Positions 1 through 43,975 of a DNA stretch of 43,975 nt are shown in pieces. Position numbers and translations under genes: made by a program. Below the pieces are notes generated by a model. It saw only the letters and a program-made list of their open reading frames with translations, did not search any database and was not told the DNA's origin. Numbering within the stretch: position 1 is the first letter of the stretch; the number at the start of each line of letters is the position of its first letter. Origin of the DNA: Muribaculaceae bacterium (GTDB taxonomy: Bacteria > Bacteroidota > Bacteroidia > Bacteroidales > G3-4614); the NCBI GenBank assembly GCA_017546805.1, contig JAFYRT010000047.1:1-43975 (forward strand), in the 5' to 3' direction.

Positions 1-30
1 AAAACGGGTCACCCTCTCTTGTCTAAGGGT

Positions 31-140
31 TGAATAAAAAGAGCTATTTTTAGGCTTGCGAAGACTCCAAAACCGCAGTTTACTAATCGTAAATGAGGAT
101 TTTGGAGACAAGCATAACGACAAAAGAGCCTTTTTAGTCA
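31..140. repeat. 110-bp imperfect palindrome downstream of the ACT-domain gene
   Basis: The two halves are near reverse complements around a centre at about 85. The outer arms read TGA-x-TAAAAAG...GCT and its complement, and an inner perfect 8-bp arm CTCCAAAA pairs with TTTTGGAG. A further TTTAC/GTAAA pair flanks a 5-nt loop, with one-base offsets between arms. A second small inverted repeat (ACCCT/AGGGT) lies at 11-30. No T-run follows on either strand, so it is not a classical terminator. It could be a dispersed palindromic element or MITE-like sequence, or a 3' UTR stem for the operon ending at 174. Nothing else is seen in the first 173 bases. Confidence 0.6.
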
Positions 141-173
141 GCATCTTTTTCTTTATCATTAAAAGCTATTGCT

Positions 174-554
174 CTATTTCAAAGCATTTATACAAGCATC
201 GATATCGGCTGTTTTGATAACGATATTTGCTTTGTCGCCTTGAGCAAAAGCATACATATACTCTATTGAGATGTTTTTAGAAGATATACCCTCCACAATC
301 TCCAACAGTGCGCCGGGTTTGTTCGATACCTCAACGCAAACAACGTTACTCTCTTTTACTGCAAACGAAGCCTCTTTCAAAACCTTTTTGGCAACCTCGT
401 TATCAGACACAAGAATACGCAAAATACCAAAGTCGCTACTCTCTGCAAGGCTGAATGCCAACATATCCACACCATTTGCAGCTAAAACTTTAGCCACTTC
501 ATTAACTCTACCTGCTCGGTTTTCAAGAAATACCGATAACTGTTTTACTATCAT
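174..554 (-). CDS. Tandem ACT-domain amino-acid-binding protein
   Basis: A 126-residue cytosolic protein made of two ACT-type halves, roughly residues 1-66 and 70-126. Each starts with a beta strand and a turn containing N-R-A-G-R or N-K-P-G-A, the usual ligand-side turn of ACT domains. Stand-alone double-ACT proteins are common next to paaK in anaerobes. They are thought to sense an amino acid, but no catalytic domain is present. It is the last gene of the aryl-keto-acid operon, 31 bp after paaK on the same strand. The ligand is unknown; an aromatic amino acid would fit the context (inference). Confidence 0.85.
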   Translation of the reverse strand: MIVKQLSVFLENRAGRVNEVAKVLAANGVDMLAFSLAESSDFGILRILVSDNEVAKKVLKEASFAVKESNVVCVEVSNKPGALLEIVEGISSKNISIEYMYAFAQGDKANIVIKTADIDACINALK

Positions 555-585
555 AATTCAAATATTTTGGATGTGGTTTATAACT

Positions 586-1887
586 CTATTCAAGAACACG
601 TTTATCAATTACTCTTTTCGATTTACCTACGCTACGCTCAAGAGTGTTTGGCGAAACAATCTTAACATCAGCCGAAATACTTAACACGCTTTGCAAACGA
701 CGTGCAAGTTTATCGCGCATCTCAATTGTTTTGTTAATCTCATCAGAGTAGAACTCCTCTTTAAGCTCAACTTGTACCTCAAGGTTATCGCGATTGTTTT
801 CGCGGGTAACAACAAGCAGATATTGAGGTTCAAACTCGGACAATTGAAGGATAACGCTCTCAATTTGCGATGGGAATACGTTGATACCGCGAATGATAAG
901 CATATCGTCGCTACGTCCCATGATGCGAGTCATTCTTACGCTTGTTCTTCCGCACTCACAAGGCTCATAAATAAGCGAGCAAAGGTCTTTGGTACGATAG
1001 CGCAACAAAGGCATTCCCTCTTTTGTAAGAGTGGTAAACACCAACTCTCCTTGTTCTCCCTCCGGCAATACCTCGCAAGTCTCCGGGTTGATGATTTCGG
1101 GGAAGAAGTGGTCTTCGATAATGTGCGAACCGTTTTTGCACTCGCACTCATGCGATACTCCGGGACCCATAATCTCGCTCAAACCATATATGTTGAAAGC
1201 ATCGATTTTCAATTTCTCTTCCAAGCTCTTACGCATGTTCTCAGTCCAAGGCTCTCCACCGAAGATACCTATTTTCAATTTCAAATCTTCGGGAGTAATT
1301 CCTTTTTTATGCATAACCTCCGCCATGTGCAATGCATACGATGGAGTACAAGCAACACCTGTAATACCCAAGTCTTTGATAAGAAGAATATGTTTATCTG
1401 TGTTACCGCTTGATGTAGGAACAACAGTAGCACCTAAATGTTCAACACCATAGTGCAATCCCAAACCTCCTGTAAACAATCCGTAACCGTAAGCTACCGA
1501 GATAGTATCCTCACGCGATGCTCCATAAGCAGCCAAACAACGGGCGATAGACTCCGACCAAATGGCAAGGTCACGACGAGTATATCCAACAACTGTTGGA
1601 TTACCTGTAGTACCCGACGAAGCATGCACCCTAACAATCTCTGATTGAGGCACAGCATTTAATCCGTATGGATAGTTGTCACGAAGGTCTTGTTTTGTAG
1701 TAAAGGGTAACTTCTTAATATCATCAATTGTTCTTATATCGTCAGGCATTATGTTCATTGCCTGCATTTTTGCTCTATAGAATGGAACATTGTGATATAC
1801 ATTATCCACCAATTTCCTTAATCTCGCTCCCTGAAGTTGTCGCATCTCCTCGCGCGACATACACTCCTTATTCTTATTCCAAATCAT
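586..1887 (-). CDS. paaK: Phenylacetate-CoA ligase family enzyme (aryl-CoA ligase)
   Basis: A 433-residue ANL-superfamily adenylate-forming ligase. Visible motifs are the phosphate-binding loop SSGTTGNPT at about 90-98, the YGLSE motif at 234-238, the YRTKD motif near 298-301, the hinge segment GRSDDMLIIRG near 324-334, and a C-terminal lid with SVGKSKR that carries the likely catalytic lysine. The family joins phenylacetate, or related aryl acids such as indoleacetate, to CoA with ATP giving AMP and PPi. Length is normal for PaaK. Lying with iorAB and an aminotransferase, it should supply or consume the arylacetyl-CoA that IorAB uses. Exact substrate preference cannot be read from sequence. 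Confidence 0.92.
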   Translation of the reverse strand: MIWNKNKECMSREEMRQLQGARLRKLVDNVYHNVPFYRAKMQAMNIMPDDIRTIDDIKKLPFTTKQDLRDNYPYGLNAVPQSEIVRVHASSGTTGNPTVVGYTRRDLAIWSESIARCLAAYGASREDTISVAYGYGLFTGGLGLHYGVEHLGATVVPTSSGNTDKHILLIKDLGITGVACTPSYALHMAEVMHKKGITPEDLKLKIGIFGGEPWTENMRKSLEEKLKIDAFNIYGLSEIMGPGVSHECECKNGSHIIEDHFFPEIINPETCEVLPEGEQGELVFTTLTKEGMPLLRYRTKDLCSLIYEPCECGRTSVRMTRIMGRSDDMLIIRGINVFPSQIESVILQLSEFEPQYLLVVTRENNRDNLEVQVELKEEFYSDEINKTIEMRDKLARRLQSVLSISADVKIVSPNTLERSVGKSKRVIDKRVLE

Positions 1888-1896
1888 TTTATTATA

Positions 1897-2031
1897 GTTT
1901 TTAGTTGTTAGTTTTTAGTTGTTAGCACACAAAGCTAAAAACTACAACCTTTTTTTATTTATCGTATTTATTTCTAACAACTAACAACTACCCGAAGGGC
2001 GGCGTTAGCCGAGAACTAACAACTATTTAAA
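1897..2031. repeat. Intergenic repeat cluster: TTAGTTG heptamers and copy 1 of a ~57-bp dispersed repeat
   Basis: The gap between the aminotransferase and paaK holds two plus-strand copies of AGTTTTTAGTTGTTAG at about 1900-1925. At 1974-2031 it holds CTAACAACTAACAACT, then CCCGAAGGG, then GGCGTTAGCC and another AACTAACAACT. The two ends are complementary, so the spacer could fold into a long hairpin. The 1974-2031 block matches 6486-6543 in inverted orientation with few mismatches. The final copy stops 2 bp from the aminotransferase stop codon. Confidence 0.7.
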
Positions 2032-3343
2032 AAGGGTGATCCTTTTTAAAATTACGCATACGCTCTTCCAAAACAGGGTAAAGTTCCTCGCGCATACGCG
2101 ATGTACAAGCTCTTACGCCCTCCTCCTCGCTACCTGTTGTAGATAGAGAAATTGAACTTACACCATAATACAACAGCTCTTTCAGAAGCTCTCCACTCTT
2201 AATTCCCGGATAACCGATAGTGAAGAAGAATCCGTCGCCCACTTCGCGAGTAACATCGCGGTCGTAAACAATGGTAAATCCGTTATCTGTGAAGATTTTC
2301 TTCATCCTTGCCGCACGACGAGCATACTCCTCAGTCTCTGCAACAAAGTCCAACTCTCCATCGGTTGCAGCCTTTAACATTGCTGCATAACCATATTGAG
2401 TTGAGTGAGTGACTCCCGAAGTAATCATATACATAATTGAGGCTGTAAAGGTAGAACCAAAATGTCCTTTACCTCCGTAACGAGCAGCCAATCCATCAAA
2501 GCAAGTGTCGTAAAGATTGGGCGATAGACATGCCACAGCCATACGTTGACCTGCATATGAGAATATCTTTGATGACGAAAGCATTACAATGTAATTCTTG
2601 CAATATCTTCCAACTGTGGGGACATATGGAGGTTCCCAAGGTTTTCCAAGATATTGGCGGAAATCCATACAGAAATAAGCCAAATCTTCAAGAACAATTA
2701 CACCGTATTTATCGGCAAGTTCACCAATTATTTGCAACTCGCTCTCCTCCAAACAAATCCATGCAGGGTTATTTGGATTTGAGTATATGATTGCGGCAAC
2801 ATCGCCACGTTTAAAGAACTCCTCAACTTTATCGCGAAGAGCCTCGCCACGATATGAGTATATATCGAATTGAAGATATTCCGCTCCAATTATCTTAAGT
2901 TGCGAACGTTGGATAGGGAAACCCGGGTCGATAAACAACACCTTGTTTTTTTGAGGTGTCGCCTGAGTAACTGCAATAAACGCACCATATGATGCAGCAA
3001 CCGAACCAACTGTTGGAATACAACACTCGGCAGGCATATCAATATCCATAAAGGCCTTTACAAAGCGAGAAGCCTCTTTCTTCAACTCAGGCACTCCTGC
3101 CGCTGCAGGGTATTGCGATGCCACATCTCTATCCAAAGCCTCCTTCTCTGCCTCGCGTCCTATTGTACAAGATGGCAAACCGGGAGAGCCTTGATCCATA
3201 CGGATAAAAGGGATTCCTGTGCGACGCTCCAATTCGCTCGAAAGCAATAGCACCTCACCAATTGTTGCACGTTGAAGGTCTGCAATCAATAACTCCTCCG
3301 CAACCTTTGCAACAAGTTCTTCCGAAAATATTCTATTATTCAT
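2027..3343 (-). CDS. PLP-dependent aminotransferase, class I/II fold
   Basis: A 438-residue fold-type I aminotransferase. The Schiff-base lysine lies in SSSKIFSYAGQR, matching the S-x-K-x-x-x-x-x-G-x-R pattern of class I enzymes. Upstream are the PNNPAW asparagine motif and the LEDLAY aspartate motif that contact the cofactor. The gene lies between iorB and paaK on the same strand, which points to interconversion of aromatic amino acids and arylpyruvates. The omega-amidase-like gene at the head of the operon suggests glutamine may be the amino donor (inference). The spacers on both sides carry repeats instead of promoters. Substrate is not certain; branched-chain or broad specificity is possible. 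Confidence 0.85.
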   Translation of the reverse strand: MNNRIFSEELVAKVAEELLIADLQRATIGEVLLLSSELERRTGIPFIRMDQGSPGLPSCTIGREAEKEALDRDVASQYPAAAGVPELKKEASRFVKAFMDIDMPAECCIPTVGSVAASYGAFIAVTQATPQKNKVLFIDPGFPIQRSQLKIIGAEYLQFDIYSYRGEALRDKVEEFFKRGDVAAIIYSNPNNPAWICLEESELQIIGELADKYGVIVLEDLAYFCMDFRQYLGKPWEPPYVPTVGRYCKNYIVMLSSSKIFSYAGQRMAVACLSPNLYDTCFDGLAARYGGKGHFGSTFTASIMYMITSGVTHSTQYGYAAMLKAATDGELDFVAETEEYARRAARMKKIFTDNGFTIVYDRDVTREVGDGFFFTIGYPGIKSGELLKELLYYGVSSISLSTTGSEEEGVRACTSRMREELYPVLEERMRNFKKDHPF

Positions 3344-3413
3344 TGTTTATTTTTTATCAATTGTACTAATTGGCCTATGTTGAGTGATAGAGGGTTTAAG
3401 GAGCAAATGTTCC

Positions 3414-3441
3414 TCAACTAACAACTAACAACTAACAACTA
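3414..3441. repeat. Tandem CTAACAA heptamers abutting the iorB stop codon
   Basis: The plus strand reads roughly four head-to-tail CAACTAA units that run straight into the TAG stop codon of iorB on the other strand. The unit is 7 bp, so successive TAG (minus) or TAA (plus) triplets fall in different frames. Three units therefore put stop codons in all six frames. The same word recurs at 1974-2024, 6529-6543 and 14494-14503. Confidence 0.75.
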
Positions 3442-4011
3442 CTTAGTAGCCTCGTAACCCAACATTACGGCTTTAATGTTTTGCTCAACAACAGCCTCTC
3501 CTTTTGACGAGAAGATTCGTCTGACGCTATCAAGAATTTTGTCCATTGACAAACCGACAGCATCCACTGCACCACCCAACAAAACCATATTCTCTGAACG
3601 AGGCATTCCGTTGTCGGCTGCAATTTGAGCCACATCAAACAACACCAAATTTTTAACCTTTGCCAACGCGGCATCCAACGCCTCTTGCTCGGGGTAATTA
3701 GGAATGTTTACAAATGGTTTTGATGATGTGATAACCCAACCATCGGGAGCGAGATAAGGCATATAACGCAAAGCCTCCATTGGCTCCAATGAAATAATCA
3801 CATTTGCCGACCCTAATGGAATAAGGTCTGAATGTATAGGTTCTGATGAGATTCTCAAATTTGATTGAACATCTCCTCCTCTTTGGCTCATTCCATGAAC
3901 TTCAGCCTGTTTCAAGTGCAACCCTTCGTTAAGAGCTGCATCTCCAATTACTGTGGCAATTGACAAAATACCTTGTCCGCCAACACCTGAAAGAATTATA
4001 TCTGTTTTCAT
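3439..4011 (-). CDS. iorB: Indolepyruvate:ferredoxin oxidoreductase, beta (gamma-domain) subunit
   Basis: A 190-residue protein of the pyruvate/2-ketoisovalerate oxidoreductase catalytic (gamma) family. It begins with the GVGGQG nucleotide/CoA loop at residues 10-15 and has the EVHGMSQRGG motif near 37-46. Together with IorA it should form the enzyme that oxidatively decarboxylates arylpyruvates to aryl-acetyl-CoA, or runs in reverse. Its ATG overlaps the TGA of iorA by 4 bp, so the two subunits are probably made in equal amounts by coupled translation. Length is typical for the family. Confidence 0.93.
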   Translation of the reverse strand: MKTDIILSGVGGQGILSIATVIGDAALNEGLHLKQAEVHGMSQRGGDVQSNLRISSEPIHSDLIPLGSANVIISLEPMEALRYMPYLAPDGWVITSSKPFVNIPNYPEQEALDAALAKVKNLVLFDVAQIAADNGMPRSENMVLLGGAVDAVGLSMDKILDSVRRIFSSKGEAVVEQNIKAVMLGYEATK

Positions 4012-5627
4012 TTTTTCTCAACCTTTTGTTTTTTCAATCTACGGTTTAAAGTTTGAATACACTCTCGGCATGGGATAATTACCGACACTCCTTTATATTC
4101 AATCTCCTCGCGAATAATACTTACAATCTCATCGTGATTCTTTGGAATAGGCACTACGCAACGAATGTGTTCAGGCTCAACACCAAGACCTTGACAAATA
4201 GCCTGTAGACGGTTAGTACCTGCAGAATCCTGACCTCCTGTCATAGCAGTTGTAAGGTTGTCAGAGATGATAACTGTAATTGGAGCTTTTGCATTAACTG
4301 CATCCAACAATCCTGTCATACCTGAGTGAGTGAATGTAGAGTCTCCAATAACAGCCACTGCGGGGAATAATCCTGCATCCGATGCACCTTTTGCCATAGT
4401 AATTGAAGCACCCATATCAACACAGCTATCAATAGCCTTGAATGGAGGCAAAGCACCCAAAGTGTAGCAACCTATATCACTAAACACTTTTCCTTGTGGA
4501 TACTCGGCAATAACACGTTTAAGAGTAGCATAAACATCGCGGTGTCCGCATCCTTGACACAAAGCAGGAGGACGAGCAACAACTGCCTCCGATTTATCGA
4601 ACGTAGCATGTGGAGCCAATCCCATAGCTGCACGAACATTGTCGGGAGTAAGCTCGCCTGTACGAGGCAACTCACCTGTCAAACGTCCGCGAATAACCAA
4701 TTTCTCATTTGGCATAATACCACGAACCTGCTCCTCAACAAAAGGTTGACCATCCTCTGCAATCAAAACCTCCGATGAGTTCTCAACCAACTGTTTCAAC
4801 AAGTCGGCAGGAACAGGATATTGCGAAACTTTAAGGATATTTACTGCATCACACTCTGCAACATTCTCCATAACATAGTTATATGCAATACCGCAAGCGA
4901 CAATACCCTTGGCACCTTTTTTATTAATTGCTAAGCTGTTGAATTCGGTAGTCTCTGATGTAGCCACATATTCGGCTTGTTGAGCAACCACTTGTGCATA
5001 ACGACGACGTGCAATAACAGGCAACAACACCCAATCTGCAGCATTTTTAGGCATGGCAACAGAGTTTTGCTCTTTCTTCTCACCTACTTCAACAACAGCA
5101 CGAGAGTGTGCCATACGTGTAACAACACGCATCAAAACAGGTGTTGCCATCTTCTCAGAGTAGTCAAATGCATACGACATCATATCGTAAGCCTCTTGTT
5201 GCGACGATGGTTCAAAAATAGGAACCAATGCAAACTTACCGTAGAAGCGAGTATCTTGCTCGTTTTGCGAAGAGTGCATCGATGGGTCATCTGCAACCAA
5301 TACCACAATACCTCCGTTAACACCTGTAATGGCAGAGTTTACAAAGGGGTCGGCAGCAACGTTCATACCCACGTGTTTCATACACACAAGAGCACGTTTA
5401 CCTGCATACGACATACCCAAAGCAGCCTCCATTGCAGTTTTTTCGTTAGTACACCAACGTGAATGAATACCACGTTCTTTAGCAAGAGGATATGTTTGAA
5501 TAAACTCTGTTATCTCTGTAGAGGGAGTACCCGGATAGGCATATACTCCCGAAAGCCCGGCATTAATAGCACCAAGAGCAATAGCTTGGTCGCCGAGCAA
5601 CATCATTTTTTTCTTATCGTTACTCAT
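4008..5627 (-). CDS. iorA: Indolepyruvate:ferredoxin oxidoreductase, alpha subunit without the usual C-terminal ferredoxin domain
   Basis: A 539-residue TPP-dependent 2-oxoacid oxidoreductase subunit. The N-terminal pyrimidine-binding domain has YPGTPST at 31-37. The TPP/PPi domain has CQGCGHR at 357-363 and the metal-TPP motif from GDS at 428 to DN at 456. Archaeal-type IorA carries two extra [4Fe-4S] clusters in a C-terminal ferredoxin domain. Here the protein ends shortly after PCREC (519-523) in a lysine-rich tail. The stop overlaps the iorB start as ATGA, so this is not a visible frameshift. C357, C360 and C387 plus a C-terminal cysteine could still hold one proximal cluster (inference from related oxidoreductases). 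Its start overlaps the upstream nitrilase stop by 4 bp. Confidence 0.92.
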   Translation of the reverse strand: MSNDKKKMMLLGDQAIALGAINAGLSGVYAYPGTPSTEITEFIQTYPLAKERGIHSRWCTNEKTAMEAALGMSYAGKRALVCMKHVGMNVAADPFVNSAITGVNGGIVVLVADDPSMHSSQNEQDTRFYGKFALVPIFEPSSQQEAYDMMSYAFDYSEKMATPVLMRVVTRMAHSRAVVEVGEKKEQNSVAMPKNAADWVLLPVIARRRYAQVVAQQAEYVATSETTEFNSLAINKKGAKGIVACGIAYNYVMENVAECDAVNILKVSQYPVPADLLKQLVENSSEVLIAEDGQPFVEEQVRGIMPNEKLVIRGRLTGELPRTGELTPDNVRAAMGLAPHATFDKSEAVVARPPALCQGCGHRDVYATLKRVIAEYPQGKVFSDIGCYTLGALPPFKAIDSCVDMGASITMAKGASDAGLFPAVAVIGDSTFTHSGMTGLLDAVNAKAPITVIISDNLTTAMTGGQDSAGTNRLQAICQGLGVEPEHIRCVVPIPKNHDEIVSIIREEIEYKGVSVIIPCRECIQTLNRRLKKQKVEKK

Positions 5628-6385
5628 CTTAATATAAAGTCATCGGCATCACAAAGAGCCGGAAATTTATTTCTAAAATTATTAATCACATCCAAATCAA
5701 TAGAGGCTGTCACAACATCCTCAATGCCCTCTCGACACTCGGCAATAGGTTGTCCGTATGGGTCTATCAACATAGTATCGCCAGAGTAATCGCCCCACTC
5801 GTCAACACCACCACGATTAACTGCAGCCACATAGCACAAGTTCTCAATAGCGCGAGCCTTTGCCAACGCACACCAAGGATAACGACGAACTCGAGGCCAA
5901 TTAGCCACACAAATAATCATATCGTAATCGTTTCGATTACGCGCGAAAACAGGGAAACGCAAATCGTAGCACACCAATAACAAAATACGTACACCACGGA
6001 ACTCAACAACCACTCGCTCACTTCCCGGAGAATAGACCTTATCCTCGCCGCTGAATGTAAACAAATGGTGTTTGTCGTAAGTTTCAAACGTTCCATCAGG
6101 CTTACAAAAATACATTCTGTTGTAATAAGAACCATTATCCTCAACAGCCACACTACCAACAATGGCAGCATCCATACGCTTTGCCATAAGCATCATAAAA
6201 GAGAAAGCATCGCCACCAACAGGCTCTGCAATCTTTTCAGGCTCCATACAAAAGCCTGTCGAGAACATCTCGGGCAGAATATATATATCGCTCTTCTCTG
6301 CATCAAGAATAAGTTTTTCAGCTCTTGCAATATTCTCTGCAGGGCTGCACCACTTAATATCTGTTTGCAATAGTGTTATTTTCAT
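5624..6385 (-). CDS. Carbon-nitrogen hydrolase, omega-amidase-like (Nit2/YafV type)
   Basis: A 253-residue nitrilase-superfamily amidase with the catalytic triad E39 (LPEMF), K105 (YDKHHLF) and C139 (VCYDLRFP). FSTGF after the glutamate, KHHLF and CYDLRFP are features of the omega-amidase/YafV branch. That branch hydrolyses alpha-ketoglutaramate or alpha-ketosuccinamate left by glutamine or asparagine transaminases. It is the first gene of the operon and its TGA overlaps the iorA ATG, so expression is tied to IorAB. This supports a role in pulling a glutamine-dependent transamination by the operon's aminotransferase (inference). No signal peptide, so cytosolic. Confidence 0.85.
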   Translation of the reverse strand: MKITLLQTDIKWCSPAENIARAEKLILDAEKSDIYILPEMFSTGFCMEPEKIAEPVGGDAFSFMMLMAKRMDAAIVGSVAVEDNGSYYNRMYFCKPDGTFETYDKHHLFTFSGEDKVYSPGSERVVVEFRGVRILLLVCYDLRFPVFARNRNDYDMIICVANWPRVRRYPWCALAKARAIENLCYVAAVNRGGVDEWGDYSGDTMLIDPYGQPIAECREGIEDVVTASIDLDVINNFRNKFPALCDADDFILR

Positions 6386-6415
6386 AATAAATATTAGCTT
6401 TTAATAGACGAAATG

Positions 6416-6442
6416 CGAATATAATATATTTTTTTATTACAA
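6416..6442 (-). promoter_or_regulatory. Weak candidate promoter for the aryl-keto-acid operon
   Basis: On the minus strand TATATTCG resembles the Bacteroidetes -7 box TAnnTTTG, with a TTG 16 bp upstream, about 2 bp shorter than the spacing seen at the better promoters here. It is 31 bp upstream of the nitrilase start in an AT-rich spacer. Match is imperfect at both boxes. Confidence 0.25.
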
Positions 6443-6485
6443 TCAGTTACTTTTTACTATTTTTTTCAATCAATTTGCTATTTTT

Positions 6486-6543
6486 TTATAAGTTGATAGT
6501 TATCTGCTAAAGCCATCCCTTCGGGGCAGTTGTTAGTTGTTAG
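6486..6543 (-). repeat. Copy 2 of the ~57-bp dispersed intergenic repeat
   Basis: Read on the minus strand this starts CTAACAACTAACAACT, continues with CCCCGAAGGG and GGCTTTAGC, and ends with AACTATCAACTT. It lines up with 1974-2031 over its full length with a few substitutions and one added base. It lies in the 291-bp spacer between the nitrilase start and the adhesin terminator. Confidence 0.7.
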
Positions 6544-6564
6544 CAAAATCTATCTTTTTAGACA

Positions 6565-6595
6565 CAAAAAAAAGAGGAGCAGTCTCCTGCTCCTC
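6565..6595 (-). terminator. Rho-independent terminator of the adhesin gene
   Basis: A perfect 9-bp stem GAGGAGCAG/CTGCTCCTC with a 4-nt loop is followed on the minus strand by eight T residues. It lies about 80 bp past the adhesin stop codon. A-rich sequence on the other side could let it act in both directions. Confidence 0.85.
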
Positions 6596-6617
6596 CAAAA
6601 TTTTTTATTGTTATTTC

Positions 6618-6663
6618 GGCACTTTGTGCCAATTAGGAATTAAGAATGTTTTAATTCCTAATT
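6618..6663. repeat. Two small inverted repeats in the adhesin 3' UTR
   Basis: GGCAC/GTGCC at 6618-6630 has a 3-nt loop. A perfect 13-bp inverted repeat AATTAGGAATTAA/TTAATTCCTAATT with a 7-nt loop follows at 6631-6663. Both sit between the adhesin stop codon and its terminator. They may stabilise the mRNA 3' end or belong to the same class of dispersed intergenic words as the heptamer repeats. Confidence 0.6.
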
Positions 6664-6676
6664 TCTAATTCAAAAA

Positions 6677-9600
6677 TTATTTAACTACAACTTTAGTTAC
6701 TTGATCGCCTGTTACTACGATGTAAAGACCTGCAGCAACCTCAAGTGTGTCGTTTCCGTCTACGTTAACGTCTTTAACAACTTGACCTGCTACATTTACA
6801 ACTTTAACCTCGCCTTCGTAACCATTGATGTAGATTACACCGTCAGCTGCGTAAACTTGAGTTGCACCAACCTCTGTAAACTCAACTCCGTTGAAGTCAG
6901 AAATAGACATTGTAAAGTCTGCGATACATCCTCCGTTTTCTGTCAATGTGTTTTCTGACTCTGATGGGTGACCACAAGGATCTAGGTGGCACCAGTCAAT
7001 TTTAACGCGTACGCGATAATCTCCATCTTCCAAATCAGTTGGCAATGTAAATGCTGGCAAGTAGTCAACCATAGGTATTGTATAGTTAGCCACTGACTCG
7101 CCCAAGCTGTTTACACCTGTTCCTGAATCTGTTGCTGAGTAGAATGTGAATGATACTAACTCACCACCTGTTGTTCCGTCAGCGTTAACTGTTGTGTCGA
7201 ATGTTCCGTCGTTGTTGTAGTCAACATATACGTATGCGTGCATCCACTCACCTTTGAAGTCAAATTCAGAAAAGTCAACTGTTGCACCTGCGTATGATGG
7301 GAATGCAACATCTGTTTTATCAACGTAAATTGCTCCACGCAATGATGGTTGAATTGAAGATACAGCTGTTGTATTTGTTCCATCAGTGATTGTAAATGCA
7401 TTCAAACGACGTTGGCTGTGAGTTGAGTTTCCTTCGTAAGTACAGTACTCAACAACCTCTGGAGTCTCGTCTGCAAACCATGCTTGGATAGCAAGATCAG
7501 CAGTTGCTACGAATGTATAAGTTAGCTCTGTGCTCAACTCTTCACCCATGTAAGTGTACCATCCGTCAAATACTTTGCCCTCAGCAGGAGTTGCAACAGC
7601 TGTTACCTCTGTTCCCTCAACTACTGTTGCAGAAGTTCCTTCAACACCATTAATAGTTATTGTTCCGTAGTCTGCTGTTGGAGCGATAGATACTACAAAC
7701 TCGTAAGTTGTTACAACTGGCAATTCAGAGAACCAAGCCTCAAGATTAATATCTCCTGCTACTGTGAATGTGTACTCTGCATCGAATGATACATCCTCTC
7801 CTGTTGAAGCATCTTTCCAACTTGAGAACTCATAACCATCTTTAGATGTTGCTACAACTGTTAATGAAGAACCTTCCTCAATTATAGTTGTTTTACCTGA
7901 ACGTCCTTGGAATTTAACACTACCTACAATATTTGTACCATATTCGTCTTTTACGACTGGTCTAACATCTATTGTAATTGTTTTGTAAGTCTCTTTTTGA
8001 CGGAAGTTAGCTTGGATAAGAGCCTCTTCTTTTCCAGTGTAAGTATAAGTTGTTTCTGTTCCAACAACCTCTTCACCAATTGTCCAGTTTACGAACTCAT
8101 AAGCATTACCTTGTACATTTGCTTGAGCTGTTACATCCTCTGTAGTGATTACCCATGGGCTTTGTCCACCACCTGAAGTTGCAGAGCCTGTTCCTGTACC
8201 ACTTGTTCCTGTACCACTTGTTCCTGTACCACTTGTTCCTGTGCCACCTGTTCCTGTACCACCTGTTCCTGTACCACCTTGTGATGGAGAGATAATTTGA
8301 ACAGTACCCATAGTTATATCGCTAGATTTGAATTGAACTTTACGCTCAACTGCGACATACTTAACAACAATGTTAGTTGTTTTGAATGCATTAGCACCTG
8401 AGAAGCTTGAGAATGCCTCAGTTGTCATTGTACAATACAACTCTGTGTCAGCCTCAACATCAAATACGAATTTACCATCTACCTCTGTATAGCTTGTAAA
8501 CTCTTCGCCTTCTGTTGTGTACCAAGTGTAGTCTGTTGCTTGAGCCTCTGATGCACGACCAACAATGTTGTTTTGTGCTGATAGATCAAGTTCCTCTCCC
8601 TCTGTAATCTCAGTAGCGATTGTCATTGCTGCTTGAGGTGCGTAGTTGTAACCTGTTGTTCCTACTTTTGAAATTGCAGTGAACGCAGGTAGAGTAGCCA
8701 ATGTAAAGTTGTTATTTGTTATTTGAACACGTGATTTTGAAGTTACATTGCTTTCTCCTGCTACGATGCTTGTCAATTGGTTATTGTTTGCATATAGATA
8801 CAATCCTGCAACCATATTAGACACATCAACTGTAGTCAATTGGTTGTTGTTTACATACAAGTTTTTAAGCGCAGTGTTTGCACTCAAATCAATTGTTGTC
8901 ATTCCAATGTTATCTGCACGCAATGTTGTAAGTGCTGTAAGAGCTGATACATCAATACCGCCCAATCCTGTATTGTTATTTACATTCAATGCTGTCAATG
9001 CTGTACATGATGAGAAATCAATCTCTGCTAATGCACAATCATTCAATGTTACTGATGTCAATACATTTGTTGTTGGCCATACGATTGTACTCAACGATGG
9101 GTTGCTATATGCTGTCAATTTAAGCAATGATGATTGGTTGCTCAAATCAAGTGTTGCAATCTCGTTTGTACATGCCTCCAATGCTATAAGTGATGTTGCA
9201 TTTGTTACATCCAAAGATGTTACTTTTGAAGGATATGATGCTGAATAGCTACAATCGAAGTATGTGATACCATCTCCATAGATTTTAACTACACCCTCTC
9301 CAACAGGTGTTCCGTTGATTGTTGTAGGCAAATATGGAATCCATGATGGATCAGGGTCTGATGCTACGATAGTTTCTGTCTCTACCAACTCTCCATTACC
9401 CCAGTCGATAAACAATTTAGATGCTGTTGCTACCTCAAATGAGAATTGACGCTCTACATCTGGTGTTACTGTTACTACGATTGCAGGGATAAGTGCTTTA
9501 ACAACAATGTTAGTTGTTTTGAATACGTTAGCACCAGAGAAGCTTGCAAACGATGCGTTTGTCATTGTACAATACAACTCTGTGTCTGCCTCAACATCGA

Positions 9601-12600
9601 ATACGAATTTACCACCCTCTACTGTGTAGCCTGTGAACTCTTCGCCCTCTGTTGTGTACCATGCATAAACTGTTGCATTCTCACCAACCATTGCTTGTGA
9701 TGATAGATCAAGTTCTTCACCTTCTGTAATCTCAGTTGCAATTGTCATTGCATTTTGTGGTGCATAGTTATATGCGTTGATTCCAGTGATTACTGGCAAT
9801 GTTGCCAATGTGAAGTTATTGTTCTTGATGTTGATACGTGTTTTGCTTGTCAACATTGCAGGTGCTGTGATTAGCTCTGTCAATTGGTTGTCGTTAGCAA
9901 ATGTGTATGAACCTGCTACCATGTTTGAAATATTCAAACTTGTCAATTGGTTCTCGTTTACATACAAGTTTTTAAGTACTGTGTTTGCACTCAAATCAAT
10001 TGTTGTCAGACCTGTATTGTTTGCATACAATGTTGTTAGAGCTGTATTTGCTGATACATCGATGCTTCCCAATGCGTTGTTATTCAATTTTACTGATGTA
10101 AGTGCTGTGTTGTTGCTCAAATCAATTGATGGTAAGCCTGCATCGTTGAAGTCGATTGTTGTCAACGCTGTGTTTGCACTCAAATCAACACCACTTGCAA
10201 ATGCGCTGTTGTTTGCTGTTAGTTTAGCCAACGCTGTGTTAGCACTCAAATCCAATGCTGTCAATTGGTTAGAGTTACATACTAACTCATACAAGTTAGG
10301 ACATCCTGTCAAGTCAAGTGAAGTTACTTTAACTGGATATGATGCTGAATAGCTACAATCGAATGAACGGATCTGGTCTCCGTAGATTTTAACTACACCT
10401 TCGCCCAATACTGTTCCTGTGATTGTTGTTGTCCATGTTGTCCAGCTATCGAAGTATGCAATGTCATACTCTTGAAGTTCGCCATTACCCCAGTCGATTA
10501 AGATTTTAGCACCCTCAACGAATGCATCGAATGTGAATTGACGCTCTGCATTTACTACATCGTTAGTTACGATGATTGCAGGAGTCAATGCCTCGAAGTT
10601 TGCGACCAATGCCATCTCTGCAGTTATTGCAGTTGTGTATGGGTTCTCTGTTGAAACTGTCTCTCCATCTGCTAACCAACCAATGAATTTGTATCCTAAG
10701 TTTGCAGTTGCAGTGAATGTTACCTCATCACCCTCTTTAACCTCAGTTGCAGAAACCTCAGCTGTTCCCATTGCTCCATCTACAGTAGTTACTGATACTG
10801 CATATTTAACTACAGGAACTTCAACGAAGTTTGCAGTAAACTCAGCGTTAGCTGTTACTGTTACTGTGTATGGGTTCTCAGTTGAATCGAACGCTTTGTT
10901 AGAGATTGTCCACAATGCTGATGTAGTTCCTGGAACGAATGAGATTGTTCCGTCAGTAATTTCTACTGCTGCACCAACCATACGTTGATCAGTTGTTCCC
11001 TCTTTGTACAACTCATCTGTCAATGCATAGTAAACATCGTTTTTCAAACCAACAAACATGTAAGTAGCACCGCTTGTAATCTCAGACACTTTTGTAGCTG
11101 TGATTGTTTCAGCTGTAGGATCCTCAACTTTGAAGATTGCTATTTGTTGGCTCGCTGATGTATTTACAGAGTTTCCAGAGAAACGTCCGTTTGAACCACA
11201 ATGCAAGTATGATTGTGCTTGAGGAGGAGTTTGTTGATCGTAAGTTGCGTTAGTTAAGTAAATTGTAAACTCACCTTCGTTCATTGTTGAAGGAGCGATT
11301 GTTACATCTGATGATTGCTCGTCGATAGCAGCCAAGTTTGAACTATTGTAACCTAAATATTTTTTAGTGTTATAGTTTTGAATGTAGTATACAGGAGTAG
11401 TTTCAGGAGTTGTCCATCCTGCGAATGTGTAACCCTCTGCTGCTGTTGCTGTCAATGTTACCTCAGTTCCTTCTTCAACCTCAGTTGCTGAAGCCTCTGC
11501 TGTACCACCGATACCTGCGTTTACAGTAACTGTATAAATAACAGGAAGCATCTCGAAGTTAGCTGTCAATTCAATGTCTGCTGTTACAGCAACTGTATAT
11601 GGGTTCTCTGTTGAAACAACCTCTTCTCCTGCTGTCCAATTTACAAATGCATAACCCTCTGATGCTGTTGCAGTGAATGTTACCTCAGTTCCTTCCTCAA
11701 CCTCAGTTGCAGAAGCCTCAACTGTACCACCTACACCTGCGTTTACAGTAACTGCATATACAGGAGTTGTATTGTAGTCAACCTCTACTACTCTGATTGC
11801 TGAAGTGAATGAACCATTGCAGAAAGGAGAATTTGATTTATCAAATGCTGCACTGCTGTTAACAATGATTACACCAGGCTCTTGATTTCCGTTATCTGTT
11901 CTTGTTCCACGAGAACCAAACAAATATACCATACCGAATAGTTGCTCTGCTGATGCTGTTACATTTGCATTAGCACCCTCAGCCAATTTCAATACCTCAA
12001 ATTGAGCAACCTCTTTTGCTGTATCTTCCAAACCTGATACAGAAACTGTTGACTCTACCAACCAACCTACTACTGGTTGAGGAATTGCCATATACTTGTT
12101 ATCAACTACGCTTTGGAATGCATATTTCTCACCAACCATTGAGCAAGTGAAGTATGCAGACTCTGGCAACTCGCCAGCGTATTGAGCCAATGCCAATGCA
12201 GTTCCGTTGTTGTAGATGTAGTATTGTGTAGTCTCTGACATTGCTGCTACAAAAGCGTATGTTTTACCAGCCTCTGGAGCTACTACGTCAGTCTCTGCCA
12301 TGTAAGTATCCATTGCAGCTTGCAATGGAGCAAGTGAAGCAATTGTTGTGTTTGCCTCAGCAGCATCCAAAGCCTCTTTGAAAGTTGCTTTTGCTGTAGC
12401 TGATGGGAATCCTACTCCGTCTTTAACGATTAATTCTTTTGCTGCATTAATCAACTCCATTGTAGCAGGCCATTGAGCTACTACTTGGAAGTTTGCAACA
12501 ACCTCAACATTTTCAGTTGCTGTGAATACATATGGGTTTTCAGTTGAAACCTCAGCGTCTGCTACTGTCCAGTTAACAAATTCGTAACCATCTTTTGCAG

Positions 12601-14128
12601 TTGCTGTAAGTGTGAACTCATCGTTCTCTCCTGCTACTTTTTTAGCAGAACCCATTGCTTCGTCGTTAACAGATACTGTTACCTCGAATGAAGGAGCAAC
12701 CACAGCTTGTACCTCTACAGCGAAGTCGTAAGTTTTTCCGTTGCGAGTTACGCAGTTTCCTTTTTCAAAAATTGTGTTTTGCCATTGTTGAGCATTGTTT
12801 CCATCAGGCTCATAGTAGCAAACACGCATGCGATATACTCCTGGTTGTACTCCTGCGGGAACTGAGAATGTGCGAACGAATCCATCTGCTGCAATAAAGT
12901 CAGCATTTGGCATACCATCACCATTCTTACCGTAGTTCTCTCCCTCTTCATAGAAGCAGAAGTTGTTATTCCAGTCAATGAAAACAGCTTGTTGTGTCCA
13001 GTTCAATTGAGTTGTAGCACTTGTTCCACTAATTGTCATTGCAGTTGTCCAAGCTTTGAAGTTTACTGTAAACTCAGTTGTTCCCTCAGGAATAATGATA
13101 GGATTCTCTGTTTTATCAACATAAGCTCCTTGTGTTGTAGCAGAACCTGTAACATCTGGGTCAACTTTAGGCAATTCAGTCTCAGTTGTAGCAGAGAATA
13201 CTGTTGTTACAGTCTCACCAGCTGTTGCAACAACCTCTTTCAAATAACGGTTTGCTTGGCTAACTCCGTTAGTGTAAAGGTATGACATCTCAGGATAAGC
13301 AGTAAGTGCCGCAAAGTTTGCAACATAGGATTTATTACCCTCTGTTGCATCGGTGTAAGACATATCTGTTCCTACGACCTCTCCGTCAAGAGTCCAATTT
13401 ACAAACTCATAACCTGGTGTTGCTGTTGCTGTAAGAGTAATATTACCCATAGCTGTACCTGCTCCAGTTACTGTTCCTGCACCCTCAGGAGTTACAGTTA
13501 CATCAATAGTTCTTTCAGGAATTGCTGCCTCTACGTTCAAAGTAAGGTCCAAAATACAACCACGGTTAGACACAATATCAGAAGCTCCGCAGGCATCCAA
13601 TGAGTTCCAGTCAATTTTGAAACGCAAGCGGTATGATCCTGATGCCAAATCTGAAGGTAGTGTCCAAGAAGGCATATTGCCTGCTGTTACTCCACAGTTG
13701 TTTGAAACACTTTCTCCTTTACTGTTAAGACCTGTACTTTCTCCTGCTTCTGAATAGAAGTTGTAACTTACAGCTTCTGAAGCATCGAAAGTCTCATCTT
13801 GGTTGTAGTCAATGAAAACATAACCATGCATCCATGATCCAGTCCAAGACAAAGATTTAAAATGCAACGTCGCTCCAGGCTGGGTAGTCAACGACTTTGA
13901 TGTGTGGTCGTTGTAAACCTTGTATGAAGCTCTCCAGTTGGATCCACTGTTTGGCTGTGCACTTGAAACAGCCAACTCTTCCACTCCGTCAGTAAGAGTA
14001 AAAGAATCCAAATGCCTATCTGTATTACTGAAAGTCGAAGACATTGTACAGTAATCAGCAAAAGCATTTTGCGATGGGATAAGAGCCATTATGGCTATCA
14101 ACAATCCCCAAAAGTAACTTTTTTTCAT
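6677..14128 (-). CDS. Giant T9SS-secreted adhesin-like protein: GEVED-like, InlB B-repeat and leucine-rich repeat modules
   Basis: 2483 residues. The signal peptide is 1-24 (cleavage after AFA). A GEVED-like module (25-203) is followed by an InlB-type B repeat (207-273) and a second GEVED-like region (276-485). Further InlB repeats, each ending in 'GYxFxxWT...VxANF', lie near 488-555, 790-858, 862-1100 (split by an insert at about 906-1080) and 1105-1178. A helical plus trefoil-like region occupies about 556-790. Two tandem leucine-rich modules lie at about 1180-1545 and 1547-1930, then three more InlB-like repeats, one containing a Gly-Thr linker. A third GEVED-like module is at 2228-2408. 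Residues 2412-2483 form a T9SS type-A sorting domain with VKVVNVAGQVVK, AGLYIVV and a terminal KVVVK. It should be exported through T9SS and attached to the surface, where it may bind host or dietary ligands. The ligand is unknown. It is monocistronic with its own terminator. Confidence 0.9.
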   Translation of the reverse strand: MKKSYFWGLLIAIMALIPSQNAFADYCTMSSTFSNTDRHLDSFTLTDGVEELAVSSAQPNSGSNWRASYKVYNDHTSKSLTTQPGATLHFKSLSWTGSWMHGYVFIDYNQDETFDASEAVSYNFYSEAGESTGLNSKGESVSNNCGVTAGNMPSWTLPSDLASGSYRLRFKIDWNSLDACGASDIVSNRGCILDLTLNVEAAIPERTIDVTVTPEGAGTVTGAGTAMGNITLTATATPGYEFVNWTLDGEVVGTDMSYTDATEGNKSYVANFAALTAYPEMSYLYTNGVSQANRYLKEVVATAGETVTTVFSATTETELPKVDPDVTGSATTQGAYVDKTENPIIIPEGTTEFTVNFKAWTTAMTISGTSATTQLNWTQQAVFIDWNNNFCFYEEGENYGKNGDGMPNADFIAADGFVRTFSVPAGVQPGVYRMRVCYYEPDGNNAQQWQNTIFEKGNCVTRNGKTYDFAVEVQAVVAPSFEVTVSVNDEAMGSAKKVAGENDEFTLTATAKDGYEFVNWTVADAEVSTENPYVFTATENVEVVANFQVVAQWPATMELINAAKELIVKDGVGFPSATAKATFKEALDAAEANTTIASLAPLQAAMDTYMAETDVVAPEAGKTYAFVAAMSETTQYYIYNNGTALALAQYAGELPESAYFTCSMVGEKYAFQSVVDNKYMAIPQPVVGWLVESTVSVSGLEDTAKEVAQFEVLKLAEGANANVTASAEQLFGMVYLFGSRGTRTDNGNQEPGVIIVNSSAAFDKSNSPFCNGSFTSAIRVVEVDYNTTPVYAVTVNAGVGGTVEASATEVEEGTEVTFTATASEGYAFVNWTAGEEVVSTENPYTVAVTADIELTANFEMLPVIYTVTVNAGIGGTAEASATEVEEGTEVTLTATAAEGYTFAGWTTPETTPVYYIQNYNTKKYLGYNSSNLAAIDEQSSDVTIAPSTMNEGEFTIYLTNATYDQQTPPQAQSYLHCGSNGRFSGNSVNTSASQQIAIFKVEDPTAETITATKVSEITSGATYMFVGLKNDVYYALTDELYKEGTTDQRMVGAAVEITDGTISFVPGTTSALWTISNKAFDSTENPYTVTVTANAEFTANFVEVPVVKYAVSVTTVDGAMGTAEVSATEVKEGDEVTFTATANLGYKFIGWLADGETVSTENPYTTAITAEMALVANFEALTPAIIVTNDVVNAERQFTFDAFVEGAKILIDWGNGELQEYDIAYFDSWTTWTTTITGTVLGEGVVKIYGDQIRSFDCSYSASYPVKVTSLDLTGCPNLYELVCNSNQLTALDLSANTALAKLTANNSAFASGVDLSANTALTTIDFNDAGLPSIDLSNNTALTSVKLNNNALGSIDVSANTALTTLYANNTGLTTIDLSANTVLKNLYVNENQLTSLNISNMVAGSYTFANDNQLTELITAPAMLTSKTRINIKNNNFTLATLPVITGINAYNYAPQNAMTIATEITEGEELDLSSQAMVGENATVYAWYTTEGEEFTGYTVEGGKFVFDVEADTELYCTMTNASFASFSGANVFKTTNIVVKALIPAIVVTVTPDVERQFSFEVATASKLFIDWGNGELVETETIVASDPDPSWIPYLPTTINGTPVGEGVVKIYGDGITYFDCSYSASYPSKVTSLDVTNATSLIALEACTNEIATLDLSNQSSLLKLTAYSNPSLSTIVWPTTNVLTSVTLNDCALAEIDFSSCTALTALNVNNNTGLGGIDVSALTALTTLRADNIGMTTIDLSANTALKNLYVNNNQLTTVDVSNMVAGLYLYANNNQLTSIVAGESNVTSKSRVQITNNNFTLATLPAFTAISKVGTTGYNYAPQAAMTIATEITEGEELDLSAQNNIVGRASEAQATDYTWYTTEGEEFTSYTEVDGKFVFDVEADTELYCTMTTEAFSSFSGANAFKTTNIVVKYVAVERKVQFKSSDITMGTVQIISPSQGGTGTGGTGTGGTGTSGTGTSGTGTSGTGTGSATSGGGQSPWVITTEDVTAQANVQGNAYEFVNWTIGEEVVGTETTYTYTGKEEALIQANFRQKETYKTITIDVRPVVKDEYGTNIVGSVKFQGRSGKTTIIEEGSSLTVVATSKDGYEFSSWKDASTGEDVSFDAEYTFTVAGDINLEAWFSELPVVTTYEFVVSIAPTADYGTITINGVEGTSATVVEGTEVTAVATPAEGKVFDGWYTYMGEELSTELTYTFVATADLAIQAWFADETPEVVEYCTYEGNSTHSQRRLNAFTITDGTNTTAVSSIQPSLRGAIYVDKTDVAFPSYAGATVDFSEFDFKGEWMHAYVYVDYNNDGTFDTTVNADGTTGGELVSFTFYSATDSGTGVNSLGESVANYTIPMVDYLPAFTLPTDLEDGDYRVRVKIDWCHLDPCGHPSESENTLTENGGCIADFTMSISDFNGVEFTEVGATQVYAADGVIYINGYEGEVKVVNVAGQVVKDVNVDGNDTLEVAAGLYIVVTGDQVTKVVVK
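8190..8279 (-). repeat. 15-bp coding minisatellite, six units (Gly-Gly/Ser-Thr linker)
   Basis: Six contiguous 15-bp units, GTTCCTGTACCACTT or a variant ending ACCT, encode (G/S)GTGT on the minus strand, around residues 1951-1980 of the adhesin. Units are identical apart from one to three substitutions each. A unit length divisible by three means gain or loss of copies keeps the frame. The tract lies inside an InlB-type repeat, in what should be a surface loop. Confidence 0.9.
8340..10590 (-). repeat. Tandem duplication of a ~1.1-kb leucine-rich module within the adhesin
   Basis: Two consecutive modules share the same order: 'FIDWGNGEL', 'GEGVVKIYGD', 'FDCSYSASYP.KVTSLD', about ten 21-residue LRR units (LSANTALTTLYANNTGL type), 'NNNFTLATLP', 'YNYAPQxAMTIATEITEGEELDL', and 'EADTELYCTM..FKTTNIVVK'. 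DNA words such as GCACTCAAATCAATTGTTGT recur in both. The later copy's first LRR units have diverged more. This is a clear internal gene-segment duplication. Confidence 0.9.
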
Positions 14129-14269
14129 ACTTTTTTAGTTTGGTTAATAAATAGTTTTAATTATAAAGTTTTGTATTTTTCTGTTTTTCAATACTTTATA
14201 TAACCATCATTAATATATGCCATTAGAATTTTTCTCATACATAGCCAATTAACGACAATTTACCGATTA

Positions 14270-14277
14270 CAAACATA
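14270..14277 (-). promoter_or_regulatory. Candidate -7 element for the adhesin gene
   Basis: Minus-strand TATGTTTG matches the Bacteroidetes -7 consensus TAnnTTTG. It lies about 140 bp upstream of the adhesin start, implying a long AT-rich leader. No clear TTTG -33 box is found 18-20 bp further upstream, so the call is tentative. Confidence 0.4.
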
Positions 14278-14431
14278 CTATTTTTTTTACTATTTATCTC
14301 ATTTTTTAGGCATTAAATTGAGTCGCTGACTAATTTTAACAATATATCCTCTCCCCCTACCCCTCTCCAGTAGAGAGGGGAGTTTAATGTAACTTTAAGT
14401 TCTACCTTCTGGGGAGGATTTAGGTGGGGAT

Positions 14432-14466
14432 AAAAAAAGGAGGGTTACCCTTTTGGATAACCCTCC
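14432..14466 (-). terminator. Rho-independent terminator of the rpoBC operon
   Basis: A perfect 9-bp stem GGAGGGTTA/TAACCCTCC encloses a 10-nt loop and is followed on the minus strand by seven T residues. It lies about 45 bp past the rpoC stop codon and separates the core operon from the adhesin gene. Confidence 0.88.
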
Positions 14467-14512
14467 TACTCTATTTAGTGTATTGTCAGTTTCTAACAAC
14501 TAAAAACTGATA

Positions 14513-17500
14513 TTATTCCTCAGTTGCAGTCTCAACCAATTTTTCGAACTCCTCACGTGAACCAACAATCAATTTGTTGAATTGACGTTGTCCTGTTCCG
14601 GCTGGTATCAAGTGTCCGCAAATTACGTTCTCTTTCATACCCTCCAAACGGTCAACTTTACCGTTGATTGCTGCCTCGTTCAATACTTTTGTAGTCTCTT
14701 GGAACGATGCTGCTGACATAAAGCTTGTTGTTTGAAGTGCCGCACGTGTGATTCCTTGCAAGTTTTGTTCTGAGGTTGCAGGTACTGCATCACGAACTTC
14801 AACAGGTTTTTGGTCACGACGTATCAACAATGAATTCTCCTCGCGAAGTTTACGAGCTGTAACGATTTGTCCTGGGCGTAGATTTTGTGAATCTCCTGCA
14901 TCCACAACTACTTTTTTACCCCAGATACGATCGTTCTCTTCCATAAACTCTAACTTGTCAACAATTTGTTGCTCAAGGAAACGAGTGTCACCTGGATCAA
15001 CGATTGTTACTTTGCGCATCATTTGACGAACGATTACCTCAAAGTGTTTGTCGTTGATTTTCACACCTTGCAAACGGTATACGTCTTGTACCTCGTTTAC
15101 AATGTACTCTTGTACAGCTGTAGGTCCTTTAATTGCCAAGATGTCAGCTGGTGTGATTGAACCGTCTGATAGTGGTGTACCGGCACGAACATAGTCGTTC
15201 TCTTGAACCAATATCTGTTTTGACAACGATACCAAGTATTTCTTCTCCTCGCCTGTTTTTGAGGTTACGATAATCTCACGGTTACCACGTTTGATTTTGC
15301 CCAATTTAACCTCTCCGTCAATCTCTGCAACTACTGCAGGGTTAGATGGGTTACGAGCCTCAAACAACTCGGTTACACGTGGAAGACCTCCGGTGATGTC
15401 ACCCGCTTTACCTACGGCGCGTGGTATCTTAACCAAAATGTCTCCTGCTTTTATCTCTTGTCCCTCTTCAACCATCAAGTGAGCTCCCAATGGCAATGAG
15501 TAGCTACGCTCTACATTTCCGTCTGCGTCCATGATTAGAGCTGATGGTATACGAGTATGGTCTTTAGACTCAATGATGATTTTCTCGCTAAATCCTGTTT
15601 GCTCGTCGCTCTCAAGTTTGTAGTTAACTCCCTCGATTACGTTCTCAAACTGCAATTTACCTGTTGCCTCACTGATGATTACTGCGTTGAATGGGTCCCA
15701 TTCACAGATTACATCACCTTTCTTAACTGTTGCTCCATCGTTGAAGTAAAGTTTAGAACCGTAAGGTATGTTTGTAGATGTTAAGACAATCTTAGTGTGA
15801 GGATCTACGATACGCATCTCTGCCAAACGTCCTACTACCACCATTATATCTTTTCCTGACTCATCTTTTGCATCAACAGTACGCAACTCGTCTATCTCAA
15901 GAACACCATCGTAACGTGACATTACGTTTGATACAGTCTCAATGTTTGACGCGATACCTCCGACGTGGAATGTACGTAGTGTCAACTGAGTACCTGGCTC
16001 ACCAATTGATTGTGCCGCGATGATACCAACTGCCTCTCCTTTTTGTACCATTTTACCGGTTGCAAGGTTGCGTCCGTAACATTTTGCACATACTCCTTTT
16101 TTGCTCTCGCAAGTCAATACTGAACGTATCTCAACGCGCTCAATTGGAGAATCTTCGATTTGTTGAGCAATTTTCTCTGTAATCTCTTGACCAGCCTCAA
16201 CTATAATCTCGCCTGTGATTGGGTGTTGTACATCGTGTACCGATACACGTCCCAATATACGCTCGTATAGTGTTGCAACTGTCTCTTTATTGTTTTTCAA
16301 CTCGGTGCATACCAATCCGCGAAGTGTTCCACAATCTTCCTCGTGGATAATCACATCGTGTGCCACGTCAACCAAACGACGTGTTAGGTATCCTGCATCG
16401 GCTGTTTTCAACGCTGTATCGGCCAAACCTTTACGAGCACCGTGGGTAGAGATAAAGTACTCCAACACCGACAATCCCTCTTTAAAGTTAGCCAAGATGG
16501 GGTTCTCAATAATTTGTCCGCCTTCTGCTCCTGATTTTTGGGGTTTAGCCATCAAACCACGCATACCTGACAACTGACAAATCTGCTCACGTGATCCACG
16601 GGCTCCTGAGTCAAGCATCATAAATACTGAGTTGAATCCTTGTTTGTCGTTTGTCAACTGATTCATCAAGATTTTTGACAACTCGGTATTTACTCTTGTC
16701 CACGCATCAATGATACGGTTGTAACGCTCATTGTATGTTGTGAATCCCATGTTGTAATCTGCTACGATTTGCTCTACTTTCTCGTATCCCTCTTGAATCA
16801 ATTTCTCTTTCTCCTCAGGAATAATCACGTCTGAAAGGTTAAATGACAAACCTCCTTTGAACGCCATTCTGTAACCCAAGTTTTTGATATCGTCAAGGAA
16901 TTGAGCCGCACGTACCATACCGCAAACTTTAATTACACGGCTGATGATATCGCGTAGCGATTTTTTAGTAAATATTGCGTTAATGTAACCTACTTCATCG
17001 GGAACCAATTGGTTAACCAATACGCGTCCTACTGAAGTTTCACGCATTACCTCTACAATGTTTCCATTCTCATCAAGGTCTTTTACTATTACTTTGATGT
17101 GTGCGTGAAGTGTTACTTTTCCTTCGTTATAAGCAATCTCTGCCTCTTCTGGTCCGTAGAATGTCAAACCTTCTCCCTTGTCGCCTTTACGCATTTTGGT
17201 AATGTAGTACAATCCCAAAACCATGTCTTGCGAAGGAACGGTGATAGGCGCTCCGTTGGCAGGGTTAAGAATGTTGTGTGATCCCAACATCAAAATTTGT
17301 GCCTCCAAAATTGCTTCGTTACCCAATGGTAGGTGAACCGCCATTTGGTCACCGTCGAAGTCGGCGTTGAACGCTGTACATGCCAATGGGTGAAGTTGAA
17401 TAGCTTTACCCTCAATCATGCGAGGTTGGAATGCTTGGATACCCAAACGGTGTAGAGTTGGGGCACGGTTAAGGAGCACTGGATGTCCTTTCATCACGTG

Positions 17501-18772
17501 CTCAAGGATGTCCCATACAACGGACTCTTTGCGGTCGATGATTTTTTTGGCAGATTTTACAGTCTTAACTATTCCACGCTCAATCAATTTGCGAATTACG
17601 AATGGTTTGTACAACTCTGCTGCCATATCTTTTGGTAGACCGCACTCGTGCATCTTCAACTCGGGTCCTACGACGATTACCGAACGAGCTGAATAGTCAA
17701 CACGTTTACCAAGTAGATTTTGACGGAAACGTCCTTGTTTTCCTTTCAAACTGTCTGAAAGTGATTTCAATGGACGGTTTGCCTCTGTTTTGAAGGCACT
17801 TGCTTTACGTGAGTTATCGAGCAATGAATCGACTGCCTCTTGCAACATACGTTTTTCGTTACGCAAGATTACATCCGGTGCTTTAATCTCGATTAATCGT
17901 TTCAAGCGGTTATTACGTATAATTACGCGACGGTATAGGTCATTAAGGTCAGAAGTTGCAAAGCGACCTCCATCCAATGGAACCAATGGACGCAATTCGG
18001 GTGGTATCACAGGAATTACGTTTAATACCATCCACTCAGGACGGTTAATTTCGCGAGATGAACGGAACGACTCTACTACTTGCAAGCGTTTCAATGCTTC
18101 ATTCTTACGTTGTTGTGAGCCATCTGTGCTTGCACGGTGACGCAACTCGTATGATAATGCATCCAAGTCGATACGCATCAATAAATCTTGAACTGCCTCG
18201 GCTCCCATTTTTGCAATGAATTTGTCGGGGTCAGAATCCTCAAGATATTGGTTCTCTGCTGGAAGTGTATCTAATATATCAAGATACTCCTCTTCTGACA
18301 ATAAATCGTATGCTGATAATGAGTCAGATTTAACACCTGGCTGGATTACCACATATTTTTCGTAGTAGATAATAGCATCCAACTTTTTAGTGGGCAAACC
18401 TAACAAATATCCGATTTTGTTGGGCAACGAACGGAAATACCAAATGTGTGCAACAGGGACTACCAATTGAATATGTCCTGTACGCTCACGACGCACTTTT
18501 TTCTCAGTTACCTCTACACCACAATGGTCGCAGACGATACCGCGATAGCGTATTCTTTTGTATTTTCCACAAAAACACTCATAATCCTTAACGGGTCCGA
18601 AAATTCTTTCGCAGAATAATCCGTCGCGCTCAGGTTTATAGGTGCGGTAATTTATAGTCTCGGGTTTCAACACCTCTCCGCGTGAGCTGATTCTTATCTC
18701 CTCGGGCGATGCCAATCCGATTGTAATTTTCGAGAAATTACTTTTTACCTTACTATCTTTTTTATATGCCAT
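14513..18772 (-). CDS. rpoC: RNA polymerase beta' subunit
   Basis: A 1419-residue catalytic subunit of RNA polymerase. The N-terminal zinc ribbon is visible as YECFCGKY...IVCDHCG. The Mg-binding active-site motif NADFDGDQ starts at N469, and the bridge-helix and trigger-loop region is intact. A second cysteine cluster ([13 protein letters not shown]) marks the other zinc site. The product assembles with RpoB and alpha in the cytosol. It is the last gene of the operon, 89 bp after rpoB, with a strong terminator downstream. The start [23 protein letters not shown] matches the Bacteroidales beginning. No upstream Shine-Dalgarno. Confidence 0.98.
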
Positions 18773-18805
18773 ATTTTTATATATAAACAGATTTGGTAAT
18801 TAATT

Positions 18806-18840
18806 GGTTAGGAGCACAAGGCGAGCCTTGCGCTCTAACC
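18806..18840 (-). other. Hairpin in the rpoB-rpoC spacer
   Basis: GGTTAG-G-AGC-A-CAAGGC pairs with GCCTTG-C-GCT-CTAACC, giving a long GC-rich stem with one bulge and one mismatch around a 2-3 nt turn. No T-run follows on the minus strand, so it is unlikely to terminate. It may be an mRNA processing or stability element between the two large subunits, or a palindromic repeat unit. Confidence 0.6.
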
Positions 18841-18861
18841 GTCTATTTTTTTGGATTCTTA

Positions 18862-21800
18862 TTAATCTAACTTAATGCTTAATCCTAATCCTCTTAACTC
18901 GTGAAGCAATACGTTAAGTGACTCAGGGATACCCGGTGTTGGCATCTTCTCGCCCTTAACAATGGCCTCGTATGCTTTTGAACGTCCTACTACGTCGTCA
19001 CTCTTAATTGTCAAGATCTCTTGTAGTATGTGTGACGCTCCAAATGCTTCAAGTGCCCAAACCTCCATCTCTCCGAAACGTTGACCTCCGAACTGAGCTT
19101 TACCTCCTAGAGGTTGTTGTGTAATTAGAGAGTAAGGACCGATTGAACGTGCGTGCATTTTGTCTTCAACCATGTGACCAAGTTTCAACATATAGATTAC
19201 TCCTACAGTAGCTGGTTGGTCAAAACGCTCACCTGTGTGTCCGTCGTATAGGTATGTTTTACCGTAACGTGGAACTCCGGCTTTATCTGTCCACTCGTTA
19301 AGATCGTCAAGGCTTGCTCCGTCAAAGATAGGAGTTGCAAACTTCTCACCTAACTCGCGACCTGCCCATCCTAATACTGTCTCGAAAATTTGTCCCAAGT
19401 TCATACGAGAAGGCACACCAAGTGGGTTCAACACTATATCTACAGGTGTTCCGTCCTCCAAGAATGGCATATCCTCTTGACGTACTACACGTGAAACGAT
19501 ACCTTTGTTTCCGTGACGTCCCGCCATCTTATCACCAACACCGATTTTACGTTTCTTGGCGATGTATACTTTTGCCATCTTCATGATGCCCGAAGGTAAT
19601 TCGTCTCCGATTGACAAGTCTGCTTTTTTACGGCGCAACTCTGCATCAATCTCCTTAGATTTTTTAAGGTAGTTGATGATTGTTTGACGTATCAAATCGT
19701 TCTTCTCGTTGTCGGTTGTCCACTTGCTAACTTGTACCAATGTGTAATCCAACTCCATCAACGCTTTTTGTGAGAACTTAGCTCCTTTAGGAATAATCTC
19801 TATACCCAAGAAGTCTTTTACGCCTTGAGATGTTTTACCTTTGGTCAAAGTATTTAGCTTGTCGATAAGGATTGTTTTCAATGCCTCTTGACGTGCTGCG
19901 TACTCTTCCTCCAATGGTTGCAACTCTGTTTCGAGTTTTTTGCCTTTTTTCTTCTCTGCTTTTGAGAATAGGTTGGTTGCGATTACTACACCTTTCAATG
20001 AGGGTGATGCTTTCAATGATGCATCTTTTACATCGCCTGCTTTGTCTCCAAAGATTGCACGCAATAGTTTTTCCTCTGGTGAAGGATCTGACTCTCCTTT
20101 AGGAGTAATCTTACCAATCATAATATCGCCGGGAGCTACATGTGCTCCTACGCGAATGATTCCGCGCTCGTCAAGATCTTTTGTTGCATCTTCACTTACG
20201 TTAGGAATATCGGCTGTCAACTCCTCCATTCCGCGTTTTGTTTCGCGAACCTCAAGAGTATACTCGTCAACGTGTACCGATGTCAATATATCTTCGCGTA
20301 CTATACGCTCGTTAAGTACGATAGCATCCTCATAGTTGTATCCCTTCCATGGCATGAAGGCAACTTTAAGGTTACGTCCCAATGCTAACTCTCCGTTTTC
20401 AGTTGAATATCCCTCTGTTAGGATATCGCCCTCAACAACTCTTTGTCCTTTTTTACAGATAGGACGAAGGTCGATTGTTGTGCTTTGGTTTGTTTTACGG
20501 AACTTAGGTATGTTGTACTCTTTTACCGAAGACTCGAAGCTTACAAATTCCTCGTCCTCTGTGCGGTCGTAGTTGATGCGGATTGTTGTTGCATCTACAT
20601 ACTCGATTACACCGCTTCCTTCGGCTGTGATTTGTGTACGTGAGTCACGAATCAATTGTCCTTCCAAACCTGTTCCTACGATAGGAGCCTCGCTACGCAA
20701 TAGAGGTACTGCCTGGCGCATCATGTTAGATCCCATCAACGCACGGTTAGCATCGTCGTGCTCAAGGAAAGGAATCAATGATGCCGCAATTGATGCGATT
20801 TGTGTAGGCGATACGTCCATCAATGCAACCTCTGTTGGAGGTACAACGGGGAAGTCGGCATTCAAGCGTGATTTAACACGTGTGCGAATGAATGTTCCAT
20901 CCTCGTTAAGCGGAGCATTTCCTTGTGCAATGATTTGGTTCTCTTCTACCTCGGCAGTCAAATATGTGATACCGTTCTCTGAAAGGTCAACTTTTCCGTT
21001 CTCAACTTTACGATATGGAGTCTCAATGAATCCTAAATCGTTAATCTTTGCGTATACACAAAGAGATGATATCAAACCGATGTTTGGTCCCTCAGGAGTC
21101 TCGATAGGACATAGACGTCCGTAGTGTGTATAGTGTACGTCACGTACCTCGAAACCTGCTCTATCGCGAGAAAGTCCTCCAGGTCCTAACGCCGACATAC
21201 GACGTTTGTGAGTTATCTCAGCCAATGGGTTAGTTTGGTCCATGAATTGAGACAACGCATTTGTTCCGAAGAATGTGTTGATTACCGATGAAATTGTTTT
21301 TGCATTAATCAACTCAACGGGAGTAAACACCTCATTGTCGCGAACATTCATGCGGTCGCGTATTGTACGTGCCATACGAGCCAATCCGATTCCGAATTGG
21401 TTATATAGTTGCTCTCCAACTGTACGTACACGACGGTTGCTCAAGTGGTCAATATCGTCAACGTCAGCGTGAGAGTTAATCAACTCAATTAGATATTTGA
21501 TAATCTCTACAATATCCTCATTTGTCAAGACTTTAATGTCAGGCGATGTTGAAAGATTCAACTTTTTGTTCAAACGATAACGTCCTACCTCGCCCAAATC
21601 GTAACGTTTGTCAGAGAAGAATAGGTTGTTGATTACCTCTCTTGCACTTGCATCATCAACAGGGTCTGCACTGCGCAATAGACGGTAAATGTGTGTTACA
21701 GCCTCTTTCTCAGAGTTACTTGAGTCTTTTTTAAGAGTGTTGTAGATAATTGCATAATCAGATGTTACTTGATCGTCTTTATGCAATAGGATTGAGGGTG

Positions 21801-22665
21801 TTCCAACCTCCAAAATCATGTCGATGTGCTCCTCTTGAAGGATAGTCTCACGCTCAACAACTAGGTCGTAACGCTCAATTGATACTACCTCGCCGGTATC
21901 CTCATCTACATAATCTTCAAAGCTGGTACGTGATATACGTGCAGCCAAACGACGTCCCAAACATTTTTTCAAGTTTGTTTTGTTGACTTTTACCTCGTCT
22001 GCCAATCCGAATATATCAAGTATGTCTTTGTCGCTCTCAAATCCGATTGCACGAAGAAGTGTAGTTACGGGTAACTTCTTCTTACGATCGATGTAAGCGT
22101 ACATAACATTGTTTATATCTGTTGCGAATTCAATCCAAGATCCTTTGAAAGGAATAATTCTCGCAGAGTATAACTTTTTACCATTTGTGTGTAAACTTTG
22201 TCCAAAGAATACACCTGGAGAACGGTGTAATTGTGATACTACTACACGCTCTGCTCCATTTATGATGAAGGTACCCTTCTCTGTCATATAAGGGATGGGC
22301 CCTAAATATACGTCTTGTATTTTTGTTTCGAACTCCTCGTGCTCGGGGTCGGTACAATATAGTTTTAGTTTAGCCTTTAGTGGCACACTATAAGTTAGTC
22401 CTCTTTCGAGACATTCGTCTATTGTATATCGGGGGGGATCAATGTAATAATCTAAAAACTCCAATACAAAGTTGTTGCGAGTGTCTGTGATAGGAAAGTT
22501 CTCTGCAAATACTTTATACAAACCCTCGTTTTTGCGTTTTTCTGGAGGGGTATCCAATTGGAGAAAATCTTGGAAAGATTTTAATTGCACTTCCAAAAAA
22601 TCAGGATATGATAGCGGATTTTTAATGGAAGCAAAATTTATTCGCTGTTTTACGTTCGAAGCCAT
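18862..22665 (-). CDS. rpoB: RNA polymerase beta subunit
   Basis: A 1267-residue beta subunit. I start at the second in-frame ATG ([17 protein letters not shown]). The ATG three codons upstream adds only MRT and Bacteroidales orthologues begin near this point. The rifampicin-binding segment reads [24 protein letters not shown] with the sensitive-type residues at the usual resistance positions (Asp in DQTN, His in THKRR, Ser in MSALG). The C-terminal clamp motif with [15 protein letters not shown] is intact. It is preceded by a 190-bp leader with an attenuator-like hairpin after rplL. Confidence 0.97.
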
Positions 22666-22799
22666 TGTACGCAATTAATTATTTGAATTTATAAAGTCTC
22701 TAAATTTATTTTAAGCCAATGTCTTATTTTGTCGCATAAGCCTTACTCCCTATGTGCTGAAAATGAGAGATTTAGAAGACCTATTTTAATTTAATGCAC

Positions 22800-22839
22800 A
22801 AAAAGGTAAAGAGCCCTCTACTTTTGAGGTCTCTTTACC
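22800..22839 (-). terminator. Attenuator-like hairpin between rplL and rpoB
   Basis: On the minus strand a 9-bp stem GGTAAAGAG/CTCTTTACC, extended by an inner GAG/CTC, is followed directly by five T residues. It lies about 20 bp after the rplL stop and 130 bp before rpoB, on the operon's coding strand. A partial terminator here would lower RNA polymerase expression relative to ribosomal proteins, as is known for the rplL-rpoB junction of E. coli. A smaller CCTG/CAGG hairpin lies at 22846-22857. Confidence 0.75.
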
Positions 22840-22861
22840 ATAAGCCTGAAAACAGGAAGTA

Positions 22862-23236
22862 TTATTTAAGTTCAACTTCTGCTCCTGCCTCTTCAAGTTG
22901 TTTTTTCAAACCTTCTGCGTCTGCTTTAGCAAGACCTTCTTTGATTACGCTAGGTGCGCCATCTACCATCTCTTTAGCCTCTTTCAAGCCAAGACCTGTA
23001 AGTTCTTTAACTGCTTTAACAACTGCAAGTTTGTTTGCTCCAGCTGATTTAAGTACTACGTCGAATGAAGATTTCTCCTCAGCTGCCTCAGCTGCTGCTG
23101 CAGGTCCGGCTGCTACTGCTACTGCTGCTGCAGCAGGTTCGATTCCGTACTCGTCTTTCAAAATTTGTTTAAGCTCACTTACCTCTTTAACGGTCAAGTT
23201 TACTAATTGTTCTGCAAAAGCTTTAATGTCTGCCAT
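22862..23236 (-). CDS. rplL: 50S ribosomal protein bL12 (L7/L12)
   Basis: A 124-residue stalk protein. The N-terminal dimerisation helices (1-33), an Ala/Pro/Val-rich flexible hinge (35-53) and the globular factor-binding domain with [18 protein letters not shown] are all in place. It binds bL10 in multiple copies and recruits elongation factors. It follows rplJ by 41 bp and precedes the attenuator that separates it from rpoB. Confidence 0.98.
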
Positions 23237-23277
23237 TTTAGTTATAATTTAATAATGTTTTACAATTTAATTTTTGA

Positions 23278-23790
23278 TTATTTTTTCTCAAGAGTTTCCA
23301 AAACTCCGTGGATTGTGTTTGCTCCTGACTCAAGAGCTGAAATAACTCCTTGTACAGGGCTTTCCAACATAGCGATAACGTCGGCGATAAGTTCGTTTTT
23401 GCTCTTAACTGCAACAAGTGCGTCAAGTTGTGTCTCATCGTAGAATGACTCCTCTACGTAAGCTGCTTTGTAACGTACTTTATCGTTTTTCTTTGCGAAT
23501 TCTTTAATCAATTTCGCAGGTGCGTTACCAGTGTTTGAAAGCATCAATGTGGTAGAACCTTTCAATGCTGAATAAAGTGGAGAGTAATCTGTATCTAGAG
23601 TCTCCAACGCTTTTTTCAACAATGTGTTCTTAACAACCATTAATTTGATTTCCTTACCAAAGCACGCACGACGCAATGCGCTTGTAGCCTCTGCATCGAG
23701 AGATGTTGTATCGGCAAGGTAGAAGTGGCTGTACTCTTTAAGAGTAGCACCAATCTTTTCAATAATAATGCCTTTATCTTCTTTTTTCAT
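23278..23790 (-). CDS. rplJ: 50S ribosomal protein uL10
   Basis: A 170-residue stalk base protein. It has the N-terminal rRNA-binding domain with 'MVVKNTLLKKAL' near residue 52 and a C-terminal helix for bL12 dimers. In many bacteria the L10-L12 complex represses its own mRNA leader. Here rplA ends only 13 bp upstream, leaving little room for a separate leader. Confidence 0.97.
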   Translation of the reverse strand: MKKEDKGIIIEKIGATLKEYSHFYLADTTSLDAEATSALRRACFGKEIKLMVVKNTLLKKALETLDTDYSPLYSALKGSTTLMLSNTGNAPAKLIKEFAKKNDKVRYKAAYVEESFYDETQLDALVAVKSKNELIADVIAMLESPVQGVISALESGANTIHGVLETLEKK

Positions 23791-23803
23791 AGTGCTTTAG
23801 TTT

Positions 23804-24502
23804 TTAAATCTCTTCAACAGTTTTAGGATCAACTTTGATACCGGGGCTCATAGTAGTTGAAAGATATACGCTCTTAACGTATGTTCCTTTAGCTGCAGTT
23901 GGTTTAAGTTTGATGATTGTAGCCATAAACTCTTTAACGTTCTCAGCGATTTTTTGAGCATCGAACGAGATTTTACCTACTGAAGTGTGTACGATACCAC
24001 CTTTATCAACTTTAAAGTCGATTTTTCCTTGTTTTACCTCTTTTACTGCTTTACCAATCTCGTTGGTTACTGTTCCACTCTTTGGGTTTGGCATAAGACC
24101 ACGAGGTCCTAATACACGTCCAAGAGCTCCAAGTTTACCCATAATAGCGGGCATTGTTATAATTACGTCGATATCGGTCCAACCACCTTTGATTTTCTCG
24201 ATATACTCGTCTAATCCTACATAATCTGCTCCTGCAGCTTTAGCGTCTGCTTCTTGATCAGGGGTACATAGTGCCAACACGCGTACTTGTTTACCAGTTC
24301 CGTTAGGTAGAGATACAACACCTCTTACCATTTGGTTAGCTTTACGAGGGTCTACGCCCAAACGTACGTCAATATCAACTGATGCATCGAATTTTGTGAA
24401 AGTAATCTCTTTCAACAATTCAGCAGCTTCTTTGAGTGAGTACATCTTCCCTGCTTCAATTTTCTCAGAGGCAATTTTTTGATTTTTTGTCAATTTACTC
24501 AT
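23804..24502 (-). CDS. rplA: 50S ribosomal protein uL1
   Basis: A 232-residue protein of the L1 stalk. The conserved L1 signature is visible as the run '[27 protein letters not shown]' around 123-149. It follows rplK by 15 bp on the same strand, the standard L11-L1 pair. In other bacteria L1 autoregulates this pair by binding the mRNA leader, but no obvious mimic was picked out here. Confidence 0.98.
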
Positions 24503-24517
24503 TTCAATTGAAGTTTA

Positions 24518-24961
24518 TTAGTTATTAACCGGGAATTCTCCTGTTACGGTGATACCCATACTTCTAGCTGTGCCTGCAACCATAGTCATAGCAGCCTCAA
24601 GTGAAAAACAGTTTAAGTCAACCATTTTGTCTTGAGCGATACCTTTAACTTGTTCCCAAGTGATTGAAGCAATTTTTTTACGGTTAGGCTCTGCCGATCC
24701 TGATTTAGCTTTAGCAGCCTCAAGCAATTGAATTGCTACAGGGGGAGTCTTAACGATAAAATCAAAAGTTTTGTCCGCATAGTAAGTAATAACTACGGGA
24801 AGTACTTTTCCTGCTCTGTCTTGAGTGCGGGCATTGAATTGCTTGCAAAACTCCATAATGTTGATACCCTTAGAACCTAGTGCGGGTCCTACTGGAGGAG
24901 AGGGGTTCGCTGCACCACCTTTAATTTGCAATTTAATTTGTCCAGCAATTTCTTTAGCCAT
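24518..24961 (-). CDS. rplK: 50S ribosomal protein uL11
   Basis: A 147-residue protein of the GTPase-associated centre. The proline-rich switch '[25 protein letters not shown]' begins near residue 18, and the C-terminal rRNA-binding domain ends in '[10 protein letters not shown]'. It lies 60 bp downstream of nusG. A weak purine stretch (AAGAGAAAA) precedes the start, but it is not a strong Shine-Dalgarno. Confidence 0.98.
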
Positions 24962-25021
24962 TTTTCTCTTTTTTGTTTAGATTGTTAAATCATTGGAGCT
25001 TCACGTTCGTAACCACGCTTA

Positions 25022-25576
25022 TTACTCCTTTTCTACTTGCATAAAGTTAAGTTCCAACGGTGTTTTACGTCCGAATATCTTAACCATTACCTTAAGCGTT
25101 CTTCTCGCATCATTAACCTCTTCAATAATTCCGGTCATTCCACTAAAAGGTCCGAATGTTACTTTCACACTCTCACCTACTGTGTAAGGAATCATTAACT
25201 CTTCAGCTTCTTGATGCTCGTCAACCGACCCTAACATTCTGTTTACTTCTGAAGGACGTAGTGGGTCAGGATTTATTCCTCCACCCAAGAATCCAATCAC
25301 GTTAGTGGTATTACGAAGTATATGTGGTACTTCTCCTACTAAACATGCTTCAACAAAAACATAACCGGGATAAAGATTTCTCTCAGTTGTCACCCTTTTT
25401 CCATTGCGTACTGAATATATCTTTTCGGTAGGAATCAAAACTTGGAACACATGTTTGCCGAGGTCGCTTTTGGCAATCTCTGCATCAAGATACTCCTTAA
25501 CTTTAAGTTCCTTACCGCTGATGGCACGCAAAACAAACCACCCTCTTTTGGGCGCTTTCTTCACTGTCTCAGACAT
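25022..25576 (-). CDS. nusG: Transcription termination/antitermination factor NusG
   Basis: A 184-residue protein with an N-terminal NGN domain (GWFVLRAISGKELKVKEYLD..., including YPGYVFVE) and a C-terminal KOW domain (VGESVKVTFGPFSGMTGIIEEV). It binds RNA polymerase and couples transcription to translation. It lies 14 bp after secE, the widely conserved secE-nusG pair. Confidence 0.97.
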   Translation of the reverse strand: MSETVKKAPKRGWFVLRAISGKELKVKEYLDAEIAKSDLGKHVFQVLIPTEKIYSVRNGKRVTTERNLYPGYVFVEACLVGEVPHILRNTTNVIGFLGGGINPDPLRPSEVNRMLGSVDEHQEAEELMIPYTVGESVKVTFGPFSGMTGIIEEVNDARRTLKVMVKIFGRKTPLELNFMQVEKE

Positions 25577-25590
25577 AATAGTTACGCAAA

Positions 25591-25782
25591 TTAAATGTGT
25601 TGGTAAACAAATTTAAGAACGTGCTCAAAGCACTGATCCATTGCAAATACAACTAGTGCAATTATGAGGGAAGCAGTCATAACTACAACAGCACTATTGC
25701 TCAACTCAGACTTAGTTGGCCAAGATACCTTATGAATCAATTCATCATAAGAGTTCTTTATATTAGCAAATATTTTTTTCAT
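25591..25782 (-). CDS. secE: Preprotein translocase subunit SecE
   Basis: A 63-residue single-span SecE: a short amphipathic N-terminus with HKVSWPTKSEL, then a hydrophobic segment at about 33-53. I start at the internal Met (MKKIFANIKNSYDEL). A longer frame beginning 45 bp upstream only adds residues read through the 3' part of tRNA-Trp and so is not real. It acts in the inner membrane with SecY, the first step for T9SS cargo such as the giant adhesin. Confidence 0.95.
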   Translation of the reverse strand: MKKIFANIKNSYDELIHKVSWPTKSELSNSAVVVMTASLIIALVVFAMDQCFEHVLKFVYQHI

Positions 25783-25797
25783 ATTCGTAGAATTTAG

Positions 25798-25870
25798 CAC
25801 GGGTGGAGAGGCTCGAACTCCCGACACCTGGTTTTGGAGACCAGTGCTCTACCAACTGAGCTACACCCGT
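25798..25870 (-). tRNA. tRNA-Trp (CCA)
   Basis: A 73-nt cloverleaf. Acceptor stem ACGGGTG/CACCCGT, D arm with AGCTCAGTTGGTAGAGC, anticodon stem CTGGT/ACCAG with loop CTCCAAA (anticodon CCA), and T arm GGGAGTTCGAGCCTCTCC with one stem irregularity. Discriminator base is G. The CCA end is not encoded. It lies between tuf and secE and is probably cut from the operon transcript. Confidence 0.95.
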
Positions 25871-25923
25871 AAATTCAGCCGACCTATTTCTAAGTCGGCT
25901 GAGGTTTATTTGATTGTTTTAGA

Positions 25924-27111
25924 TTAGTCGATAATCTCAGTGATTTGACCAGAACCTACTGTACGACCTCCCTCACGGATTGCGAAACGAAGACCTTCGC
26001 TGCAAGCTACAGGAGCAATAAGTTCAACGTTGATTGTAACGTGGTCGCCTGGCATTACCATCTCAGTTCCCTCAGGAAGAGTGATTTGTCCTGTTACGTC
26101 CAATGTACGGATGTAGAATTGAGGACGATAGTTGTTGTGGAATGGAGTGTGACGTCCACCCTCTTTCTCTGTAAGAACGTAGATTTGTGCTTTGAATTTA
26201 GAGTGAGGTTTAACTTGTCCTGGGTGACAGATAACCATACCACGTTTGATTTCGTTTTTGTCGATACCACGAAGCAATAGACCTACGTTATCACCAGCTT
26301 CACCTTGTCCAAGAAGTTTACGGAACATCTCAACACCAGTTACAACTGATTTTTTACCCTCTGCTCCAAGACCGATGATTTGAACCTCGTCACCAACTTT
26401 GATGATACCAGTCTCAACACGACCTGTAGCAACTGTACCACGACCAGTGATTGAGAATACGTCCTCAACAGGCATCAAGAAAGGTTTGTCGATGTCACGT
26501 GGAGGAAGTGGAATCCACTCGTCAGCTGCAGCCATAAGCTCCATAACTTTAGCTTCCCACTCTGGCTCTCCGTTCAATGCACCAAGTGCAGAACCGCGGA
26601 TGATAGGAGTATTGTCTCCGTCGTACTCGTAAGAAGAAAGAAGATCTCTCATCTCCATCTCAACAAGTTCCAAAATCTCCTCATCGTCAACCATATCACA
26701 TTTGTTCAAGAAAACAACGATACGAGGAACGTTTACTTGACGAGCCAAAAGGATGTGCTCACGAGTTTGAGGCATAGGTCCGTCTGTTGCAGCACATACG
26801 ATGATAGCACCGTCCATTTGAGCAGCACCAGTTACCATGTTTTTAACGTAGTCAGCGTGTCCAGGACAGTCAACGTGTGCATAGTGACGGTTCTCTGTTT
26901 CGTACTCTACGTGTGAAGTATTAATTGTAATACCACGCTCTTTTTCCTCTGGAGCGTTGTCGATTTGGTCAAATGATTTCAACTCTGAAAGACCAGCTTT
27001 AGCCAATACAGTAGTAATAGCAGCGGTCAAAGTGGTTTTACCGTGGTCAACGTGACCGATAGTACCAATATTTACGTGCGGCTTCGTACGTTTAAATTCT
27101 TCTTTAGCCAT
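25924..27111 (-). CDS. tuf: Elongation factor Tu
   Basis: A 395-residue GTPase that delivers aminoacyl-tRNA to the ribosome. The G1 motif GHVDHGKT is at 19-26, with DCPGH and NKCD further on, and domains 2 and 3 complete the usual length. It sits between tRNA-Thr and tRNA-Trp/secE, an arrangement like the E. coli tufB locus where tRNA genes precede tuf. No Shine-Dalgarno; the leader before the ATG is A/T-rich. Confidence 0.99.
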
Positions 27112-27177
27112 AATAGTTTATTTTTTTAAATGATTAGCTTATCTATTTCGTGCGCCAGCTGTATTTCTCAGCGTGAG

Positions 27178-27249
<72 letters not shown>

Positions 27250-27256
27250 GGTTTTG

Positions 27257-27329
27257 AGCGGGAAACGGGGCTCAAACCCGCGACCCTCAGCTTGGAAGGC
27301 TGATGCTCTATCAACTGAGCTATTCCCGC
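27257..27329 (-). tRNA. tRNA-Gly (TCC)
   Basis: A 73-nt cloverleaf with acceptor GCGGGAA/TTCCCGC. The anticodon stem TCAGC/GCTGA has loop CTTCCAA (anticodon TCC), and the T arm is CGGGTTTGAGCCCCG. The discriminator is T. CCA is not encoded. Spaced 7 bp from tRNA-Thr and tRNA-Tyr, so the three form one processing array. Confidence 0.95.
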
Positions 27330-27336
27330 AAATGTG

Positions 27337-27419
27337 TGGGCGAAGATGGATTCGAACCACCGAAGTCGTAAGACAGCAGATTTACAGTCTGCCCCATTTG
27401 GCCACTCTGGTATTCGCCC
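27337..27419 (-). tRNA. tRNA-Tyr (GTA)
   Basis: An 83-nt class II tRNA. Acceptor GGGCGAA/TTCGCCC, anticodon stem GCAGA/TCTGC with loop CTGTAAA (anticodon GTA), a long variable arm, and T arm with GGTTCGAATCC. Discriminator A. It is the first gene of the core expression transcript. Confidence 0.95.
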
Positions 27420-27427
27420 TAAAATTG

Positions 27428-27465
27428 AGGCGGCCTCTCTTTTTAATATATTAAATTAACCGCCT
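27428..27465 (-). other. Second leader stem before the tRNA array
   Basis: AGGCGG/CCGCCT arms enclose a 26-nt AT-rich loop that itself contains the perfect palindrome TTTAATATATTAAA. On the minus strand it is followed by CAATTTT, then tRNA-Tyr. It could be a processing or attenuation structure; the U-run is too poor to call a terminator. Confidence 0.4.
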
Positions 27466-27482
27466 TAATATACTAGTTTCAA

Positions 27483-27534
27483 TTTCGCACCCTGACCGGA
27501 AGGTTAGCTTCGCTGGCGCACCAGGGTTTCGAAA
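27483..27534 (-). promoter_or_regulatory. 5'-terminal leader hairpin of the tRNA-tuf-rpl-rpoBC transcript
   Basis: On the minus strand TTTCG-aa-ACCCTG pairs with CAGGGT-g-CGAAA. Inside, a further GAAG-CTAAC-CTTC hairpin is flanked by CC/GG, so most of the 52 nt can pair. The best promoter lies just upstream, with transcription expected to start at about 27536. The RNA would therefore begin almost directly with this stem. A role in stability or feedback control is inference. Confidence 0.6.
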
Positions 27535-27541
27535 TCGGATG

Positions 27542-27571
27542 CAAAGATATGTATAGTTTTTTAATTACAAA
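27542..27571 (-). promoter_or_regulatory. Promoter of the tRNA-tuf-secE-nusG-rpl-rpoBC operon
   Basis: Minus strand: TTTG (27568-27571), an 18-bp spacer, then TATCTTTG (27542-27549). This is a full match to the Bacteroidetes primary-sigma consensus TTTG-N18-20-TAnnTTTG. It lies between raiA and the tRNA array, on the correct strand for the whole core operon. Confidence 0.8.
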
Positions 27572-27589
27572 AATTTTTTGCAACTTTTT

Positions 27590-27892
27590 TTACTTACAAT
27601 TTGATTTTTCTTTTTTCTTCTGTAACTGCTTGGTTAACGCATCTATCACATTATCAATAGCTTCCTCGAAAGAATCGGCTATTTTTTGAGAATAAATATC
27701 ATCTGCTTTTGGCACTAAAATTTTTATTGAGGCTTCTTTATTTAATGCAGTTTCGGGTTTTACCACTCGCAAAACCACCTCCGCAGAAATAATTTCGTCA
27801 CAATATTTTTCCAACTTACTTACTTTCTTCTCAATGAACGATTGTAATTGCGATGTTGCATCGAAATGTACTGATTGAATTTTAATCTCCAT
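27590..27892 (-). CDS. raiA: Ribosome hibernation-promoting factor / RaiA-type protein (short form)
   Basis: A 100-residue protein of the YfiA/HPF family. It starts MEIKIQSVHFDATSQLQSFIEKKVSKLEKY and has the beta-alpha-beta-beta-beta-alpha length of short HPF, ending in a lysine-rich tail. It binds the 30S subunit between body and head and shuts down idle ribosomes. Its start lies inside the end of xerC (11-bp overlap). It has a strong Shine-Dalgarno, AGGAGG, 5 nt before the ATG, very unusual in this window. It is the last gene of the rpsU-xerC-raiA group. Confidence 0.92.
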   Translation of the reverse strand: MEIKIQSVHFDATSQLQSFIEKKVSKLEKYCDEIISAEVVLRVVKPETALNKEASIKILVPKADDIYSQKIADSFEEAIDNVIDALTKQLQKKKEKSNCK

Positions 27893-28790
27893 ATAAACCT
27901 CCTTTTTTTAATGCCCTTGGATGGGCGTGGTTATAATTATGTTTTAGTTCCTCAAATGTTATATGAGTATAAACCTGAGTAGACGTTAGCGAAGCATGCC
28001 CCAACAACTCCTTTACACTATCCATTTCGGCCCCGTTATTCAACATAGCCGAAGCAAATGTATGTCGCAATACATGGGGACTCAATTTCGACAAAGTGGA
28101 TATCTTAGCAAGATTACTCTTCACTATTCTATAAACCATCATAGGATACAAAGGTTCTCCGCTTTCTCTTACAAATAGAGTTTCAACCTCCACACCAACC
28201 TCTCTGTCGCGAATATCAATATATTTTACAATAGAGGCATGCAGCTTTGCTCCATACGGTATTACGCGCTGTTTGTTTCTTTTTCCGGTAACCTTTATTG
28301 TTCTCGCCGACATATCCACATCCTTATCTCTTAACTGCAACAATTCTGCTCTACGCATTCCGGTCTGATACAGCATATCAAGGATAAGTTTATCTCGAAC
28401 CGATACAAAATCGTCTTGAGCGCACTCCATCTCATCAAGCAAGAGAGACATATCTGATTGTCGAACGAACGAAGGTAGCGGTTTTGATTCTTTGGGCTTT
28501 GCCACCATGACCACAGGGGAAGACGTAATCACACCCGTTTTTAGCAGATATTTATAAAAGGTTCGCAACGCCGAAAGCTTACGTCCCACAGAGCGTGGAC
28601 TCATTTTTTGTTCCATCAACCATACAATATAATTACGAACGACGTCCGAATCAACCAATGTATGATCCACAGCCCCTGTTTGTTGCATAAGATACTCCTC
28701 AAACTGAGACATATCGTTATTATAAGACAATACGGTATGAGAAGAATAACCCTTCTCATACCGTATATATTTTATAAACTTCTGCAACAT
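27882..28790 (-). CDS. xerC: XerC/XerD-type site-specific tyrosine recombinase
   Basis: A 302-residue tyrosine recombinase. The N-terminal SAM-like core-binding domain is about 1-85. Catalytic residues are R146 (TGMRRAEL), K170, H239 and R242 (PHVLRHTF), H265 (LLGHASL) and nucleophile Y274. The length fits chromosome-dimer resolvases acting at dif, not phage integrases. Whether it is the XerC or XerD partner cannot be decided here. It sits between rpsU and raiA, a core location, and its mRNA start has a strong Shine-Dalgarno within a hairpin. Confidence 0.9.
   Translation of the reverse strand: MLQKFIKYIRYEKGYSSHTVLSYNNDMSQFEEYLMQQTGAVDHTLVDSDVVRNYIVWLMEQKMSPRSVGRKLSALRTFYKYLLKTGVITSSPVVMVAKPKESKPLPSFVRQSDMSLLLDEMECAQDDFVSVRDKLILDMLYQTGMRRAELLQLRDKDVDMSARTIKVTGKRNKQRVIPYGAKLHASIVKYIDIRDREVGVEVETLFVRESGEPLYPMMVYRIVKSNLAKISTLSKLSPHVLRHTFASAMLNNGAEMDSVKELLGHASLTSTQVYTHITFEELKHNYNHAHPRALKKGGLYGD
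27898..27909 (-). promoter_or_regulatory. Strong Shine-Dalgarno of raiA
   Basis: AAAAAAAGGAGG ends 5 nt before the raiA ATG. The bases also encode Lys-Lys-Gly-Gly at the end of xerC, so coding constraint could explain part of it. Only xerC, the gene immediately upstream, has a comparable site with the same 5-nt spacing. Confidence 0.7.
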
Positions 28791-28820
28791 CGTAGCCTCC
28801 TCCTAATGGTCTTGGCTACA
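28791..28820 (-). promoter_or_regulatory. Hairpin presenting the xerC Shine-Dalgarno
   Basis: On the minus strand GTAGCC and GGCTAC form a perfect 6-bp stem, with a possible T-G closing pair, around a 16-nt loop AAGACCATTAGGAGGA. AGGAGGAGG (28796-28804) occupies the 3' side of the loop and the first stem bases, 5 nt before the xerC ATG. It lies outside coding sequence, so the purine run is not forced by protein. It looks like a translational control element. Confidence 0.6.
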
Positions 28821-28863
28821 AATTTAATACAAAAATGTAATTCTGCAAGAAAAAAAGTAAAAA

Positions 28864-29055
28864 TTACTCTTCTACTTGTTGCAATTTTTGTACGTATACC
28901 GCACGCATCATTTTTTTGCGGTTAGCTACAGATGGTTTTTCAAAAGCTTGACGAGCACGAAGTTCTTTTACGATACCTGTTTTCTCGTATTTTCTTTTGA
29001 ATTTTTTTAGCGCTCTTTCAATATTGTCGCCTTCTTTTACGGGTACTATTATCAT
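28864..29055 (-). CDS. rpsU: 30S ribosomal protein bS21
   Basis: A 63-residue basic protein, MIIVPVKEGDNIERALKKFKRKYEKTG..., with the usual helical C-terminus. In Bacteroidia ribosomes bS21, with bS6 and bS18, covers the 3' end of 16S rRNA and hides the anti-Shine-Dalgarno. The start has no Shine-Dalgarno of its own, only A/T-rich sequence. It is first in the group rpsU-xerC-raiA with a good promoter upstream; the gap to xerC is 73 bp. Confidence 0.97.
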   Translation of the reverse strand: MIIVPVKEGDNIERALKKFKRKYEKTGIVKELRARQAFEKPSVANRKKMMRAVYVQKLQQVEE

Positions 29056-29092
29056 AATATTTAGTTTTTAGAATTTTCGAAAATTTGCGGTG

Positions 29093-29122
29093 CAAAGTTA
29101 CACAACTTTTACGACATACAAA
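29093..29122 (-). promoter_or_regulatory. Promoter of rpsU-xerC-raiA
   Basis: Minus strand TTTG (29119-29122), 18-bp spacer, TAACTTTG (29093-29100): a full Bacteroidetes consensus with the same spacing as the core-operon promoter. It implies a leader of about 30 nt before rpsU. Confidence 0.75.
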
Positions 29123-29281
29123 ACCTTTTCGCTCTTTTTTTTATAATTTTATATAAATTCAATCACAAATCAAAACACATTTGCCTGATTTCTAAATGTT
29201 TATATACTAATAAAGTATTCTTTTTCCAGTAGAATAAATTTAAAATTTCAAATAAAAAATAGAACTTCAACAATATTTTTG

Positions 29282-29289
29282 TATCTTCG
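29282..29289 (+). promoter_or_regulatory. Candidate -7 element for the aminopeptidase gene
   Basis: TATCTTCG, one base off TAnnTTTG, lies 50 bp before the start codon in an AT-rich divergent spacer. No TTTG box is found at the proper distance, so it is tentative. Confidence 0.35.
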
Positions 29290-29338
29290 CCAAAGATATA
29301 CATAGTATATATATGTGATAATTTTTTAAATTAACGTC

Positions 29339-31132
29339 ATGAGTAGTTCAGTCATAAATTCACGTTTGGATGCCATACGTTCTCTTATGAGAGAAAACGG
29401 CATTGATGTATATATAGTTCCCAACTTCGACCCGCACCTAAGCGAATACCCCCCGGAGAGGTGGAACATTAGAAAATGGGCAACAGGTTTTACTGGTTCT
29501 GCAGGCAGTGCAGCAATATCTCTAAACGAGGCTGCTCTTTGGAGCGACTCAAGATATTTTCTACAAGCCGAAGCAGAGATTAAAGGGACAGGATACTCAT
29601 TTTATAAAGATGGTCTGCCAGAAACCACCCCTCTTAACGAATGGGTTTGCACTCAAGCCGGCAAAAACGGTGTAATTGCAGCCGACGACACATCGTTCTC
29701 TTACAATGAAGGATTGAGAATGAAAGCTCTGTTTGCAAAAAACAATATAGCTCTAAGTTTTGGTTTCGACCCCATTGCCAAATTATGGGACGGAAGACCA
29801 TCCATTCCTGAGAACGAGATATTCGTACACGAAATGAAATATGCAGGAGAATCTTTTTCAAGCAAATGTAAAAGAACTCTGGGGGCAATCAAAAAAAACG
29901 AAGCAAATGCAATACTTTTAAGCGCACTCGACGATATCGCATGGATTTTCAATATCAGAGGTTGCGATGTCAAGTTCAATCCCGTGGTTGTCGCATATGC
30001 ATACCTTTCTGAAGAGAAAAAAGTTATATTTATAGAAAAGTGCAAACTCCCCAATAGTGTAGTGGAGTATTTCAACCAAAACGACATTGAGATAATGCCA
30101 TATGGAGAAATCGAAAACTTTATACAAACACTTGACAACAACGCAAAAGTATTGGCAGACCCTGCAAGAGTTAATTATCGTCTTTGCAATGCACTTTGCG
30201 AAAAGGGAGTGTTAGTAGCAGCAACATCTCCCATTGCAATAATGAAAAGCATAAAAAACAGTGTGGAGATTGAGGGAACCAAAAACGCACTTGTTCGTGA
30301 CGGTGTTGCCATGACCAACTTCCTATATTGGTTAGATACAAATATTGGCAAAATTGAAATGAGCGAAATATCAATTGCCGAAAAACTTCGTTCGTTCCGA
30401 GCCGAACAACCCCTGTTTGTTGGAGAAAGCTTTGGAACAATTGCAGGCTACGAAGGGCATGGAGCCATTGTTCACTACCGAGCAACAGAGGAGAGCGACG
30501 CAAAGCTACAACCAAAAGGATTTGTTTTGGTAGACAGCGGAGGCCAATACCTCGACGGAACAACAGATATTACACGCACAATTCCATTAGGAGGACTTAC
30601 CGATGAGGAGAAAAAATGCTTTACCCTTGTACTAAAAGGGCACATCGCAGTGGCTCAAGCACAATTCCCTCAAGGAACTCGCGGAGCTCAAATAGACGCA
30701 TTTGCAAGAATTGCACTCTGGAAAGAGGGCTATACATATATGCACGGAACAGGACACGGCATAGGACACTTCCTTAATGTACACGAGGGTCCACAAAACA
30801 TACGTCTTGAGGAGAACCCTACTCCACTTATGCCTGGAATGATGACATCCAACGAACCAGGAGTATATTTAAGCAACCAATTCGGAATCAGGACAGAGAA
30901 TATAATCCTTACTGTCGAAAAATACGAAACCGATTTTGGCAAATTCTACGAGTTCGAGACTCTTACTCTATGTCCAATAGATACTCGTGCAGTTGATACG
31001 ACAATAATGACAAACGAAGAGATTGAGTGGTTAAACCAATACCACAAGCAAGTTTACGAGAAACTATCTCCAATGCTTGAGTCTCCTCAAAAAGAGTGGT
31101 TAAAAGCAAGATGTACACCTATAAGCAAATAA
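29339..31132 (+). CDS. Aminopeptidase P family (Xaa-Pro aminopeptidase, M24B)
   Basis: A 597-residue three-domain metallopeptidase of the long, eukaryote-like form: two creatinase-like N-terminal domains (about 1-310), then the pita-bread catalytic domain. The five metal ligands are in order: D399 and D410 (VDSGGQYLDGTTDITR), H473 (GTGHGIGHF), E506 (SNEPGVY) and E520 (RTENI). It removes N-terminal residues preceding proline and usually needs two Mn or Zn ions. There is no signal peptide, so it should be cytosolic, finishing peptide breakdown. It heads a plus-strand group with the carbonic anhydrase-like gene 10 bp downstream. Confidence 0.95.
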   Translation: MSSSVINSRLDAIRSLMRENGIDVYIVPNFDPHLSEYPPERWNIRKWATGFTGSAGSAAISLNEAALWSDSRYFLQAEAEIKGTGYSFYKDGLPETTPLNEWVCTQAGKNGVIAADDTSFSYNEGLRMKALFAKNNIALSFGFDPIAKLWDGRPSIPENEIFVHEMKYAGESFSSKCKRTLGAIKKNEANAILLSALDDIAWIFNIRGCDVKFNPVVVAYAYLSEEKKVIFIEKCKLPNSVVEYFNQNDIEIMPYGEIENFIQTLDNNAKVLADPARVNYRLCNALCEKGVLVAATSPIAIMKSIKNSVEIEGTKNALVRDGVAMTNFLYWLDTNIGKIEMSEISIAEKLRSFRAEQPLFVGESFGTIAGYEGHGAIVHYRATEESDAKLQPKGFVLVDSGGQYLDGTTDITRTIPLGGLTDEEKKCFTLVLKGHIAVAQAQFPQGTRGAQIDAFARIALWKEGYTYMHGTGHGIGHFLNVHEGPQNIRLEENPTPLMPGMMTSNEPGVYLSNQFGIRTENIILTVEKYETDFGKFYEFETLTLCPIDTRAVDTTIMTNEEIEWLNQYHKQVYEKLSPMLESPQKEWLKARCTPISK

Positions 31133-31142
31133 ACAACCTAAT

Positions 31143-31661
31143 ATGGCACTTATAAAGGAAGTACGAGGTTTTACTCCTCAAATAGGGAAAGATTGTTACC
31201 TATCAGAAAATGCGACAATCGTTGGCGACGTTATAATTGGTGATGAGTGTAGCATATGGTTCAACACCGTATTGCGAGGTGACGTAAACTCAATACGAGT
31301 AGGCAATCGCGTAAACATCCAAGATGGTTCGGTACTACACACCCTATATGAAAAATCCACTATAAATATAGGTAACGATGTATCAATAGGACATAACGTA
31401 ACCATTCACGGAGCAGATATTTGCGATGGGGCTTTGATAGGAATGGGAGCAGTGGTGTTAGACCATGCAGTTGTTGGAGAAGGAGCTATTGTTGCAGCCG
31501 GCTCGGTGGTTTTGAGCAAAACCATAATAAAACCAGGCGAACTTTGGGGCGGAGCACCTGCAAAATTCATAAAAATGGTTGACATAGAGCAATCAAAAGA
31601 GATAAACCAAAAAATTGCAAAAAACTACCTGATGTACTCAAAATGGTATAGCGAGGAGTAA
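31143..31661 (+). CDS. Gamma-carbonic-anhydrase-like hexapeptide-repeat protein
   Basis: A 172-residue left-handed beta-helix protein of the YrdA/PaaY/CamH-like family. Hexapeptide repeats run from about residue 22 to 130, and 'RGDVNSIRVGNRVNIQDGSVLH' is the family signature. Predicted metal histidines are H66, H84 and H89. These proteins form trimers with metal at subunit interfaces; some are carbonic anhydrases, others have unknown activity. It lacks the acidic loop with the proton-shuttle glutamate of archaeal Cam, so activity is uncertain. Tightly placed between the aminopeptidase and radC. Confidence 0.88.
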   Translation: MALIKEVRGFTPQIGKDCYLSENATIVGDVIIGDECSIWFNTVLRGDVNSIRVGNRVNIQDGSVLHTLYEKSTINIGNDVSIGHNVTIHGADICDGALIGMGAVVLDHAVVGEGAIVAAGSVVLSKTIIKPGELWGGAPAKFIKMVDIEQSKEINQKIAKNYLMYSKWYSEE

Positions 31662-31668
31662 GCAAACG

Positions 31669-32361
31669 ATGAAGAACAAACTTGCAATAACCGATTGGGC
31701 GTTAGAGGATCGCCCCCGCGAAAAGATGATGATACACGGCATCCGTACCCTTACGGATGCCGAACTGATAGCCATTCTCATTGGTTCGGGAAACCGCAAC
31801 GAGAGTGCAGTTGAACTATCGCAAAGAATTTTAAACAGTGTCGAAGGAAAATTCTCGAACCTTGGCAAAAAGAGCGTAAACGAATTAATATCGGAGTTTG
31901 ACGGCATTGGAGAGGCAAAAGCCATTACCATTCTCGCTGCAATTGAGTTGGGCAGACGACGCAAAAGCGAAGAAATTGAACGTCCGGGAGCCATAACATC
32001 AAGTAAAGATGCATTCAACTATATCTACCCACGCCTTACCGACCTACATCAAGAGGAGTTCTGGATAATACTGCTCAACAACGGCAATCACATTTTAGAC
32101 TGTGTAAGAATAAGCCAAGGCTCAACAAAATCAACCCTCGTTGACATAAAACTTATAATGAAAAGTGCCATTACTCGTCTTGCACGAGGAATAATAGCAT
32201 GCCACAACCACCCTTCAGGCACAGCATACCCAAGTGAGGCAGACATAAAACTCACAAAGAAAATAAAAGAGGCAGCCAACATATTGGACATCCAACTACT
32301 CGATCACATAATAGTTGCAGGCGAAGAGTACTACAGTTTCCTTGACAAGGGCATTTTATAG
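31669..32361 (+). CDS. radC: RadC / JAB1-MPN-domain protein
   Basis: A 230-residue protein with an N-terminal helix-hairpin-helix region (about 64-97, FDGIGEAKAITILAAIELG) and a C-terminal JAB metalloprotease-like domain with HNHPSG (H179, H181) and D192. The historical DNA-repair assignment for RadC is doubtful, and its biochemical role is unsettled. It begins 7 bp after the carbonic anhydrase-like gene and converges on the helicase gene. No clear terminator lies in the 39-bp convergent gap beyond a short GATTT/AAATC stem. Confidence 0.93.
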   Translation: MKNKLAITDWALEDRPREKMMIHGIRTLTDAELIAILIGSGNRNESAVELSQRILNSVEGKFSNLGKKSVNELISEFDGIGEAKAITILAAIELGRRRKSEEIERPGAITSSKDAFNYIYPRLTDLHQEEFWIILLNNGNHILDCVRISQGSTKSTLVDIKLIMKSAITRLARGIIACHNHPSGTAYPSEADIKLTKKIKEAANILDIQLLDHIIVAGEEYYSFLDKGIL

Positions 32362-32400
32362 TTGTTATAAGGTTAGATTTATTCGACAAATCAATACACC

Positions 32401-35400
32401 CTAAATCACTTTACCCAAAGAGACATACCAAACGTATCCGTTCACATTAAAATATCCCATTTTTTTCAGAAGTGAGATATATGACTCCACTTGCTTAATG
32501 TAAGCCGGCGATTCGGCTCCAAACTTATAATCAACCACCGTTACTTTATCTCCATCAATAACCACTCTATCAGGGCGATAACTTATCTTGCCATCTCCTG
32601 TATAATTCAGAACACTGCTCTCATTAAGCACTTTTTTTCCAACAGCAAACCACTCTGCAATTTGCGGATTGGCATTAATCTGAGAAGCAACCTCCCTTAC
32701 AAAATCTTCAGACTCCTCTGTTGTTATAACACCCAATTTCTCATATTTTTTTGCAATACGCTCAATATCATCGGCAATAACAATTTCGCTCATCATCTCG
32801 TGTTTTATCTTTCCGATAGAGAGCCTTGAGTGTTCATCAAAATACGATTCTCCTTTAAGCTTCAATCGTAATTTAGACTCAATGGGGGCAACATCATATT
32901 CCGAAATTTCCGCAACGCAACTAACCTCTTCATCACTTTGTTGAGGCAGATACATAGTTCCAAGTTCATATACATCTTCATCAAAAGAGGCTCTATTCTC
33001 TTTATCTTTAAACATCATTAACAAGGTCTTATACATAAACGAATTAATAGATGTTTGTTTTTTCAATGTATCCGTTTCCCCTTTTTTGGCATATATAATC
33101 AAATTGTCTTCTGCTCGAGTAAAAGCCACATATGCAATATTCAAATTATCTATAAGAGCCATAGCCTTCTCTTCTGTATAATTTTCGGCATATATCGATT
33201 TCAATAAACCCTTTGTTATCGGCAGCGGAAATCTCCACATCTCTTTTCCTTCTGCCATAGGAGCACCCCACATAATATTAAGCCCATCACCTAACGACCA
33301 ATCACAGAACGGAATGAATACAGTTGGGAACTCCAATCCCTTTGACTTATGTATAGTGATTATTCTAATAGCATTATTTGTTTCTGGAGTTGAAATATAT
33401 AATTTTTCAGAATGAGAATCCCACCAATCAAGAAATTCCGACAACGCACTTCCATTCTGAGCCATATATGACAAAATCTGATCTTGAAAAGCCTGTAAAT
33501 ACGGAATCTGGTCAACATCATTACGAGTATTTATCATCTCCGCAATACCCTCGCACATCTCATATAGCGATTTTGTAGAAAGCACATCAAGTCTCTCTTG
33601 GATATCATCAATCGAATTTTCTCTCATACGAGAGATAGTCTCCTCCAAAACCGTATCGGGCTGTGCAAATGAAGAAGATACAAGCTCATAATTCATCATC
33701 AACTTGCAAACATCGTTTTCGGGAGAATTAATATAGCGCATAATGGCAAGGATGGATTTTACCGCCTTTGAATTTTTAATTTTCAAAGCTTCATTTGATA
33801 TGACATAAAATTTTTTATCTCCATCCTTTTGCTCCGACATAAGATATTGTGCAATCATCGAAGCCTCTTTGTTCCAACGAACCAAAATAGCTATTTTGCC
33901 CGCACTATAATTATTTTCCAGCATCCCCTGTATATCAGCATACAGTTTCTTTAAAATGCGCTCATTATACTCATCCCCATTAGATTCAAAACTCACCTTT
34001 ACATATCCTGTGTTTTCAGCTTTTTTACTATTGAACTTCTGCTCGTTATCTCTATAAGCTGCGGTAAGTTTTTCCATTAATATTGGATTCTTCTCATCAC
34101 GACTTCGCAAATTTTCAATTGCATATGTAAAAAATTTGTTATTGAACGCAACAACATTTGGAGCACTTCTCCAATTCACATCCATAGATAACGAAATAGC
34201 TCCATTTTTTACGAAAGACTCCTCGCTATTGGGCAAACCGTTAAGCATGCTCCAATCGGAATTTCTCCAACGATATATACTCTGTTTAACATCTCCCACA
34301 ATAAGATTATGTCCACCCTTTGAGATACTTTCCTTTAAAAGCGGCTTAAAGTTTTGCCATTGCGAGTTAGAAGTATCCTGAAACTCGTCAATCATATAGT
34401 GGTGAATATTTACTCCTGTTTTCTCATATATGAAAGGAGTTTCTGTATTATTTATAATTCCGGACAACAAATTGGTAGTATCAGAAAGAAGCATAAGATT
34501 TCGCTCCTTTATTATATCCCTCAAGTGAGAATCAACATCACTTAAAATACCAAAAGAAAAGAGATTTTTTTTCAACGTCTCATATGTATAATATATCTTC
34601 TCTTTTGCTTCTATTAATTCCTTCAGTCTCTCAAAACAAGGAACCAATTTATCAAAACGCTCATGTGCATAAGCCGAAACTTTGTTTGTTCTATGTGGCC
34701 ATTTTTCCCTATCGCTATCAAGTAGTGTTTTAGATGGAGAAGTATATGATTTATATTTTTTTGTAAAATACTTCAAATAAGAGGTCTTCTTGCCCGTCAT
34801 CTCATCATCTTCAACCCCTTGTAAAATAGCACAGCCCTCACTAATGATACCTCTCCACTCCTCTTCAAACTCTGCCATCTCTTGAGTCATGGCTTTATTA
34901 AATGCCTCAATCTCTCCCTTCGTTGGCAAATGTGCACCTTTTGAATTACCATTCCACTCTTTATAATCCTCTTTAAAAAGCTCTTTCGCCAACCTTCTTA
35001 TCTCAGTTTCTGCCGAGTTCCATTTGCTACCTTTCTCAATTTGATACATATCGTACACCAACAGCCATTCCCAAAGAGCATCATCCTTATCCCCATCCGA
35101 TAGAGATAGATACATTCTATCTATAGCCTCTTTAGCCAATGAGTCCGAATCGAGCTCTACATTGTAGCCGCCCTGCGCTCCGATATCCCTCACAAAGGCA
35201 CGCATGGTTCTTTGAAAAAATGTATCAATAGTTGAAACATTAAAACCTGTATAATCGTGCAAAAGAGTATAGAGAATCTCTTTTGAACGCTCCTGCAACT
35301 CTTGGTAATCTTTTACGCACTTCGATGCAATAAGTTCTTCGGCATATATCTTTGTATTGCTATCATCAACACCCATGGCAAGATTGTAAAGAGACTTAAT

Positions 35401-35631
35401 GATTCGAGCTTTCATCTCACCTGTCGCCTTATTTGTAAAGGTTACCGCAAGAATATGTCTGTAAGTCTTATTTCTCTCTGAATACAATAAATCTGAAGTA
35501 TTTTCTTTCGAGAAAAGCAACCACAAATAGTACAAAGTTAGAGTAAATGTTTTACCCGAACCTGCCGAAGCCTTGTATATAACCACAGGTGCATCTGTTA
35601 CCAATTTCTTTTTTGAGTTTGAAGAAGCCAT
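32401..35631 (-). CDS. addA: AddA/RecB-like UvrD-family helicase with C-terminal PD-(D/E)XK nuclease
   Basis: A 1076-residue helicase-nuclease. Walker A is ASAGSGKTF at 21-29, Walker B with motif II is DEFQDT at 415-420, and the following motif is VGDVKQSIYRWR at 445-456. Later 'IHKSKGLEFPTVFIP' and 'AYVAFTRAEDNL' are helicase motifs V and VI. The C-terminus carries a RecB-type nuclease core, RPDRV...VVDYK, with D1021, D1034 and K1036. This architecture processes double-strand ends for recombination. An AddB-like partner is often adjacent in related genomes but none is in this window. It follows yciH by 24 bp and may be co-transcribed with it. Confidence 0.88.
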   Translation of the reverse strand: MASSNSKKKLVTDAPVVIYKASAGSGKTFTLTLYYLWLLFSKENTSDLLYSERNKTYRHILAVTFTNKATGEMKARIIKSLYNLAMGVDDSNTKIYAEELIASKCVKDYQELQERSKEILYTLLHDYTGFNVSTIDTFFQRTMRAFVRDIGAQGGYNVELDSDSLAKEAIDRMYLSLSDGDKDDALWEWLLVYDMYQIEKGSKWNSAETEIRRLAKELFKEDYKEWNGNSKGAHLPTKGEIEAFNKAMTQEMAEFEEEWRGIISEGCAILQGVEDDEMTGKKTSYLKYFTKKYKSYTSPSKTLLDSDREKWPHRTNKVSAYAHERFDKLVPCFERLKELIEAKEKIYYTYETLKKNLFSFGILSDVDSHLRDIIKERNLMLLSDTTNLLSGIINNTETPFIYEKTGVNIHHYMIDEFQDTSNSQWQNFKPLLKESISKGGHNLIVGDVKQSIYRWRNSDWSMLNGLPNSEESFVKNGAISLSMDVNWRSAPNVVAFNNKFFTYAIENLRSRDEKNPILMEKLTAAYRDNEQKFNSKKAENTGYVKVSFESNGDEYNERILKKLYADIQGMLENNYSAGKIAILVRWNKEASMIAQYLMSEQKDGDKKFYVISNEALKIKNSKAVKSILAIMRYINSPENDVCKLMMNYELVSSSFAQPDTVLEETISRMRENSIDDIQERLDVLSTKSLYEMCEGIAEMINTRNDVDQIPYLQAFQDQILSYMAQNGSALSEFLDWWDSHSEKLYISTPETNNAIRIITIHKSKGLEFPTVFIPFCDWSLGDGLNIMWGAPMAEGKEMWRFPLPITKGLLKSIYAENYTEEKAMALIDNLNIAYVAFTRAEDNLIIYAKKGETDTLKKQTSINSFMYKTLLMMFKDKENRASFDEDVYELGTMYLPQQSDEEVSCVAEISEYDVAPIESKLRLKLKGESYFDEHSRLSIGKIKHEMMSEIVIADDIERIAKKYEKLGVITTEESEDFVREVASQINANPQIAEWFAVGKKVLNESSVLNYTGDGKISYRPDRVVIDGDKVTVVDYKFGAESPAYIKQVESYISLLKKMGYFNVNGYVWYVSLGKVI

Positions 35632-35655
35632 TTTAAGTACGATAGAATTATAATA

Positions 35656-35997
35656 TTAAATCTTTTTAGCAGAGTTGTATCCCTCTTTCAAAAGAATAGG
35701 CAATACCTTATCTCGCAAATCTCCTTGCAATACAATTTCGCAATCTTTCACCGAACCACCTGTGCCAAGTTTGGTTTTAATAATTTTGGCAAGGGACGAA
35801 GCGCTATCTTCGTCATCAAAACCCGTAACAATTGTTACAGTCTTTCCCGAACGGTTTTTACGATCTATTGCAACACGCAATTTCATCTTTGCCTTCTCTG
35901 CAACAGCCTTCTCTTCTTTTACCTCTCTCTCAATATCTTCTGTTGAAATTGAGTATGCCTTACCAAGCAACTCTTTCCAATCGTTAGGAGTACTCAT
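35656..35997 (-). CDS. yciH: SUI1/eIF1-like translation factor (YciH family)
   Basis: A 113-residue protein with a C-terminal SUI1 fold: 'KTVTIVTGFDDED' then 'LAKIIKTKLGTGGSVKDCEIVLQGDLRDKV'. The first 40 residues are charged and probably flexible. In E. coli the homologue affects start-site fidelity and accumulates on some ribosomes. It is the first gene before the AddA-like helicase. Confidence 0.93.
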   Translation of the reverse strand: MSTPNDWKELLGKAYSISTEDIEREVKEEKAVAEKAKMKLRVAIDRKNRSGKTVTIVTGFDDEDSASSLAKIIKTKLGTGGSVKDCEIVLQGDLRDKVLPILLKEGYNSAKKI

Positions 35998-36021
35998 AAA
36001 TTTTCCTTTTTAATCTTTTTA

Positions 36022-36029
36022 CAAAAATA
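36022..36029 (-). promoter_or_regulatory. Candidate -7 element for yciH-addA
   Basis: Minus-strand TATTTTTG fits TAnnTTTG, 25 bp upstream of the yciH start. No convincing -33 box at 18-20 bp. Tentative. Confidence 0.3.
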
Positions 36030-36145
36030 ACAATTCTATACAATATACGTTAAGTCGGAGTTTTTTTATTTGAAATAAAATCCAATAATTCTGTTTCTTT
36101 AATCTTTTTTGGCTATTTGTATAAATCTGTTTCTCTATTTTTTTG

Positions 36146-36153
36146 TAATTTTG
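36146..36153 (+). promoter_or_regulatory. Candidate -7 element for the rex operon
   Basis: TAATTTTG matches TAnnTTTG 38 bp before the rex start. The nearest TTTG upstream is 26 bp away, too far for the usual spacing. No palindromic Rex operator was recognised nearby. Confidence 0.35.
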
Positions 36154-36190
36154 AGGCACTATTTAATCATATAGAATATAAGATAAAACA

Positions 36191-36808
36191 ATGATTCTAC
36201 CCGAACCTTCACTTCGCCGATTGCCCTGGTACTTGGCTCACGTTAAACTGCTAATGAATAGCGGCGTAGAGTTTGTATCGTCAACACAAATAGCATCGGC
36301 AACAAACGTAGACTCTTCACAGGTGGCAAAAGATTTGTCGCTATTGGATATTTCGGGGAAAACTCGTGTGGGATATGAAGTAAAATCGCTGGTTGAAGTA
36401 TTGGAAGACTTTTTAGGTTTTACAAAATGTCACAAAGCCTGCATATTTGGAGTAGGTAGTTTGGGAGGTGCGTTGATGACAGACAGCGGTTTGGAACAAT
36501 ATGGTCTAAAACTTGTTGCCGGGTTTGACATTAGAGAGGAAATTATTGGCAAAGAGATAAACGGCATACCTATATACCATACAAACGATTTTAAAAAAGT
36601 TCAAGAGCGAGAAAATATGGTAATTGGCATTATTACCGTTCCTGTTGAGAAAGCCCAAGAGAGTGCCGAAGAGATGGCAAACGGAGGAATTGGGGCTCTT
36701 TGGAATTTTACCCCGTATAAAATAAAAGTTGACGAAAACGTTGTTGTTCAAGAGACTTCGCTATATGCCCATTTAGCTGTGATGTTTAACCGATTGAACG
36801 AGAAATAG
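36191..36808 (+). CDS. rex: Redox-sensing transcriptional repressor Rex
   Basis: A 205-residue NADH/NAD-responsive repressor. The N-terminal winged helix is about 1-78 (LPWYLAHVKLLMNSG...SSTQIASATNVDSSQVAKDLS). The Rossmann fold starts with CIFGVGSLGGAL (GVGSLG at 87-92), and the C-terminal domain-swap helix ends in LAVMFNRLNEK. Rex normally represses fermentation and redox genes and is released by NADH. It opens a plus-strand run leading to the T9SS genes, with 28 bp to the next gene. Confidence 0.95.
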   Translation: MILPEPSLRRLPWYLAHVKLLMNSGVEFVSSTQIASATNVDSSQVAKDLSLLDISGKTRVGYEVKSLVEVLEDFLGFTKCHKACIFGVGSLGGALMTDSGLEQYGLKLVAGFDIREEIIGKEINGIPIYHTNDFKKVQERENMVIGIITVPVEKAQESAEEMANGGIGALWNFTPYKIKVDENVVVQETSLYAHLAVMFNRLNEK

Positions 36809-36836
36809 AATAATTTATTAAAGAATAATTACCGAA

Positions 36837-37448
36837 ATGAAGATATTTGCTGTTGGTTGGAACTACAACTCTCACAATAAAGAGATGGATAATACGTTAG
36901 TATTAAACGAACCTGTGATCTTTCTCAAACCTGAATCGTCTATTTTAAAGGACGGAAAACCATTTTTCTACCCCGATTGGTCATCGCAAATCGAGTATGA
37001 GGCAGAGATTGTGGTGCGCATTGACAGACTTGGAAAAAACATCCAATCCAAGTTTGCATACCGTTACTACAACTCATACACCATAGGCATCGACTTTACA
37101 GCCAGAGATTACCAAGCAAAGGCTCGTGCAAACGGCAATCCTTGGGATATAAGCAAAGGCTTTGACGGCTCGGCAGTTGTCGGAGAGTTCATCCCCACAA
37201 ACGGAGAGAAATTAGGAGAAAAAGAGTTTTATCTGAATATAAACGGCAATGAGGTGCAAAGAGGAAATAGCAAAGATATGATTTTCTCTATTGACGATAT
37301 TGTTGCATACGTAAGCAAATTCTACACTCTCAAAAAGGGAGATTTAATATACACAGGAACTCCTGCCGGTGTTGGAGGAGTTAAGATAGGCGACAGATTG
37401 GAAGGATTCATAGGTGAGGAGAAGTTACTCGATTTCTACGTCAGATAA
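36837..37448 (+). CDS. Fumarylacetoacetate hydrolase-family protein (acylpyruvase-like)
   Basis: A 203-residue FAH-fold hydrolase or decarboxylase. Predicted metal ligands are E55 and E57 (EYEAEIVVRI) and D86 (GIDFTARD), with K96 in QAKARANG nearby. The short length fits the YcgM/FAHD1 group, which acts on acylpyruvates or oxaloacetate. No aromatic degradation genes flank it on this strand. It is 30 bp before porU, probably co-transcribed by position rather than by shared function. Confidence 0.88.
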   Translation: MKIFAVGWNYNSHNKEMDNTLVLNEPVIFLKPESSILKDGKPFFYPDWSSQIEYEAEIVVRIDRLGKNIQSKFAYRYYNSYTIGIDFTARDYQAKARANGNPWDISKGFDGSAVVGEFIPTNGEKLGEKEFYLNINGNEVQRGNSKDMIFSIDDIVAYVSKFYTLKKGDLIYTGTPAGVGGVKIGDRLEGFIGEEKLLDFYVR

Positions 37449-37478
37449 TCGAAGTAATAAACCATACACCTTTATAAA

Positions 37479-40400
37479 ATGAGAATAAAACTTCTTAAAC
37501 ATATTGTAATTATTGTAGCGTTGATAACTACGCTACCCTTGTGGGCAACGACATCGTTGTGCAACAGATATGCGTCAACTTCAAAACTCGCATCAGGAAG
37601 ATGGGTCAAAATTGAAATTGGAGCAAGTGGCATCTATCAAATACCATACTCAACCCTGCAAAGTATGGGATTTGACCCCACCAAAGTTAAGGTATATGGT
37701 TACGGAGGAAATATGCTTCCCGAAAAATTCTCGGAGCCATACATTGACGATCTACCTGAAATTCCCATTTTAAGAGATAAAAACAGAATCCTCTTTTACG
37801 GAGAGGGTACTGTAAAATGGACAAATAACGGAAGAACATTTTCTCACAAACAAAACCCCTACGCTACATCGTCGTACTATTTCATATCACAAAACGACAG
37901 CCCTAACGTAGCCATGGAAGAGATATCCGACAACATAGAAGCATATGCCTCAGAGACTACAACTTTTGACGAATATGCTCTACACGAACGTGAATTGTGC
38001 AATGTTGGCAACATGGGACGCAACCTATATGGCGAGGACTTTATGTTCAATACCATACAAACCTTTAACTTTAACACCACAGGAGTTGTTGGCGAGATAA
38101 ACATGCAAATTGATTTTATAGCCAAAATGCAGACAAAGGGAACACTCCTCATCAAGCATAACGGTATAAATCTGACAAACGGAGAGAAAAACATCAATGC
38201 ATTTACAAATGCCGACGATTGGTATTACACAGCAGCAAAACTCACCACAATAAATAAAACATTCACAGCAAGCGGAGCCGAAACAATTACTCTGCAATTT
38301 TCGGGAGACGAGGTAAAGGTTGCCCGTTTGGATTATATCCGTTTGCAAATGGTTCGAAAACTTATGCTCTATAACGGAGCTGTTAAGTTCAGGGTTTTGT
38401 CCGCGTCTAATAATTATATAAGATACAACCTGAATACAAGCGGTTATTCATCGGTACAGATTTGGGATATAACCGAAATGCACAACCCCAAAAAGGTATT
38501 AGCCACAGCAACAGATAATTCACTCACTTTTACCCCTCAAACATTGGGTATTAGGGAGTACATCGCATTTGACACAAACAGTTCGTTTAACGAACCAACA
38601 ATTGTCGAGGAGGTTGCAAACCAAAATCTCCACGGATTGGAACGTGCCGATTTGGTTATTATCTGCCCACAACAATTCTATCAACAAGCAAAAAGATTGG
38701 CAGAGTTCCACCGCGACCACGACCAACTCTCATCTATTATAGTAAGACCCGAGTTGATATACAACGAGTTTTCTTCAGGAAAACCCGACGCAACAGCATA
38801 TCGCAGATTTATGAAGATGTTCTACGACCGTGCTGAATGTACGGGAGAGAAGGAGCTGTATCCTCGTTATCTGCTTCTTTTCGGAGACGGTTCATGCGAC
38901 AATCGCCACATCACATCAGAGTGGCAAGGATATAAATACCCATTCCTATTAACATTTCAATCTGAAAGCAGTATTGATGAGAGAAGCTCGTATGTTACCG
39001 ATGACTACTTCGCATTCTTAAAAGATAGCGATGGAGTGAATCTGCTTGCCGACAAACCCATGATAGGAGTTGGACGCTTCCCCGTTCGTACACTTTCAGA
39101 GGCCACCATAGCCGTGGACAAAGTGATATCTTACACAAACAACACCGATTACGGAATTTGGAAAAACAATCTATGTTTTGTGGCTGATGACGGAAACCAC
39201 TCAGGGCACATGAAGTTGGCAGAAGAGTTGATAAAGATTGTACGCAAAAACAATCCCGAGTTCTTTGAGAACAAGGTATATATTGACGCATACAATAAAG
39301 AGGGAAGTTCAAGCGGAGGAACATATCCTGACGCAAAGAAAGATATGATGAGATTCTTTGAAAACGGACAGTTGATTGTAAACTATGCAGGACATGGAAG
39401 TACAACAAGCTGGACAAAAGAGAAACTACTCACCATACAGGATATCAAAAAGCTATATCTTGACAAACTACCGTTCTTCATCACCGCGACATGTGATTTC
39501 AGCCGTTTCGACGCACCAACAACGTCGGCAGGAGAAGAGATGTTCCTCAACAACAAAGGAGGAGGAGTAGGACTTATTTCTACCACTCGCGTTGTATATA
39601 TGGACAAGAACGAAGCCTTTAACAAAGAACTTATTTCTCATATATTCTCACGCGATGACGAGGGCAAACGTTATCGTATGGGAGATGTTGTTAGAATGTC
39701 AAAAACTGCAGTTACCGAACACTACGGACAAGACCTTAATAAATTAAACTTTATTCTTCTTGCCGACCCTGCATTAAAACTTGCATTCCCGGAGTATCGC
39801 ATAAAAATTACCGAAATCAACGGTATTCCTGTAACAGGCGACCCTGATGATATTATTCTAAAAGCACGTTCTCAAGCTACGTTCAAGGGTATTATCCTAA
39901 CTCCATCTGGAGAGAAAGACGAAACATTTAACGGATACATACAACAACGTCTTTACGACTCAGAGAGAGAAATTACCACTCACGGAAACGACGAGGGAGG
40001 CGAACCTTATGTATTTAAAGTTAGAGACAGCAAACTATACGAAGGTAAAGATGAGGTCAAAAACGGAGAGTTTGAATTCTCGTTTAAACTCCCTAAAGAG
40101 CTAAACTATTCGAATGAGCCTGCACTTATGAACCTATACGCATATGATGCTTTTCAGAAAATAGAGGCACAAGGCTCGTCACAAGAGTTTGTGGTAAATG
40201 GCTACGATAACGAAGCAGAGATAGACGAAGATGGCCCTACAATAGAGTTTTTCTATCTAAACAACTCCGACTTCTCGTACGGAGCAACCATCAACGAAAC
40301 TCCTGTGTTTATTGCTCAAGTATATGATAAATCGGGAATAAGCGTATCTGGAATAGGATTGGGACACGATATGACAATTAAAATTGACGACAATCCCAAC

Positions 40401-40892
40401 ATGGAATATGTGATAAACGACTACTTTACTCCTGTATCGGGAGACTTTGGAAGAGGTGATGTTATATATCAAATTCCTGAAATTCCTGAGGGGGAACACA
40501 CTCTTACATTTAAAGTATGGGATACAGAAGGCAACTCTTCAGAAAAGAGAACATCTTTTGTTGTAAAGAGAGGTCTCGAACCAACCATATACCAACTTTA
40601 CACAACTCAAAACCCGGTAAGAGAAGAGGCTAAATTCTATCTCAATCACGACCGTCCCAATATGATTATGCAGGTAACCATTGCTGTATACGATTTATGG
40701 GGCAAAGAGCTATGGAGAAGCGAGAGTGAAGGGAAATCGGATATGTGGAAAACCGAACCTGTAGTATGGGACTTAACAGATGCCTCGGGCAAGAGAGTAC
40801 CTCCCGGCATATATATTTATAAGGCATATATATCTACAGAGAACAGCAAATCGGCAACCGATGCTAAAAAAATTGCCGTATTAGGGCAATAA
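37479..40892 (+). CDS. porU: T9SS sortase-like C25 peptidase PorU
   Basis: A 1137-residue protein with signal peptide 1-24 (cleaved near LWA-TTS). The gingipain-type caspase fold has predicted catalytic H639 (NYAGHGST) and C672 (TATCDFSRF). A C-terminal T9SS-type sorting domain occupies about the last 100 residues (LYTTQNPVREEAKF..., VAVYDLWGKE-like, PPGIYIYKA). In T9SS, PorU removes the C-terminal signal from cargo and joins the cargo to anionic lipopolysaccharide on the cell surface, in a complex with PorV. porV follows 65 bp downstream, which secures the identification. Confidence 0.95.
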   Translation: MRIKLLKHIVIIVALITTLPLWATTSLCNRYASTSKLASGRWVKIEIGASGIYQIPYSTLQSMGFDPTKVKVYGYGGNMLPEKFSEPYIDDLPEIPILRDKNRILFYGEGTVKWTNNGRTFSHKQNPYATSSYYFISQNDSPNVAMEEISDNIEAYASETTTFDEYALHERELCNVGNMGRNLYGEDFMFNTIQTFNFNTTGVVGEINMQIDFIAKMQTKGTLLIKHNGINLTNGEKNINAFTNADDWYYTAAKLTTINKTFTASGAETITLQFSGDEVKVARLDYIRLQMVRKLMLYNGAVKFRVLSASNNYIRYNLNTSGYSSVQIWDITEMHNPKKVLATATDNSLTFTPQTLGIREYIAFDTNSSFNEPTIVEEVANQNLHGLERADLVIICPQQFYQQAKRLAEFHRDHDQLSSIIVRPELIYNEFSSGKPDATAYRRFMKMFYDRAECTGEKELYPRYLLLFGDGSCDNRHITSEWQGYKYPFLLTFQSESSIDERSSYVTDDYFAFLKDSDGVNLLADKPMIGVGRFPVRTLSEATIAVDKVISYTNNTDYGIWKNNLCFVADDGNHSGHMKLAEELIKIVRKNNPEFFENKVYIDAYNKEGSSSGGTYPDAKKDMMRFFENGQLIVNYAGHGSTTSWTKEKLLTIQDIKKLYLDKLPFFITATCDFSRFDAPTTSAGEEMFLNNKGGGVGLISTTRVVYMDKNEAFNKELISHIFSRDDEGKRYRMGDVVRMSKTAVTEHYGQDLNKLNFILLADPALKLAFPEYRIKITEINGIPVTGDPDDIILKARSQATFKGIILTPSGEKDETFNGYIQQRLYDSEREITTHGNDEGGEPYVFKVRDSKLYEGKDEVKNGEFEFSFKLPKELNYSNEPALMNLYAYDAFQKIEAQGSSQEFVVNGYDNEAEIDEDGPTIEFFYLNNSDFSYGATINETPVFIAQVYDKSGISVSGIGLGHDMTIKIDDNPNMEYVINDYFTPVSGDFGRGDVIYQIPEIPEGEHTLTFKVWDTEGNSSEKRTSFVVKRGLEPTIYQLYTTQNPVREEAKFYLNHDRPNMIMQVTIAVYDLWGKELWRSESEGKSDMWKTEPVVWDLTDASGKRVPPGIYIYKAYISTENSKSATDAKKIAVLGQ

Positions 40893-40957
40893 AACAGATG
40901 TTTTAGAGTTTATTATATTGCAGAAATACAGTTTACAAACGCAACTAAATATTTAAT

Positions 40958-42169
40958 ATGAAATACAGAGTTATTATAATTACCATAATTTTATCGGCAC
41001 TATGTGGTTCAACATATGCGCAAAAGAGCCAATTCAACCCAATTACAACAGGTGTAACCTCACTTAACATCGCCCCAGATGCGAGAGGAGGAGGTTTGGG
41101 AGATTTGGGTGTTGCTTCAGATCCTGATGTTAACTCACAATTCTGGAACCCTGCAAAATATGCTTTCACTGAGAGTCGTGGAGGATTGGCAGTCTCATAC
41201 ACTCCATGGTTGAGAAAATTGGTAAACGACATTAACCTTGCATACGTTGCCGGATATTGGAAATTTGGTCGTTATGGCAATGATCCTCAAGCACTAAGTG
41301 CCACATTGAGATACTTCTCGTTGGGTTCAATCCAAACAACCGATGAGGGTGGAAATGTTTTGAGTTCGGTAAATCCATACGAAATGGCATTAGACCTTGG
41401 ATATTCTCGCAAACTTACCGGCAACTTCTCTATGGCTGTTGCTTTGCGTTTCATATACTCCGATTTAGGATACTCAACAGATGGCAGCAGTGATGTAAAA
41501 GGAGCTGCAGCTTTTGCTGCCGACATTGCCGGATACCAAACATTTTATCCTATAGTAGGTCGTAGCGAATGTCAATGGTCTTGGGGATTCAACATCTCGA
41601 ACATAGGAACAAAAGTTTCGTACGACGGAGGAGCCAACAACGCATATCTTCCCGCAAATCTACGTTTGGGTACAACATTTAAATTCCCCGTTGCAGACTA
41701 TCACACATTGGCTCTTAACTTGGATTTGAATAAACTTATGGTTCCCACAGCTCCTCGCCAACAAGACTATTTGGATGCCGAGGGCAACTACGACCAAAAG
41801 GCATATCAAGAGGCAACAGAAGATTACAACAACATGTCTTCTTTCAAAGGAATATTCAAATCGTTTAGCGATGCTCCCGGAGGATTCAAAGAGGAGTTGC
41901 AAGAGATTCAAGTATCTACAGGTTTGGAATACTCTTACAACCAACAATTCTTTGCCCGCGTGGGTTACTACTACGAAAACAAATATAAAGGAAACCGCCA
42001 ATACCTCACATTCGGAGCAGGATTCTCACTAAGCGTATTCACTCTTGATGCTGCATACGTACTTGCAACAGCACAAAGCAGTCCTTTGGACCAAACATTA
42101 CGCTTTACTCTCGGATTTGATATGGCAGGGCTTAAAGACCTTGTTGGAGGAGGCAGACGAAGAAGATAA
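40958..42169 (+). CDS. porV: T9SS outer-membrane protein PorV (LptO)
   Basis: A 403-residue FadL-like beta-barrel protein. The signal peptide is 1-21 (TYA-QKS). The start of the mature protein, NPITTGVTSLNIAPDARGGGLGDLG, is the PorV signature. A charged central insert (about 265-320) precedes the final strands, and the protein ends in a poly-Arg tail. PorV shuttles T9SS cargo from the translocon to the attachment complex and holds PorU at the surface. Confidence 0.95.
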   Translation: MKYRVIIITIILSALCGSTYAQKSQFNPITTGVTSLNIAPDARGGGLGDLGVASDPDVNSQFWNPAKYAFTESRGGLAVSYTPWLRKLVNDINLAYVAGYWKFGRYGNDPQALSATLRYFSLGSIQTTDEGGNVLSSVNPYEMALDLGYSRKLTGNFSMAVALRFIYSDLGYSTDGSSDVKGAAAFAADIAGYQTFYPIVGRSECQWSWGFNISNIGTKVSYDGGANNAYLPANLRLGTTFKFPVADYHTLALNLDLNKLMVPTAPRQQDYLDAEGNYDQKAYQEATEDYNNMSSFKGIFKSFSDAPGGFKEELQEIQVSTGLEYSYNQQFFARVGYYYENKYKGNRQYLTFGAGFSLSVFTLDAAYVLATAQSSPLDQTLRFTLGFDMAGLKDLVGGGRRRR

Positions 42170-42180
42170 ACTCATAAGGT

Positions 42181-42660
42181 ATGAAGATAAGAGTTGGGTT
42201 AGGCTACGATGTTCATCGTCTTGTTGAAGGCAGAGAACTATGGTTGGGTGGAGTAAAGATTGAGCATACCATGGGACTCGATGGTCACTCTGATGCAGAC
42301 GTTGCAATTCATGCGCTATGCGATGCAATATTGGGAGCAGCCGCACTCCGCGACATAGGCTACCACTTTCCTCCAAGCGACAATAAGTTTAAAGGAATAG
42401 ATAGCAAACTCCTTTTGGCTGAGGTGATAAAGATATTAAAAGGCAAGGGCTATAAAGTGGGAAATGCAGACATAACAATATGTGCCGAACGTCCAAAGAT
42501 AAACCCTCACATACCATCCATGATAAAAGTTCTTGCCCCAATAATGGAGGTTGAGGAGGATGAAGTATCAATAAAAGCCACCACTACCGAAAAACTTGGT
42601 TTTGTCGGCAAAGAAGAGGGTATCGCTGCTCACGCAGTAGTTCTTATTGAAAAGATATAG
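42181..42660 (+). CDS. ispF: 2-C-methyl-D-erythritol 2,4-cyclodiphosphate synthase
   Basis: A 159-residue trimeric enzyme of the MEP isoprenoid pathway. It turns CDP-methylerythritol 2-phosphate into the cyclic diphosphate with loss of CMP. Metal ligands D10 and H12 (YDVHRL) and H44 (AIHALCD) are in place, with the GHSDADV motif before them and ATTTEKLGF near the C-terminus. Only 11 bp from porV and 3 bp from the phosphatase gene, so part of the same transcript. Confidence 0.98.
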   Translation: MKIRVGLGYDVHRLVEGRELWLGGVKIEHTMGLDGHSDADVAIHALCDAILGAAALRDIGYHFPPSDNKFKGIDSKLLLAEVIKILKGKGYKVGNADITICAERPKINPHIPSMIKVLAPIMEVEEDEVSIKATTTEKLGFVGKEEGIAAHAVVLIEKI

Positions 42661-42663
42661 ATT

Positions 42664-43782
42664 ATGAAAACAAAAAACATATTTAATGCGCTATTGTCTT
42701 TGACAATAGCCTTTTTTGCATTTACACTTGTAGGTTGCCAAACAAAAGAGAACGAGGCAAAAGTAAAGAACATAATAATGCTTATTGGCGACGGAATGGG
42801 ACCGACACACATTCCTTCCCTTATGCTTGAGGAGCAATATGTCCCTACTAACTTTCAACGTGCCAAACGAGCAGCTTTTGTAACAACTTATTCAAGCAAC
42901 AATCGTGTAACCGACTCTGCTGCCGCAGGAACAGCCCTTGCATGCGGAGAGAAGACAAACAACAGCGTTATAGGCTTGAACGCACAAGGCGACACCATAT
43001 ACTCAAACCTAACACTTGCCAAAAGTTTAGGCTTGGCAACTGCATTAGTTGTAAGCTGCGATATTACCCATGCTACTCCTGCTGCATTTTATGCTCATGC
43101 CACTCACCGAGAGGAGAGAGAGTCTATTGCAACATGGTTACCTAAATCGGGAGCAGATGTTATATTTGGCGGAGGATTAAGTGCATTCACTCAACGTAGC
43201 GACAATGCCAACCTGATGGAAGAATTTAGCAACAATAACTACATTATAGCATCTACAATAAATGAGATTGATTCTATTAAAGAGGGCAAAGTTATAGGAT
43301 TATTTGCAGAGAAGCACCTACCAAGCATGATAAACGGGCGAGATGATGCACTACCAAAGGCCACAGCAAAAGCATTGGAGATATTGACAAATAACTGCAA
43401 AGAAAAAGGTTGCGGATTTTTTATGATGGTAGAGGGTTCGCAAATAGACTTTGAATCGCACGCCAACAATGCAAAAGGCATATATGCCGAAATGAAAGAT
43501 TTTGACGCAGTTGTAGGCATTGCATTTGATTATGCCGACACCCATCCTGGAACTCTCGTAGTTGTATGTGCCGACCACGATACAGGAGGCATGTCAATAC
43601 CCTCTTGCAAAACCGATTTCACTCTTGGCGAAAGTGGTGTTGAATATAACTTCGGCAGTACAAGCCACACTGCTACAATGACCCCTGCCCTATTCTACGG
43701 CACAGGCGCCGACAGTTTTGGTGCAATTATTGACAACACCGATATCGCTAAAAAAATCAGAGAACTGTTAGATAAAAACTAA
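42664..43782 (+). CDS. Alkaline phosphatase, lipoprotein
   Basis: A 372-residue PF00245-type alkaline phosphatase. A lipobox LVGC puts the lipid-bearing cysteine at C25, so the enzyme is exported and membrane-anchored. Active-site features are IGDGMG (D43), the nucleophile S85 in VTDSAAAGTA, EGSQIDFESHANN, CADHDTGG and TSHTATMTPALFY. It cleaves phosphate monoesters outside the cytosol for phosphate supply. It ends the rex-to-phosphatase run and is followed by a strong terminator. No Pho-type operator was recognised. Confidence 0.95.
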   Translation: MKTKNIFNALLSLTIAFFAFTLVGCQTKENEAKVKNIIMLIGDGMGPTHIPSLMLEEQYVPTNFQRAKRAAFVTTYSSNNRVTDSAAAGTALACGEKTNNSVIGLNAQGDTIYSNLTLAKSLGLATALVVSCDITHATPAAFYAHATHREERESIATWLPKSGADVIFGGGLSAFTQRSDNANLMEEFSNNNYIIASTINEIDSIKEGKVIGLFAEKHLPSMINGRDDALPKATAKALEILTNNCKEKGCGFFMMVEGSQIDFESHANNAKGIYAEMKDFDAVVGIAFDYADTHPGTLVVVCADHDTGGMSIPSCKTDFTLGESGVEYNFGSTSHTATMTPALFYGTGADSFGAIIDNTDIAKKIRELLDKN

Positions 43783-43796
43783 TATTGCTGACAAAC

Positions 43797-43840
43797 AAAA
43801 AATAACCGCCAATAGAAATTCCTATCGGCGGTTATTTTTT
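43797..43840 (+). terminator. Bidirectional rho-independent terminator after the phosphatase gene
   Basis: ATAACCGCC-A-ATAG pairs with CTAT-C-GGCGGTTAT over 13 of 14 positions around a 6-nt loop, with six A residues before and six T residues after. It can terminate on both strands and lies 15 bp after the stop codon. Confidence 0.9.
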
Positions 43841-43923
43841 ATTGCTGTCCGATAAAAATCAAAAAGAGAAATAAAGACGTATTTGAGTCAGAGTAATATT
43901 AAAAAATTAATCGCACCATTATA

Positions 43924-43972
43924 AAACAGAGTGAAAGCCCTGAAGTTTGCAGAAATAGGGCGAGGACTGTTT
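43924..43972. other. Possible two-stem structured element at the window end
   Basis: AAACAG pairs with CTGTTT as an outer stem. GCCCT pairs with AGGGC as an inner stem, with an asymmetric purine-rich internal loop (AGTGAAA and GAGGA) and a 15-nt apical loop. Stems are short and the window ends here. It may be a terminator, repeat or RNA leader of a gene beyond the edge. No known family recognised. The rest of 43841-43975 is AT-rich without a supported gene. Confidence 0.3.
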
Positions 43973-43975
43973 GAG

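Follow-up and report, generated by a model that had tools for sequence, protein, structure and literature searches.

Conservation of a Shine-Dalgarno site before raiA in Bacteroidales, a candidate target of ribosomes whose anti-Shine-Dalgarno sequence is exposed

Ribosomes of Bacteroidia keep the anti-Shine-Dalgarno (anti-SD) sequence and yet hide it, and the sole well-worked use of this arrangement is at rpsU in Flavobacterium johnsoniae. In this organism, mutation of Tyr54 of bS21, deletion of the bS21 tail or depletion of bS21 raises the translation of a strong-SD reporter (PMC9976891). Autoregulation of rpsU by ribosomes lacking bS21 has been described in Flavobacteriales (McNutt 2023, PMC9976891). 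An extended SD, of 9-13 bp and below -13 kcal/mol on the scale of that paper, was argued to be necessary for the bS21 effect, and no Bacteroidales satisfying the rpsU criteria were reported (PMC9976891). Within Bacteroidales, rpsR is among the ribosomal-protein genes for which SDs have been described (Jha 2021, cited in PMC9976891 and in PMC8710568), and rplI is listed among the SD genes of certain Bacteroidia (PMC9976891). Strong SDs in SD-blind lineages are, as a kind, already published; the raiA site itself was found in no paper of the literature searched. Nor were raiA, hpf or xerC found named among the strong-SD genes of SD-blind lineages in that literature, the gene lists of Jha 2021 being outside its scope.

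The locus analysed here, from a Muribaculaceae bacterium, resembles the Flavobacteriales rpsU system in its SD-blind ribosome, in a strong-SD gene that is readable when the 16S tail is free and in the neighbouring genes. There, however, rpsU bears an extended SD (9-13 bp), whereas here rpsU is without SD and raiA carries one of 9 bp, and the raiA product is a hibernation factor rather than a protein of the anti-SD pocket. The raiA site has the order Bacteroidales, the strength class and a position at internal cistrons in common with the SDs that Jha 2021, as cited, describes for rpsR and further ribosomal-protein genes. Those screens, as cited, report ribosomal-protein genes, whereas raiA is not one and goes unmentioned in PMC9976891 and PMC8710568. 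The conserved raiA SD would be a concrete second target beyond ribosomal proteins, in an order where rpsU autoregulation was missing. If the explanation proposed below is true, ribosome completeness would be tied to hibernation in dominant gut bacteria.

Genes and promoter motifs of the rpsU, xerC and raiA region

The window is the whole stretch examined, 43,975 nt of contig JAFYRT010000047.1 (GCA_017546805.1). The genes and promoter motifs concerned are the following.

27590..27892, minus strand: raiA, short HPF, 100 aa, ribosome hibernation-promoting factor (PF02482, E=1.1e-20; TIGR00741, 62.1 bits, cut-off 40.9)
27882..28790, minus strand: xerC-like tyrosine recombinase, 302 aa (PF00589, E=2.5e-38); at its stop it shares 11 nt with raiA
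28819..28826, minus strand: putative -7 box TAAATTTG (Bacteroidetes TAnnTTTG) for xerC-raiA; -33 element is TTG at 28846-28848
28864..29055, minus strand: rpsU (bS21, 63 aa, Tyr54 present), without SD (PF01165, E=4.5e-19; leader dG +1.6)
29093..29100, minus strand: putative -7 box TAACTTTG of rpsU, 37 nt upstream of the rpsU ATG

The PF02482 (S30AE) domain spans residues 3-97 of the 100 residues of RaiA, and the long C-terminal domain is absent; the protein shares family and length with the short HPF/YfiA factors (TIGR00741, PF02482). As a member of the HPF/YfiA family, RaiA is not bS21, bS18 or bS6, hence no protein of the anti-SD pocket, and its SD does not close an autoregulatory loop. To our knowledge, a conserved SD has not been described for any short HPF/YfiA member of an SD-blind lineage. 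For the xerC product, the top NCBIfam match was TIGR02224 (XerC) with 312.5 bits, slightly below the cut-off of 335. An Rfam scan of the window returned four tRNAs and nothing else.

Loci were sampled from genomes spread evenly across Bacteroidales, with the addition of named contigs and of genomes across the class Bacteroidia. The primary Bacteroidetes promoter consists of TAnnTTTG at -7 and TTTG near -33 (PMC7366714). The pair TTG-N17..23-TAnnTTYG was searched for within 110 nt upstream of the genes, and the expectation was obtained from shuffles. It was present upstream of rpsU at 87 of 103 loci (2.2 expected) and upstream of xerC at 42 of 113 (2.0 expected), and lay inside the rpsU-xerC gap at 41 of 103 (1.8 in shuffles). 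Upstream of raiA it was found at none of 109 loci. From these motifs we infer that rpsU is probably transcribed apart from xerC-raiA. The sequence-only reading had treated the position of xerC and raiA directly behind rpsU as a link between the genes; this order probably reflects no operon, because a promoter motif lies between rpsU and xerC.

Shine-Dalgarno sites at raiA and xerC

SD energies were calculated for the 20 nt upstream of each start against the Bacteroidia 16S tail AACACCUCCUUUCU on the ViennaRNA scale, and a conserved SD was taken as -9 kcal/mol or stronger. Two sites in the window are concerned.

27898..27909, minus strand: raiA SD AAAAAAAGGAGG(U), 5 nt 5' of the ATG, within the last xerC codons in this lineage; dG -13.4; kept in 100/112 Bacteroidales loci
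28796..28804, minus strand: SD-like AGGAGGAGG of xerC, lineage-specific, 5 nt before the ATG; confined to loci L032 and L142

Among the 30 non-overlapping gene-like ORFs of the window, xerC and raiA are the only ones with AGGAGG within 24 nt upstream of the start, both at 5 nt from the ATG, as had been read from the sequence at the outset; the genes of the ribosomal operon in the window lack it. After raiA (-13.4 kcal/mol) and xerC (-12.2), the third-best leader duplex reaches -8.7 kcal/mol. The scarcity applies to the window, since rplI (TAAGGAGGAACGACA-ATG) and rpsR (AAAGGAGAACTAGACC-ATG) elsewhere in the same genome also carry SDs (L175:1398-1700), while rpsF, the first gene of their operon, does not. 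AAAGGAGG was seen upstream of nqrC-like and uppP-like ORFs, named from reading their protein sequences, and of two others. As background, 400 kb of this 2.1-Mb genome were sampled, in which AGGAGG precedes the start of 3/280 genes (~1%). At that rate, two such genes among 30 have a chance of ~0.04, which is suggestive only. Across Bacteroidales relatives an SD is present at rpsR in 21/30, at rplI in 25/30 and at rpsF in 0/29 cases, and the rpsR frequency agrees with published screens.

On the minus strand the raiA leader reads AAAAAAAGGAGG-TTTAT-ATG, with AGGAGG at 27898-27903 and the ATG at 27890-27892. The site AAAGGAGGU pairs with the 16S tail over 9 contiguous bp at a spacing of 5 nt. An energy of -9 kcal/mol or stronger was obtained at the 100 of 112 Bacteroidales loci mentioned, from ~100 families, with a median of -12.2; about nine in ten of the families examined keep the strong SD. 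Between 40 and 60 nt upstream of raiA, a stretch taken as control, the same strength was reached at 2/109 loci. The xerC stop precedes the SD in 79 of 97 SD-positive loci, and the site, lying there between the xerC stop and raiA, is therefore noncoding in most relatives. The window's own group differs, as the xerC frame reads across the SD as KKGG (Lys-Lys-Gly-Gly). This comparison indicates that Bacteroidales raiA bears a genuine SD maintained by selection, and its conservation places the gene with rpsR and rplI among the conserved SD genes of SD-blind Bacteroidales.

At xerC the situation is different. Its leader, AGGAGGAGG-CTACG-ATG on the minus strand (AGGAGG 28796-28801, ATG 28788-28790; duplex -12.2 kcal/mol), is shared solely by the window and its closest relative L142, where it is identical; the next relatives, L033 and L143, have AAGGTGAGG. 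Only 5/116 Bacteroidales loci reach -9 kcal/mol or stronger. Judged from this distribution, the SD of xerC is an incidental feature of this lineage, a local oddity. Conservation of both SDs beyond coding constraint, on which the sequence-only reading had hinged, thus holds for raiA and fails for xerC, which falls outside any conserved circuit and was dropped as a circuit component.

In the remaining Bacteroidia the raiA SD is patchy, 20/67 loci of the other families in the class having one. Cytophagales-type loci, which retain the order rpsU-xerC-raiA, lack it at -9 kcal/mol or stronger (0/22), and some Cytophagales-type rpsU genes bear an extended SD of -19 and beyond. Most Bacteroidales rpsU genes are without SD, the leader reaching -9 or stronger at 23/107 loci. 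A raiA SD and an extended rpsU SD seldom co-occur (plain Fisher test, p=2e-4). A trade-off between them was not adopted, since too few pairs were informative in a tree-aware test, which gave no trend.

The C-terminal tail KKGG-YG of xerC in the window's group (27882-27910) looks as if the ancestral stop had been lost and the frame now ran on into the raiA SD, with the 11-nt gene overlap as the result. Local mRNA folds around raiA and xerC were not stronger than shuffles, and masking of the SD by mRNA structure was dropped as a candidate switch.

Translation of raiA and the competing explanations

The bS21 of this genome has Tyr54, which belongs to the pocket concealing the anti-SD, and Tyr is found in 104/106 Bacteroidales bS21 proteins. 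The 16S ends of relatives are CTGGAACACCTCCTTT, with the anti-SD CACCTCCTTT retained, which like Tyr54 supports the sequence-only reading. In the own genome assembly there was no 16S model match, and GTATCACCTCCTTT found there was for this reason not accepted as the 16S end. That the anti-SD is hidden in F. johnsoniae ribosomes, as the sequence-only reading states, is correct and published, but the gene regulated there is rpsU itself (PMC9976891).

The explanation that we propose is that a promoter immediately ahead of xerC gives a transcript of two genes, xerC and raiA, apart from rpsU, and that raiA, without a promoter of its own, would be read from inside this mRNA by SD/anti-SD pairing. 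Replete ribosomes would conceal the anti-SD in the bS21/bS18/bS6 pocket. Because replete Bacteroidia ribosomes hide it, subunits whose 16S tail is free should be the preferred ones for initiation at raiA, be they immature, damaged or without bS21 or bS18, and RaiA output would be proportional to the number of such ribosomes; the xerC SD would be incidental. We hold this explanation as a whole tentatively, at just short of even chances. Among genes that ribosomes with a free anti-SD may control, raiA is a new candidate, and its preferential translation on them is plausible. The analogy with the rpsU system is weakened because the 9-bp raiA SD falls below the extended rpsU type: extended rpsU SDs lie at about -18 to -22 against the raiA median of -12.2, which is nearer rpsR and at the lower edge of extended pairing, all on the ViennaRNA scale and not that of PMC9976891. 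A wider proposal, that raiA, rpsR and rplI make up a translational regulon of incomplete ribosomes, with which Bacteroidales gauge the share of exposed anti-SD by making a hibernation factor and which takes the place that the rpsU loop has in other orders of Bacteroidia, we regard as rather unlikely.

A serious rival assigns the raiA SD to the start or restart of translation at an internal cistron: on completing xerC, ribosomes would sit on the SD and reinitiate at raiA, a general coupling independent of bS21 status. The gene lies close behind xerC (mostly 13-22 nt, or an 11-nt overlap, across loci), rpsR and rplI are likewise internal genes, and strong SDs in the own genome concentrate at internal-type junctions (8/123, against 2/133 for first-gene-type genes, one of the two being xerC). 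Such a preference for internal cistrons agrees with coupling no less than with the proposed explanation. However, the other 115 of the 123 internal genes have no SD, so proximity alone demands none, and Cytophagales-type loci have the same gene order without a raiA SD. Coupling of this kind keeps an appreciable probability, though we think it somewhat doubtful.

The circuit as first written in the sequence-only reading, in which rpsU-xerC-raiA is one unit and scarcity of bS21 raises xerC and raiA together, accounts for the gene order and the two SDs of this genome and agrees with the preference of F. johnsoniae ribosomes lacking bS21 for SD mRNAs (PMC9976891). The rarity of the xerC SD and the promoter motif ahead of xerC make it improbable, as does the lack of an SD at most Bacteroidales rpsU genes, with which the loop would not restore bS21. 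Hardly credible is the reading that the AGGAGG before raiA is merely the Lys-Lys-Gly-Gly codons of the xerC tail, or chance. The window site does encode KKGG, and two SDs among 30 genes may arise by chance at the level given above, but the xerC stop lies before the SD in most SD-positive relatives and the site is conserved across the ~100 families. This reading is refuted for raiA and stands for xerC's own SD.

Repeats and hairpins around xerC

Two further elements, both on the minus strand, were noted at the 5' end of xerC.

28792..28819, minus strand: inverted repeat GTAGCC..GGCTAC abutting the putative xerC -7 box; the xerC AGGAGG lies between the arms and on them
28730..28766, minus strand: hairpin in xerC codons 9-21, ATACGGTATGAGAAG..CTTCTCATACCGTAT, conserved beyond coding

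The arms of the inverted repeat covary in relatives (CGTAGC/GCTACG, CGTTGC/GCAACG, CGCCAA/TTGGCG), with a mean stem of 3.8 compared to 2.9 in shuffled and 3.0 in swapped arms. The repeat may act as an operator or, in the xerC-raiA mRNA, as a hairpin at the 5' end. In more distant families a long hairpin resembling a terminator lies in the rpsU-xerC gap, and its loop often includes the xerC -7 box. At L060, L073, L085, L086, L087 and L107, a terminator-like hairpin of rpsU has the xerC -7 box in its loop, terminator and next promoter being in one element.

The hairpin within the xerC coding sequence is a single copy in the genome. Its pairing exceeds that of synonymous-codon shuffles (z=12.8, 25 near loci), and paired changes occur in its arms (CGG/CCG, CAG/CTG, AAG/CTT, GTGTGA/TCACAC). 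It is possible that this element is an RNA attenuator or a protein-binding DNA site. It is near-perfect, CGGTATGAGAAG..CTTCTCATACCG, and is kept in many Bacteroidales families.
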